The notes under the pieces: generated by a model
What the model was told of the DNA's origin: nothing
Seen by the model: only the letters and a program-made list of their open reading frames with translations
The model's database searches: none
Position numbers and translations under genes: made by a program
Part shown: positions 1 to 64,000 of the stretch, piece after piece
How the letters are laid out: the number at the start of each line of letters is the position of its first letter
How positions within the stretch are numbered: the stretch's first letter is position 1
Origin: an uncultured Pelagibacteraceae bacterium
Lineage (GTDB): Bacteria > Pseudomonadota > Alphaproteobacteria > Pelagibacterales > Pelagibacteraceae
Direction: 5' to 3'
Length of the DNA: 64,000 nucleotides
NCBI GenBank assembly: GCA_902535255.1
Contig: CACASQ010000002.1
Coordinates: 28,078 to 92,077, forward strand

Positions 1-1338
1 TTTATAAGAGCTGAAATGTTGAAACAAGGTTTTCTTGAATACCAAACTCCTATTTTAACCTCCTCAAGCCCAGAGGGTGCAAGAGACTTTTTAGTGCCAA
101 GCAGATTAAATCCTGGAAAATTTTATGCTCTACCTCAGGCACCTCAACAGTTCAAACAATTAATAATGGTTTCAGGTTTTGATAAATATTTTCAAATCGC
201 TCCGTGTTTTAGAGATGAAGATGCTAGAGCGGATAGAAGTCCAGGAGAATTTTATCAATTGGATTTAGAAATGTCTTTCGTAGAACAGGAGGATGTATTT
301 AAAGTTGTTGAAAAACTAATGGTAAATGTTTTTAAAAGATTTTCATCTAAAAAAATAGTAGATGAAAAGTTTCCAAGAATATCTTTTAAAGAGTCCATTG
401 AAAGATACGGAACTGATAAGCCAGATCTAAGAAATCCTTTGATTATAAAAGATGTTACGAGTATTTTTTCAAGGGATGATATAAAATTTGATATTTTTAA
501 AAAATTAGTCAAATCTGGGGCTTCTGTAAAAGCAATATTAACTAAAAATACAAAAAACAAATCTAGAAGTTTTTTCGATAACATTGATAAATGGGCAAAA
601 GAGCAAGGTGGTTCAGGATTAGCTTATTTTACTATCGAAAAAGAACAAAAAATAAGTGCAAAAGGCCCAGTTGGCAAGTTTTTTAGCGAAGACTCATTAA
701 AAGAAATTATGAAGATTTGTGATGGGTCTATCGGTGATAGCCTTTTTCTTTCATGTGGAAAGAAGAATGAAATTGAAAAACTTTTATCAGCTGCAAGAAA
801 TAAGATAGCTGAAGATCTTAATTTAGTTGATCATAACAAATTTTCTTTTTGTTGGATTATTGATTACCCGATGTTTGAATTAGACGAAAAAACAAATAAA
901 ATTAAATTTAGTCATAATCCATTTTCAATGCCGCAAGGAGATGTGAATAAATTAAATACAAAAAATCCTCTTGATATTAAAGCATACCAATACGATATCG
1001 TTTGTAATGGCGTTGAACTTTCTTCAGGCGCAATAAGAAATCACGTTCCAGAACTAATGTATAAATTATTTGCTATAGCTGGATATAACGAAAAAGACGT
1101 AAATGAAAAATTTTCGGGGATGATACAAGCTTTGAGCTTTGGAGCACCTCCTCATGGTGGTATTGCTCCAGGAATAGATAGAATAGTGATGCTATTAGCG
1201 GGTAAACAAAATATTAGGGAAGTGACACTATTTCCTATGAACCAAAATGCTCAAGATTTAATGATGCGTGCGCCTTCAGAAATTGACACAAAACAACTCA
1301 AAGAGTTAGGTCTAAAAATAGACAATAAAAAAAGTTAA
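1..1338 (+). CDS. aspS: Aspartyl-tRNA synthetase, C-terminal part (5' truncated by window)
   Basis: Class II aaRS motifs ([40 protein letters not shown]) and GAD-type insertion; frame open from the window start. Confidence 0.95.
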
Positions 1339-2153
1339 CTCTTATTTTTTAAATTTATCCTTACATCTGATAAATCTACTAATTTTTCTTCCAAATTACT
1401 TCTTACGAAGCCTTTAGATGTAATATTTTTGACAATATTTAAAAATTTGTCATTTGTACTTCCATCTTCAATATTCTTCGATCTAGCAATTGAAGGAGTG
1501 TGAGCTAAATCTTCTTTACCGAGATAAGATATGGCTAATTCACGAAAAACATAGTCTAGGATAGAAGACGCACTTAAAATTCTGTCATTTCCAACTACTT
1601 TACCTGAAGGTTCAAATTTTGTGTCTAAAAATGCATCTACATATTCATCCAGCGGAACTCCATATTGTAATCCTAAAGATATAGCTATTGCAAAGTTATT
1701 CATCATTGCTTTAACTAACTCGCCTTCTTTATTTGTATCTATAAAAATCTCGCCAATTTTACCGTCATCATACTCGCCAGTGTGTAGATACACTTTATGG
1801 TCTCCAATTTGTGCTTTTTGAATATAACCCTTCCGTCTGTCAGGCATTTTAAATCGTGCATTATTTTTTATCAAATTTGGCTGATCAATCTTGCCAATAC
1901 TATTTTTTAAGAGCGTTTTATTTTCAGTAATATTCTTACTTGTAGTTTTTTCAATTTTGATGTCTTTAAAGTTTTGATTTTTAAATTCACCGATTTTTTT
2001 TGTTTTTCTATTATTTAACTTAACATCTATAACCTCCACTTCACCATCGGTTCTGCTATCGATTTTTGATAGCTCATTTTCATTCAAATTTTCAAGAGAA
2101 TGTACTGTTTTAAAGGTACAAGTGTAGTAAGTTTCAACGATGTATTTTTTCAT
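1335..2153 (-). CDS. Stand-alone protein resembling the C-terminal region of B12-dependent ribonucleotide reductase (NrdJ, TSCPD-type)
   Basis: [70 protein letters not shown]...[24 protein letters not shown] resembles the NrdJ C-terminus; catalytic barrel absent. Confidence 0.8.
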
Positions 2154-2253
2154 AATTAATTGAAATTCTTTACAAACTAGATATATATTAATTGTTAAAA
2201 GTGTCTATATTATAATAATACACTTTTAAATTGTGTGGATTTAAAATTTAAAA

Positions 2254-2607
2254 ATGTTTTTAAAAGTAATTTTTACATGGTGGAATAAACAAACTTTAGG
2301 AACTTTTCTTAAAACTTTGTTTACTGGCTCTTATGTTGGAAAAGATAGCTTTGGAAATAAGTATTATAAAAACAAAAAGAATGAAAGATGGGTAATATAT
2401 TCAAATAAAGTCGAGGCTACAAAAATTACTTCAGAATGGTATTTATGGATGCACCATACTATTGACAAAATTCCAGAAGATAAAGATAAGAAAAAATTTT
2501 CTTGGCAAAAAGAACATGCTGAGAATAAAACAGGTACAAAAAATAGTTATAAACCTACTAAAATTAAAAAAGATGCTGTGCAAAAAAAATATCAAACATG
2601 GAAATAA
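2254..2607 (+). CDS. NADH:ubiquinone oxidoreductase 17.2 kDa-type subunit (NDUFA12 family)
   Basis: GSYVGKDSFGNKYYKNKKNERWVIYSNKVEATKITSEWYLWMHHTIDKIP motif. Confidence 0.88.
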   Translation: MFLKVIFTWWNKQTLGTFLKTLFTGSYVGKDSFGNKYYKNKKNERWVIYSNKVEATKITSEWYLWMHHTIDKIPEDKDKKKFSWQKEHAENKTGTKNSYKPTKIKKDAVQKKYQTWK

Positions 2608-3109
2608 AGATAGAATTTTATTTTTTATTTCTTTTATTATCTTTTTAAATATATCTACTAAAATTTTTTCTGAAGAAAAAATTTCAAGCTCTCCTTTAAT
2701 TAATATGGATCAGATTAAACCAAGCTTTGAAGAAGTAGAAGATCAAGAAGATAACATGTCTTCAAATCAAAATATCAAACAGAAAGAGAAAAAAAATCTT
2801 GCAGCAAATTCTTCACATGCAGTCCTTATAGGACTCGATAAAATAACAGCCAAATCATCTCAAATTGTTGTTAGCCTCAAAGAGCCTCAAACATTTGGCC
2901 CACTTGAAATTAAAATTTTAAAATGCGGTAAAATTAAGGTCAATAATAAAGTAGATGATGTTGCTTACATGCAAGTTAAAGATTTAACTAAAAATGAAAA
3001 TGAGAAAGTATTCATCTTTAATGGATGGACATTTTCATCTGATCCTAGCCTAACACCTTTCGATCATGCAATTTATGATTTGCAGCTTTTAAATTGTTAT
3101 AATATTTAA
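2573..3109 (+). CDS. DUF2155 domain-containing exported protein
   Basis: Hydrophobic N-terminus, then GLDKITAKSSQIVVSLKEPQTFGPLEIKILKC...FNGWTFSSDPSLTPFDHAIYDLQLLNC; typical partner of the NDUFA12 gene in alphaproteobacteria; start chosen at the internal ATG. Confidence 0.75.
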   Translation: MLCKKNIKHGNKDRILFFISFIIFLNISTKIFSEEKISSSPLINMDQIKPSFEEVEDQEDNMSSNQNIKQKEKKNLAANSSHAVLIGLDKITAKSSQIVVSLKEPQTFGPLEIKILKCGKIKVNNKVDDVAYMQVKDLTKNENEKVFIFNGWTFSSDPSLTPFDHAIYDLQLLNCYNI

Positions 3110-4443
3110 TAAAATTTTTCCTTGCTTAACCAATTTGTGTCAAACTCAGAATTTACAAATTTCTTATGCCTTAAAATCTTTTTGTGTAAATCTATTGTAG
3201 TTGTAATACCCTCTAAAACAAATTCATCAAGAGATCTTAAGGTTCTCTGAATAGCTTCTGTTCTATTTCTTCCTTTGCAAATTACTTTCGCTATTAAACT
3301 GTCGTAATAAGGAGTTACTTTACATCCTTGGAAGATTGATCCGTCCACCCGGGTTCTAAAACCAGATGGTTGATGGCAAACACTAATAACTCCAGGGCTA
3401 GGTTGAAAATTTAAAGCTGGATTTTCTGCATTAATTCTGCATTCTATTGAGTGACCTCTTGGCATTATATCATGCTGTTTAAGAGCAGTTTCCCCGGTGT
3501 AAGCAATCCACAACTGTTCTTTTACAATATCTATACCTGTTTGTACCTCTGTTACAGGGTGTTCTACTTGAACTCTTGTATTCATTTCTAAAAAATAAAA
3601 TTTTCCATTTTCGTAGATAAACTCTACTGTTCCTGCTCCTTCATAATTAATTTGCTCTACCATTTTTACTGTCTTTTCAAGAAGATCTTTTCTTTGTTCC
3701 TTAGTTAGAACCGGGCTAGGTGTTTCTTCAATTAATTTTTGATGTCTTCTTTGTACTGAACAATCTCTTTCACCTAGTTGGACTGTTCTATTTTTACCTG
3801 ACATTATTTGTACTTCTATATGTCTAGGGTTCTTAAAATATTTTTCAATATATAATTCGTCTTTTCCGAAAAATTTCATTGATTCTGTTTTTGCACTTAA
3901 AAATAAACTCTCCAACTGACTTTCTTTTTCTACAACTTTCATTCCTTTACCACCACCACCTCCAGCTGCTTTAATTAAAATAGGGTACCCGATTTTATTT
4001 CCAATTTTTTTGGCCTCTGAAAAAGAACTAACCGCTCCTTCAGAGCCTTCGATGATTGGTAGACCATATTTTTTAGCTATTCTTTTAGCTTCAATTTTAT
4101 CTCCCATTTTTGAAATAATGTCTGCACTAGGTCCAACAAATTTTATACCATGTTTATTTACAATTTCTGAAAACTTTGCATTTTCAGATAAAAAACCATA
4201 ACCAGGATGAATTGCCTCTGCTCCAGTCAAATCAACAGCTGACATGATTGATGAAATGTTAAGATAACTATTTTGGGGTTGGTGAGAGCCAATGCAAACA
4301 CTTTCATCTGCTAATCTTACATGCATTGAATCTGCGTCTACGTCTGAGTGAACAGCAACAGTAGAAATTCCCCATTCTTTACAGGCTCTTATAACTCTAA
4401 CTGCTATTTCGCCTCTATTAGCAATTAAAACTTTTTTAAACAT
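3106..4443 (-). CDS. accC: Acetyl-CoA carboxylase biotin carboxylase subunit
   Basis: FKKVLIANRGEIAVRVIRACKE; ATP-grasp GGGGGKGMKVV; EMNTRVQVEHPVTE. Confidence 0.96.
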   Translation of the reverse strand: MFKKVLIANRGEIAVRVIRACKEWGISTVAVHSDVDADSMHVRLADESVCIGSHQPQNSYLNISSIMSAVDLTGAEAIHPGYGFLSENAKFSEIVNKHGIKFVGPSADIISKMGDKIEAKRIAKKYGLPIIEGSEGAVSSFSEAKKIGNKIGYPILIKAAGGGGGKGMKVVEKESQLESLFLSAKTESMKFFGKDELYIEKYFKNPRHIEVQIMSGKNRTVQLGERDCSVQRRHQKLIEETPSPVLTKEQRKDLLEKTVKMVEQINYEGAGTVEFIYENGKFYFLEMNTRVQVEHPVTEVQTGIDIVKEQLWIAYTGETALKQHDIMPRGHSIECRINAENPALNFQPSPGVISVCHQPSGFRTRVDGSIFQGCKVTPYYDSLIAKVICKGRNRTEAIQRTLRSLDEFVLEGITTTIDLHKKILRHKKFVNSEFDTNWLSKEKFY

Positions 4444-4449
4444 TATTAT

Positions 4450-4875
4450 TTATTTCAAAAGGACTAACGTTTGACCAAATTCTACTGGCTGACCATCTTC
4501 AACTAAGATTTTTTTTACTTCTCCATCACTAGTGGATGGCACATGATTCATAGTTTTCATTGCCTCAACAATCATTACTGTTTGACCTTTTTTTACTTTA
4601 TCCCCAATTTTTACGAAAGATTTCGCACCAGGTTCTGGAGCTAGATAAGCAGTTCCAATGATTGGAGATTTTACTCTTACTCCTTCTTCATTAGTATTTG
4701 TATTCAAAACAGTTTTATTTTGAGCAACTACGGCGCTACCTTTTGATTGTTCAACTGGCTTAACACTTTTTGAAACTTTAATCTTTGTTGGACCATCTTG
4801 ATACTCAAGTTCTGTTAAATTAAATTCTTTCAAGTTTTCAACAAGTTCTTTTATTAATTTTTTGTCAATTTTCAT
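4450..4875 (-). CDS. accB: Biotin carboxyl carrier protein of acetyl-CoA carboxylase
   Basis: VEAMKTMNHVPS biotinylation motif; adjacent to accC. Confidence 0.95.
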   Translation of the reverse strand: MKIDKKLIKELVENLKEFNLTELEYQDGPTKIKVSKSVKPVEQSKGSAVVAQNKTVLNTNTNEEGVRVKSPIIGTAYLAPEPGAKSFVKIGDKVKKGQTVMIVEAMKTMNHVPSTSDGEVKKILVEDGQPVEFGQTLVLLK

Positions 4876-5306
4876 TTTTCTATATATTTTTTCATCGCAC
4901 TTAATGCCATGATATAACCATTTTCACCAAAACCACAAATTACTCCTCTTGCAATTTTACTAATTAATGATTTATGTCTGAATTCTTCTCTATTATAAAT
5001 ATTACTTATATGCAATTCAATTATAGGAATTTTAAGAATTTTTAGAGCATCATGTATAGCAACAGAAGTATGCGTGTAACCACCTGCATTAATAATTAAA
5101 CCATTTTCCCTATTCCTAGAAGATTGAATTTTTTCGACCAATTCACCTTCAATATTTGATTGAAAAAACGATAGATCTATATTGTTTTGTTTCGCAAACT
5201 GTTTACAATTTGTTTCTACATCTTTTAATGTGAAACTTCCATATTGGCTTTTCTCTCTTTCGCCTAAAAGGTTGAGATTTGGTCCATTAAGAATTATAAT
5301 TTTCAT
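4872..5306 (-). CDS. aroQ: 3-dehydroquinate dehydratase, type II
   Basis: IILNGPNLNLLGEREKSQYG; NAGGYTHTSVAIHDAL; ELHISNIYNREEFRHKS. Confidence 0.95.
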   Translation of the reverse strand: MKIIILNGPNLNLLGEREKSQYGSFTLKDVETNCKQFAKQNNIDLSFFQSNIEGELVEKIQSSRNRENGLIINAGGYTHTSVAIHDALKILKIPIIELHISNIYNREEFRHKSLISKIARGVICGFGENGYIMALSAMKKYIEK

Positions 5307-5339
5307 TATAAATTATTATAATCATTGATTAACTTAATT

Positions 5340-5543
5340 ATGGCAAAAATACAATTAAATGGAAAAAAAATATCAATCAGGTCAAATTTATCAATATTAG
5401 ATTTACTAAAAAAATACAAATTACACGATAGAAAAGTAGCTATAGAACATAATGGCTCTATCGTAGCAAAAAGTAATTATAATAAAAAGTTTCTTAAAAA
5501 TAAAGATAGAGTAGAGATAGTTCATTTTATTGGTGGTGGTTAA
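5340..5543 (+). CDS. thiS: Sulfur carrier protein ThiS
   Basis: Small ubiquitin-like protein ending in IVHFIGGG; followed by thiG. Confidence 0.88.
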
Positions 5544-5544
5544 C

Positions 5545-6318
5545 ATGAAGAAAGATATTTTTAAAATTGCAAATACAAAACTTCGTTCAAGATTGATTGT
5601 CGGAACTGGAAAATATAAAAATTTTGTGGAAACAGCTAAAGCAGTACAGGCCTCTGGGGCAGATATGGTTACAGTTGCAGTAAGGAGAATAAATATAACT
5701 GATAAAAAAAAACCAATTTTGACAGATTTTTTAAACCCAAAAAAAATTACACTATTACCAAATACTGCTGGATGTTTTTCATCCTTCGAAGCTTTGAGAA
5801 CTTTGAGGTTGGCACGAGAAATGGGTGGATGGAAATTAGTTAAATTAGAGGTTTTAGGTGATAAAAAAACGCTTCTCCCAAATATGATTGAAACAGTTAA
5901 AACGACAAAAATTCTAGTTAAAGAGGGTTTTGAAGTTATGGTTTATTGCACTGATGACCCACTTTTAGCTAAAAAATTAGAGGATTATGGTGCATCAGCG
6001 ATAATGCCATTGGCATCTCCGATAGGCTCTGGTCTTGGCTTCCAAAATAAAATGAATATTACTTTAATTATTAAAAATGCAAAAGTTCCAGTTATAGTTG
6101 ATGCAGGTATTGGAGCTCCCTCTGATGCAACATTAGCGATGGAGCTTGGTTGCGACGGAGTTCTCATCAATAGCGCTATAGCTAAGGCTAATAAGCCTAT
6201 TTTAATGGCTAAAGCATTTAAAGATGCAGTTATTTCAGGTAGAAATGCATTTTTAGCAGGTAGAATGAAAAAAAACTATTTTGGCTCTCCAAGTTCACCT
6301 ATTAAAGGTTTGATTTAA
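5545..6318 (+). CDS. thiG: Thiazole synthase
   Basis: [41 protein letters not shown]. Confidence 0.95.
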
Positions 6319-8119
6319 TTTTTTTCTTTTTCTTTCTAACCCAGAGAGTCCTTAATTTTTTTTTTATCTTACTTTTTTTATTATCTTTTTTAATTTTTTT
6401 TGTATCTTTTTTAATTTTCTTATTTACAAAAGGTAAAGTCTTATTTTCAATTATTTTATCAATATTTTCTATTCGATTGATTACTTTTTTTGATTTATTA
6501 ATTAATTCTATTTTATATTCAGGAATAATTAATTTTTCATCAGAGTAAAATTCAATTTTAAAGGAATATTTTTTTTGGAAATATTTCAACTCTTCTAAAA
6601 AATTTTTTTCAATAAAAATTTTAACTTTCTCTGGGACATAAGCTTTGATAATTTTTACTTTATCAATAAATGCTAAGTGTTGCGTTTTCTTGAGAATTTT
6701 TTGGGAAAATGAACCTAATGAAAGTTGAGTTTCCCATTTAATAGAGCCCTCACGCAATCTTTGTCTTGTCATTTCAAGTAACCCAAAATTACTTATTCTA
6801 CCAATTTGTATTCTTGCTCTATCTTTTCTTATACTTTCACGCATTTTTTTTTCAACTGTACGTCTGTTATAAAAATTCATCATATCAATAAAATCAATTA
6901 CAATTAGCCCTGATAAATCTCTTAATTTAATTTGGTGAGCTATTTCTTGAGCAGCTTCTAAATTTGTATTTAAAGCAGTTTTTTCAATATTAATTTGTTT
7001 AGTTGATTGACCCGAGTTTATATCAATTGATACTAGTGCTTCAGTCGGGTTTATCACTATATAGCCGCCTGATTTTAATTTTACAGTCGGTTCAAAAATA
7101 TTGTTTAATTCTTTTTCAATATTTGCGTCATGGAAAAGAGGTATTTTTCCTCTATATTTTTTAATATTTTTTACATTTTTAGGCATTAATTCTTTCATAA
7201 ATTTTTTTGCTTTTTGGTATGCTTCGTTTCCCTCAATATAAATATTTTTAGTTTCATTATCGTAAGTGTCCCTTAACGTTCTCTTAATTATATCTCCCTC
7301 CTCATACACTAATGATGGAGCATTCGAGTCTAAGGCCTTATCTCTAATTTCCTCCCAAGTTTTCAAAGTATTTTGAAAATCTTTTTCTATTTCATTTTTT
7401 GTTTTGTTTGCCCCAGCAGTACGCACTATAACGCCCATACTTTTTGGAATCATAATTTCACTAAGGATATTTCGAATTTTTTGTCTATCAGATGAATTAA
7501 AAATTTTTCTGGATATCCCCCCACCCTTGGGAGTGTTTGGCATTAAAACCATGTATTTACCTGCTAAAGAAATGAAAGTGGTCAGAGCCGCTCCTTTCTG
7601 ACCTCGTTCCTCCTTTATCACTTGTATTAAAACCACTTGACCTGGTTTAATCACCTCTTGAATTTTATATCTTTTGATACCGAATGAAGACTTTACTTCC
7701 TCTCTAAATTCCTTTTTTTCTACTTCATTACTTTTTGCGATCTTATTTTCTTCGCTGTTAGTATCATTGTTTATTTCCTCCTGGCTGTTATCTTGAGGGG
7801 AGTCGATAGTTTTATTTTTAAGGTCCTCTCTTATTTTTTCCTCTGCAATTTTAATTTTTTCTTTATCCTCTGATGGAATTTGGTAATAATCAGATTGAAT
7901 ATCATTGAACGCTAAAAATCCATGCCTCTCACGACCAAAATTTACAAAAGCTGCTTGTAGAGAGGGCTCAACCCTACTAATTGTCCCTAAATAAATATTA
8001 TTTTTAAAGTTTAAATTATTTTTGTCTTCAAACTCATACTCTTCAATTGAGGTGTCAGATTTAAGAACAATACGTGTTTGGTTCGGATGCGAAGCATCGA
8101 TATATAAATTTTTTTCCAT
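6302..8119 (-). CDS. rne: Ribonuclease E/G family endoribonuclease, compact, Lys-rich C-terminus
   Basis: S1-like N-terminus ([25 protein letters not shown]); [71 protein letters not shown]. Confidence 0.93.
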
Positions 8120-8264
8120 GTTAAATGAATTCCTTTAAATGTTGTGAATTTTGTGTAAATTAAATTTGTCATAAGTTATATTTTACACGATTTTATAAAT
8201 AAATATACAAATTTAAACTTCTTATGCCTAAAGAAAGTCAAAATTATTATTAATAAAAAGGAAA

Positions 8265-10625
8265 ATGTTAAATTTTTTCAACTTTTCAGTAAAATTCATT
8301 ATAATTTTTTTAATTGTAATTTTATTATTCGCCTTTTCTACACTGTGGTATTTCTCAATAGGTTTGCCTGATTATAAAAAATTATCAAATTATCAGCCTC
8401 CTATCTCAAGTAGGGTTTACTCAGAAGATGGAAAGCTCATAGCAGAATATGCTTTACAAAAAAGATTATTTGTTCCTTACGAGTCAATTCCAGAAGTGGT
8501 GATAAATTCATTCCTTTCAGCAGAAGACAAGAATTTTTTTAATCATCCAGGCGTTGATGCGAAAGGTATCTTAAGAGCAGTTTTTAATAATATCAAAAAT
8601 TTATCACAAAATAAAAGACTTGAAGGAGCCTCTACTATCACCCAGCAGGTTGCAAAAAATTTTTTATTAACTAATGAAGTTTCAATTAAAAGAAAGATTA
8701 AAGAAGCTATTTTAGCTTTTAGAATTGAGCGAGCATATTCTAAAGAAAGAATTTTGGAATTATATTTAAATCAAATTTATTTAGGACAAGGTACATATGG
8801 TATTGCTGCAGCAAGCCTTGAATATTTCAATAAGTCTATCAAAGAGCTTACTTATCCTGATGCCGCTTTATTAGCAGCTCTTCCAAAAGCACCAAGTAAA
8901 TATAATCCATATAAATTTGCGGATTTAGGAAAGTTCAGAAGAAATTTGGTTTTAAAAAATTTAGAAGAAAATAATTTTATCTCAAAAAAACAATTAAAAA
9001 AATTTACAAACTCACCTTTAAATTTGAAAAAAAGAAAAATAGAAATAGTAAATGAAGCCAACTCATACACAGAGGAAGTTAGAAGATCAGTAAAAGAGAA
9101 TTACGGATTTGAAAAACTGTACTCTCAAGGTTTAAGTATTAGAACTCCACTTAATATTAATTATCAAATACAGGCTATTAATTCTTTGAGAAAAGGAATT
9201 GAGGAATACGATCAAAGACGTGGTTGGCGGGGGCCTTTAGTAAATAAACAGAAAAATAAAAATTGGGAAAAGAAATTAAAAAATATTAAATTAGATCCAA
9301 CCCTAAGTTGGAACTTTGCTGAGATAATAAATCTTAATGATAATGAAATAGATTTTAAGATTTTAAGTGATGAGAAAAAAAATAATTTGGAAAAATTATA
9401 CGCTAAAGATATCAAGTGGTCGTTAAGATACAAAAAAAAAATTCAAGATAAATTTAGTATTGGAGATATTATTTTTGTCAAAAAAGAAAAAAACAAATGG
9501 TTATTAAAACAATATCCTAAAGTTAATGGGGGTATAGTTGTAATTGATCCTTTCACGGGAAAGGTGAAAGCTTTGGTAGGGGGATTTAACTTTAAATCAA
9601 GTGAGTTTAACAGAGTAACACAGGCTAAAAGACAACCAGGTTCAGCATTCAAACCTATTGTGTATGCTGCAGCTTTAGAAAACGGTTTCTCACCTAATTC
9701 TATCATTTTAGATGCTCCTTTTGTCGAAAGTCAAGGAGTTGGTTTAAAAAACTGGAAACCAGAGAACTATGGCAAAAAATTTTATGGTCCTTCAACATTT
9801 AGAAAAGGAATAGAGTACTCTCGAAACTTAATGACTGTCAGAATAGCAAAAATTCTTGGTATGGATAAGATTTTAGAATTGTCAAAAAAACTAAATATTT
9901 ATGATGAGATACCTGAGCTTTTATCAGTATCATTGGGTGCAGCAGAAACTACCTTAATAAATCTTACTTCAGCATATGCTCCTTTTGTAAATGGAGGAAA
10001 AAAAATTGAGCCAACGCTTATTTCCAGAATTCAAGATAGAAGAGGAAAAACAATTTTCCAATCAAAAAATATGCAGTGCCAAGGTTGTGATAAATTTATT
10101 GTTGATACAAATTCCTTACCAAATATTAAAAATAATACTGAGCAAGTAATAAGTGAAGAAACTGCATATCAAATGACCTCAATCTTAAGTGGAGCAGTAG
10201 AGAGAGGAACTGCAAAAAAATTAAAAACTCTTAAAGTGCCTATTGCTGGTAAAACAGGAACTACAAACGATAATTATGATGCATGGTTTATCGGATTTTC
10301 ATCAAATTTGATAATCGGGGTTTATATTGGATTTGACAATCCAAAAACTCTTGGTAAATATGAGACAGGATCCAAAGCAGCTCTTCCAGTTTTTAAAAAC
10401 TTTGTTGAAAACGCCTTGTTTAAAGATGATTTTTCAGATTTTGAAATACCTGAAAATATCTTTTTAACATCTTTAAACTACGATACAGGATTAAAGTCCT
10501 CTTTAGGGGATAAAAATACAATTATAGAAGCTCTGAAGAGAAGAGATATTAACAATATAAATAATAACAATTTAATTTCCATTAATGGACGTGATAATAT
10601 AGTTAAATTTAGGCAGTTTTATTAA
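8265..10625 (+). CDS. mrcA: Penicillin-binding protein 1A
   Basis: Transglycosylase motif EDKNFFNHPGVD...GASTITQQVAKNF; transpeptidase motifs RQPGSAFKP and GKTGTTNDNYDAWFIGF. Confidence 0.95.
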   Translation: MLNFFNFSVKFIIIFLIVILLFAFSTLWYFSIGLPDYKKLSNYQPPISSRVYSEDGKLIAEYALQKRLFVPYESIPEVVINSFLSAEDKNFFNHPGVDAKGILRAVFNNIKNLSQNKRLEGASTITQQVAKNFLLTNEVSIKRKIKEAILAFRIERAYSKERILELYLNQIYLGQGTYGIAAASLEYFNKSIKELTYPDAALLAALPKAPSKYNPYKFADLGKFRRNLVLKNLEENNFISKKQLKKFTNSPLNLKKRKIEIVNEANSYTEEVRRSVKENYGFEKLYSQGLSIRTPLNINYQIQAINSLRKGIEEYDQRRGWRGPLVNKQKNKNWEKKLKNIKLDPTLSWNFAEIINLNDNEIDFKILSDEKKNNLEKLYAKDIKWSLRYKKKIQDKFSIGDIIFVKKEKNKWLLKQYPKVNGGIVVIDPFTGKVKALVGGFNFKSSEFNRVTQAKRQPGSAFKPIVYAAALENGFSPNSIILDAPFVESQGVGLKNWKPENYGKKFYGPSTFRKGIEYSRNLMTVRIAKILGMDKILELSKKLNIYDEIPELLSVSLGAAETTLINLTSAYAPFVNGGKKIEPTLISRIQDRRGKTIFQSKNMQCQGCDKFIVDTNSLPNIKNNTEQVISEETAYQMTSILSGAVERGTAKKLKTLKVPIAGKTGTTNDNYDAWFIGFSSNLIIGVYIGFDNPKTLGKYETGSKAALPVFKNFVENALFKDDFSDFEIPENIFLTSLNYDTGLKSSLGDKNTIIEALKRRDINNINNNNLISINGRDNIVKFRQFY

Positions 10626-11714
10626 TGCAAAATTTTGAAAACAAATTAGCGGTAACAGAAAAAACCCTCAACAACATAAGGGGGTATCTTTGAAAAGAAT
10701 AAAGTAAAACAAAAAATTAAAGATTTAGAAAAAACTTTATTAAACGAAAATTTTTGGAAAGATCAAAATTCAGCAAAATCTACAATTAAACAAAAAAAAA
10801 TGCTTGAGGAAATTTCATATTCTTATGAAAGTTCCCTTAAAGAAATAAAAAATATCAAAGATTTATTTCAATTAGCCTCAGCTGAAAAAAACGAGGAGGT
10901 AATAGCTGAATGCATCAATAAGATTGAGGAAATTCTCAAAAAAATAAAAAAAAGTGAAATTAGTTGTTTTTTATCTGGAGAAAACGATGATTTGAACATT
11001 TATCTAGAGATCCATGCTGGTGCAGGTGGTACCGAAAGCCAAGACTGGGCAGAAATGTTAAGGCGTATGTATATGAAATGGTTCGATAAAAAAAAATTTT
11101 CTTACAATATAATTAGCGAACATCAAGGAGAAGAAGCCGGGATAAAATCTTCAACAATAAAAGTTGATGGAGAATATGCATATGGCTTAATGAAATCCGA
11201 GTCAGGAGTGCATAGACTAGTAAGAATATCCCCATTTGATAGCGGAGCAAGAAGGCACACAAGCTTTGCTAGCGTATGGGTCTACCCTGCAGTTGAAGAC
11301 GATATAAACATAAAGATTGAAGATAAAGATTTAAGAGTAGACACATATAGATCAAGCGGAGCAGGAGGCCAACATGTAAATACAACTGATAGTGCAGTGA
11401 GAATTACTCATTTGCCAACAAAAATAGTAGTGCAATGTCAAAATGAAAGATCTCAGCATAAAAATAAAGAGACATGTTTTAAAATGTTAAGGGCTAGACT
11501 TTATGAATTTGAGATACAAAAAAGAGAGGAAGAAGATCAAAAAGAACTTGATACAAAAACTGATATTGGTTGGGGACATCAAATTCGATCTTACGTTCTA
11601 CAACCCTACCAATTAGTTAAAGATCTTAGAAGCAAAACCGAGAATACAAATCCCATGAGTGTTTTGGATGGTAATATAGATCAATTTATAGAAGAAGGAA
11701 TTAAAAACAGGTAA
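10625..11714 (+). CDS. prfB: Peptide chain release factor 2, +1 programmed frameshift at 10688-10692
   Basis: ATG at 10625 opens MQNFENKLAVTEKTLNNIRGYL*, with in-frame TGA at 10691-10693 inside AGGGGGTATCTTTGA; +1 shift joins the main ORF containing GGQHVNTTDSAVRITH (GGQ) and the RF2-type SPFDSGARRHTSF. Confidence 0.95.
10679..10693 (+). promoter_or_regulatory. RF2 autoregulatory +1 frameshift signal AGGGGGTATCTTTGA
   Basis: SD-like AGGGGG, then slippery CTT and in-frame TGA; downstream frame (GAA AAG AAT...) continues into prfB. Confidence 0.93.
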
Positions 11715-13897
11715 TGAAAAAGATTTTTTTATATTTTGGGTTATTAACTATATTTTTAATATTTTTAACTTTAACAATTTTGTCAACTGTTGGAATAGAA
11801 ACTAATAAATTCAATAATTTAATATATAATAAAATTAATCAATCTAACAATGATATTAAATTAGATCTTAATAAAATTAAATTCAAAATAGATATTAAAA
11901 AAATCGGATTATTCTTAGAAACAAAAAAACCAAAAGTAAATTACCGTGAAACAACTTTACCTGTAAATAGCGTCAAAGTTTATATAGATTTTTTACCTTT
12001 AATTAAATCAGACATAAAAATAAAAAAAATAAATTTAACTTTAGATAAAATTAACATTAGAGATCTTAAAAAAATATCAAAAGCTTTCAAACCATCAAAC
12101 ATTAAGAGTTTTTTAAATAATAAAATTGATGAGGGAAAATTGGACACAGAAATTGATATATTTTTTAATGATGATAATTTATTGGATAACTTTATTGCTA
12201 AGGGATTTGTTTCAGATTTAAAAGTTAGGATCAATAAAAATATCATTTTGAAAAATACAAGTTTTGGTTTTTTTGCTGATGATAATGATATTTTGCTAAA
12301 AAATATTTTCAGTCAGTCAGAAATATTTAAGATAAAAAATGGAGATTTAAAAGTATCGTTATCTCCGGACTTAATTTTGGAGTCAAATTTTGAAACAAAT
12401 CTAAAATATAATAATAAATTAAAAAAATATTTAAATTTGATAAAAAATTTAAAGTATTCAAACAATCTTAATGTTTTGGATGCTGATTTTCAAAATAATT
12501 TTAAAATTATTCTAGATAATACATATAAGGTTAAAGAATATAGCCTTAAATCTAGAGGAAAAATTTTAAATGCTGAATTCAAATTTAAAGAACCGTTAGA
12601 AAACTCTTTTTTAATCAAAAAAATTGAGAATTTTAAAATAACAGACTCAGCATTCACGTCAAATTTAAGCTTAAACAATATTACAACCGATATAATTGGA
12701 AAATATTCGTTAAATAACGAAAACTTTTTAAGTTTCAATTTTAATACCAAATCTATCAATGATTTAGTAAAATTTGATATAAATTTAGAATACGACAAAG
12801 AAATACAATTACATTCTATTAACTATGCAAAGCCTGAGGGAAAAATTGCTAAATTAAACCTTACCTTTGAAAAAAATAAAGAAAATTTAAACTTTAAAGA
12901 AATAAGTTTTTTAGAGACCGAAAACTCAATAGTCATTGAAGATTTAAAATTAAGTAAACAGCAATTTGTGTCACTTAAAAACATTACTGTAAAAACGAGA
13001 TTAGATAAAAAATTCAATAACGATTTTATAATTAAATTTGGTAAAAAAATATCTATTAATGGCTCTCATTTTGATGCCACCAATTTTTTAAAATCTTTGA
13101 ATGACAGTTCAGAGCAAAAGACTTTTTCTAAAATTAATAAAGAAATAGAAATAGACTTCAAAAACATCTTTTTTCCTTTTTCAGAAAATCTGACGAATTT
13201 CAAATTGATCGGAAAAATTAAAAAAGGTAAATTTATAAATATTTCTTCAAAAGGTGATTTTGGAAATAATAATTTTTTAGATATATCTATGAAACTTGAT
13301 AAAAAAAGTAATAAAAAATATTTGGAGATATATTCAGACTTAACTAGGCCTCTTTTAACAGAGTATAATTTTTTCAAAGGCTTGATGGGAGGAAAACTTT
13401 TTTTTTCATCAATTATTCAAGATAACTATTATAATTCCAAACTAACCATAGAGAACTTTAAGGTTGTTAATGCACCAGGAATGGTAAAATTACTCTCTTT
13501 AGCTGATCTCGGTGGTTTAGCTGACTTAGCAGAAGGAGAGGGAATTTCATTTGATATTTTAGAAATAGAAATGGAAAAAATAAAAAATAATTTAAAATTA
13601 AATGAAATACTCGCTTTAGGACCAAGTATCTCGGTTTTAATGCAAGGTTATCAAAATCCAGAAATTACAAGTTTGAGAGGAACTTTAGTCCCAGCGAAAA
13701 CATTAAACAAATTAATTTCTAAAATACCATTAATAGGTGATATTATAATTCCAAAGGAGGTAGGAGAAGGTTTATTTGGTATTAGTTTCAAAATTAAAGG
13801 AAGTCCAGGAAATTTGAAAACTTCAATAAACCCTATAAGGACGATAACTCCAAGATTTATTCAAAAAATAATAGATAAAAATAAAGAAATTAAGTAA
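11714..13897 (+). CDS. AsmA-like / DUF3971-type large envelope protein
   Basis: N-terminal TM helix, beta-rich repetitive body, C-terminal LRGTLVPAKTLNKLISKIPLIGDIIIPKEVGEGLFGISFKIKGSPGNLKTSINP. Confidence 0.65.
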   Translation: MKKIFLYFGLLTIFLIFLTLTILSTVGIETNKFNNLIYNKINQSNNDIKLDLNKIKFKIDIKKIGLFLETKKPKVNYRETTLPVNSVKVYIDFLPLIKSDIKIKKINLTLDKINIRDLKKISKAFKPSNIKSFLNNKIDEGKLDTEIDIFFNDDNLLDNFIAKGFVSDLKVRINKNIILKNTSFGFFADDNDILLKNIFSQSEIFKIKNGDLKVSLSPDLILESNFETNLKYNNKLKKYLNLIKNLKYSNNLNVLDADFQNNFKIILDNTYKVKEYSLKSRGKILNAEFKFKEPLENSFLIKKIENFKITDSAFTSNLSLNNITTDIIGKYSLNNENFLSFNFNTKSINDLVKFDINLEYDKEIQLHSINYAKPEGKIAKLNLTFEKNKENLNFKEISFLETENSIVIEDLKLSKQQFVSLKNITVKTRLDKKFNNDFIIKFGKKISINGSHFDATNFLKSLNDSSEQKTFSKINKEIEIDFKNIFFPFSENLTNFKLIGKIKKGKFINISSKGDFGNNNFLDISMKLDKKSNKKYLEIYSDLTRPLLTEYNFFKGLMGGKLFFSSIIQDNYYNSKLTIENFKVVNAPGMVKLLSLADLGGLADLAEGEGISFDILEIEMEKIKNNLKLNEILALGPSISVLMQGYQNPEITSLRGTLVPAKTLNKLISKIPLIGDIIIPKEVGEGLFGISFKIKGSPGNLKTSINPIRTITPRFIQKIIDKNKEIK

Positions 13898-15128
13898 CTT
13901 TAATTAAAAAATGTTTCTTTTTTCCAATAGAGATTTTAAGACTCTTATCTCTAAAATCTTTTGGTTGAAGGATTTTTTTGTCATCGCTTATAACTATATT
14001 GTTTATTTTTAATCCTTTATTTGCAATTGTTCTCCTTGCTTCACTTTTTGATGAAGTTATATTACTACTTGACAATAAATCTAATAAATTAATCCCTGAA
14101 ATTATATCGCTGTGTTTAATTTTTATTTCTGGTAAATCAGTACCTATGCCACCACCTTCAAAGGTAGCTTTAGCAGATTGCTCAGCTTTTAAAGAAGCCT
14201 TCTTTCCATGAAGAATTCTTGTAGCATTATTGGCCAAAAGTATTTTTAGTTTATTTATATTTTTTTCTTTGTCGCAAATATTTTCGATCTCTTCTGTTTT
14301 TATATCAGTAAAATAATTTAAAAATCTTCTTACATCACGATCATCTGTATTCCTCCAGAACTGCCAATATTCATATGGAGAAAATAAATCTTTATTTAAC
14401 CATATAGCTCCCTTTTCTGTTTTACCCATTTTAGCTCCAGATGCCAAAGTTATGAGAGGTGAAGTAATCCCGAAAGACTCTTTTCTAAGCTTTCTCCTAA
14501 TTAATTCTACTCCATTAACAATATTTCCCCACTGATCAGAGCCCCCAATTTGTAGTTTACATTTATGCGTTTTAAAAAGTTGATAAAAGTCAAATGCTTG
14601 TAAAAGCATATAGTTAAATTCCATATAGCTTAAGGATTGTTCTCTTTCTAATCTTAGTTTTACACTATCAAAGGTTAACATTTTATTGATTGTGAAATTA
14701 ACTCCAATTTCCCTTAAAAATTTGATTAAGTTTAATTTTGTCAACCATTTTGCGTTATCAACATAAATCGGCTTAGTTTTTTTATTGGTATTATCTAGAA
14801 TTTTATTAAAAACTTTTTTAATACTTTTAATATTTTTATTTATTTCTCTTTTTTCTAAAATTTTTCTCGTCGTATCTTTACCTGATGGGTCTCCTATCAG
14901 AGTCGTACCACCACCTAAAAGAATGATTGGTCGATGACCATGTTTTTGCATAAGTTTCAAAATCATTATTTGAAGTAAACTACCAACATGAAGGCTTTTA
15001 GCCGTACAATCAAAACCGATATATCCTTGCAAACTTTCTTTATTACAAATTTCCTCTAGTTTATTTAAATCAGTGCACTGACTCAAATAGCCACGGGAGC
15101 TCATTTCTTTTAAAAATTTATTTTTCAT
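13890..15128 (-). CDS. tyrS: Tyrosyl-tRNA synthetase
   Basis: GYIGFDCTAKSLHVGSLL; QIGGSDQWGNIVNG; KMGKTEKGAIW; C-terminal S4-like domain. Confidence 0.96.
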   Translation of the reverse strand: MKNKFLKEMSSRGYLSQCTDLNKLEEICNKESLQGYIGFDCTAKSLHVGSLLQIMILKLMQKHGHRPIILLGGGTTLIGDPSGKDTTRKILEKREINKNIKSIKKVFNKILDNTNKKTKPIYVDNAKWLTKLNLIKFLREIGVNFTINKMLTFDSVKLRLEREQSLSYMEFNYMLLQAFDFYQLFKTHKCKLQIGGSDQWGNIVNGVELIRRKLRKESFGITSPLITLASGAKMGKTEKGAIWLNKDLFSPYEYWQFWRNTDDRDVRRFLNYFTDIKTEEIENICDKEKNINKLKILLANNATRILHGKKASLKAEQSAKATFEGGGIGTDLPEIKIKHSDIISGINLLDLLSSSNITSSKSEARRTIANKGLKINNIVISDDKKILQPKDFRDKSLKISIGKKKHFLIKVT

Positions 15129-15183
15129 AGCGTAATTTGTTTAATTCACTATTATACAAATATTATTATAAATAAATAAAAAT

Positions 15184-16305
15184 ATGCAAAAAAAATATAT
15201 TTCCATAGGGCTTATGAGTGGAACATCCGGAGATGGTGTTGATGCATCAATTATTAGCTCAAATGGTGTTGATAAATACGAATCAATTAAAAACAAATAT
15301 TACCAGTATGATGATGAAGTTTACAATAAGATTCATGATTTAAAAGAGCAAATAAACTCTTCACAAGATCTTAAAAAAAATTCTTCTGCAATTTCAGATT
15401 TAGAAAGGAAAATAACTTTATTTCATGCAAAAATAATAAAAGATCTTAATTTAAATGAAGACAATCCTTTAATCGGTTTTCATGGACAAACGATTTATCA
15501 TAATGCTAAAGAAAAAATTTCTAATCAATTAGGTGATGCAAAATTATTATTTCAACTTACAAAAAAAAAAATAATTTTTAATTTTAGATATAACGACATT
15601 CAAAATGGAGGTGAAGGAGCTCCATTAACGCCTTTATTTCATAAGTTAATTGTGGCTCAAAAGAAAATTAATCTTCCAGCTTGTATACTGAATATTGGAG
15701 GAATATCAAATGTTACAATAGTAAAAAAAATAATTGGAACTAATGAGCTCTATAGTAAAGATATTGGACCTGGAAACTGTTTAATTGATAGCTGGGTTAG
15801 AAAAAATTCAAGAAAAAAATACGATTACAATGGATCTTTAGCAAGCAATGGATCTTTAAATGAAATTATACTAGAGCAAGCTCAAGAACTTTATTTTAAC
15901 AGAACTATAAAAGATAAATTATCCCTTGATGTGAATGACTTTGACGTTTCTTTTGCAAGAGGACTTTCACTTGAGGATGGCTCAAAAACATTAACTGAAT
16001 TTACAGCCAGTATAATTAGTGAAAGTTTATTAAATTATTTTAAAAATCTTAATATTCAAGTCAAAGATATATTAATTTGTGGAGGCGGAAGAAAAAATAA
16101 AATTTTGACTCAAAGTATAAAAGATAAATTAAATCCCAACCATAACTTAAAATTAATTGATGATTATAAAATAGATGGAGATTTTGTTGAATCCCAGGCT
16201 TTTGCTTTTTTAGCCATAAGATCTTATCTGAAGTTGCCAATTACTTTTCCAGGTACTACTGGATGCAATAAACCTTGTTTAGGAGGGGATCTAATGCAAG
16301 ATTAA
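15184..16305 (+). CDS. anmK: Anhydro-N-acetylmuramic acid kinase
   Basis: GLMSGTSGDGVDASII; IGFHGQTIYH; DIGPGNCLID; ICGGGRKN. Confidence 0.93.
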   Translation: MQKKYISIGLMSGTSGDGVDASIISSNGVDKYESIKNKYYQYDDEVYNKIHDLKEQINSSQDLKKNSSAISDLERKITLFHAKIIKDLNLNEDNPLIGFHGQTIYHNAKEKISNQLGDAKLLFQLTKKKIIFNFRYNDIQNGGEGAPLTPLFHKLIVAQKKINLPACILNIGGISNVTIVKKIIGTNELYSKDIGPGNCLIDSWVRKNSRKKYDYNGSLASNGSLNEIILEQAQELYFNRTIKDKLSLDVNDFDVSFARGLSLEDGSKTLTEFTASIISESLLNYFKNLNIQVKDILICGGGRKNKILTQSIKDKLNPNHNLKLIDDYKIDGDFVESQAFAFLAIRSYLKLPITFPGTTGCNKPCLGGDLMQD

Positions 16306-16958
16306 ATTAAAGCTGTTTTCTCCTTAAGGTATTTTTCAATTTCAATTTTTAGTTCTTTTTCTTTATTTTTAAAAAAATGATTTGAGTTTTTGATTTTAGA
16401 GAAAATTACCTCAACCCCTTTTTGATTTTTTATTCTATTATCAAGTTCATTTATACTTTCCTTCGTTACAAGCTCATCATTTTCACTGTATATTACTTGT
16501 CCCGATGTTGGACATGGCGCCAAAAAAGAAAAATCATAAACGTTTGGCTGAGGAGATACCGCTATAAAGTTATTAACTTCAGGCCTTCTCATTATTAATT
16601 GCATACAAATTAGTGAACCAAAAGAAAAGCCAGAAACCCAGCATTGACTATAATCTAAATTCTGTCTTTCAATCCAATCTAGTGCTGCTGCTGCATCTGA
16701 TAATTCACCTTGACCATTATCAAAAACTCCCTCACTTTTTCCAACACCTCTAAAATTCACTTTAATTACAGAAAATCCATTATTTAAAAAAATATTATAC
16801 ATTAATTGAATAACACGATTACTCATTGTTCCTCCGTACTGAGGATGAGGATGTAAAACTATCGCAACTGGTGAACCAAATTTAGGGTTTTTATAATACT
16901 TGGCTTCTAGTCTTCCAGCAGGACCAGGAATAAAAATTTCTGAACTTTTAGGTTTCAT
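16302..16958 (-). CDS. Alpha/beta hydrolase
   Basis: VAIVLHPHPQYGGTMSNRVI; GKSEG; CWVSGFSFGSLICMQL. Confidence 0.82.
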   Translation of the reverse strand: MKPKSSEIFIPGPAGRLEAKYYKNPKFGSPVAIVLHPHPQYGGTMSNRVIQLMYNIFLNNGFSVIKVNFRGVGKSEGVFDNGQGELSDAAAALDWIERQNLDYSQCWVSGFSFGSLICMQLIMRRPEVNNFIAVSPQPNVYDFSFLAPCPTSGQVIYSENDELVTKESINELDNRIKNQKGVEVIFSKIKNSNHFFKNKEKELKIEIEKYLKEKTALI

Positions 16959-16962
16959 AATT

Positions 16963-16981
16963 GATAATGATTACTATTAAA
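16963..16981. promoter_or_regulatory. Candidate Fur-family binding site (GATAATGATTACTATTAAA)
   Basis: Close by eye to the classical Fur box GATAATGATWATCATTATC; intergenic between the hydrolase and iscR. Confidence 0.45.
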
Positions 16982-17032
16982 AAAAAAAGTACTGAGTTAT
17001 AGCACGTTTTTATGCGACAAATATTTTTTTTT

Positions 17033-17057
17033 AATTCTGACTAAATTAGTAGGAATT
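17033..17057. promoter_or_regulatory. Candidate IscR type-1-like box (core GACTAAATTAGT)
   Basis: Core fits the E. coli type-1 consensus GACTRWWWYAGT; lies just upstream of a TATATT -10-like hexamer (17071-17076) before iscR. Confidence 0.6.
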
Positions 17058-17088
17058 CTGCAAAAACTGTTATATTACACGCTTAATT

Positions 17089-17499
17089 ATGAAATTAACT
17101 AATAAAGGTAGATATGCAGTAATGGCGATGGCAGACTTAGCATTAAATGCTAAAGAAAAACCAATAAGCTTAACTGAAATATCTTTAAGACAAAACATTT
17201 CTCTAGCCTATTTAGAACAGATATTTTTAAAATTAAAAGATAACAAATTAGTAAGAAGCTCTAGAGGAGCAACAGGCGGGTATGTTTTAGAAAAACCGGC
17301 ATCTGAGATTAAACTGTCAAACATTATTTATGCTGTGGATGAAGAGGTAAGAACTCTTAATTGTAAAAAAAATTCAAAAAAAGGATGTAATAACAAATCG
17401 ACTAAATGTATCACACATAATTTATGGGACCAACTCGACCAACATATAAATGGTTTTTTTGAAAAAGTAAAATTACAAGATTTAACAAAGAACAACTAA
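17089..17499 (+). CDS. iscR: Rrf2-family transcriptional regulator, IscR-like
   Basis: [33 protein letters not shown]7-C-X6-C-X2-H cluster motif; heads the suf operon. Confidence 0.87.
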
Positions 17500-17503
17500 A
17501 CTT

Positions 17504-18937
17504 ATGAAAAGCGAAGAATTAAAAAATCAAGAATATAAATACGGCTTTACAACTGAAATTGAAAACTTTAAAGCACCCAAAGGTCTTTCAGAAGAAACAA
17601 TTAGATTTATTTCTAAAATTAAAAAAGAGCCTAAATGGATGTTGGAATGGAGACTTAAGGCTTTTAATAGACTTAATGTTTTAAAAGAACCTAATTGGCA
17701 AAAACCAAAATACCCAAAGATTGATTACCAAAATTTATATTATTATTCTGCTCCAAAAAGCATGAAAGATAAACCCAAAAGCTTAGATGAGGTAGATCCA
17801 AAGCTTCTAGAAACATATAATAAATTAGGCATTCCACTCAACGAACAGAAAAAATTAAGTGGTGTTGCTGTAGATGCAGTTTTTGACTCTGTATCCGTTG
17901 CAACAACTTTTAAAGGTGAACTTGATAAAAAAGGAATAATTTTTTGTCCGATATCTGAAGCTATTCAAAAACACCCTGAGTTAGTAAGGAAATATTTAGG
18001 ATCCGTAATTCCTATAAGCGATCATTATTTTGCGACGCTGAATTCTGCAGTATTCACAGATGGCTCATTTGTTTATATCCCTCCGAACACAAGGTGCCCA
18101 ATGGAGCTATCCACTTATTTTAGAATCAATGCATCTGAAACTGGTCAATTTGAAAGAACACTCATTATAGCAGATAAAGGAAGCTATGTAAGTTATTTAG
18201 AGGGTTGCACAGCTCCGATGAGAGATGAGAACCAATTACATGCTGCTAATGTGGAATTGGTCGCTTTAGATGATGCTGAAATAAAATATTCAACTGTACA
18301 AAATTGGTACCCAGGAGATAAAGACGGCGTTGGAGGAATTTACAATTTTGTAACTAAGAGGGGTGCATGTAGAGGTAAAAATTCGAAAATATCATGGACG
18401 CAAGTAGAAACAGGATCAGCGATTACTTGGAAATACCCAAGCTGTATTTTACAAGGTGATAATTCTGTAGGTGAGTTTTATTCTATTGCAATCACGAACA
18501 ATCATCAAAAAGCAGACACTGGCACCAAAATGATACATTTAGGTAAAAATACTAAAAGTAAAATCATCTCCAAAGGTATTTCAGCCGGTAAAGCTGATAA
18601 TACTTACAGAGGACTTGTAGATATTGGTTCGAAGGCTTCAAATTCTAGAAATTATACTCAATGTGACTCTTTATTAATGGGTAATAAATGTGGTGCTCAC
18701 ACAGTGCCTTATATTAAAAATAAAAATTCATCTTCCACAGTGGAGCATGAGGCTACAACGTCAAAAATTAATGAAGATCAATTATTTTATTGTAATCAAA
18801 GAGGACTTAATCAAGAAGAAGCTGTGAGTCTTATAGTAAATGGTTTTTGCAAGGAGGTATTGCAACAGTTACCAATGGAATTTGCGGTAGAGGCCCAAAA
18901 GCTTGTTTCAATTAGTTTAGAAGGGAGTGTGGGATAA
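17504..18937 (+). CDS. sufB: Fe-S cluster assembly protein SufB
   Basis: [56 protein letters not shown]. Confidence 0.97.
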
Positions 18938-19671
18938 TGCTTCAATTACAAAATTTGAAAGCATCTGTCAACGACAAGTCAATTTTAAACGGACTCAATT
19001 TAGAAATTAATCCAGGTGAAGTGCATGCTATTATGGGTCCCAATGGATCAGGAAAAAGCACTTTAGCAAACATACTCTCTGGAAAGAACGGCTACGATGT
19101 TAGTGGTGATCTAAAGTATGAGGGAGAAAATTTACAAGGTATTCCTATTGAAGAGAGAGCGCAAAGAGGAATTTTTTTAGCGTTTCAATATCCTTTAGAA
19201 ATTCCGGGAGTTAACACAACAAATTTTTTAAAAACTTCTTTAAACACTATTAGAAAAGCAAAAGGAGAAAAAGAGCTAGATACCTTATCTCTTTTAAAAT
19301 TAATAAAGGAAAAAGCTTCAGAACTAAATATTGATGAAAAGTTTCTATCAAGACAATTAAATGTTGGTTTTTCAGGCGGAGAAAAAAAGAAAAACGAAAT
19401 TCTTCAAATGAAACTATTAGAACCGAAATTGGTTATTTTAGATGAAACAGACTCTGGATTAGACATTGATGCATTAAGAATTGTTGCGGATGGTGTAAAT
19501 TCACATAAAAACAAAAATAACGCTTTTTTAATTATTACACATTATCAAAGATTGCTTGATTATATTAAACCAGATTTCATCCATGTATTGTCTAAGGGTA
19601 AAATTGTAAAAACTGGATGTGCTGATTTAGGTAAAGAACTAGAAAAAACCGGATACGAAAATTTAAGATAA
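18937..19671 (+). CDS. sufC: Fe-S cluster assembly ATPase SufC
   Basis: GPNGSGKSTLANILSG Walker A; GFSGGEKKKNEILQM; VILDETDSGLD. Confidence 0.97.
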   Translation: MLQLQNLKASVNDKSILNGLNLEINPGEVHAIMGPNGSGKSTLANILSGKNGYDVSGDLKYEGENLQGIPIEERAQRGIFLAFQYPLEIPGVNTTNFLKTSLNTIRKAKGEKELDTLSLLKLIKEKASELNIDEKFLSRQLNVGFSGGEKKKNEILQMKLLEPKLVILDETDSGLDIDALRIVADGVNSHKNKNNAFLIITHYQRLLDYIKPDFIHVLSKGKIVKTGCADLGKELEKTGYENLR

Positions 19672-20912
19672 TGGAAGAGTTATTTAATATAAATCTTGAT
19701 AAAATACCCATATCTTCAAAAAAAGAGAAGAGTAGTAGAAAAAAAAATCTAGAGATATTTTTAGAGAGTGGTTTTCCAAATAAAAAAGATGAAGATTGGA
19801 AATTCACAGACTTTAATTTAATTATTAAAAAAAATTTTAGAAATATAAATAATAATTTTGATTTTAGTTCTGAAAGAAAAATTGAATTCATCAATGAAAT
19901 TGACCACAACAATATTGTGATGGTCAATGGATTATACAAGTCAAGTGATTTAAAATTTGAAGAAAAAGAAAAAGTTAAAATTGAAAGCTTAAAACCAGTT
20001 GAAGAAACTAATGTACAATCAAATAACAATCTTTATTGCTTAAACAAAGCTTTATCTTTAGGAGGATTTTGTTTAGAAATACAAGACAATTATAAATGTA
20101 AAAAACCAATAATAATTTATAACTATTCCACTTCAAATTTAGATAATAAGATTATTAATAATTCAAACAAAATTAAACTAAACCAAAATAGCGAATTAAC
20201 CTTAATCGAATATAATATTAATGAAAAAAGTAAATTCATAAAAAACACTTTCGAAAACGTTGAAATAAACGATAACTCAGTTCTTAAAAGTATCACAATT
20301 CAAAAGAGGAAAAGTGATGGATATTTTTATAAAAATATATCTGGAACACAAGGGTATAACTCTAGCTACCAAAATTTTATATTAAGCTCTGGATTGAAAT
20401 TTAATAAAATAGAATTAGATATAAATTTAAATAAAGAAAACAGTAATTGTTATGTAATTTCTGGATTATGTCTGGGTAAAGGCGAACATCAAGAAATAAA
20501 AACCCGAGTGAATCACCTTGCTCCTAGATGTAAAAGTTACCAAAAAATTAAAAATGTTTTAGAAAATGATAGCAATGGAGTTTATCAAGGTAAAATATTT
20601 GTTAAAGATATCGCTCAAAAAACAGATGCATACCAGTTGAGTAAAGCTCTTATTCTAGATGATCAAGCTGAGTTCAATGCTAAACCAGAGTTAGAAATAT
20701 ATGCTGATGATGTAAAATGTTCCCATGGATCTACTTCAGGAAGTATAGACCCAGAAGCTATTTACTATTTAAAGACAAGAGGAATTGAACAATCGATAGC
20801 AAAAAAGCTTTTGATAAATGGTTTTCTTAATGAGATTTTTGAAAATATACCTGAGACAAAACTTAAGGCCCTTCTTGAAAAAAGCATAGAGGAACAGATC
20901 GATGGAATTTAG
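19671..20912 (+). CDS. sufD: Fe-S cluster assembly protein SufD
   Basis: NAKPELEIYADDVKCSHGSTSGSIDPEAIYYLKTRGI; operon context. Confidence 0.93.
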   Translation: MEELFNINLDKIPISSKKEKSSRKKNLEIFLESGFPNKKDEDWKFTDFNLIIKKNFRNINNNFDFSSERKIEFINEIDHNNIVMVNGLYKSSDLKFEEKEKVKIESLKPVEETNVQSNNNLYCLNKALSLGGFCLEIQDNYKCKKPIIIYNYSTSNLDNKIINNSNKIKLNQNSELTLIEYNINEKSKFIKNTFENVEINDNSVLKSITIQKRKSDGYFYKNISGTQGYNSSYQNFILSSGLKFNKIELDINLNKENSNCYVISGLCLGKGEHQEIKTRVNHLAPRCKSYQKIKNVLENDSNGVYQGKIFVKDIAQKTDAYQLSKALILDDQAEFNAKPELEIYADDVKCSHGSTSGSIDPEAIYYLKTRGIEQSIAKKLLINGFLNEIFENIPETKLKALLEKSIEEQIDGI

Positions 20913-22119
20913 AAACATAAAATCAAAATTTCCTATTTTTAAACAAAAAATTAAAGGAAAGCCTTTAATATATTTAGATAGCGCTAACTCTTCACAAAAA
21001 CCAAAAATAGTAATTGATGAGATTTCAAGGTTTTATGAAACAGAATTTTCTAACGTAGGAAGGAGCGTGCATACATTAGCGGTTAAGGCTACTAATAAAT
21101 TTGAGGAAACTAGAGACCTAATGAAATCTTACATTAATGCCAAACACAGAGAAGAAATTATTTTTACGAAAGGGGCTACAGAGGCAATAAATTTAGTGGC
21201 CAATACATATGGAGAAAAATATATAAATACTGGAGATGAAATTCTAATTACAGAGTTAGAGCATCACTCAAACTATGTGCCATGGCATTATCTTAGAAAA
21301 AAAAAGGGGGCTGTAATAAAATTTGCGTCTGTAAATGAAGACGGGGAAATTAATGTAGATGAGTTTAAAAAACAAATTACTGAAAAAACTAAAATAATTG
21401 CATTTACGCATATTTCAAATGTCACAGGTACTGTTATGCCTGTAAAAAAGATTATTGATTTAGCCAAATCAAAAAACATCCCTGTTTTAATTGATGGGAC
21501 ACAAGGAGCTCCCCACTCATTTCTTGACATTCAAAATTTAGGATGTGATTTTTATGCTATTTCTTGTCATAAGATGTATGGCCCGAACGGACTTGGCGTT
21601 CTTTATGCTAAAAAAAATTGGGTTGATAAATTACCACCATACCAAGGAGGCGGTGGTATGATTAGTGAAGTTAAAAAAGATGAAATAACTTACGCAGATT
21701 CACCCACAAAATTTGAAGCAGGGACTATGCAAACCGCAGAAGTCGTAGCATTTGCAAAATCTATAAAGTTCATTCAGAATTTAGGAATTAAAAATATAGA
21801 ACAACATGAAAGCGATATACTTGAATATGGACTAGAGAAATTAAGAAAAGATAATTCAATAAATATTATTGGTAATCCAAAAAATAGAGCATCTATAATA
21901 TCGTTTACTATTAAAGGAATTCACCCACATGATATAGCAACAATTTTAGATGATGATGGAGTAGCTATAAGAGCAGGCCACCACTGTTGTCAAATTTTAC
22001 ACGATAAACTTGGAATTTCAGCATCAGCTAGGGCTTCTATTGGAGTTTATAATGATAAAGAAGATATTGACGTTTTAAGTGAGTCAATTAATAAATGTAA
22101 AAAAGTATTTCAGATTTAA
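20902..22119 (+). CDS. sufS: Cysteine desulfurase SufS
   Basis: YLDSANSSQKP; SCHKMYGPNGLGVLY; AGHHCCQIL. Confidence 0.96.
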   Translation: MEFRNIKSKFPIFKQKIKGKPLIYLDSANSSQKPKIVIDEISRFYETEFSNVGRSVHTLAVKATNKFEETRDLMKSYINAKHREEIIFTKGATEAINLVANTYGEKYINTGDEILITELEHHSNYVPWHYLRKKKGAVIKFASVNEDGEINVDEFKKQITEKTKIIAFTHISNVTGTVMPVKKIIDLAKSKNIPVLIDGTQGAPHSFLDIQNLGCDFYAISCHKMYGPNGLGVLYAKKNWVDKLPPYQGGGGMISEVKKDEITYADSPTKFEAGTMQTAEVVAFAKSIKFIQNLGIKNIEQHESDILEYGLEKLRKDNSINIIGNPKNRASIISFTIKGIHPHDIATILDDDGVAIRAGHHCCQILHDKLGISASARASIGVYNDKEDIDVLSESINKCKKVFQI

Positions 22120-22563
22120 ATGGAACTAAAAGAATTATATCAAGAAATTATTTTAGATCATGCAAAGAATCCTAGAAATAAGGGAAAGTGTGAGGGTTAT
22201 AACCATGATGCAAAAGCGCATAATACTCTCTGTGGAGATAAAGTTCATATCTATTTAAAATTAGATAAAAATAAAAACATTTCAGGTCTAAGTTTTGAAG
22301 GTGAGGGATGTGCTATTTCTTTGGCATCAGCCTCAATACTTACAGATACTTTAAAAGGAAGAGATTTACATTTCTCAAAAAAAGTTACTAACGATTTTTT
22401 AAATATGCTAAAAAATAAATCAAAAATAACCCTAAATAGTCTCTCTGAAGATCAAATTACAACTATTTCCTCTTTATCTGGTGTTCAAGAATTTCCAATG
22501 AGAATTAAATGTGCGACTATGGCCTGGCATACACTTCTATCGGCACTAGAAAAAAAGGTTTAA
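22120..22563 (+). CDS. sufU: SufU/IscU-like Fe-S scaffold or sulfurtransferase
   Basis: LYQEIILDHAKNPRNKG; NTLCGDKVHIYL; FEGEGCAISLASASI; RIKCATMAW. Confidence 0.9.
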   Translation: MELKELYQEIILDHAKNPRNKGKCEGYNHDAKAHNTLCGDKVHIYLKLDKNKNISGLSFEGEGCAISLASASILTDTLKGRDLHFSKKVTNDFLNMLKNKSKITLNSLSEDQITTISSLSGVQEFPMRIKCATMAWHTLLSALEKKV

Positions 22564-22567
22564 AATA

Positions 22568-22870
22568 ATGAGTAAGTTGAAAGAAAAAATTATTACTGAA
22601 ATCAAAAAAATTTACGATCCAGAAATCCCAGTTAATATTTATGAATTGGGTTTAATATATAAAATCGAAGTAAATGAGGAAAATAAAGTGATAATTGAAA
22701 TGACACTAACTTCACCTAATTGTCCTGTAGCTGAAAGTTTGCCAAACTCAGTTAAAGAGAATATATTAAAAATTGAGGGGATAAATGATGTGAATTTAAA
22801 ATTAGTTTGGGATCCCCCTTGGACAAAAGATAAAATGTCAGAAGCGGCAAAATTAGAATTAAATTTATGA
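22568..22870 (+). CDS. sufT: SUF-associated DUF59/MIP18-family protein (SufT-like)
   Basis: IYDPEIPVNIYELGLIY; LTSPNCPVAESLP; VWDPPWTKDKMSEAAKLEL. Confidence 0.88.
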   Translation: MSKLKEKIITEIKKIYDPEIPVNIYELGLIYKIEVNEENKVIIEMTLTSPNCPVAESLPNSVKENILKIEGINDVNLKLVWDPPWTKDKMSEAAKLELNL

Positions 22871-23205
22871 GTGAACAGGTAATTAGATTAAGCGATAATG
22901 CAGCAGAGAGAATTAAACAAATTATGTCTAAAGCTGAAAAGTCTGCGATAGGTGTTAGGGTAGGAGTAACGTCTGGCGGATGCGCAGGAATGTCTTATGT
23001 TATGGAATATGCGAAAGAAGTTAAACCAAATGAAGAGGTCATTGAAGACAAAGGAGTAAAAGTTTTTATAGATCCACAAGCAATAATGTATTTAATAGGT
23101 ACAGAAATGGATTATAAACAGGAAAAATTTTCTTCACAATTTATATTTAAAAATCCTAATGAAACTGAACGTTGTGGATGTGGAGAGTCCTTCAAAATAG
23201 CTTAA
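22867..23205 (+). CDS. sufA: A-type Fe-S carrier (SufA/IscA/ErpA family)
   Basis: GVTSGGCAGMSYVMEYA; CGCGESF. Confidence 0.88.
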   Translation: MSEQVIRLSDNAAERIKQIMSKAEKSAIGVRVGVTSGGCAGMSYVMEYAKEVKPNEEVIEDKGVKVFIDPQAIMYLIGTEMDYKQEKFSSQFIFKNPNETERCGCGESFKIA

Positions 23206-23265
23206 TACCAAAAAAAGATTAAGGGTTGTTTTATATAAATTAAATTATTAACTTAATTATGTTAT

Positions 23266-25290
23266 ATGAAAACTACTTCTTATAAAAATAAATTGTCTCT
23301 ACTAGATAAGCTAAAAGCTAAGTCTAAAAGAGAAGCAAATATATTTTTCTCTCTATGTGAGAAAGATAGTGAAATAATTTCGGTAAAAAAATTTAAAGAT
23401 GTTTTGTTAAACTCAGGCTTGAAAGCTAAAGATAAAAGATTATATAATTTATTTCAAAATTTAGATGCCCATGGTGATAGAGTCGTATTTGAAGACTTTA
23501 TTGAGATTATTCGAAGTTCGGAGTTGATTGTTGAAAAAGCATTACGAGGTGAACTATCGATACCAGACTTTAGCTACTTTGCAAAAAATTTAGACAACAT
23601 GTTTGATGAGGTTAAAAAAATAAAATCAGGAGAGTTGGCCTCGTATATCCCACCACTAGCAAATGTTGATCCAGACCAATTCGGTGTTGCTATTGTTACA
23701 ACAGATGGTCAAATATATCAAAGAGGAGACAGTGAAGTTGATTTTTCAATTCAATCTATGTGTAAACCTTTTAATTACTGCTTTGCAATGGAAAAATTAG
23801 GACTAGAAAAAGTTCATGAACATGTTGGTCAAGAACCTTCAGGAAGACAATTTGATGATCTTACTCTATTAGCTAAAACTGCTGTCGGTCAACTTAATCG
23901 CATACCTTTTAATCCAATGGTAAACGCTGGCGCTATAATGACAGCAGGCCTTATAGAACCAGAAAACTCCCACAGTCAAAGATTAAGATATATAAGACAA
24001 CAATTTGGAAGATTAATAGGTTGGTCTCCAAATGATGAATTTAGTGCTAAGTTACCTAGATTTAATAAAGATATGGCACGACAGGAAAATTTTACAGGAT
24101 ATAATAATATTGCCATGGGTTATCTTTTGATGGCTACAGGTAATTTACCTCATACTAAAACTAAGTTGCATAACGACATTCATCCCGATCAAGATGAATT
24201 TGATTTTTACTCTGAACCTGCAGTCACAGAAGCTCTTAAACTTTATTTTAGCATATGTTCATTAGAGATGACCTCAGTAAATTTTGCAACAGCTGCTGCT
24301 ACACTTGCAAATAGTGGTGTTTGCCCTATTTCTCAAGATCGTGTGTTAAGTCAGAAAACAGTAAGAAACTGTTTACCTGTTTTACAAACTAGTGGAATGT
24401 ATAACGCCAGTGGTACATTCTTTCAACAAGTGGGATTACCAGCTAAAAGTGGAGTAGGAGGAGGAGTTATATTGATAGTTCCAAGATTAATGGGAATATG
24501 TATTTTCTCTCCTCGTTTAGATAAACAAGGTAATAGTGTGAGAGGAATTGAAATGGCAAAAAAAATTACGTCGAAATATTTAGTTCATACTTTTGATGGT
24601 ACAATGACAGATACAGACCGTCTTGATCCAAAAATACCGATTTCAAAGTGGCGTGCCAATAGTTGTGGAGAAGCTATTTGGGCAGCAAGTAACGGCAATA
24701 TTAGAACATTGGAACGACTAGTGAGTGAACAAAGAGATCTTCAAATTGGAGATTACGATATGAGAACACCTTTACATTTAGCATCAGCAGAAGGTCAGCT
24801 TGAAGCAGTTAAATTTTTACTTAAACAAGGTGTTAAACCAATTCCTGATCGTTGGGGAGGCTATGGTTATTTCGATGCAAAAAATAATAACCATAAAGAT
24901 ATTGTAAAAGAATACGAAAAACTTGATATTAATTATACTCAAGCATCACATTTAGTAGAGGACCCAAATGGAAAGACAGATAAAATGGCAATTTATGATG
25001 ATGAATTGGCAGTAATTGAATTACTATTCGCTGCTTATGAAAATAACGTTGAGGGTGTTCGAACCTTAATTGCAAAAGGAGTACCTATACATGCAGGAGA
25101 CTATGATTCTAGGACGGCTTTACATCTTGCAGCTGCTGAGGGTTGTTTAGAGGTAGTTGAGTATTTAGTCTCTCATGGACACCCATTGTTTGTTCGTGAT
25201 AGATGGGGAGCTACACCTTTAGATGAGGCTAAGAGAGAAAAGAGAAAAGCTGTATATAATTTTCTTAAAAATATTAAATATAAAAATTAA
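23266..25290 (+). CDS. glsA: Glutaminase with N-terminal EF-hand-like region and C-terminal ankyrin repeats
   Basis: IPPLANVDPDQFGVAIVTTDGQIYQRGDSEVDFSIQSMCKPFNYCFA; EPSGRQFDD; NPMVNAGAI; SGVGGG; ankyrin RTPLHLA / RTALHLAAAEG. Confidence 0.93.
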   Translation: MKTTSYKNKLSLLDKLKAKSKREANIFFSLCEKDSEIISVKKFKDVLLNSGLKAKDKRLYNLFQNLDAHGDRVVFEDFIEIIRSSELIVEKALRGELSIPDFSYFAKNLDNMFDEVKKIKSGELASYIPPLANVDPDQFGVAIVTTDGQIYQRGDSEVDFSIQSMCKPFNYCFAMEKLGLEKVHEHVGQEPSGRQFDDLTLLAKTAVGQLNRIPFNPMVNAGAIMTAGLIEPENSHSQRLRYIRQQFGRLIGWSPNDEFSAKLPRFNKDMARQENFTGYNNIAMGYLLMATGNLPHTKTKLHNDIHPDQDEFDFYSEPAVTEALKLYFSICSLEMTSVNFATAAATLANSGVCPISQDRVLSQKTVRNCLPVLQTSGMYNASGTFFQQVGLPAKSGVGGGVILIVPRLMGICIFSPRLDKQGNSVRGIEMAKKITSKYLVHTFDGTMTDTDRLDPKIPISKWRANSCGEAIWAASNGNIRTLERLVSEQRDLQIGDYDMRTPLHLASAEGQLEAVKFLLKQGVKPIPDRWGGYGYFDAKNNNHKDIVKEYEKLDINYTQASHLVEDPNGKTDKMAIYDDELAVIELLFAAYENNVEGVRTLIAKGVPIHAGDYDSRTALHLAAAEGCLEVVEYLVSHGHPLFVRDRWGATPLDEAKREKRKAVYNFLKNIKYKN

Positions 25291-26693
25291 CAACTATAGT
25301 ACATTTCATACTCAATGGGATGAGGAGTATCTTGAAAGTTGTTCACTTCCTCCATTTTCAAGTCAATGTAGGCGTTTATTTGATCATCAGTAAAAACGCC
25401 ACCTTCAGTTAAAAATTTTCTATCTTCATCTAATGCAACACAAGCTTGACGTAAAGACGAACACACAGTGGGAATTCCTTTTAGTTCTTCGGGGCCTAGC
25501 GCATATAAGTCTTGATCCATTGGTTTACCAGGCTTAATTTTATTTTTTATGCCGTCTATCCCAGCCATAAGCATAGATGCAAAGGTTAAATATGGATTAC
25601 CAGACGCATCTCCAAATCTTACCTCCACTCTTTTACCTTTTTTACTATCACTAAATGGTATCCTGCAACTTGCTGATCTATTTCTAGATGAATATGCTAA
25701 AAGCACTGGAGCTTCAAATCCAGGAATTAGACGTTTGTAACTATTTGTAGAAGCGTTTGAAAAAGCATTTAGTGCTCTTGCATGCTTAATAATGCCACCG
25801 ATATAATATAAACATGTATCGGATAACCCAGCGTATTTATCTCCAGCAAATAGCGGTTTTTCACCACTAAAAATTGATTGATGTACGTGCATTCCTGAAC
25901 CGTTATCGTTCTTTACCGGTTTAGGCATGAAAGTAGCAGTTTTACCAAAAGAGTGAGCTACATTATGGACTGCATATTTGTAAATTTGCATAGCATCGCC
26001 TTGATTAACTAAAGTATTAAATAAAGTTCCAAGTTCATGTTGACTAGGTGCAACTTCATGGTGATGCTTTTCAACTTTGACACCCATATCTTTCATCGCT
26101 TTTAAACATTCGGATCTTAAATCTTGTGCGCTATCAACTGGTGGCACAGGGAAGTACCCTCCTTTAACTTTTGGCCTGTGTCCCATATTTCCATTTTCGT
26201 AAACTTTTCCAGTATTATAAGGACCTTCGGCACTATCAACTTCATAACTTACCTTATTCATTTGGTTAGAGAACCTTACATCATCAAACACAAAAAACTC
26301 TGGTTCAGGACCAAAATAAGCTTTATCTCCTATCTTAGTTTTTTTAAGATATTCCTCTGCTTTTTTTGCTGTTGAACGTGGATCTCTTTCATAAAATGTT
26401 TTAGAAATTGGATCCATTACGTCACAAAAAAGAGATAATGTGGTATGTGAAAAAAACGGGTCAATAAAACTGCTAGTTAGATCGGGTTTTAAAATCATAT
26501 CTGACTCATTGATTGCTTTCCAACCAGCTATAGAGGAACCGTCAAAGAAAATTCCATCATTAAGCATATCCTCATTTACAGTCAACAAGTCCTGAGTTAC
26601 GTGTTGCAATTTACCTCTCGGATCAGTAAATCTTAAATCTACGTATTCAACTTGTTTATCTTTGATAAGCTTTAATATATCTTTAGCACTCAT
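25287..26693 (-). CDS. glnA: Glutamine synthetase, type I
   Basis: VDLRFTDPRGKLQHVT; GSSIAGWKAINESDM; HHHEVAPSQHELGT; MHVHQSIF; start set at MSAKDILKLIKDKQ. Confidence 0.96.
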   Translation of the reverse strand: MSAKDILKLIKDKQVEYVDLRFTDPRGKLQHVTQDLLTVNEDMLNDGIFFDGSSIAGWKAINESDMILKPDLTSSFIDPFFSHTTLSLFCDVMDPISKTFYERDPRSTAKKAEEYLKKTKIGDKAYFGPEPEFFVFDDVRFSNQMNKVSYEVDSAEGPYNTGKVYENGNMGHRPKVKGGYFPVPPVDSAQDLRSECLKAMKDMGVKVEKHHHEVAPSQHELGTLFNTLVNQGDAMQIYKYAVHNVAHSFGKTATFMPKPVKNDNGSGMHVHQSIFSGEKPLFAGDKYAGLSDTCLYYIGGIIKHARALNAFSNASTNSYKRLIPGFEAPVLLAYSSRNRSASCRIPFSDSKKGKRVEVRFGDASGNPYLTFASMLMAGIDGIKNKIKPGKPMDQDLYALGPEELKGIPTVCSSLRQACVALDEDRKFLTEGGVFTDDQINAYIDLKMEEVNNFQDTPHPIEYEMYYSC

Positions 26694-26816
26694 TTGGTTA
26701 ACCTCTATTTTTAAGAAATTTAATAATCGAAACATATATAATGAAATTTTTTGTAAGAACAATTAAAAACTGATATGAGGTATGCAATTTATACATAAAT
26801 ACAATCCAGAATTGAA

Positions 26817-27704
26817 ATGAGAGAAGCCAATACTCTAGATTTAACTTTACTTATTTTATTAGCCATAATTTGGGGCTCTGCTTTTTTTAACATAAAAATT
26901 GCCACTTATTCTTATGATCCGATAACACTAGCTTTAGTTAGAGTTATTTTCGCAAGCATACCACTAATAATTCTATGTAAACTAAAAAAAATTAGAATAG
27001 AGGCTTTCAGTAAAAATTGGAATAGATATGCTTTAATAGGATTAACTAATATAGCTATACCTTTTGTTCTAATTGCAATAGGCACAGCTAAAATTAACAG
27101 TTATTTAGCAGCTATTCTAATGAGCACTACTCCATTGAGCGGCTCAGTTTTAGCTCATTTTTTTATAAAGGATGAGAAACTTTCTTTTCTCAAATCTTTT
27201 GGAGTTCTTATTGGTTTTAGTGGAATTATATTATTATTTTTTGATAAAGTAATTATAAATAGCGATAATTATATTTATGCCTTGATTACAATTTTAGGCT
27301 CAACTTTTTACTGTATAGGTGGTCTGTTAACTTTAAAACTTAGAAATAAAAAAAACGAAAATGTTACAACTTCCACAACGATATGGTCTGTAATTTTCCT
27401 ATTACCTTGTTCATTAATAATTGAGTCACCTTGGGACTCTAACCCTACACTTGCTTCTACAATTTCATTATTATATTTAGGTGTGATAGCCACAGGTTTA
27501 GCCTGGTTAATTAGATTTAGAATTTTAACAGTAAATGGCTTAGTTTTTCAAACTCAGGTTGCTTATTTAATTCCAATTTTCGGGGTAATATTTGGATATT
27601 TTGTTATGGATGAAATAATTACATGGAGAGTTTTATTCTCATTAGTTATAATCCTTTTAGGTATCTATATTTTTAAAAAAAACAACAAAGGATCAAAGAA
27701 TTAA
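26817..27704 (+). CDS. EamA/DMT-family transporter
   Basis: Polytopic membrane protein with LLAIIWGSAFFNIKIA and EamA-type duplicated architecture. Confidence 0.85.
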   Translation: MREANTLDLTLLILLAIIWGSAFFNIKIATYSYDPITLALVRVIFASIPLIILCKLKKIRIEAFSKNWNRYALIGLTNIAIPFVLIAIGTAKINSYLAAILMSTTPLSGSVLAHFFIKDEKLSFLKSFGVLIGFSGIILLFFDKVIINSDNYIYALITILGSTFYCIGGLLTLKLRNKKNENVTTSTTIWSVIFLLPCSLIIESPWDSNPTLASTISLLYLGVIATGLAWLIRFRILTVNGLVFQTQVAYLIPIFGVIFGYFVMDEIITWRVLFSLVIILLGIYIFKKNNKGSKN

Positions 27705-28766
27705 ATGGGAACGGAGTCAATTGAGGCAAGTTTTTTATCTATATTTGCTCTGATAAGTTTCTTTACCTTTTTAATTATCAGCAAATTTTCTAATAAAATA
27801 AATAATGGGGCATTACTAGATATAGATCTTGAGAAACCACAAGCTTTTCATGAAACTCCTGTATCTAGAGGTGGAGGTTTAGCAATCATTATTTCACTAA
27901 GTGTTTTCTTTGGAATTTATTATCTTTTATACTCTAAAATTTTATACGACTACATAGCAATTAGTTTCGCAATGTTTTTTGTGGGTTTTTTAGATGATTT
28001 AAAAATAAAGGTAAAACCATCTAGAAGACTCGCAATAATGATTATATCTTTATTTATTATAATTTATTTTTTACCTATTAAAATCTTCAATATTGATATT
28101 CCTTTTTTAACGCTAGCTCTTAATATAGATATTTTTTCAGCAATTTTTGTTCTTTTATGTTTTTTATTCATAATTAATGGCGCAAACCTGATTGATGGTT
28201 TTAATGGATTATTAGCTATAAATTTATTAATTATTAATATAATTTTAACTTACATAAACATTAATAGCTCAAATATAGAATTTTCGATTTTATTAATTTC
28301 TCAAATTATTATTTTGCTTTCTTTTTTATTATTTAACTTTCCTAATGCAAAAATTTTTCTTGGAGATAGTGGAGCATATTTAATGGGTTCTTTGGCAGGT
28401 TTAAATTCAATTATAACAAATAATTTAAATCCAAATGTTTCATCATTTTTTTTCTGTACTTTGCTATTTTATCTTTTCTTTGAGGTTTTTTTTTCGTTTT
28501 TTAGAAAAATCTTTCAAAAAAAATCTCCAATATATCCTGACAAACAACACTTACATATGCTGATTTTTTATAGAATTTCACCATCTTTTGGAAAAAATAA
28601 AGCAAATTATCTTAATTCAATATTAATTAATTTAGTTTATTTAATTTTGATTATACCCGGGTTGTATTTTCAAGATAATCCTATTTTAAGTAGAAGTTGG
28701 TTTTTTATATTAATTTTGATTTATATGACTATATATTTGAGACTTTATCGTTTTACAAAAAATTAA
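27705..28766 (+). CDS. MraY/WecA-family undecaprenyl-phosphate glycosyl-1-phosphate transferase
   Basis: TPVSRGGGLAI; FLDDLKIKVKPSRR; NGANLIDGFNGL; IFLGDSGAYLMG. Confidence 0.87.
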   Translation: MGTESIEASFLSIFALISFFTFLIISKFSNKINNGALLDIDLEKPQAFHETPVSRGGGLAIIISLSVFFGIYYLLYSKILYDYIAISFAMFFVGFLDDLKIKVKPSRRLAIMIISLFIIIYFLPIKIFNIDIPFLTLALNIDIFSAIFVLLCFLFIINGANLIDGFNGLLAINLLIINIILTYININSSNIEFSILLISQIIILLSFLLFNFPNAKIFLGDSGAYLMGSLAGLNSIITNNLNPNVSSFFFCTLLFYLFFEVFFSFFRKIFQKKSPIYPDKQHLHMLIFYRISPSFGKNKANYLNSILINLVYLILIIPGLYFQDNPILSRSWFFILILIYMTIYLRLYRFTKN

Positions 28767-28796
28767 ATTAATATATAAATCATTGACTGATTATAA

Positions 28797-28881
28797 GGGC
28801 AAGTGGCGGAATTGGTATACGCGCTGGTCTTAGAAACCAGTGCCGCAAGGCTTAAGAGTTCGAGTCTCTTCTTGCCCACCA
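28797..28881 (+). tRNA. tRNA-Leu (anticodon UAG), CCA encoded
   Basis: Acceptor GGGCAAG/CTTGCCC, anticodon stem CTGGT/ACCAG with loop CTTAGAA, variable arm, TTCGAGT T-loop, ACCA end. Confidence 0.96.
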
Positions 28882-28887
28882 AAAATT

Positions 28888-30261
28888 ATGAAAATTGAAG
28901 TTCAATCAAAAAAAGGTTTAAGAATGGTTTTGTCAGTTGTAGTTGACAAAAAAACTATTCAACAAAAAATGGAAGAAAGATTGTCTGAGCTTCAGTCAGA
29001 AGTTTCTTTAAAAGGTTTTCGCCCAGGTAAAGTACCCTCATCAGTAATTAAAAGTCAATTTGGAAAATCAATTTATGGAGAAGTTATTGATAAAATTTTA
29101 AGGGAAACATCATCAAAAGCAATTACAGATAAAAAAATAAAAGTAGCAGGACAACCAAAGATAGATCTTAAACAATTCGGCGAAGGTAAAGATTTAAATT
29201 ATGAATTACAGATCGACTGTTTGCCAAAAATAGAACTAAAATCTTTAGATAAATTTAAAGCAAATGATTACAAAATCAAAATTGAAAAAAAGATTATCGA
29301 GGAAAAACTTAAAGAAATTTCAAATCAAAATAAGCAGTTCGAAGATAAAAAAGAGGATGAAAAAGCCATAAAAGGAGATCAGATAATTTTTGATTATTCA
29401 GCTACTGCTGATGGAGTTAAGTTTGACGGAAGTGAAGGAAAAGGTGTTCAGATAGAGCTAGGTAAAGATTTATTTTTGAAAGGTTTTGACGAGCAGCTAA
29501 TAGGGATCAAAAAGGGAGATAAAAAACTTGTTGATGCTGTTCTGCCTTCGAACCATCCGAAAAAAGAGTTGGCAAATAAAAAAACAATATTTGAATGTAC
29601 AATTTCAAATATTAAAAAACCAGTTGAGAATAAAATTGATGATAAATTTGCTAAAATGATGGGAGCTAAAGATATTAGCGATTTAAAAAATTTAATTGAA
29701 AAACAGATTTCAAGCCAATATTCACAAGCACTTAACTCAATTACAAAAAAAGAAATTTTGGATCAAATTGAAAAAACGCATGAATTAGATTTGCCAAAAA
29801 ATTTAATTGAACAAGAAATAAGTTTAATGACTAAGAATTTAAAACCTGAGGAAAAGGAAAAACATAAATTAAATAATGAAAAAATAGCAAAATCTAGGAT
29901 TAAGCTGGGATTGATTTTAAATGAATTTGGTGAAAAAAATAATTTAAAAGTTTCAGACGATGAGGTGAGAGCTGAAATTCAAAAACAAATTAAAGGTATG
30001 CCAGGGCAAGAAAAAATGGTGCTTGATTATTATCAAAAAAACCCAAGTGCTTCTCAAAGCTTAAGAGGTTCTTTATACGAAGAAAAAATTATTGAACTGA
30101 TAAAATCAAAAATTAAACTTAATGAAAAAGAAATTGACACAAAAGAGGCTGAGAAAATTATTTCTGAATTTAATAAACCAAATATAGACAATCAACCATC
30201 ACAAAAAACTAAATCATCGAATAAAGATAACCCAAAAACAAAAAAAATTAGTAAAAAGTAA
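28888..30261 (+). CDS. tig: Trigger factor
   Basis: KGFRPGKVPSSVIKSQFGKSIYGEVI; FKBP-like core; upstream of clpPX-lon; start set downstream of the tRNA. Confidence 0.93.
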   Translation: MKIEVQSKKGLRMVLSVVVDKKTIQQKMEERLSELQSEVSLKGFRPGKVPSSVIKSQFGKSIYGEVIDKILRETSSKAITDKKIKVAGQPKIDLKQFGEGKDLNYELQIDCLPKIELKSLDKFKANDYKIKIEKKIIEEKLKEISNQNKQFEDKKEDEKAIKGDQIIFDYSATADGVKFDGSEGKGVQIELGKDLFLKGFDEQLIGIKKGDKKLVDAVLPSNHPKKELANKKTIFECTISNIKKPVENKIDDKFAKMMGAKDISDLKNLIEKQISSQYSQALNSITKKEILDQIEKTHELDLPKNLIEQEISLMTKNLKPEEKEKHKLNNEKIAKSRIKLGLILNEFGEKNNLKVSDDEVRAEIQKQIKGMPGQEKMVLDYYQKNPSASQSLRGSLYEEKIIELIKSKIKLNEKEIDTKEAEKIISEFNKPNIDNQPSQKTKSSNKDNPKTKKISKK

Positions 30262-30283
30262 TCAATAGTTGTATAAAACAATT

Positions 30284-30895
30284 ATGAGTCGTGAATTAGA
30301 AGAAAAAATGAATAGTTTAATTCCTATGGTTGTCGAACAAACAAGCAAAGGTGAAAGGGCTTATGATATATATTCGAGACTTCTAAAAGAGAGAATAGTC
30401 TTTTTGGTTGGTCCAGTTAATGATGCTGTTGCTTCTTTAGTAACTGCGCAATTACTATTTCTTGAGTCTGAAAACCCTAATAAAGAAATTAACTTTTACA
30501 TTAATAGTCCAGGTGGATTAGTAACAGCGGGATTAGGGATATACGACACAATGCAATACATAAACTCTCCAGTTTCTACACTCTGCATAGGTCAAGCTTC
30601 ATCTATGGGTTCTTTTTTACTTGCAGCTGGGGAAAAAGGAAAAAGGTATTCTTTACCTAACTCTAGAATAATGGTTCACCAACCTTCAGCTGGTTTCCAA
30701 GGCCAGGCCACTGATATTCAAATTCACGCAAAAGAAATTATGTCATTAAAAGAAAGACTAAATAAAATTTATTCGAAACATACCGGCAAATCTATTAACG
30801 AGATATCTGAAGCACTTGAGAGAGATAATTTCATGACAGCTGAGGAAGCTAAAAAATTTGGTTTAATAGACTCGGTTGTGGAAAAAAGAAAATAA
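30284..30895 (+). CDS. clpP: ATP-dependent Clp protease proteolytic subunit
   Basis: [43 protein letters not shown]. Confidence 0.96.
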
Positions 30896-30972
30896 ACCAC
30901 AATATATAGCCATACATACAACTTCAGCTTGATAAGTGTTGTTTTGAGAATTATATTAAAAATTGATTCGAT

Positions 30973-32226
30973 ATGACTGAAAAAAATAACAAAAATATTT
31001 TATATTGTTCTTTCTGTGGCAAAAGCCAACACGAAGTAAGAAAGCTTATAGCTGGACCTACGGTTTTCATATGCGATGAGTGTGTTGAACTTTGTATGGA
31101 CATTATTAAAGAGGAAAATAAAAGTTCACTGGTAAAACATCAAGACGGAGTTCCATCTCCAAAAGAAATTTGTAATGTTCTTGACGATTACGTAATAGGT
31201 CAAAAACTAGCTAAAGAGATATTATCTGTTGCAGTTCACAATCATTATAAGAGACTAAATCACGAGACAAAAAACAATAAAGATGTTGAATTGTCTAAAT
31301 CAAATATTCTTTTGGTTGGACCAACAGGATGTGGAAAAACATTACTAGCACAAACTTTAGCAAGAATATTAGATGTTCCTTTTACGATGGCTGATGCAAC
31401 TACTTTAACAGAGGCAGGTTACGTGGGAGAAGATGTAGAAAATATAATTTTAAAACTTCTTCAGGCCGCTGATTATAACGTAGAGAAAGCTCAAAGAGGA
31501 ATAGTTTACATTGATGAAGTAGATAAGATTAGTAGAAAATCTGAAAATCCTTCAATCACACGAGACGTTTCTGGTGAGGGAGTACAGCAGGCTTTGTTAA
31601 AGATAATGGAAGGTACAATTGCAAGTGTGCCACCTCAAGGAGGTAGAAAACACCCGCAACAAGAGTTTTTACAAGTTGATACTACAAACATTTTATTTAT
31701 ATGTGGAGGGGCATTCGCTGGCTTAGATAAATTAATTGATAGTAGAGGAAAAGGCAGTTCAATAGGTTTCGGTGCAAAAGTTAAAAATTATAAAGAGCAG
31801 ACACTTTCTGAAATAATGAAACTATTAGAACCAGAAGACTTAATTAAATACGGACTTATTCCAGAATTTATAGGAAGGATGCCAATAATAGCAACCTTAG
31901 ATGATTTAGATGAGAAATCACTAGTAAAAATCTTGTTAGAGCCTAAGAACTCTCTAATTAAACAATACCAGAGGTTATTTGAATTTGAAAATGTAGAATT
32001 AGAATTTAAACAAGATGCAATATCAGAAATCGCAAAAAAAGCTATTTCAAAAAAAACTGGAGCGAGAGGATTAAGATCTATACTTGAAAATATTCTTCTT
32101 AAAACAATGTTTGAATTGCCTGATTTAGAAAATGTTGCTAAAGTCACGGTCGACAGTTCTTCAGCCAAAGGTCTATCAGAACCCATTGTCACATATGGGA
32201 AAAAAGCATCAACATCTGTAGCATAA
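30973..32226 (+). CDS. clpX: ATP-dependent Clp protease ATP-binding subunit ClpX
   Basis: N-terminal zinc finger [18 protein letters not shown]...[23 protein letters not shown]. Confidence 0.97.
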
Positions 32227-32276
32227 ATTAAATTTGTTCCTTGAAATTGTTGTATTTATTGCCATATTAATAATAT

Positions 32277-34661
32277 ATGAAAACTTCTTATTTAAAACCT
32301 GTCCTGCCATTAAGAGATATTGTAATTTTTCCATCAATGGTGGTTCCTTTGTTCGTCGGAAGAGAAAAATCAATTAAAGCGCTACAAGAAGTAATGAAAT
32401 CTGACAAGTCGATAGTTTTGGTAACTCAAAAAAACTCTGAAGTTGACGACCCTGAGAGTAAAGATTTATATCAATACGGTTGTCTAAGCAAAATTCTACA
32501 ACTTTTAAAACTTCCAGATGGAACAGTCAAAGTTTTAGTCGAGGGAGAAAAAAGAATAAAAATTTTAAAATATAAAGAGGATAGTGCTAAATATCTAACA
32601 TGCGAAGTTGAGATTGTAGAAGACCAAAATTTATCAAACGATCTTGATCAAATGGCTATGGGATTAGTAAAAAAATTTGAAAGATTGCAAGTTTTAAATA
32701 AAAAGGATTTTAATGAAGGATCTAATAATTTAAAAAATAGTAATAATGCATCTCAAATATCAAACATTATTTCCTCAAATCTAAATATCCAAATTTTTGA
32801 GAAGCAAGAACTTCTTGAAATAACAGATTTAAAAAAAAGGCTAGAAAAAATTCACTCTATTATTGAAAAAGAAACAAGCGTTCTGACAGTTGAGAAAAAA
32901 ATCCGTGGAAGAGTAAAAAACCAAATGGAAAAAACACAGAGGGAGTATTATTTAAATGAACAATTAAAAGCTATTCAAAAAGAACTTGGAGAAATTGATG
33001 AAGGTAAAGATGAATTAACAACTTTATCTAAAGCTATTAATGACGCAAAAATGCCAAAATTAGCAAAAGAAAAATGTTTATCAGAATTGAAAAAACTTAA
33101 GTCAATGAGCCCTATGTCTGCAGAAGCAACTGTTGTTAGAAACTATTTAGATTGGATGACTGAACTTCCGTGGTCAAATAAATCTAAAATTAACACTGAT
33201 TTAAATAATGCCCAAAAAATTTTGGATGAGGATCATTACGGGCTGGAAAAAGTCAAAGAGAGAATAATTGAGTTTTTAGCTGTTCAAAAAAGGATACAAA
33301 AAATGAAAGGTCCAATTTTATGTTTGGTAGGACCCCCAGGAGTTGGCAAAACATCATTAGGTAAATCTATAGCAAAAGCAACTAATAGGAAATTTATCAG
33401 AATTTCCCTTGGTGGTATTAGAGATGAAGCTGAAATTAGAGGGCACAGAAGAACTTATATTGGTTCATTGCCAGGAAAAATTATTCAAATGATGAAAAAA
33501 GCTGGTACAAAAAATCCTTTATTTTTACTAGATGAAATTGATAAAGTTGGAAATGATTACAGAGGTGATCCTTCCTCAGCTCTACTTGAAGCATTAGATC
33601 CTGAACAAAATAAAGAGTTCAACGATCATTATTTAGAAGTTGATTATGATCTATCAGACGTCATGTTTGTAACTACTGCAAATACACTTAATATACTTCC
33701 TCCTCTTCTAGATAGAATGGAAGTAATTAGATTATCTGGCTACACGGAAGATGAAAAAGTAAATATTTCTCAAAAATTTTTAATACCAAATCAAAGTAAA
33801 AATAATGGCCTCAAGAAAGATGAGTGGGCAATAGATGAAAATATTAATAGAAAAATTATAAGACATTACACCAGAGAGTCTGGCGTGAGAAATCTTGAAA
33901 GGGAGATATCCAAAATTGCTAGAAAATTAGTAAAGAAAATTGATAATAAAGAGAAAATCAATAATCCAATTAAAGATACTGATTTAAAAACTTTGCTAGG
34001 TGTTCAGAAATTTAATTATGGTGAAATAGAGGAGGAGAATAGAGTAGGAGTAGTAACGGGTTTAGCGTGGACTGAAGTTGGTGGCGAAATATTAAAAATA
34101 GAGTCAGCAATTATGCCTGGTAAAGGAAAAATGCAAATTACTGGAAAACTCGGCGATGTAATGCAAGAGTCAGTCAAAGCTGCAAAATCTTATATAAGAT
34201 CTAAAAGTTTAGAGTATGGAATAATTCCTCCAATATTTGATAAAAAAGACTTCCATATTCATGTTCCTGAAGGGGCTACTCCTAAAGATGGTCCTTCAGC
34301 AGGAGTTGGGATGGTGACTTCTATAATTTCTGCTATTACAGAAATTCCAGTAAATAAAAATGTAGCGATGACTGGAGAAATTACATTAAGAGGTTTAGTT
34401 CTTCAAATAGGTGGCTTGAAAGAAAAACTTTTAGCAGCACATAGGGCAGGTATAAAAAAGGTTTTAATTCCTATTGAAAATAAAAAAGATTTAGTTGAAG
34501 TTCCAAAAACAATATTAGACTCCATGGAAATAATTACAGTTAAAAATGTTGATGAAGTATTAAAAGTTGCTCTAACAAAACCGCTCAAAAGAGTAGAATG
34601 GGTAGAAGTTGATCAAATTTCTAAAAAAGAAAAAACGAAAGAAGAACTGAGCACTCATTAA
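32277..34661 (+). CDS. lon: ATP-dependent protease Lon
   Basis: LCLVGPPGVGKTSLGKSIA; HVPEGATPKDGPSAGVGM catalytic serine region. Confidence 0.97.
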   Translation: MKTSYLKPVLPLRDIVIFPSMVVPLFVGREKSIKALQEVMKSDKSIVLVTQKNSEVDDPESKDLYQYGCLSKILQLLKLPDGTVKVLVEGEKRIKILKYKEDSAKYLTCEVEIVEDQNLSNDLDQMAMGLVKKFERLQVLNKKDFNEGSNNLKNSNNASQISNIISSNLNIQIFEKQELLEITDLKKRLEKIHSIIEKETSVLTVEKKIRGRVKNQMEKTQREYYLNEQLKAIQKELGEIDEGKDELTTLSKAINDAKMPKLAKEKCLSELKKLKSMSPMSAEATVVRNYLDWMTELPWSNKSKINTDLNNAQKILDEDHYGLEKVKERIIEFLAVQKRIQKMKGPILCLVGPPGVGKTSLGKSIAKATNRKFIRISLGGIRDEAEIRGHRRTYIGSLPGKIIQMMKKAGTKNPLFLLDEIDKVGNDYRGDPSSALLEALDPEQNKEFNDHYLEVDYDLSDVMFVTTANTLNILPPLLDRMEVIRLSGYTEDEKVNISQKFLIPNQSKNNGLKKDEWAIDENINRKIIRHYTRESGVRNLEREISKIARKLVKKIDNKEKINNPIKDTDLKTLLGVQKFNYGEIEEENRVGVVTGLAWTEVGGEILKIESAIMPGKGKMQITGKLGDVMQESVKAAKSYIRSKSLEYGIIPPIFDKKDFHIHVPEGATPKDGPSAGVGMVTSIISAITEIPVNKNVAMTGEITLRGLVLQIGGLKEKLLAAHRAGIKKVLIPIENKKDLVEVPKTILDSMEIITVKNVDEVLKVALTKPLKRVEWVEVDQISKKEKTKEELSTH

Positions 34662-34669
34662 GAAATCTT

Positions 34670-35560
34670 TTAATCTAACCATTCTTTATACTTATCTAAA
34701 TTAGAAAAAACATAACTTGGTAATTCTTTTTCATCAATCTTTTTTAAAATTGACTTACCTGACCACTTATATCCTCTTTGATCAATGTTGTGATCGTACA
34801 TAACTCTTTTTTCCGAGATAAGTTTTTTGAGATCTTGAATTTTTAAACCGCTTTCTTCAAATTCGTAATGATGAGCAAAATTAAGGAGTTTTTTTTCTAA
34901 TTCTTCTGCTGTTCTTAAACAAGTGAAATGCCACCCTCCGTTTTTAATAAAATGGAGATTTGAATATTTTTTTTTTGAAAAAAAAGTATCAATTCTCCAT
35001 TTTGAATATTTTTTCCCTTTTATATTTCTTAACCACTGCGGAGATTGAAAATTTTTTTTTTTAACTGCTTTTGTTCCATGCCAAATAAAGTCACCATAAA
35101 ATAAATTAAGTTTATAATAAAACATTTTTTGCTCGAAGATTAGAATATTATTATTTATCTTCGAAAATTCTAGAACTGAAAGATTAGGAATTTCATCTAA
35201 ATCACTTATTAAAATTAAATCTTCATCTGAAACATCATCCAAGCCTCTATACAAATTTTCTCTTTGAAAATAATCTCTTGCCATACCATTTAAGATAAGT
35301 TTTTCTCCTCTTTTATGTTTTGACTCTCCGTCCTCAAGTTTTAAAATATTTTCCGGTTGTTTATCTACTACGATATAATTGATCTTATCTTTAAACTTTG
35401 AAAATTTACTAATATCGAATTTTAAATCTTTTTTGGCACCATTATGGGTGTAAGTTGCCTCAGTAATTATGAATTTTTTTACATACTGATCTAGATGATT
35501 TAACCTTAAATCTAAAAGTAAATCCTCATCAAAATACATAAAGCAGTCATATATGTTCAT
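34670..35560 (-). CDS. Glycosyltransferase family 17-like protein
   Basis: MNIYDCFMYFDEDLLLDLRLNHLDQYVKKFIITEATYTHNG; LILISDLDEIPN; GWHFTCLRTAEEL. Confidence 0.82.
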   Translation of the reverse strand: MNIYDCFMYFDEDLLLDLRLNHLDQYVKKFIITEATYTHNGAKKDLKFDISKFSKFKDKINYIVVDKQPENILKLEDGESKHKRGEKLILNGMARDYFQRENLYRGLDDVSDEDLILISDLDEIPNLSVLEFSKINNNILIFEQKMFYYKLNLFYGDFIWHGTKAVKKKNFQSPQWLRNIKGKKYSKWRIDTFFSKKKYSNLHFIKNGGWHFTCLRTAEELEKKLLNFAHHYEFEESGLKIQDLKKLISEKRVMYDHNIDQRGYKWSGKSILKKIDEKELPSYVFSNLDKYKEWLD

Positions 35561-35610
35561 GATATTTGAGTTATAATACAATATATTATAAGTAAATAAA
35601 TTAAATTTGT

Positions 35611-38163
35611 ATGAAAAAGAAAATCATTATTACTGGTGGTCTTGGTTATATCGGTACAGAACTGTGTAAAATTTATTCAGGTTATAGCTGGCATCACAAA
35701 GTTATAATCGTTGATAACAGGTTTATATCTGAAAGAGTGAATCAAATCAGAAAATGGAATATGGAGTTTATCCAGGGAGATATTTTAAATAAAGATTTTG
35801 TAGACAACAATTTTAAAGATGCAGATGTTGTTCATCATTTAGCTGGAATAACGGACGTTCCAAGGACTAAAACAGAGTCAAGTAAGTCACACGATGAAAA
35901 AATTCATAAAGTCGGGGTTATTGGAACTAAAAATATTTTGGAAGCAATAAATGATAAGTGTAAAATCATCTTCCCATCAACACATGTCGTTTTTGAGGGT
36001 ATTAATAAAGTTAAAACAGACATTGGTGAGAACGAAACTACGCAACCAGTTCTATCTTATTCTAATTCAAAAGCAATTAATGAAAATCAATTAAAAGACT
36101 CAGGAAAAAATTATATAATTTTAAGGCTTGGATCTGTATATGGCTATTCAACAGATACTATGCGTATTGATATAATGACAAATCATTTTTGCAAAATTGC
36201 ATCTCAAAATGGAACATTAAAATTATTCGCTGGCGGCAGACAAATTAAAAGTTTGGTGCCTTTGATTGATGTTGCTAGGTGCTTTAAATTCATGGAAGAA
36301 AAAGATAAAATCAAATCTCAAACCTTTAATTTAACCAAAGATACATTAACTGTTAAAGAAGTTGCAAAAATTTGTAAAAAACACAATCCTAAAATTGAAT
36401 TAAAAGAAACTAACGATGAAGTACCAAATTTAGGTTTTTCTTTATCAAATAAAAAACTTTTGAAAACTGGATTTAAATTTCTTTATAACATCGATGAGAG
36501 TATTAAAGAAATGATACATAAATGGTCGAAACAAAAGTTTATTAAAGATTTAGAGTATGTAAGAGACGGTGAGGATTTATATATTGATAGAAGAGGTATG
36601 ATTAGCAACCACGAATTAACTGAACCAGTGAATTTAATAGGACTAATTCAATCAAAAAAAGGTACAGTAAGAGCCAACCATTACCACCCACAACAAGAGC
36701 AGAAATGTTTATTTACTAAAGGTCAAATAATAGAGGTATATCAGAATATTATAAATTCAAACGAGCCAAAAATTACAAAAGTTGTAAATGCAGGCCAACT
36801 TTCAGTAATTAAACCGAACGTTGCTCATGCAATGGTATTTACAAAAGACACAACTTTTTTAAATTTAGTAAGAGGTGAAAGAGATCATGAAAATTATGGC
36901 ATTACCCATACGATTAAACATACATTTGTTGATGAAAAAGAAAAGAACCTTTTAATACAATCTTATAAATTTGAATGTAGATCCTGCGGAAATGAAAATT
37001 TGAAAAGAGTAGTTTCTTTGGGTTATCAGCCTTTAGCAAATAATCTTCTTAAAAAAGCAAACGACAAATGTGAGTTTTATCCTTTGGAGATGAATTTCTG
37101 TGAAAAATGTTACAATTGTCAATTATCAGTTTCAGTAGATCCAAAAAAAATGTTTGCAAATTATTTATATACTTCGTCTACATCAAAAGTAACGAGAGAT
37201 CATTTTCTCAATGCAGCAAAAAAATATTTTAAAGAATTAAATTTAAATAAAAAAAAATCATATATAATAGACATTGGAAGCAATGACGGAATTGCATTAA
37301 AACCATTTTTAGAACTGGGTTTTAAAAAGGTTTTAGGTGTCGAGCCAGCTAAAAATTTAGCAAAATTAGCTAATAAAAATAGAATAAAAACTTTTAATGG
37401 ATTTTTAGAAAAAAAGAACTTAAAAAAAATAAAAAAAAACGCAGACTTAATTTTAGCGTCAAATGTATTTGCGCATTCAGACAAGCTAAGAGAGATGGCT
37501 GAATGTATGTTTAAACTGCTTAATAAAAAAGGAACTATAGTCATTGAAATACAATATTTGATGAACACTCTGAAAGATCTTACTTTTGATAACATTTATC
37601 ACGAACATTACAACTATTGGTCTCTTACTTCTTTAGTAAACTTTTTCAATCAATTTGGTGGAAAAATATTTAGATGTGAAAGAATTGATACTCATGGAGG
37701 TTCATTAAGAGTCTATATTAAAAAAGATGTGAAAGCTAAAATAGAGAAGAGCGTTAAAAATTTACTTAAAGAGGAAGAAAAGTTTGGAATTAAAAAATAT
37801 AAGACCTATCAAGATTTTGGAGATAAGGTCTATAAGATACGAGAAAATATAAGAAAAAATATAAAAAAGTTGAAAGAAAAAAATAATCTTATTATTGGAT
37901 ATGGAGCTCCAGCAAAAGCAACTACAGCATTAAATTTTTTTGGGATATCTAATGAAATAGATTTTATAGTAGAGGACAATAAGTTGAAACATAATAAATT
38001 TATTCCTGGTGTTAAAATACCTATTAAAGATAAGAAGAAAATTAAAAATAAACATAATGCTTTAATAATTCTAGCTTGGAATTTTTTTAATGATATAAGA
38101 AAAAATAATCTTGATCTCTCGAATAATATTATCAATATTAAAGATTTAGAGATTTCTAAATAA
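35611..38163 (+). CDS. Fusion: NAD-dependent epimerase (SDR) + cupin/WxcM-like sugar isomerase or epimerase + SAM-dependent sugar C-methyltransferase
   Basis: IIITGGLGYIGTELCKIY (Rossmann); VRANHYHPQQEQKCLFTKGQI (cupin); CRSCG...CEKCYNCQ (Zn-binding), YIIDIGSNDGIALKPFLELGF (SAM), GYGAPAKATTALNFFG (C-terminal methyltransferase module). Confidence 0.85.
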   Translation: MKKKIIITGGLGYIGTELCKIYSGYSWHHKVIIVDNRFISERVNQIRKWNMEFIQGDILNKDFVDNNFKDADVVHHLAGITDVPRTKTESSKSHDEKIHKVGVIGTKNILEAINDKCKIIFPSTHVVFEGINKVKTDIGENETTQPVLSYSNSKAINENQLKDSGKNYIILRLGSVYGYSTDTMRIDIMTNHFCKIASQNGTLKLFAGGRQIKSLVPLIDVARCFKFMEEKDKIKSQTFNLTKDTLTVKEVAKICKKHNPKIELKETNDEVPNLGFSLSNKKLLKTGFKFLYNIDESIKEMIHKWSKQKFIKDLEYVRDGEDLYIDRRGMISNHELTEPVNLIGLIQSKKGTVRANHYHPQQEQKCLFTKGQIIEVYQNIINSNEPKITKVVNAGQLSVIKPNVAHAMVFTKDTTFLNLVRGERDHENYGITHTIKHTFVDEKEKNLLIQSYKFECRSCGNENLKRVVSLGYQPLANNLLKKANDKCEFYPLEMNFCEKCYNCQLSVSVDPKKMFANYLYTSSTSKVTRDHFLNAAKKYFKELNLNKKKSYIIDIGSNDGIALKPFLELGFKKVLGVEPAKNLAKLANKNRIKTFNGFLEKKNLKKIKKNADLILASNVFAHSDKLREMAECMFKLLNKKGTIVIEIQYLMNTLKDLTFDNIYHEHYNYWSLTSLVNFFNQFGGKIFRCERIDTHGGSLRVYIKKDVKAKIEKSVKNLLKEEEKFGIKKYKTYQDFGDKVYKIRENIRKNIKKLKEKNNLIIGYGAPAKATTALNFFGISNEIDFIVEDNKLKHNKFIPGVKIPIKDKKKIKNKHNALIILAWNFFNDIRKNNLDLSNNIINIKDLEISK

Positions 38164-38683
38164 TTAAGTTTTTCCAAATTTCAAAAATATTTCTCGCACT
38201 TTCAAAGAAATAATTTAGGTAAGTTTCAGAAATAGGAAAAATATTAATTATAAAATCTTGTGTAAAATAAATAATTCGTGAGATAGATATGATTAAGAAA
38301 ATTAGTAATATTAATGAGTTGAAGAAACCAAAAGAAACATTTTTTTTCTCATTTGACTTTACAGATTTTTGAGTAATTGTGTCGCTAATTTTAATTCCAT
38401 GCTTTTTTGCTAAATATTCTGGTGAGTATAAACTAATTTCTCTAGATTTTTTTGAAGTAATTTTTTTTACTTTTTTAGGTTTTTGTATTTTTTGTTGTGT
38501 CGGCTGAGGTTTCGCAACTACTTTTTGTAGTCTTGAGATTGATTGTTGTTGTGTAACTTCACCTACAGGAAATTGTTTCCATTTTAAACCACAAAAACCG
38601 CATTGTACCAATCTACCAGATGCTGGAATCGAGTTATCAGGAAGCGTAAATTTTTTTTCACCACAATTACAAGTTATAATCAT
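38156..38683 (-). CDS. Zinc-ribbon domain-containing membrane protein
   Basis: MIITCNCGEKKFTLPDNSIPASGRLVQCGFCGLKWKQFPVG plus a single C-terminal TM segment. Confidence 0.75.
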   Translation of the reverse strand: MIITCNCGEKKFTLPDNSIPASGRLVQCGFCGLKWKQFPVGEVTQQQSISRLQKVVAKPQPTQQKIQKPKKVKKITSKKSREISLYSPEYLAKKHGIKISDTITQKSVKSNEKKNVSFGFFNSLILLIFLIISISRIIYFTQDFIINIFPISETYLNYFFESARNIFEIWKNLII

Positions 38684-38783
38684 AATATTTCAATAATACT
38701 GCTATTTATATAAATTACACTAGAAATTAAATACTTTTTTACTTTATAAAGTTTTTATTGTATATCTCGATTTTATTTAATTA

Positions 38784-38859
38784 GGGCGGTTAGCTCAGTT
38801 GGTAGAGCATCTCGTTTACACCGAGAGGGTCATAGGTTCGAGTCCTTTACCGCCCACCA
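38784..38859 (+). tRNA. tRNA-Val (anticodon UAC), CCA encoded
   Basis: Acceptor GGGCGGT/ACCGCCC; anticodon stem TCTCG/CGAGA with loop TTTACAC; GGTTCGAGTCC T-arm. Confidence 0.96.
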
Positions 38860-38867
38860 TTAAATAA

Positions 38868-38945
38868 GGGGGTGTAGCTCAGTTTGGTTAGAGCGCCTGC
38901 CTGTCACGCAGGAGGTCGCGGGTTCGAGTCCCGTCACTCCCGCCA
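38868..38945 (+). tRNA. tRNA-Asp (anticodon GUC), CCA encoded
   Basis: Acceptor GGGGGTG/CACTCCC; anticodon stem CCTGC/GCAGG with loop CTGTCAC; GGGTTCGAGTCCC T-arm. Confidence 0.97.
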
Positions 38946-39110
38946 CTACTTGATAACGATTTTCATCTAGAAAGTTGTAAATCAACAAATTTCGATCAAC
39001 ATAAATGCTTCTATCTGTCCTGTACTCTTAAATGAAAAATGTTATAAACAATCATTATTAATATAAGAATCCTTAAACTTCGGTATTAAGGTAGGTATTA
39101 ACAAAAAAAC

Positions 39111-39479
39111 ATGATTTATAACTTTTTATCAGATTACTTATCTATAATTATTTTCTTATTTATATCCTTATTTTTAAGTATTGGATTTATTGTAGCTAAT
39201 TATTTAGCCTCGCCATCGAATCCAGATCCTGAAAAACTGTCAGCTTACGAATGTGGCTTTGAGGCTTTTGATGACTCTAGAATGGAGTTTGACGTTCGCT
39301 TTTATCTTGTAGCAATACTTTTTATAATATTTGATTTGGAAATAGCATTTCTTTTTCCCTGGGCGATATCATTAGGTAATTTAGGCGCTTTGGGATTTTG
39401 GTCAATGATGATTTTTTTATCTATTTTAACAATTGGATTTATCTATGAATGGAAAAAAGGAGCTCTAGAATGGGAATGA
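39111..39479 (+). CDS. nuoA: NADH-quinone oxidoreductase subunit A
   Basis: [44 protein letters not shown]. Confidence 0.96.
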
Positions 39480-40006
39480 AAATTAATTTAAATTCAGAGA
39501 GAGAAAAACAGATACCAGAAGAATTTAAAGATCTAGCAAAAAACTTTGCTGAAAAAGGATTTATAACCACTTCGTCAGAAAATTTAATTAACTGGGCTAG
39601 AACAGGATCATTACATTGGATGACTTTTGGCCTAGCCTGTTGTGCGGTCGAAATGATGCAAACCTCTATGCCTAGATACGATTTGGAAAGATTTGGAGCA
39701 GCCCCAAGAGCGTCCCCAAGACAATCCGACGTGATGATAGTTGCTGGAACACTTACAAATAAAATGGCGCCGGCTCTTAGAAAAGTTTACGACCAAATGC
39801 CTGAACCAAGATATGTAGTATCAATGGGTAGTTGCGCTAATGGAGGAGGTTACTACCATTATTCATACTCAGTTGTTAGAGGATGCGATAAAATTGTGCC
39901 TGTAGATATTTATATTCCGGGATGCCCACCCTCGGCTGAAGCCTTATTATACGGTATTTTACAATTACAAAAAAAAATTAGAAGAGAAGGAAACTCGCAG
40001 AGATAG
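39470..40006 (+). CDS. nuoB: NADH-quinone oxidoreductase subunit B
   Basis: [53 protein letters not shown]; start set at MGMKINLN. Confidence 0.96.
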
Positions 40007-40009
40007 TAT

Positions 40010-40624
40010 ATGTTAGCTTATCTTAAAAAATTGGAAAAATTAATAAATTCAGAACTATCTAGTAAAATTCAAAGCTCATTAATAGAAAATAATGAATTAT
40101 TAATTGAGATAAATGAAAATGACTTGATCCAAGTAGTACAATTTCTGAAGTCTGATGAAAAATTTAAGTTTAGACAATTGATTGATATAGCTGGAGTTGA
40201 TTATCCCGATGAAGAAAGAAGATTCAGACTGGTATATCTTTTTTTGTCCCATGAAAATAATAACCGCCTTAAACTTTCAATTAAATTTGAAATTAACCAA
40301 GTTATTGACTCAATAACTAAAATATTTCCATCTGCTAATTGGATGGAAAGAGAGGTGTTTGATATGTATGGTATAAAGTTTAAAAATCATCCTGATCTTA
40401 GAAGAATATTAACTGATTATGGTTTTAAAGGACACCCTTTAAGAAAAGACTTTCCCTTAACTGGTTTTAATGAAGTTCGATATAGTGAAAAGGAAAAGAA
40501 AGTTATTTATGAGCCTGTTAAACTTGAACAAAATTACAGAAATTTCGACTTTGAGAGCCCATGGGAAGGGACAGAATATTTAAAAAATGTAAAAAAAATG
40601 GAAAAAGATGGTAAAAAAAACTAA
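40010..40624 (+). CDS. nuoC: NADH-quinone oxidoreductase subunit C
   Basis: [50 protein letters not shown]. Confidence 0.96.
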
Positions 40625-41783
40625 ATCATTAAATTTAAATTTTGGTCCTCAACATCCTGCAGCTCACGGTGTTTTAAGATTAATATTAGAACTCGATGGA
40701 GAAGTTGTTGAAAAAGCAGACCCTCATATTGGATTATTACATCGAGGGACAGAAAAACTCATAGAGCAAAAAACATACACTCAAGCTTTACCTTATTTTG
40801 ACAGGTTAGATTACGTTGCTCCGATGAACCAAGAACATGCATTTGCTTTAGCAGCTGAAAAATTACTTAAAATTGAAGTTCCAATAAGAGCAAAATATAT
40901 AAGGGTAATTTTTTGTGAAATTGGAAGAATTTTAAGCCACATACTTAATGTTACTACTCAAGCTTTGGATGTTGGTGCTTTAACCCCATCACTTTGGGGA
41001 TTTGAGGAAAGAGAAACATTAATGACATTTTACGAAAGAGCATCAGGGTCTAGACTTCACGCTAACTATTTTAGAACTGGCGGCGTTCATCAAGACATTC
41101 CACTCAAATTGATCGAAGATATCGAAAAATTTTGTAAATCTTTTCCAAAGATAATTGATGATCTAGAGGGCTTGCTCACAGATAATCGAATTTTTAAACA
41201 ACGAAATGTTGAAATTGGAATTGTAAAAAAACAAGAAGCTTTAGATCATAGTTTTTCAGGAGTAATGTTGAGAGGATCGGGTGTCCCATGGGACTTAAGG
41301 AGATCTCAACCTTATGAAATATACAACGAATTAGACTTTAAAATTCCAATAGGAAAAAATGGTGATTGCTATGACCGTTACTTGTGCAGAATTCAAGAAA
41401 TGAGAGAGAGCGTTAAGATTATATTACAATGCATTGAAAGACTCCCTAAAGGTCCAGTAAAATCTATAGATGGTAAAATTTCACCTCCGAGTAGAGATGA
41501 TCTTAAACAATCTATGGAAGCATTAATTCATCATTTCAAATTATTTACTGAGGGTTACAGAGTTCCAAAAGGTGATGTTTATACGGCAGTTGAGGCTCCT
41601 AAAGGCGAGTTTGGAGTATATTTAATATCTGATGGAAGTAATAAACCTTACAGATGTAAAATTAGGGCACCTGGCTTTTCACATTTACAAGCTATGGATT
41701 ATCTGATCCGAGGCCACATGTTAGCTGACGTGCCTGCTGTTCTAGGGTCATTAGATATTGTATTTGGAGAGGTAGATAGATGA
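40608..41783 (+). CDS. nuoD: NADH-quinone oxidoreductase subunit D
   Basis: [37 protein letters not shown]. Confidence 0.97.
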
Positions 41784-42385
41784 GTTTAAAGAAAGTACAT
41801 GATGACCAACCAAAAGAATTTAAATTTTCTTCGGAAAATTTGAAAAAAGCTGAGGAAATTTTAAAAAGATACCCAATAAAAAATAAAAAAAGTGCTGTTA
41901 TGCCTTTTTTATATTTAGCTCAAAGTCAAAATAATAACTGGATACCATTAGCGGCTATGAAATATATAGCAAACTTTTTATCAATTCCTTACATTTCGGT
42001 GTATGAAGTAGCAACATTTTATACCATGTATAATTTAGCCCCTGTTGGTAAACATTTTATTCAAGTGTGTACTACAACGCCTTGCTTAATTCGTGGAGCA
42101 GATAAAATTGTAAATCTTTGTAAGGAGAAAATCTCACCGCGTGAAAATGAACTTTCTAAAAAAGGCAGCTGTTCGTGGATGGAAGTAGAGTGCTTAGGTG
42201 CGTGTGTTAGCGCTCCTATGATACAAATTAATAATGATTACTATGAAGATCTTGATGAAAAAAGTACAAACGAAATTTTAGACTCACTTATTAAAGACAA
42301 ACCTTTAAAACCTGGTTCCTATAGAGGGCGTAAAAATACAGCACCTGAAAAAAATCAAAAGGTTAATGGAGAAAATCATGCTTAA
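41780..42385 (+). CDS. nuoE: NADH-quinone oxidoreductase subunit E
   Basis: [44 protein letters not shown]. Confidence 0.95.
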
Positions 42386-43709
42386 ACCAGAAAACAAGAT
42401 ATTTAAGAATTTATATAACGAACATGGCTGGGAAATTGAAAATGCAGTTAAAAGAGATGATTGGAAAGACACAAAAAATATTATTTCAAAAGGAAGAGAG
42501 TGGATTATAAATGAGGTAAAAACCTCTGAGTTAAGAGGAAGAGGAGGCGCAGGTTTCTCTACTGGTCTAAAATGGTCTTTTGCACCTAAAGAGGTTGGCT
42601 CGCGCCCACATTATTTAGTTATAAATGCAGATGAGTCTGAACCTGGAACATGTAAAGATAGAGATATATTAAGATTTGAACCACAAAAATTGATTGAGGG
42701 ATGCTTGATAGCTGGTTATGCGGTTAACGCTCATGTTTGCTATATTTATATAAGAGGTGAGTATTTTAATGAAGGAAGAAGACTTCAAGAAGCTATTGAC
42801 CAGGCTTATGAAAAAAATTTTTTAGGTAAAAACGCTTGTGGTTCAGGATGGGATTTTGACATTCATATACATTATGGAGCGGGTGCATATATTTGTGGCG
42901 AAGAAACAGCTTTGCTAGAAAGTATTGAAGGAAATAAAGGTCAGCCTAGATTAAAACCTCCTTTCCCTGCTTTAGTAGGTTTATATGGCTGTCCAACGAT
43001 TGTGAATAACGTTGAAACAATAGCTGTGGTTCCAACTATTCTAAGGAGAGGTGGAAAATGGTTTGCTTCTTTAGGTAGACCAAAAAATACTGGAACAAAA
43101 ATATTTTGTATATCTGGTAATGTTAACAATCCATGTAATGTTGAAGAGGAAATGGGAATTTCTTTAAAAGATTTGATTGAAAAACATGCAGGAGGAGTAA
43201 TAGGAGGATGGGATAATCTCCAGGCAGTTATACCAGGCGGATCATCAATGCCTTTATTATCTAAAAAGATATGCGATACGATAACAATGGATTTTGACTC
43301 TTTAATAGAAAATAAAAGTGGTTTAGGCACAGCAGGTATAGTGGTTATTAATAAAGACCAAGATATTGTCGCTTGCATGGCAAGAATAGCAAGATTTTAC
43401 AAACATGAAAGCTGCGGACAGTGTACTCCGTGCCGAGAAGGAGCAGGATGGATGTGGAGAATACTAGATAGAGTAGTAAAAAGAAAAGCAACTTTTAGTG
43501 ATATAGATTTATTGTCTGATGTCACAAAACAAATAGAGGGTCATACAATTTGTGCTTTTGGCGAAGGTTCGGCATGGCCGGTTCAAGGACTATTAAGACA
43601 CTTTAAAAAAGAGATTGAAAGTCGTTGTAGAGAAGAACCTTTAATTAAAAAGAAAATAGACAATCCTTACTTAGTTGATCAACATCTTTTGGAGAATAAG
43701 AATGCCTAA
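42378..43709 (+). CDS. nuoF: NADH-quinone oxidoreductase subunit F
   Basis: [40 protein letters not shown]; start ambiguous (42366 or 42378). Confidence 0.96.
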
Positions 43710-45759
43710 AATTACAATCAATGGAAACGAAATTGAATTTAAAAAAGGCATGACAGTGCTTCAAGCTTGCGAACTAGCTAACGTTGAAATACCTAGATTT
43801 TGTTATCATGAAAAATTGTCCATTGCTGGAAATTGCAGGATGTGTCTAGTAGAGTTGGAAAAATCACCTAAACCAATTGCCTCTTGTGCAATGCCTGCAG
43901 CCGAAGGTATGAATATTAAAACCAATACTGCCTATGTGGAAAAAGCCAGGAAAGGTGTTATGGAATTTTTACTTGCAAATCACCCATTAGATTGCCCGGT
44001 TTGCGACCAAGGAGGCGAATGTGATTTACAAGATCAATCTATGTACTATGGAGTAGATAAATCTAGATTTGTCGAAAACAAAAGACAAGTCAAAGAAAAA
44101 TATATGGGTCCTTTGATTAAAACTCAAATGACTAGATGCATTCATTGTACAAGGTGCGTGAGATTTGCGACTGAGGTTGCTGGAGTACCTGAGATTGGAG
44201 CAATAGGTCGAGGTGAGAATATGGAAATAACAACTTACTTAGAAAAAGCAATGCAGTCAGAACTATCGGCAAACGTTATTGATTTATGTCCAGTTGGTGC
44301 TCTCACTTCAAAACCATATGCATTTGAGGCTCGACCTTGGGAATTAAAAAAAACAGAAAGCGTAGACGTTATGGACGCTGTTGGTTCGAATATAAGAGTT
44401 GATACTTACAATTGGGAAGTAAAAAGAATATTACCTAGACTTAACAATGATATTAATGAAGAATGGATTTCGGATAAAACAAGATATTCATGTGATGGTT
44501 TACTCAAACAAAGGCTAGACGTTCCTTATATTAAGAAAAATAATAAACTTCAAAAATCTACTTGGGATGAAGTTATTTCGATTTTAGTTGAGAAAATAAA
44601 AAAAATAGATTCTAACGAAATTGGAGGTCATATTGGAGATATGGTAAATTTAGAGAATTCTCTAAGTTTTAAAAAATTTTTCTCAGCTTTAAAAAGTGAT
44701 AATTTAGAATTTAGAGAAAAAAAAAATTACATCAATACATCGGAAAAAAGCAATTATATATTTAATTCTTCTATAAAAGGTATTGATGAATGTGACTTGA
44801 TACTTTTAGTAGGAACCAATCCAAGATATGAGGCTACTATGTTAAATGCAAGAATAAGAAAAGTCTTTGCTCAAAAACAAGTTCCAGTTTACTCAATCGG
44901 TAATCCAGGTGACCTAACGTACAATTACACCATAATTGGTAATAAAACAGATGACATTAAAAAAATATTTAATAATGAGTCAAATTTTGCAAAAAAATTA
45001 TCTTCTTCAAAAAAACCTATAATTATAATCGGAGAGTCAGTGTTAGAACTTGATTGCGGAAAATATATAATTGAAGGTTTTAAAAAATTTTTAAAAGATA
45101 ATAACTTTATAAATAAAGATTGGAATGCGTTTAACTTTTTACCACAAAATGCTTCAACAGTTGGTTTATTAGATCTTAATATTTTACCTAAAGATTATAA
45201 GAGGAATAACTCTTTTTTTGAAAAACTAGAAAATAATGAATTTAAATTATTATACCTTTTAGGCTCTGATAATATAGATATTAAAAAAAATGATGAATTT
45301 ATTGTGTATCAAGGAAGTCATGGTGACAGAGGTGCAGAAATTGCAGATTTAATTCTTCCAAGTGCTGCATTTACAGAACAGAATGGACTTTATGAAAATC
45401 TTGAAGGCAGAGTTCAAGAGTGCAAAAAAGCTTCCTACCCAATAGGTGATGCCCTTGAAGATTGGAGGATTTTCAATTTAATTTTAAAGGCTCTTGAAAA
45501 AAATGAAAATTTATCAAGTTTCGACTCATTAAGAAAAGAAGTTATAAATTTAATTCCAAATTTTACTAAAATAAATGAATTACCTAGTTTTAATGAAATT
45601 GTAATTGATAGCTCACCTGCAAAGTTTATGAGTCAGGAGGTTATTATTAAAGATTTAGATTATTTTTTTACTAATGCCATCTCAAGATCATCAAAAACGA
45701 TGAGCGAATGTCGGCAAATTAGGCAAGGTTCAAAAAAAAATGGTACTAATAATTTATGA
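43702..45759 (+). CDS. nuoG: NADH-quinone oxidoreductase subunit G
   Basis: [66 protein letters not shown]. Confidence 0.96.
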
Positions 45760-46763
45760 CGGAGTATTTACAAATCTTAGGCCAAGAAATTTACAAAATT
45801 ATTTTTTTGCTCATACCTATCCTTGTGTCAGTTGCTATGATTGTTTGGTTGGATAGAAGAGTATGGGGATTAGTACAAAAAAGAAGAGGGCCTAATGTGG
45901 TTGGGCCATTTGGGCTTTTTCAAACTCTAGCCGATGCATTAAAATATATATTTAAAGAAATTATAATTCCAGCTAGTGCCAATAAAGCAGTTTTCATTCT
46001 CGCTCCAATAGTAACTATGACATTAGCTTTGGTTGCTTGGGCAGTAATTCCAATGAGTGAAGATTTAGTTTTAGCAGATATCAATGTCGGGATCTTGTAT
46101 TTATTTGCAGTTTCTTCTCTTGGGGTTTATGGAATTATAATGGGAGGATGGGCATCTAATTCAAAATATCCTTTTTTAGGCGCTATAAGATCTGCAGCAC
46201 AAATGGTTTCATACGAAGTTTCCATTGGAATTATAATTATAAATGTACTTTTATGTGTTGGATCGTTAAATTTAAATGACATTGTCCTTGCACAAAAAGA
46301 CCTGTGGTATGTCATACCTCTTTTCCCGATGTTTGTAATTTTTTTTATTTCAGCGCTTGCAGAAACCAATAGACCACCTTTTGATCTCCCAGAGGCAGAA
46401 GCAGAGTTAGTGGCAGGCTACCAAACTGAATATTCTGGAATGATGTACGCAATGTTTTGGTTAGGAGAGTATGCAAATATACTTTTAATGTGTGCGATGG
46501 GCTCAATACTTTTTCTTGGAGGATGGTTACCAATAATGGATATTTATCCAATTAATCTAATTCCATCTCCAGTTTGGATGATACTAAAAATTTTATTTTT
46601 ATTTTTATTATTTGCACTAATTAAAGCTATAGTTCCAAGATATAGATATGATCAGCTAATGAGATTAGGTTGGAAAATATTTTTACCATTTTCGTTAATT
46701 TATCTCGTTTTAACTGCCAGCTTTTTATTTTATTTTGATAAATTACCTAAGGTGGACATTTAA
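45756..46763 (+). CDS. nuoH: NADH-quinone oxidoreductase subunit H
   Basis: [53 protein letters not shown]. Confidence 0.97.
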
Positions 46764-47248
46764 TGAATTTGAGCAGAATATTAAAAACCATATTTCTTGT
46801 AGAATTTGTTTCAGGATTATATATGGCTATTAAGGAGTTATTTAGAAAATCAAAAACCATAAATTACCCTTTCGAGAAAGGGCCAATAAGTCCCCGTATG
46901 AGAGGTGAGCATGCACTTAGAAGATATCCTAACGGTGAAGAGAGATGCATTGCTTGTAAATTATGCGAAGCAGTTTGTCCTGCTCAAGCTATCACAATTG
47001 AGTCTTCGGAAAGATCAGATGGCAGCAGAAAAACAACCCGTTATGACATTGATATGCTAAAATGCATATATTGCGGGCTTTGCCAGGAGTCCTGCCCAGT
47101 TGATGCAATTGTTCAGGGTCCAAACTTTGAGTTTGCAACAGAGACTAGAGAAGAGCTTTATTACAATAAAGAAAAACTTTTGGAAAATGGCGATAGATGG
47201 GAATCAGTTCTAGCAAAAAATATTAAGCTAGATAAACCTTACAGATAA
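46763..47248 (+). CDS. nuoI: NADH-quinone oxidoreductase subunit I
   Basis: Two 4Fe-4S motifs [12 protein letters not shown] and [12 protein letters not shown]. Confidence 0.96.
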
Positions 47249-47875
47249 ATGATAGTCCACTCAATTTTTTTTTACTTCTTTTCTGTAATAGCTATTTTTT
47301 CATCTCTAATGGTAATAACTTCTAGAAGTACTATTAATTCAGTTTTCTTTCTAATATTAGATTTTATCTCGATTGGCTGTCTCTTTATAATGGTTGGAGC
47401 TGAATTTTTGGGAATGATCCTGTTAATTGTTTATGTTGGAGCAGTTGCCGTACTATTCCTATTTGTTGTAATGATGTTAAACGTTGCAGAACAAAAACAG
47501 TCTTGGTTTATTGGTAAAAAATCAACACATATACCAACAGGTTTAATTGTAAGTGTATTGATTCTATTAGAGCTATTAGTCGTAGTTGGAGGCTGGAAAT
47601 ACAAGGAGGATTTAATGTCAAGTAGCACATTACTTTTATCTGACGTCTCTAACACTCATCAATTAGGTTTGGTAATGTATACTGACTACATTTTATACTT
47701 TCAACTAGCTGGTATAGTTCTTTTATTAGCAATGATTGGAGCTATTCTTTTAACGTTTAGAGAAAGAATAGGTGTAAAAAAACAAAGTTACATAAATCAA
47801 ATTTCTAGAAACCCATCCACTGCAGTTGAACTTATAAAAGTAAAATCCAATCAAGGAGTAAAAATAGATGATTGA
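47249..47875 (+). CDS. nuoJ: NADH-quinone oxidoreductase subunit J
   Basis: Position in operon; [29 protein letters not shown]. Confidence 0.95.
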
Positions 47876-48179
47876 GATTGGTTTAGGCCACTATTTATCA
47901 TTAGGCGCTATTATATTTTTCTTAGGAGTGATTGGAATTTTTTTGAATAGAAAAAATGTAATTGTCATATTAATGTCAATTGAGCTAATCTTATTAGCAG
48001 TAAACATTAATTTGATATCATTTTCGATCTTCACTGGTGATATAATTGGACAAATTTTCACTATGCTCATTTTAACAGTAGCAGCAGCTGAAGCAGCAAT
48101 AGGTTTAGCTATTATTGTAGTTTACTATAGAAATAGAGGCTCTATCAGGGTTGAAGATATCCATGGAATGAAAGGTTAA
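47868..48179 (+). CDS. nuoK: NADH-quinone oxidoreductase subunit K
   Basis: [44 protein letters not shown]. Confidence 0.95.
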
Positions 48180-50087
48180 ATGGAATACGCTATATTATTT
48201 TTGCCTTTATTAGGCTCTCTACTAGGATATCTAGGTAGGTCTATTGCAATGTATTTTGCAGAAATTTCTACAAGTTTATTTGTTAGTATTTCAGCAGTGC
48301 TTTCAATTTTTGTTTTTTGGAACGGAATTCAAAATGATGTTTACGGAAATTATTTAATTTTTGAATGGATAAGTTCTGGAGGTTTCACTGCAAACTGGTC
48401 AATTAATATTGATCCATTAAGTTCAGTTATGTTAGTTGTCGTAACTTTTGTATCTGCACTAGTTCATATTTATTCTATTGGCTATATGAGTCATGATCCT
48501 CACAAACCCAGGTTTATGTCATACTTATCATTATTTACTTTTTCAATGTTAGCTTTAGTTGTTTCAGATAATTTTTTACAACTTTTTTTTGGGTGGGAAG
48601 GAGTCGGTCTATGTTCTTATCTTTTGATAGGTTTTTGGTATAAAAAAGAGACAGCAAACAATGCCGCTATAAAAGCCTTTATAGTTAACAGAATAGGGGA
48701 TTTTGGATTAGCTATTGCAATATTTTTAATTTTTTTCTTTTTTGGTACTATAAATTTTGAAGAGGCATTTCAAACAACGAGCCAGTTTGCCGAAAAGAAA
48801 ATAGTTTTTCTTGGTTTTGAATCGAATTTAATATCTTTAATTTGTATTTTTCTATTTATAGGGGCAATGGGGAAATCTGCACAATTTTTACTTCATACTT
48901 GGTTGCCAGACGCAATGGAGGGTCCCACACCAGTTTCAGCTCTTATTCATGCTGCAACAATGGTCACTGCTGGTGTTTTTCTTGTTGTTAGATGCTCACC
49001 TTTTTTTGAATACTCTCAATTTGCTCTAAATTTGGTTGCTGTAATTGGAATGATTACAGCAATTTTTGCTGCATCTGTTGCTCTTGTGCAGAACGATATT
49101 AAAAAAATAGTGGCTTACTCAACTTGTAGTCAACTTGGTTATATGTTTTTTGCTGCTGGTGTTGGAGCCTATCATGTTGCTATGTTTCATTTATTTACTC
49201 ATGCTTTCTTTAAAGCTCTTTTATTCTTAGGTGCTGGTTCAGTAATACATGCTTTTAATAATGAGCAAGATATAAGAAAAATGGGAGGGGTAAGAAAAAA
49301 ACTGCCCTACACCTATGTATTTATGTTGTTAGGCACTTTAGCATTAACTGGATTTCCTTTTTTATCAGGTTTTTACTCTAAGGATGCAATTATTGAATTT
49401 GCATACCTTAATAATTCTACCTTAGGAAACTATGCAGCCTCAATTGGTATTTTTACAGCATTTTTAACATCAATTTATTCTTGGAGATTATTTTTTAAAA
49501 CTTTCCATGGACCTTATAATAATAAAAATATACCAATAAACGAAACTCATGAGTCACCGTTAGTAATGCTGATTCCTCTGGTTTTTTTGAGTATTGGGGT
49601 AATATTTTCAGGATACTTTTTTAAAAATACTTTTATAGGTCATAATAGTAATGAATTTTGGCAAGGTTCAATATTCTTTTTAAATGAAATAAAACATGAT
49701 GTTATACCTTTATGGTTTTTATTAATTACCCCAATCTTAGTGATAATATCAATACCTATCTCATTTTATTTGTATATCTTGAGTCCGAAGGTTTTAGAAG
49801 ATTTTAAAAATACAAATACGCCATTATACAATTTTTTGTTAAACAAGTGGTATATTGATGAATTTTACGACAAAGTTTTTGTAAATCCAGCAAAAAAAAT
49901 TGGATCATTTTTTTGGAAAAAAGGAGATATAGGAATAATAGATAAATTTGGTCCTGACGGGGTTTCAAAATTAGTTAAGATTATTTCTAATAAGACAGGA
50001 AGACTTCAAACAGGATTTATTTATGATTATGCTTTTGTGATGCTGTTAGGGTTATCAATTTTATTAACTTATTTAATTTTAAAATAA
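48180..50087 (+). CDS. nuoL: NADH-quinone oxidoreductase subunit L
   Basis: FFGWEGVGLCSYLLIGFW; LLHTWLPDAMEGPTPVSALIHAATMVTAGVFL. Confidence 0.97.
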   Translation: MEYAILFLPLLGSLLGYLGRSIAMYFAEISTSLFVSISAVLSIFVFWNGIQNDVYGNYLIFEWISSGGFTANWSINIDPLSSVMLVVVTFVSALVHIYSIGYMSHDPHKPRFMSYLSLFTFSMLALVVSDNFLQLFFGWEGVGLCSYLLIGFWYKKETANNAAIKAFIVNRIGDFGLAIAIFLIFFFFGTINFEEAFQTTSQFAEKKIVFLGFESNLISLICIFLFIGAMGKSAQFLLHTWLPDAMEGPTPVSALIHAATMVTAGVFLVVRCSPFFEYSQFALNLVAVIGMITAIFAASVALVQNDIKKIVAYSTCSQLGYMFFAAGVGAYHVAMFHLFTHAFFKALLFLGAGSVIHAFNNEQDIRKMGGVRKKLPYTYVFMLLGTLALTGFPFLSGFYSKDAIIEFAYLNNSTLGNYAASIGIFTAFLTSIYSWRLFFKTFHGPYNNKNIPINETHESPLVMLIPLVFLSIGVIFSGYFFKNTFIGHNSNEFWQGSIFFLNEIKHDVIPLWFLLITPILVIISIPISFYLYILSPKVLEDFKNTNTPLYNFLLNKWYIDEFYDKVFVNPAKKIGSFFWKKGDIGIIDKFGPDGVSKLVKIISNKTGRLQTGFIYDYAFVMLLGLSILLTYLILK

Positions 50088-50088
50088 A

Positions 50089-51567
50089 ATGAACTTTCCA
50101 ATATTATCAACTTTAATTTTCTTACCTTTAATAAGTTCTTTTTTTATCTTATTAACTAAAGAAAAATCTTCTAATATTAGCTCAATTTACATCTCTTTAT
50201 TTAGTAGTGTTGCTACTTTTTTTCTTTCATTGTTTCTGTGGTATTCTCTAGATGTTAAATCTTCTGCATTTCAGTTTGTAGAGGAAAAATCTTGGATAAA
50301 TAACTTTATAAAATTTAAGTTAGGAGTTGATGGAATTTCGATCCTTTTTATTGTTTTAACAACTTTAATTACCCCAATTTGTATTATTTCTTGCATCAAC
50401 AGCGTTAAAGTAAGAGTTAAAGAATTTTTAATAGCTATCTTAATATTAGAGACATTTATGATTGGCGTATTTTGCTCGCTAGATCTCGTTATTTTCTATT
50501 TATTTTTTGAAGCAGGTTTAATACCTATGTTTCTGATTATTGGAGTTTGGGGAGGACCTAGAAGAGTTTATTCAGCATTTAAATTCTTTTTATTTACTTT
50601 ACTCGGATCAGTTTTAATGCTTGTGGCTATAATAGTTATTTACTGGTTAACAGGTACAACCGATATCACCCAGATCTATGAGATTAAAATACCAAAAGAG
50701 TACCAAAATATTCTATGGCTAGCCTTCCTAAGTTCTTTCGCAGTAAAAATGCCAATGTGGCCAGTACATACATGGCTTCCAGATGCTCATGTTGAAGCTC
50801 CTACCGCTGGTTCTGTTATTCTTGCTGCGATCTTACTAAAAATGGCAGGGTACGGTTTTTTGAGATTTTCAATACCAATGTTTCCAGTAGCCTCAGAATA
50901 TTTTACACCTCTAATATATATTTTAAGTATAATTGCGATAATTTACACTTCTTTAGTTGCGTTGATGCAAGAAGATATGAAGAAGTTAATCGCTTATTCC
51001 TCCGTAGCTCACATGGGTTATGTTACCCTAGGAATTTTTACACTTACAAAACAAGGTATAGAAGGAAGTATCTATCAGATGATTAGTCACGGTTTAATTT
51101 CTGCGGCACTCTTTTTATGCGTTGGAGTAGTTTACGATAGATTACATTCAAGAATGATTAGTACCTATGGTGGATTAGTTAATTATATTCCAAAATATTC
51201 TTTTTTATTTTTGATATTTGCTTTAGCAGCGTTAGGACTACCTGGAACTTCAGGATTTTTAGGCGAGTTTCTTGTTTTGACTGGCACGTTTCAAAAAAGT
51301 TATCTAGCAGCAATGTTTGCAACATTTGGGGTAGTCCTAGGAGCGGCATATATGCTATGGCTTACAAAAAGAATCATTTTTGGTGTAACAAATAATTCAG
51401 AAATCAAAAAATTAAATGACGTAAACAAATCTGAAATTACGATGCTAGTTACTTTGGCGTTTCTTATTCTTTTTTTTGGTTTGTACCCACTGCCATTAAT
51501 GGAGACTTTTAATGTATCAGTAAATAGTTTGATTGATAATTATGAAACAGCACTAATTTCAAATTAA
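50089..51567 (+). CDS. nuoM: NADH-quinone oxidoreductase subunit M
   Basis: YLFFEAGLIPMFLIIGVWGG; VHTWLPDAHVEAPTAGSVILAAILLKMAGYG. Confidence 0.97.
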   Translation: MNFPILSTLIFLPLISSFFILLTKEKSSNISSIYISLFSSVATFFLSLFLWYSLDVKSSAFQFVEEKSWINNFIKFKLGVDGISILFIVLTTLITPICIISCINSVKVRVKEFLIAILILETFMIGVFCSLDLVIFYLFFEAGLIPMFLIIGVWGGPRRVYSAFKFFLFTLLGSVLMLVAIIVIYWLTGTTDITQIYEIKIPKEYQNILWLAFLSSFAVKMPMWPVHTWLPDAHVEAPTAGSVILAAILLKMAGYGFLRFSIPMFPVASEYFTPLIYILSIIAIIYTSLVALMQEDMKKLIAYSSVAHMGYVTLGIFTLTKQGIEGSIYQMISHGLISAALFLCVGVVYDRLHSRMISTYGGLVNYIPKYSFLFLIFALAALGLPGTSGFLGEFLVLTGTFQKSYLAAMFATFGVVLGAAYMLWLTKRIIFGVTNNSEIKKLNDVNKSEITMLVTLAFLILFFGLYPLPLMETFNVSVNSLIDNYETALISN

Positions 51568-51569
51568 AT

Positions 51570-52985
51570 ATGATTAATAGTTTAAATATAATGCTTCCTG
51601 AGATTTTCTTATCTTTATCGATTTTTTCTATACTTTTAATTGGTGTCTTCAAAAAAAAGAGCTTTAATTTAATATTTAATCTTACTTCTTTAATAATTAT
51701 TTTCACAATTTTGATTATTTTGACAGGTTCAAATAATGTGGAAAGAATTTTTTTAGATAGTTTTATAAGGGATTCTTTTTCAAATTATTTTAAAATTTTG
51801 ATTCTTTTATCATCGTTATTTGTTCTAAACTCATCTAAAAATTTTATTATAGACAATAAACTAGATAAGTTCGAGTACCCTATAATTATCTTGTTATCTA
51901 TTTTAGGAATGTTTTTCATGGTAAGCGCTAATGATTTGATACTCTTCTATTTAGGATTAGAACTTCAATCCTTATCACTTTACATCCTTGCTTCAATTGA
52001 TAGAGACAATTTAAGATCAACAGAGTCTGGAATTAAATACTTTGTATTAAGCGCATTATCTTCTGGTTTATTATTGTATGGGTGTTCATTATTATATGGA
52101 TTTACTGGATCTACAAACTTTGAATTAATTGCTAATCAACTTTATAAAGAAAACATAGGCGCAGTTTTTGCAATGGTATTTATTTTAGTTGGGCTTGCAT
52201 TTAAAGTCTCTGCAGTTCCATTTCACATGTGGACACCCGATGTTTATGAAGGAGCCCCAACATCAATAACAAGTTATTTTGCAGTTGTTCCAAAAGTCGC
52301 TGGATTAGCTTTATTAATTAAATTTATGTTTGTTCCCTTTTCAAATATTTTACTAGAATGGCAAACAATTATAATTTTTATATCTATAGCATCTATGATT
52401 TTAGGAGCTGTAGCTGCAATGACGCAAAAAAATTTTAAAAGACTCCTTGCTTATAGTTCGATAGGTCATATAGGCTACGCACTTGCAGGAGTTGCTACTG
52501 GCGCAATTACAGGTTATCAAAGTGCAATAGTTTATATATCAATCTATGTAATTATGAATATCGGAGCATTCTCTTGTCTTTATCTTTTAAAGAAAGATGG
52601 AAAATACAAGGAAAATATTTCCGATTTATCTGGAATTTCAAAAAAACATCCTCTTTTAGCTATTTCTTTATTGGTAATATTATTTTCATTAGCCGGGGTT
52701 CCTCCACTAGGAGGATTCTTTGCTAAATTTTATGTTTTTGTTGCCGTATTAGAAAAACAAATGTACGCATTAGCAATAATTGGATTACTTACAACGGTTA
52801 TGTCAGCATTTTATTATCTAAAAATTATTAAAACTATTTATTTTGATGATAGTTCAATTACCTTTGAATCAACTAAAAATAGAACTGCTCAAGCCTCAGT
52901 CTTTGCAAGTTGTATAATTTTAAGTACATTTTTTTTGTATCCATCGTTTTTGAATAATTTAGTAAACAAGTTATTCGTTGGTTAA
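51570..52985 (+). CDS. nuoN: NADH-quinone oxidoreductase subunit N
   Basis: LGLELQSLSLYILAS; FHMWTPDVYEGAPTSITSYFAVVPKVA. Confidence 0.97.
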   Translation: MINSLNIMLPEIFLSLSIFSILLIGVFKKKSFNLIFNLTSLIIIFTILIILTGSNNVERIFLDSFIRDSFSNYFKILILLSSLFVLNSSKNFIIDNKLDKFEYPIIILLSILGMFFMVSANDLILFYLGLELQSLSLYILASIDRDNLRSTESGIKYFVLSALSSGLLLYGCSLLYGFTGSTNFELIANQLYKENIGAVFAMVFILVGLAFKVSAVPFHMWTPDVYEGAPTSITSYFAVVPKVAGLALLIKFMFVPFSNILLEWQTIIIFISIASMILGAVAAMTQKNFKRLLAYSSIGHIGYALAGVATGAITGYQSAIVYISIYVIMNIGAFSCLYLLKKDGKYKENISDLSGISKKHPLLAISLLVILFSLAGVPPLGGFFAKFYVFVAVLEKQMYALAIIGLLTTVMSAFYYLKIIKTIYFDDSSITFESTKNRTAQASVFASCIILSTFFLYPSFLNNLVNKLFVG

Positions 52986-53554
52986 TGAAAATTAAGATTA
53001 AAAAGTATAAAAAAGTTCAAAGCACTAATGACATTGCCTTAAAACTAATAAATCAAAACGTTTCAGAACCAACATTAATTACGACAGAGACACAAACTAA
53101 AGGAAGAGGAAGAGTAGGAAAAAAATGGATTTCTAAAAATGGAAATCTTTTTATTTCTTTACTTTTTAAGTATGATCCAAAAAAAATCAATTTTAAACAA
53201 TTTGCTATCCTTAATGCATTTTTAGTAAAAAATGTCATTTCAAAAATAACTTTAAAAAAAATTAAGATTAAATGGCCAAATGATTTATTATTTAATGAAA
53301 AGAAATTTTGCGGAATTTTGCAAGAAGTAATTAAATTTGATAAATTTGATTATTTGATTGTGGGTATAGGTTTAAATACTAATATAGCTCCAATAAACAA
53401 AAGCTTTAAATCAACTAGTTTAAAAAATATATTAGATAAAAAAATTAATAATCAAAAAATTTTGAAAAAATTTATAATTACATACGAAAAATTTTTAAAG
53501 GAAAAAAATAAATTATCATTTTCTGATTTAAAAAAGAAATACACAAAGATATAA
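52985..53554 (+). CDS. birA: Biotin-[acetyl-CoA-carboxylase] ligase (no HTH domain)
   Basis: STNDIALKLI; TKGRGRVGKKWISKNGNLFISLLF; IKWPNDLLFNEKKFCGILQE. Confidence 0.93.
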   Translation: MKIKIKKYKKVQSTNDIALKLINQNVSEPTLITTETQTKGRGRVGKKWISKNGNLFISLLFKYDPKKINFKQFAILNAFLVKNVISKITLKKIKIKWPNDLLFNEKKFCGILQEVIKFDKFDYLIVGIGLNTNIAPINKSFKSTSLKNILDKKINNQKILKKFIITYEKFLKEKNKLSFSDLKKKYTKI

Positions 53555-54300
53555 TGAACTTTATTGTTGGCGACATAGGTAATACCTCTACAAGAATTTG
53601 TTTATTAAATAACAGATCAAAAATATTGAGATCTGTTATTTTTAATACTAAGAATATTTTTTTAAGAGGATACATTAATAAGATCTTTAAAAAATTATTC
53701 CGAAAAAATGTAAAAAAAGATATATTATTTTCATGTGTAGTCCCTTTAGCAATCCAAAAAATTAAAAGCAGACTTAAAAAAAATAAATTAAATGTATTAG
53801 AAATCAAAAAACTTAATTTAAAAAAATTAATCAAAATTAACATTAAAAATATCAATCAACTCGGATCCGATAGAATTGTGAATTCGATAGAAGGTAAAAA
53901 ATTTTATAATTGTTTAATAATTGATTTTGGCACTGCTACAACTTTTGATATTGTTAGAAAGGGTAAGTATGTAGGAGGTGTTATCGCGCCTGGTGTAAAA
54001 TCTTCTATAAAAAACTTAAGTCAATCTACGGCTTTGCTTCCTTTGATTGATTTAAAATACAATCAAAAAAGCTACGGTAAAAATACAAAAGATGCTTTAA
54101 ACGCAGGATTTGTTTGGGGTTATGAAGGCTTAATAAATAATATAATTAATAAAATAACACTTAATTGGAAAAATGATTATAAGATAATCCTCACGGGCGG
54201 ATATGCAAATCTATTTAAAAAAATTATTAAAAGAAAAACTACCATCGATCAAAATATCACAATTAAAGGTGTTTCAAGAGTTTATAGGGAACTGTTATGA
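53554..54300 (+). CDS. coaX: Type III pantothenate kinase
   Basis: VGDIGNTSTRICLL; LGSDRIVNSI; IIDFGTATTFDIV; GGVIAPGVKSS. Confidence 0.93.
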   Translation: MNFIVGDIGNTSTRICLLNNRSKILRSVIFNTKNIFLRGYINKIFKKLFRKNVKKDILFSCVVPLAIQKIKSRLKKNKLNVLEIKKLNLKKLIKINIKNINQLGSDRIVNSIEGKKFYNCLIIDFGTATTFDIVRKGKYVGGVIAPGVKSSIKNLSQSTALLPLIDLKYNQKSYGKNTKDALNAGFVWGYEGLINNIINKITLNWKNDYKIILTGGYANLFKKIIKRKTTIDQNITIKGVSRVYRELL

Positions 54301-55958
54301 GTAAGGAAGAATTACTTTTTTGTCCTTTAGGTGGATCAGGTGAAATAGGTGGGAATATGAATTTATTTGCCTACGGAAAAGAGGATGATCTAAAATGGAT
54401 TATTGTAGATATGGGAGTTTCTTTTGCTGATGACTCGGTTCCAGGGGTCGATCTTATTATGCCAGATGCTGGTTTTATAATTGAAAAGAAAGAAGATTTA
54501 CTCGGTATTGTTTTGACACATGCACATGAAGATCACATTGGAGCTGTCGCACATATATGGCCATATTTGAAATGCAAAATTTTTGCAACACCGTTCACTG
54601 CTGCTCTAATTTTGGAAAAATTCAAAGAAAAAAAAATAGATATTTCATCTTATCTAGAGGTTGTTCCTCTTAATAGTAAAATAAAACTTGGAAAATTTGA
54701 GATTGATTTTGTAACTTTAACTCATTCTATTCTAGAACCAAACGGATTAAGCATTAAAACTCCAATTGGTACAGTGCTGCATACTGGTGATTGGAAAATT
54801 GATCCTAACCCACTGATTGGAAGCCAAATAGATGAACAAAAATTAAAGTCAATAGGAAGTAGTGGAGTGTCTGCGATGATATGTGACTCTACAAATATTT
54901 TTAGCCCAGGTAGAGCAGGATCAGAGTCTGAAGTGAGAGATAGTCTTTTAAAGATTATGGAAATTAAAATTAATAGGATCCTAGTTACATCCTTTGCTTC
55001 TAATGTTGCAAGAATGGAGTCTATTTTTTATTGTGCAAAAAAAACAGGAAGAAATATTTGCCTTGTTGGAAGATCGATGCAGAGAATCTATAAAGCAGCG
55101 AAAAAATGCGGTTATCTTCAAGGACTTATTGAACCTTTGGAACCTAAAGATGCAAAAAAAGTAACAAAAAATAAAATCTTATATTTAGCAACTGGGAGCC
55201 AAGGAGAACCAATGGGAGCAATGAACAGAATAATTAATGGTGTTCATCCAGACGTTCACTTAGAAAGTGGAGATTGTGTAATTTTTTCTTCTAAAATTAT
55301 TCCAGGAAACGAAAAAAAATTATATTATTTACAAAATTTGATTGTAAAAAATAAAATTGAAATGATAAGCGAGGAAAATGCTTTCGTACACGTTTCTGGT
55401 CACCCAAACAGAGATGATTTAAAAGATATGTATAAATGGGTAAAACCTCAGTGTGTAATTCCTGTTCATGGAGAGCACCGTCATATGGCTGAACATGTAT
55501 CTTTCGCAAAAGAAATGCAAGTTCCAAAAACTTTATTGATTGAAAACGGAGACATAATAAAGATATTGCCCGGAAATAGTCCAGAAATTATTGATAAGGC
55601 ACCCTCTGGTAAAATTTATTTAGATGGAAATGTAAATGTTGAAATAGACTCTCAGTCTATAAAAGATAGGAAAAAATTGTCTATAAATGGATATTTAGAA
55701 ATAACGCTAATCGTTTCAAACAATGGTAATATAAAAAAGCCAATTATATCATATAAAGGAATACCAGAAAAAAATGAAGACAACACTTTTATATTTGATA
55801 TGGAAGACGAGATAATGAATATTTGTAGAACTTTTTCAATGGACAATAAAAAGCAGCAACAAAATTTGATTGAAACTATTAAACAAAATTGTAAGAAACT
55901 AGTAAAAGAAAAAACAGGAAAAAAACCTTTTACCAATATTAATATTTTTAGAATTTAA
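54297..55958 (+). CDS. rnj: Ribonuclease J family
   Basis: PLGGSGEIGGNMNLF; LTHAHEDHIGAVAH; VHVSGHPNRDDLKDM; PVHGEHRHMAEH. Confidence 0.93.
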   Translation: MSKEELLFCPLGGSGEIGGNMNLFAYGKEDDLKWIIVDMGVSFADDSVPGVDLIMPDAGFIIEKKEDLLGIVLTHAHEDHIGAVAHIWPYLKCKIFATPFTAALILEKFKEKKIDISSYLEVVPLNSKIKLGKFEIDFVTLTHSILEPNGLSIKTPIGTVLHTGDWKIDPNPLIGSQIDEQKLKSIGSSGVSAMICDSTNIFSPGRAGSESEVRDSLLKIMEIKINRILVTSFASNVARMESIFYCAKKTGRNICLVGRSMQRIYKAAKKCGYLQGLIEPLEPKDAKKVTKNKILYLATGSQGEPMGAMNRIINGVHPDVHLESGDCVIFSSKIIPGNEKKLYYLQNLIVKNKIEMISEENAFVHVSGHPNRDDLKDMYKWVKPQCVIPVHGEHRHMAEHVSFAKEMQVPKTLLIENGDIIKILPGNSPEIIDKAPSGKIYLDGNVNVEIDSQSIKDRKKLSINGYLEITLIVSNNGNIKKPIISYKGIPEKNEDNTFIFDMEDEIMNICRTFSMDNKKQQQNLIETIKQNCKKLVKEKTGKKPFTNINIFRI

Positions 55959-56212
55959 TGGGCTTAACTGGATCAATAATTGTTTATGTAATTATTTGGT
56001 GGATAGTATTTTTTTCAGTTTTACCAGTTGGAATTCAATCAAAAAAAGAGATTTTCAAGGAAAAATTTGGAGGGATTGACCCTGGAGCTCCTAATAATCC
56101 AAAAATGGGAAAAAAGTTTTTAACAACTACATTAATTACTACTATAATTTTTGCAGTCATATATTATCTTGTAAAGATTGATTTATTAAATTTAAGAGAA
56201 TTTTTACAATAA
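55958..56212 (+). CDS. DUF1467 family membrane protein
   Basis: IIWWIVFFSVLPVGIQSKKE...GIDPGAPNNPKMGKKFLTTT; between RNase J and proS. Confidence 0.82.
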   Translation: MGLTGSIIVYVIIWWIVFFSVLPVGIQSKKEIFKEKFGGIDPGAPNNPKMGKKFLTTTLITTIIFAVIYYLVKIDLLNLREFLQ

Positions 56213-57525
56213 TGTACCTTTCAAAACTATTTATTCCAACAACAAAAGATCTTCCAACAGAAGCAAAAATTAAATCACATCAACTTATGCTCAGAACCGG
56301 GATGATAAAGCAGTCTTCAGCTGGAATATATTCCTGGCTTCCACTGGGTTTCAAAATTATGAAAAAAATTGAACAGATTGTTAGAGAGGAACAAAATTCA
56401 ATAGGAGCTCAGGAAATGCTAATGCCTACAATTCAATCATCTGAAATATGGAAAGAAAGCGGAAGATATGATGATTATGGTGAAGAAATGTTACGAATTA
56501 AAGATCGTCAAGGTAGAGAAATGCTTTACGGACCAACAAATGAAGAGCTTATTACAGATGTTTTTAGATCAAGCGTTAAATCTTACAAATCTCTTCCTCA
56601 ACTTCTTTATCATATACAATGGAAGTTTCGCGATGAAATAAGACCAAGATTTGGAGTAATGAGATGTAAAGAGTTTTACATGAAAGATGCGTACTCTTTT
56701 GATTTATCTGATGAAGATGCAAAAAAATCTTATAACAAAATGTTCTACTCTTATTTAAAGACATTTAGCAGATTAAATTTAAAAGCAATTCCTATGGCTG
56801 CAGACACTGGTCCAATAGGCGGCGATCTTTCTCATGAATTTGTAATAATAGCTGAAACTGGCGAAAGCGATGTCTATGCAGATAAAAAAATTTTTGAAAT
56901 AGACCCTAATGTTTATAAATTTAATGACTCCTCTCTTCTAAAAATGCGAGAGGATTTTACTAAAATATACGCCGTCACAGACGAAAAATTTAAAAAAGAA
57001 GATTTTAATAAATTAGTAAAAAAAGAAAATCAAATTATTACAAAAGGAATAGAGGTAGGTCATATTTTTTATTTTGGTGATAAGTATTCAAAACCGATGA
57101 ATTGTTTAATTGATGACAAAAGCGGAAAAAAAACTTCTGTAAAAATGGGCTCTTATGGAATAGGAGTTTCAAGATTAGTTGGGGCAGTAGTCGAAGCGAA
57201 ATATAATAGTAGTGTTATGAAGTGGCCTAAATCAATATCTCCTTTTGATGTTGTGATTATACCAAGTATAAGCAAAAACAACAAAGAAAACTTAGAAAAA
57301 GCAGAGAAAATTTACAATGATTTAAAGAAACAAAATATTGACGTATTGTTAGATGATGTTGATGAAAATATGTCAAATAAATTTAAAAAACATGATTTAA
57401 TTGGAGTTCCCTTTCAAATAATTATTGGATCTAAATCAAAAGGTAATAATTTTGAATTCAAAGAATTAAACTCAGAAAGCGAAATATTAAGTCTAGATAA
57501 TATTAAAATAAAATTGAAAAGTTAA
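56212..57525 (+). CDS. proS: Prolyl-tRNA synthetase (short form without the editing insertion)
   Basis: MLRTGMIKQSSAGIYSWLPLGFKIMKKIE; FRDEIRPRFGVMRCKEFYMKDAYSFD. Confidence 0.95.
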   Translation: MYLSKLFIPTTKDLPTEAKIKSHQLMLRTGMIKQSSAGIYSWLPLGFKIMKKIEQIVREEQNSIGAQEMLMPTIQSSEIWKESGRYDDYGEEMLRIKDRQGREMLYGPTNEELITDVFRSSVKSYKSLPQLLYHIQWKFRDEIRPRFGVMRCKEFYMKDAYSFDLSDEDAKKSYNKMFYSYLKTFSRLNLKAIPMAADTGPIGGDLSHEFVIIAETGESDVYADKKIFEIDPNVYKFNDSSLLKMREDFTKIYAVTDEKFKKEDFNKLVKKENQIITKGIEVGHIFYFGDKYSKPMNCLIDDKSGKKTSVKMGSYGIGVSRLVGAVVEAKYNSSVMKWPKSISPFDVVIIPSISKNNKENLEKAEKIYNDLKKQNIDVLLDDVDENMSNKFKKHDLIGVPFQIIIGSKSKGNNFEFKELNSESEILSLDNIKIKLKS

Positions 57526-57529
57526 AACC

Positions 57530-58762
57530 TTGTTTACTAGAGCAGAGAGACTTATTTCTTATAGAAATTTGAGGCCCAAGAAGAAAGAGGGATTTTTAAA
57601 AATTATTTCAATTTTTTCTTTCCTTGGAATTATGTTAGGTGTAGCAATTTTAATCATCGTCATGTCTGTCATGAATGGATTTAAAACAGATTTAACAAAA
57701 AAGATTTTAGGATTAAACCCTCACATTGTGATTCAGCCTAATAGCTTTCAGATTAATGATGAATTTATTTCTAAGTTACAAAATGAACTTGAGGATATTA
57801 GTTTAAGCAAAACGTATTCTGGGGAGGGCATTATAATTAGCAGTGGTAATGCAAAAGGAGTTATTTTAAAAGGCATCAATAAAAGTGAAAAGAATTCTTT
57901 AAAGTTTTTTAAAAGTTTCTTATATGAAGGCAGTTTAGAAAATTTTAAATTAAATACAATTTTTGTAGGATCAGAACTTGCATTCAATTTAAAATTAAAA
58001 CAAGGTGATAAATTGAGCTTAATGTCATCAGTTTTTGTATCCACGCCAATAGGAAGTTTACCCAAACAAGAAAATTTTGAAATTGCAGGGATTTTTAATA
58101 CTGAATTTCCAGATTTTGATCAAAATGTTATTTTTTTAAATATTGATGATGCACTATCAATTTTTGATAAAAATAATGAAGATCAAAATATCGAAATTTA
58201 TCTTAAAGAACCACTTCAAGCAAATATTTATAAAAATAAAATTCAAAAATTAAATCAAAATTTTTTTGTTTATACTTGGTCTGATTTAAATAAGTCTTTG
58301 TTTAGCGCTTTAAAGGTTGAGAGAAATGTTATGTTCATAATACTCACGCTAATTGTAATAGTTGCTGCTTTTAATATTGTATCAGGCCTGACAATACTTA
58401 TAAAAAATAAAACTAAAGAAATTGCTATTTTAAAGACCTTAGGCCTAAGCAATCAATCAATAAAAAAAACTTTTTTTCTCACGGGTTTAACGATTGGTTT
58501 TTTTGCGACTATAAGTGGAATTATTTTAGGAATTTTATTCTCTTTAAACATTGAAACAATTAGAGTTTTTCTACTAACAGTTTTTAACCTAGAAATTTTT
58601 CCTTCAGATATTTATTTTTTAGAGGAATTACCAAGTGAAATAAACCTAAATTCAATCCTCATTATTTTTGTAGTCTCTTTAATAATTTCAGCAATCGCTT
58701 CATATTTACCAGCAAAAAAAATATCAAGTATGAATACATTTAGAGCTTTGAGATATGACTAA
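57530..58762 (+). CDS. lolC: Lipoprotein-releasing ABC transporter permease (LolC/E family), TTG start
   Basis: ISYRNLRPKKKEGFLKIISIFSFLGIMLGVAILIIVMSVMNGF; MacB/FtsX-like fold; lolD downstream. Confidence 0.9.
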   Translation: MFTRAERLISYRNLRPKKKEGFLKIISIFSFLGIMLGVAILIIVMSVMNGFKTDLTKKILGLNPHIVIQPNSFQINDEFISKLQNELEDISLSKTYSGEGIIISSGNAKGVILKGINKSEKNSLKFFKSFLYEGSLENFKLNTIFVGSELAFNLKLKQGDKLSLMSSVFVSTPIGSLPKQENFEIAGIFNTEFPDFDQNVIFLNIDDALSIFDKNNEDQNIEIYLKEPLQANIYKNKIQKLNQNFFVYTWSDLNKSLFSALKVERNVMFIILTLIVIVAAFNIVSGLTILIKNKTKEIAILKTLGLSNQSIKKTFFLTGLTIGFFATISGIILGILFSLNIETIRVFLLTVFNLEIFPSDIYFLEELPSEINLNSILIIFVVSLIISAIASYLPAKKISSMNTFRALRYD

Positions 58763-59447
58763 AATTTTGCTAGAAACCGATAATTTAAAAAAAAGTTTTG
58801 ATCATTCGAGCGGATCTATAACTCTTTTTAAAGATATTGTAATTAAAATTAAAGAAGGTGATCTTGTAGCATTAGTAGGACCATCTGGATCTGGAAAATC
58901 TTCTTTACTTCACTTATTGGCGTTATTGGATGAACCATCCAAAGGAAAAATTACTATTGACAGTCAAGAAACTAAGAGTCTATCAAATAACCAAAAAGAT
59001 GATTTAAGAAGAAGATTAATATCAATTATATTTCAAGATAATAATTTACTGACAGATTTCACCACAATCGAAAATGTAATGATGCCTCTGATAATAAGAG
59101 GTTTTAAAAAGGATATCATTTATAAAAAAGCCAAAAAAATTTTAAAAGATGTAAAAATATTAGATAGATCAAGTCATTTTCCAAATGAATTGTCGGGAGG
59201 CGAACAACAAAGAGCAGCAATCGCTAGAGCATTAATATCTGAAACAAAGTTAATTTTAGCAGATGAACCAACTGGCAATTTAGACTTTAAAACTTCGGAA
59301 GAAATATTTTCGCTTTTTTTAAAATTAAAAAAACTAAAAAAAACCATAATCTTTGCAACTCATAATAGAGAACTTGCTAACAGAGCTGATTACAAGTTGT
59401 TTATTTCTGATGGTAATATAAAACGAGTAAATGCTCGTAACGAATAG
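58755..59447 (+). CDS. lolD: Lipoprotein-releasing ABC transporter ATP-binding protein
   Basis: GPSGSGKSSLLHLLALLDEPSKG; LSGGEQQRAAIARAL; ADEPTGNLD. Confidence 0.92.
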   Translation: MTKILLETDNLKKSFDHSSGSITLFKDIVIKIKEGDLVALVGPSGSGKSSLLHLLALLDEPSKGKITIDSQETKSLSNNQKDDLRRRLISIIFQDNNLLTDFTTIENVMMPLIIRGFKKDIIYKKAKKILKDVKILDRSSHFPNELSGGEQQRAAIARALISETKLILADEPTGNLDFKTSEEIFSLFLKLKKLKKTIIFATHNRELANRADYKLFISDGNIKRVNARNE

Positions 59448-62400
59448 AACTTTTAATAATATTAAAATTCACACACAGTACTCTATTTGTGAGGGTGCGA
59501 TTAAAATAGATGACCTAGCAGAGTATTGTAAAAATAATAAAATAAAGTCATTAGGATTGGCAGATAGTTATAATTTATGTGGTGCATTAGAATTTTCTGA
59601 AAAGCTATCAAAAGTTGGTACTCAACCTATTATTGGAACCCAAATAAATATTAAAGAGCATAATTTCTTAGGAAAAATTACTTTATATGCAAAATCTCAA
59701 AACGGTTATAAAAATTTAACCAGATTATCATCTTTAAGTTACTTAAATAGTAAAGAAACTGAAGATCCAGCATGTGAATTAAAGGATTTGATTGCAAATA
59801 ACAATGATCTAATTTTACTTACCGGTAATTATAGAGATTTTTTTGGAAAATTATTTCATGCTAATAAGATTAAGAATATTGAAGAAATACTGAACTTACT
59901 TAAAAAAAATTTTTCAAATAGAATTTATATTGAGATTCAAAGACATTACGAAAGCAGTGAAACAAACTTCGAGAACTATCTCCTTGAGATCTCTAAATCT
60001 TTAAATATTCCCTTAATAGCATCACAAGAGGTGTTCTATATAGATAAGGAAATGTATGAAGCGCATGATGCATTGAGATGTATTGGAGAAAAAAGTTTTA
60101 TTGAAGACGATAATAGGTTCAAGCTAAGCAATCACCACCATCTAAAAAATCATAATGATTTAGTAAAGCTATACTCTGATATACCTGAGGCCTTAGAAAA
60201 TAATTTTAACTTTCATCTAAGATTTAATTTTAAACCAAAAAAATCAAAACCTATTTTGCCCTCTATTGCTAACAAAAATAGCAACACTCCTGAGGTTGAA
60301 TTAACAAAACAAGCTGAGTCAGGATTAGAAAAAAGAATTAAAAATCTAATCATAAAAAAAAATTCTAAAGATGCAAATGAAATTAGATCAACTTACTTAC
60401 AAAGATTAAAACATGAAATAAACATTATTAATTCCATGAATTATGCTAGTTATTTTTTAATTGTTTCAGATTATATTAAATGGGCAAAATCGAAATCTAT
60501 TCCAGTAGGACCTGGAAGAGGTTCTGGGGCTGGATCACTTGTTGCATATTGCTTAGATATAACCGATCTCAATCCAATCGAATATGATTTAATTTTTGAA
60601 AGGTTTTTAAATCCAGATAGGATCTCTATGCCAGACTTTGATATAGATTTTTGCGAGGAGAAAAGAGATCAAGTTTTTGAATATTTAAAAACGAAATATA
60701 AAGATGGTGTTGCTCACATAATTACTTTTGGCAAACTTAAAGCAAGGATGGCTTTAAGAGATGTTGGCCGAGTTTTAGGTTTATCTTATGGACATGTTGA
60801 TAGACTTTGTAAGATGGTACCTTTCGATCCTTCAAGACCTTTAACTCTTCAAGAGTCAATCGATAGAGAGCCAAGATTTCAAGAGGAAATTAAAAAAAAT
60901 CAGAAAGTACAAAAACTTCTTGAACTCTCTTTAAAATTAGAGGGTTTAAATCGAAACATGGCCACTCATGCTGCAGGAGTTGTAATAGCTGGAGATAAGT
61001 TGTCAGAACAATTTCCACTATATGTTGACCATAGTTCGAATTTAATTCTTCCTTCAACACAATATGATATGTATTCCTCTGAAAATGCTGGATTAGTCAA
61101 GTTTGATTTATTAGGTCTTAAAACTTTAACAGTAATAGACAAAACCATAAAAAGATTAAAAGCAAAAAATATAAATTTAGACATAAGTGAAATTAATCAA
61201 AATGATGAACAAGTTTTCTCTCTTTTGTCGACAGGAGAAACTACAGGGCTATTTCAATTAGAAAGTGCAGGAATGAGAGAAGCAATCAAACAGATGAGAC
61301 CTAATAAATTTGATGATATTATAGCTTTAGTTGCGCTATATCGCCCGGGACCAATGAACAATATCCCAATTTATAATGATTGCAAAAAAGGAAATAAAGA
61401 ACCTGATTACATTCACCCAACATTAAAAGAAATTTTAAAACCTACCTACGGAATTATTATTTATCAAGAACAAGTTATACAAATCGCTCAAATTCTTGCA
61501 GGTTTCACTGCAGGTGAAGCAGACATATTAAGGCGTGCAATGGGTAAAAAAAAAAAGGCGGAGCTAGATAGACAAAAAGAAAGGTTTATAAATGGAGCAA
61601 TTAAAAATGGTATAAAAAAAGATGTTGCTAATTTTGTTTTTACTAAGATTGAACCATTTGCACAATATGGATTTAACAAAAGTCACGCTGCAGCATATGC
61701 ATTGATTGCGTATCAAACAGCATTTTTGAAAACTTATTATAAAGAAGATTTTATTGCTGCTACGATGACCACAGAGCTCACAAATACTTCGAAGTTAAGA
61801 GAATTTGTTGAAGAATTAAAAAGATTGAAAGTTGAGATAATAAGACCTTCAATAAATGAATGTTTTGCAGAATTTAAAGCAGTAGATGGAAAAATTTATT
61901 ATGGTCTCGGAGCGATAAAAAACGTTGGATTTGAAGCTATATCAAATATCGTAAGAGAAAGAGAAAAAAATGGGAAATTTGTGTCTTTAGAAAATTTTAT
62001 AAAAAGAGTCGACACAAAAGATGTAAATAAATTGCAACTAGAGGGTTTAACTAAAGCAGGCGCATTTGATGAATTTGAGAAAGATAGAAATAAAATATTT
62101 ACTTCTATTCCAAAGATTATACAGCAAATAAAAAATATTAATGATGATAAATCTAATAATCAGTCTAACCTATTTGAAAGTACTGAGGGCCAAACTAATA
62201 GATTTGAGTATTTAAAATCTAAATCTTGGAAGCCAAAAGAGTTACTCTCAGAAGAATTTAGATCCTTAGGTTTTTATATTTCAGATCATCCATTGAATGA
62301 ATATGAAGAAATATTTAAACAACTTAAAATAATTAATTTCAATAAATTTATTAAAAATGATTTGAACGAAGGTTTAGTTGCAGGCACAGTAATGTCTATA

Positions 62401-62844
62401 CAAGAGAAAAAGAGCGCTAAAGGAACACCGTATGCAATTATAAAATTTAGTGACCAAAAAGGAGAATTTGAATTATTTTTATTTTCTGAAATTTTAATAA
62501 GTAATAGGGACAAATTAAAAGAGTCAGAGTCTTTTATTTTGACTTTACAAAAAGACAAAGTTTCTGGAGATATATCGAGAAGAAGAGTAAACGTAAAAAA
62601 AATTATATCTTTAGAGGAGGTAGTTGAAGAACCTTATTCTAGAGTTACTATAGAATTAAAAGAAAATTTTCAAATTAGTGATATTAAAGATATTTTATCT
62701 AAGAGAGGGAATACAAAAATAAATTTAGTAATTAATAAAAATAATCAAAAAGCGTACTATTCTCTTCAAAATAATAGAAAATTTGACTTAAGTCATTATA
62801 ATTACTTAAAATCAATGGAATACGTAGTAAAAATAACAGTTTAG
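59431..62844 (+). CDS. dnaE: DNA polymerase III alpha subunit
   Basis: PHP domain N-terminus; GPGRGSGAGSLVAYCLDITDLNPI; NPDRISMPDFDIDFCEEKRD; RRAMGKKKK. Confidence 0.97.
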   Translation: MLVTNRTFNNIKIHTQYSICEGAIKIDDLAEYCKNNKIKSLGLADSYNLCGALEFSEKLSKVGTQPIIGTQINIKEHNFLGKITLYAKSQNGYKNLTRLSSLSYLNSKETEDPACELKDLIANNNDLILLTGNYRDFFGKLFHANKIKNIEEILNLLKKNFSNRIYIEIQRHYESSETNFENYLLEISKSLNIPLIASQEVFYIDKEMYEAHDALRCIGEKSFIEDDNRFKLSNHHHLKNHNDLVKLYSDIPEALENNFNFHLRFNFKPKKSKPILPSIANKNSNTPEVELTKQAESGLEKRIKNLIIKKNSKDANEIRSTYLQRLKHEINIINSMNYASYFLIVSDYIKWAKSKSIPVGPGRGSGAGSLVAYCLDITDLNPIEYDLIFERFLNPDRISMPDFDIDFCEEKRDQVFEYLKTKYKDGVAHIITFGKLKARMALRDVGRVLGLSYGHVDRLCKMVPFDPSRPLTLQESIDREPRFQEEIKKNQKVQKLLELSLKLEGLNRNMATHAAGVVIAGDKLSEQFPLYVDHSSNLILPSTQYDMYSSENAGLVKFDLLGLKTLTVIDKTIKRLKAKNINLDISEINQNDEQVFSLLSTGETTGLFQLESAGMREAIKQMRPNKFDDIIALVALYRPGPMNNIPIYNDCKKGNKEPDYIHPTLKEILKPTYGIIIYQEQVIQIAQILAGFTAGEADILRRAMGKKKKAELDRQKERFINGAIKNGIKKDVANFVFTKIEPFAQYGFNKSHAAAYALIAYQTAFLKTYYKEDFIAATMTTELTNTSKLREFVEELKRLKVEIIRPSINECFAEFKAVDGKIYYGLGAIKNVGFEAISNIVREREKNGKFVSLENFIKRVDTKDVNKLQLEGLTKAGAFDEFEKDRNKIFTSIPKIIQQIKNINDDKSNNQSNLFESTEGQTNRFEYLKSKSWKPKELLSEEFRSLGFYISDHPLNEYEEIFKQLKIINFNKFIKNDLNEGLVAGTVMSIQEKKSAKGTPYAIIKFSDQKGEFELFLFSEILISNRDKLKESESFILTLQKDKVSGDISRRRVNVKKIISLEEVVEEPYSRVTIELKENFQISDIKDILSKRGNTKINLVINKNNQKAYYSLQNNRKFDLSHYNYLKSMEYVVKITV

Positions 62845-62892
62845 TGTGTTGATTTTTTAATACGTTTCTGTATATCAAGTATTAATTTCGCA

Positions 62893-62961
62893 CACAGTTA
62901 TAAGGGCAAAGCCCTACCGGTCCGATAATTGGAATTACTGTGGTGGATTAACCGGAAAACT
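62893..62961 (+). promoter_or_regulatory. Structured rpsB 5' leader with candidate pseudoknot
   Basis: CACAGT(62893-62898)/ACTGTG(62937-62942) enclose hairpin AGGGC-AAA-GCCCT; CCGGT(62917-62921) complements ACCGG(62951-62955), which overlaps the SD region. Confidence 0.7.
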
Positions 62962-63708
62962 ATGAACGTACCTAAAGTAGATATAAAACAGTTATTAGAA
63001 GCTGGTGTTCACCTAGGTCATAAGACTCTAAGATGGAACCCAAAAATGAAAAAGTACATTTTTGGTGAAAAAAATTCAATTCATATTATAGATTTGACAC
63101 AAACAGTCGATTTTTTAAAAAATGCACTTGTTCAAGTTCACAAAACTATTTCGAGTGGGGGGAAATTGCTTATTGTATCGACTAAAAAACAGGCTTCAGA
63201 ACAAGTTAGTGAATTAGCAAAAGAAACAGGCCAATACTTTGTTAATTACAGATGGTTAGGAGGTATGCTCACGAACTGGAATACAATTCAAAATTCGATA
63301 AAAAGACTTAAAAAACTTGAAGACCAGCTGTCAAAAGAAAACTTAGGTTTTACCAAAAAAGAAGTTCTTAAATTTGGCAAGGAAAGAGAAAAATTAAAAA
63401 GATCATTAGGTGGGATTGCGGAGATGAAAAAAACTCCTGATCTTATTTTTATAATTGATACAAATGTAGAGTCTCTTGCAGTAGCAGAAGCAAAAAAACT
63501 TGGTATACCAATTATAGCGGTATTGGATACAAATTCTGATCCTACAGGAATTGATTTTCCTGTCCCAGGAAACGATGATGCCCGAAGATCAATAAATCTT
63601 TATTGTGAATTAATAAAAAATACAATTAAAGATGCAGAAAAATTTATCAAGGGTGCTGACGAAAAAAAAGAAGTTACAGCTGAAAAATCAAAAATAAATC
63701 AAAGATAA
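62962..63708 (+). CDS. rpsB: 30S ribosomal protein S2
   Basis: [74 protein letters not shown]. Confidence 0.97.
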
Positions 63709-63722
63709 TTCAATTTTATTTA

Positions 63723-64000
63723 ATGTCTAACAAGAATCTACTAGATAATATCAAAAAGCTCAGAGAGCTCACAGGAGTAGGTTTTAAAGATTGTAAAATA
63801 GCTTTAGATGAAAATAATGGGAGCATCGAAAAATCTATAGAATTTTTAAGAAAAAAAGGAATAGCTAAAGCTTCAAAAAAAATGAGCAGAACAGCTTCTG
63901 AAGGTTTAGCCTTAGTAAAAGAAAACAATGGTCAGATATCTATAATAGAAATTAATAGTGAAACCGATTTTGTCGCTAAGAATAATGATTTTATAAATTT
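63723..64000 (+). CDS. tsf: Elongation factor Ts, N-terminal part (truncated by window end)
   Basis: MSNKNLLDNIKKLRELTGVGFKDCKIALDENNGSIEKSIEFLRKKG...NSETDFVAKNNDF; open to window end so missing from the ORF track. Confidence 0.93.
   Translation, partial: MSNKNLLDNIKKLRELTGVGFKDCKIALDENNGSIEKSIEFLRKKGIAKASKKMSRTASEGLALVKENNGQISIIEINSETDFVAKNNDFIN

Follow-up and report, generated by a model that had tools for sequence, protein, structure and literature searches.

A triple fusion of SDR, cupin and C-methyltransferase domains shared by SAR11 bacteria and phages, with a putative role in nucleotide-sugar C-methylation

Overall, we describe a single 850-aa open reading frame of a SAR11 bacterium that joins an extended SDR, a cupin and a complete sugar C-methyltransferase, sugar-modifying enzymes that usually occur as separate proteins, and we consider it reasonably probable that the product is a trifunctional NDP-sugar C-methylation enzyme. 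Each domain comes from a known family, and the SDR-cupin fusion is already known from CapF. The new part is the three-domain architecture, which is common to SAR11 and phages and turned up in no sampled proteobacterial genome outside SAR11. In the open-access literature that we searched, no description of the triple fusion, its two-host distribution or its behavior at an insertion slot was found.

Results

Architecture of the fusion gene

The window, by which we mean the whole 64,000-nucleotide stretch that was analyzed, comes from a SAR11-type assembly of 945 kb in 17 contigs with a completeness of 84.6%. The initial annotation had read the gene as one 850-aa frame of SDR, cupin and C-methyltransferase, and the intact frame, Pfam, AlphaFold and homologues all bear this out, with the proposed domain borders matching ours within a few residues (Table 1). 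Pfam matched the protein with Epimerase at residues 5-241, Methyltransf_13 (Zn) at 456-515, Methyltransf_23 at 543-683 and Methyltransf_14 at 694-833. The zinc, SAM and C-terminal modules expected of a sugar C-methyltransferase were thus all recovered, and together they make up residues 455-850. An AlphaFold model built from 41 homologues (mean pLDDT 86.8) assigned the residues up to about 305 to the SDR, 315-421 to a beta-strand domain and those from 455 onward to the methyltransferase, and the cupin region was folded as beta-strands in both AlphaFold models. A promoter scan gave sites no more numerous than in shuffles. Elsewhere in the window, positions 23266-25290 appear to encode a glutaminase that has an EF-hand-like part joined to its N-terminal side and ankyrin-like repeats to its C-terminal side.

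Table 1. Features of the fusion gene and its locus, in positions of the window
Feature	Position	Strand	Details
lon, left border of insertion slot	32277..34661	+	
Family-17 glycosyltransferase, divergent partner	34670..35560	-	ORF called to 35581 from TTG; homologues suggest ATG at 35560
Three-domain fusion gene	35611..38163	+	850 aa, open frame without internal stop; Pfam, homologues, AlphaFold
Extended SDR domain	35611..36525	+	residues 1-305; TGGLGYIG NAD motif, D35, T124, Y150, K154; nearest solved structure Cj1427 GDP-heptose C4-dehydrogenase
Cupin domain	36547..36873	+	residues about 313-421; metal-type motif H357, H359, E363, H406
Zinc-binding module of C-methyltransferase (Methyltransf_13)	36976..37155	+	C456, C459, C497, C500
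SAM-dependent methyltransferase core (Methyltransf_23)	37237..37659	+	DIGSNDG, FDNIYHEH; catalytic Y518 (just upstream), H622, Y663, E665, H666
C-methyltransferase C-terminal domain (Methyltransf_14)	37690..38109	+	GYGAPAKATTALNFFG
Zn-ribbon protein gene, right border of slot	38156..38683	-	adjoins lon in empty-site genomes

A frameshift or assembly artefact had been named as a possible flaw. However, of the 72 sampled genomes of the same genus, 44 carry a near-full-length copy (73-82% identity) and 12 more a partial one, many of the partial copies lying at contig ends. Because these genus mates carry near-full-length copies and viral contigs carry full-length ones, the open reading frame is confirmed as a true fusion, and chance joining or misassembly is excluded. 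The search for identical fusions that had been recommended therefore succeeded in both SAR11 and viruses. For the residue comparisons below, 81 SAR11 and 37 viral copies were aligned (118 in total).

The C-methyltransferase domain

The methyltransferase matches MtmC, KijD1 and TcaB9 both in sequence (E down to 1e-59) and in fold (TM to target 0.89). The TcaB9 residues Y76, H181, Y222, E224 and H225, which were mutated in entries 4e2w-4e31, correspond to identical Y518, H622, Y663, E665 and H666 in the fusion, and these five are invariant in the 118 copies. TcaB9, KijD1 and MtmC are C-3'-methyltransferases with the same three-module build and the same five mapped active-site residues at about 28-30% identity, but they are stand-alone enzymes of antibiotic pathways that act on dTDP-4-keto deoxysugars, whereas the fusion adds an SDR and a cupin in front. 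MtmC is a bifunctional methyltransferase-ketoreductase. The four zinc cysteines are invariant in the SAR11 copies and are mostly or all lost together in 10 viral rows of the alignment (L115, L124, L125, L126, L127, L137, L140, L141, L144 and L145); these rows, five of which are near-identical, keep every catalytic residue.

The SDR and cupin domains

By sequence (E 8e-24 over the whole length) and by fold among SDRs (Foldseek 4e-22), the SDR is closest to Cj1427 of Campylobacter. It carries TGxxGxxG at T8-G15, T124 (S in three copies), Y150 and K154, together with an acidic D35 for NAD that is invariant across copies. In RmlB 4,6-dehydratases, a D/E pair directly follows the catalytic threonine. 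This Asp-Glu pair is absent from the fusion, which reads T124-H125-V126 with H125 and V126 invariant in all copies, and the SDR scores far under the RmlB cutoff. An NDP-sugar 4,6-dehydratase (RmlB or Gmd) was rejected on T124-H125-V126, a triplet that makes such an activity unlikely for this domain. Instead, the SDR looks like an NAD-type NDP-sugar C4 oxidoreductase nearest to Cj1427, with which it shares the NAD-type motif and the absence of the dehydratase acids. Cj1427 differs in being a single-domain protein of about 25% identity that works with a separate cupin epimerase and a reductase (PMC10680097); the C4-dehydrogenase, cupin epimerase and C4-reductase of that system act in series on GDP-heptose (PMC10680097).

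Pfam gave the cupin no match above cutoff, PF14667 reaching 18.4 bits in the window protein against a cutoff of 28.7. Among the homologues, this family, which covers the CapF C-terminal cupin, was matched weakly, below or near threshold, in 16 of 16 (best E 2e-4). Profile searches also matched the cupin to Cap5F at E 0.06, and the fold search lists DdahB, FdtD, WbcA, CapF and RmlC with TM near 0.5. The metal-binding HxH...E...H motif (H357, H359, E363 and H406) is kept in all 118 copies. We regard the cupin as apparently metal-type and weakly CapF-like. In CapF, an SDR-cupin bifunctional enzyme, the zinc cupin epimerizes and the SDR reduces (PMC5393024). CapF, or Cap5F, resembles the fusion in setting an SDR and then a metal cupin in one chain, although the profile match to the fusion cupin is weak; CapF differs in having no methyltransferase, in using NADPH and in acting on UDP-sugar substrates (PMC5393024), and the fusion SDR did not rank near it. 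Taken together, the enzyme class first proposed, C-methylation of a nucleotide sugar in which an SDR and a cupin take part, is supported by homology, with the corrections that the SDR resembles a C4 oxidoreductase and that the cupin is weakly CapF-like with an intact metal-type motif.

Putative mechanism and substrate

Homology, from which we infer every chemical step as well as the order of the reactions, the substrate, the methylation site and the acceptor, suggests the following mechanism. The NAD-type SDR would handle C4 of an NDP-sugar, which it would either oxidize to a ketone or, as the last step, reduce again, and the metal cupin would epimerize the carbon or carbons adjoining the ketone. 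The methyltransferase would add the SAM methyl to a ring carbon next to the ketone, most likely C3 as in TcaB9, KijD1 and MtmC. The ketone would be reduced, and a single glycosyltransferase, often a divergent GT17, would move the branched sugar onto a surface glycan.

A variant of this explanation, in which the SDR acts last, is a serious candidate that we rate somewhat short of an even chance. RmlB or Gmd encoded elsewhere would make a 4-keto-6-deoxy sugar, and the fusion would epimerize, C-methylate and reduce it, with the SDR serving as a 4-ketoreductase; the antibiotic and Coxiella virenose deoxysugar pathways are the model for such a late-pathway enzyme. Of 16 SAR11 genomes with the fusion, 14 score over the cutoff for RmlB, the window's own among them, and in the window's own genome rmlB, rmlA, DegT and an RmlC-like gene lie together. 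The characterized relatives of the methyltransferase use dTDP-4-keto deoxysugars, and CapF combines an SDR reductase with a cupin epimerase (PMC5393024). However, the invariant D35 points to NAD and not NADPH, the closest SDR is a C4-dehydrogenase rather than RmlD or GFS, and the fusion relocates between unrelated sites as one gene, with no dehydratase accompanying it; finding RmlB is weak evidence, since this enzyme has a place in other pathways as well. The invariance of D35 and the mobility of the gene independently of a dehydratase lead us to favor the 4-keto route with the SDR as an NAD-type C4 oxidoreductase, and we judge the late-pathway reductase reading to be nearly as good.

A self-sufficient converter encoded by this one gene is more doubtful. 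The SDR would oxidize C4 of a housekeeping NDP-sugar and retain the NADH, the cupin and the methyltransferase would work on the resulting 4-keto sugar, and its reduction would be carried out with that retained NADH or by the methyltransferase module. With no other pathway gene, a single mobile gene and one swappable glycosyltransferase might thereby alter the glycan on the surface of SAR11 or of a host infected by a phage.

The clues to the substrate conflict, with RmlB in most of the 16 fusion-bearing SAR11 genomes and Gmd over its cutoff in 5 set against Gmd homologues, the commonest dehydratase near the viral copies, and against an SDR resembling a GDP-heptose enzyme. A heptose substrate was rejected as a general rule. 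Heptose genes are rare: they surround the fusion in one lineage (L117/L118) of the 45 viral loci, where GmhA-, transaldolase-, HddA- and HldE-C-like genes at 2425-11092 form a viral heptose-precursor set, and clear HddA/GmhA are missing in most fusion-bearing SAR11 genomes.

The SAR11 locus and its partner glycosyltransferase

A contig scan with one genome per species gave 332 relatives, of which the best 80 are all from SAR11 and all hold essentially the full fusion. In 71 of these 80 loci, the fusion lies in a slot between clpP-clpX-lon and Zn-ribbon-nuoABCD. The neighboring GT17 gene (PF04724, in the window 58.6 bits against a cutoff of 26) stands head-to-head with the fusion across a gap of less than 100 bp in 65 of the 80 loci, and it is the more variable of the two (47-82% identity versus 74-82% for the fusion). 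One genome, G060, has two GT17 genes, and eight loci have no glycosyltransferase between lon and the fusion (L047, L051, L063, L091, L102, L104, L107 and L109). Two genus mates, G020 (L204) and G072 (L206), have an empty site in which the Zn-ribbon gene comes directly after lon, with nuoA beyond it and neither GT17 nor the fusion present; most genus mates scored as fusion-negative also lack the lon end in their assemblies. At nine loci (L095, L096, L098, L100, L101, L106, L108, L110 and L111) the fusion sits at other chromosomal places, and four of these nine have a GT2 (AglJ/DPM-like) gene directly upstream. Because the fusion occurs in the slot and elsewhere, with GT17, with GT2 or without a glycosyltransferase, it makes up a portable unit, moving either by itself or together with a single glycosyltransferase. 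A genome of another Pelagibacteraceae genus (L209, G417, 917-7165) has about a dozen small ORFs between lon and nuoA, most of them exported-looking.

The survey of cells covered Pseudomonadota. Even sampling of 337 alphaproteobacterial and 399 proteobacterial genomes, in partly overlapping sets, gave no full fusion outside the window's genus; these genomes held only separate methyltransferases and two possible cupin-methyltransferase neighbors. With an SDR-cupin profile, the sole match was to an SDR in one other Pelagibacteraceae genome.

Viral copies and the age of the exchange

A scan of viral contigs with the single sequence gave no matches, and a scan with the alignment gave 44 loci. A further record, LR756502.1, is an uncultured 642-kb phage genome that encodes the whole fusion (55% identity over 96% of the query in a protein-level phage search). 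In total, 37 viral copies, counting the phage record, are longer than 780 aa in a single frame, and in L150, L152, L153 and L156 the SDR-cupin and methyltransferase parts are separate neighboring ORFs. Several contigs carry UvsX-, DnaB-, ssDNA-binding-, RNR- and DNA-polymerase-family genes beside the fusion, and L143 has terminase and portal genes 2-4 kb downstream of it. These genes mark the contigs as viral. The L143 copy (7995-11369, 1124 aa) has in addition a C-terminal FkbM methyltransferase (PF05050), making it a four-enzyme fusion. The viral copies lie in islands of glycosyltransferases, aminotransferases and NDP-sugar enzymes; GT17 is present in 14 of the 45 loci and directly upstream on the same strand in seven. 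The PolB of one viral group is nearest to a Microcystis phage PolB (45%). The best viral structural match is a Klosneuvirus KNV1 methyltransferase (A0A1V0SJ68, 743 aa; E 8.5e-50), which aligns over nearly the full length but is about 100 aa shorter and 22% identical; it may join an SDR and a methyltransferase without a cupin.

In an SDR-cupin tree without outgroup, a long, fully supported branch (0.84) separates the SAR11 copies from the viral copies; the viral copies are far more diverse than those of SAR11, and those with split ORFs occur at scattered positions among the fused viral copies. It is improbable that the gene is a viral one recently acquired by SAR11, or that the contig is a misbinned viral one. 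The many viral homologues, and the lack of cellular ones outside SAR11 in the sampled proteobacteria, would fit such an origin, but both recent transfer and misbinning are refuted by the conserved housekeeping genes that flank the fusion in the 71 SAR11 loci, by a composition (GC3 0.20) similar to that of its gene neighbors and by the long branch, which makes any exchange old. We therefore regard an old exchange between viruses and SAR11, as the tree suggests, as likely.

Conservation and selection

The initial annotation had allowed for a degenerate active site; none was found in any domain. The catalytic and metal residues are near-invariant in the 118 copies, the exceptions being the zinc cysteines in some viruses, the serine at T124 in three copies and one viral row without N-terminal residues, which departs from the conservation of the SDR residues. 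Among the closest SAR11 pairs, dN/dS was mostly 0.01-0.15 in each domain and lowest in the cupin, so all domains are under purifying selection, which is strong in the SDR and strongest in the cupin. That the SDR and the cupin are regulatory or scaffold remnants beside a solely active methyltransferase is highly improbable: fusions can carry inactive domains and the cupin matches known families weakly, but the near-invariant active-site residues and the strong purifying selection in both domains speak against it. One pair deviates, L062-L092, with a dS of 2.6 (saturated) in the SDR versus 0.045 in the methyltransferase, and because the dS values of the domains are so different, recombination within the fusion gene, perhaps part-swapping, is suggested.

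Discussion

The fusion is probably a one-gene kit for placing an unusual methyl-branched sugar on a surface. The surface-glycan role that had been proposed gained support from homology, the adjacent glycosyltransferase and the viral glycan islands. If active, the fusion would also be a compact biocatalyst for branched NDP-sugars. SAR11 bacteria have among the smallest free-living genomes and, to our knowledge, little is known about their surface sugars. A gene that could supply a branched sugar, held in a switchable slot with one glycosyltransferase and common to many large phages, offers a testable route for SAR11 surface variation and phage-host conflict.
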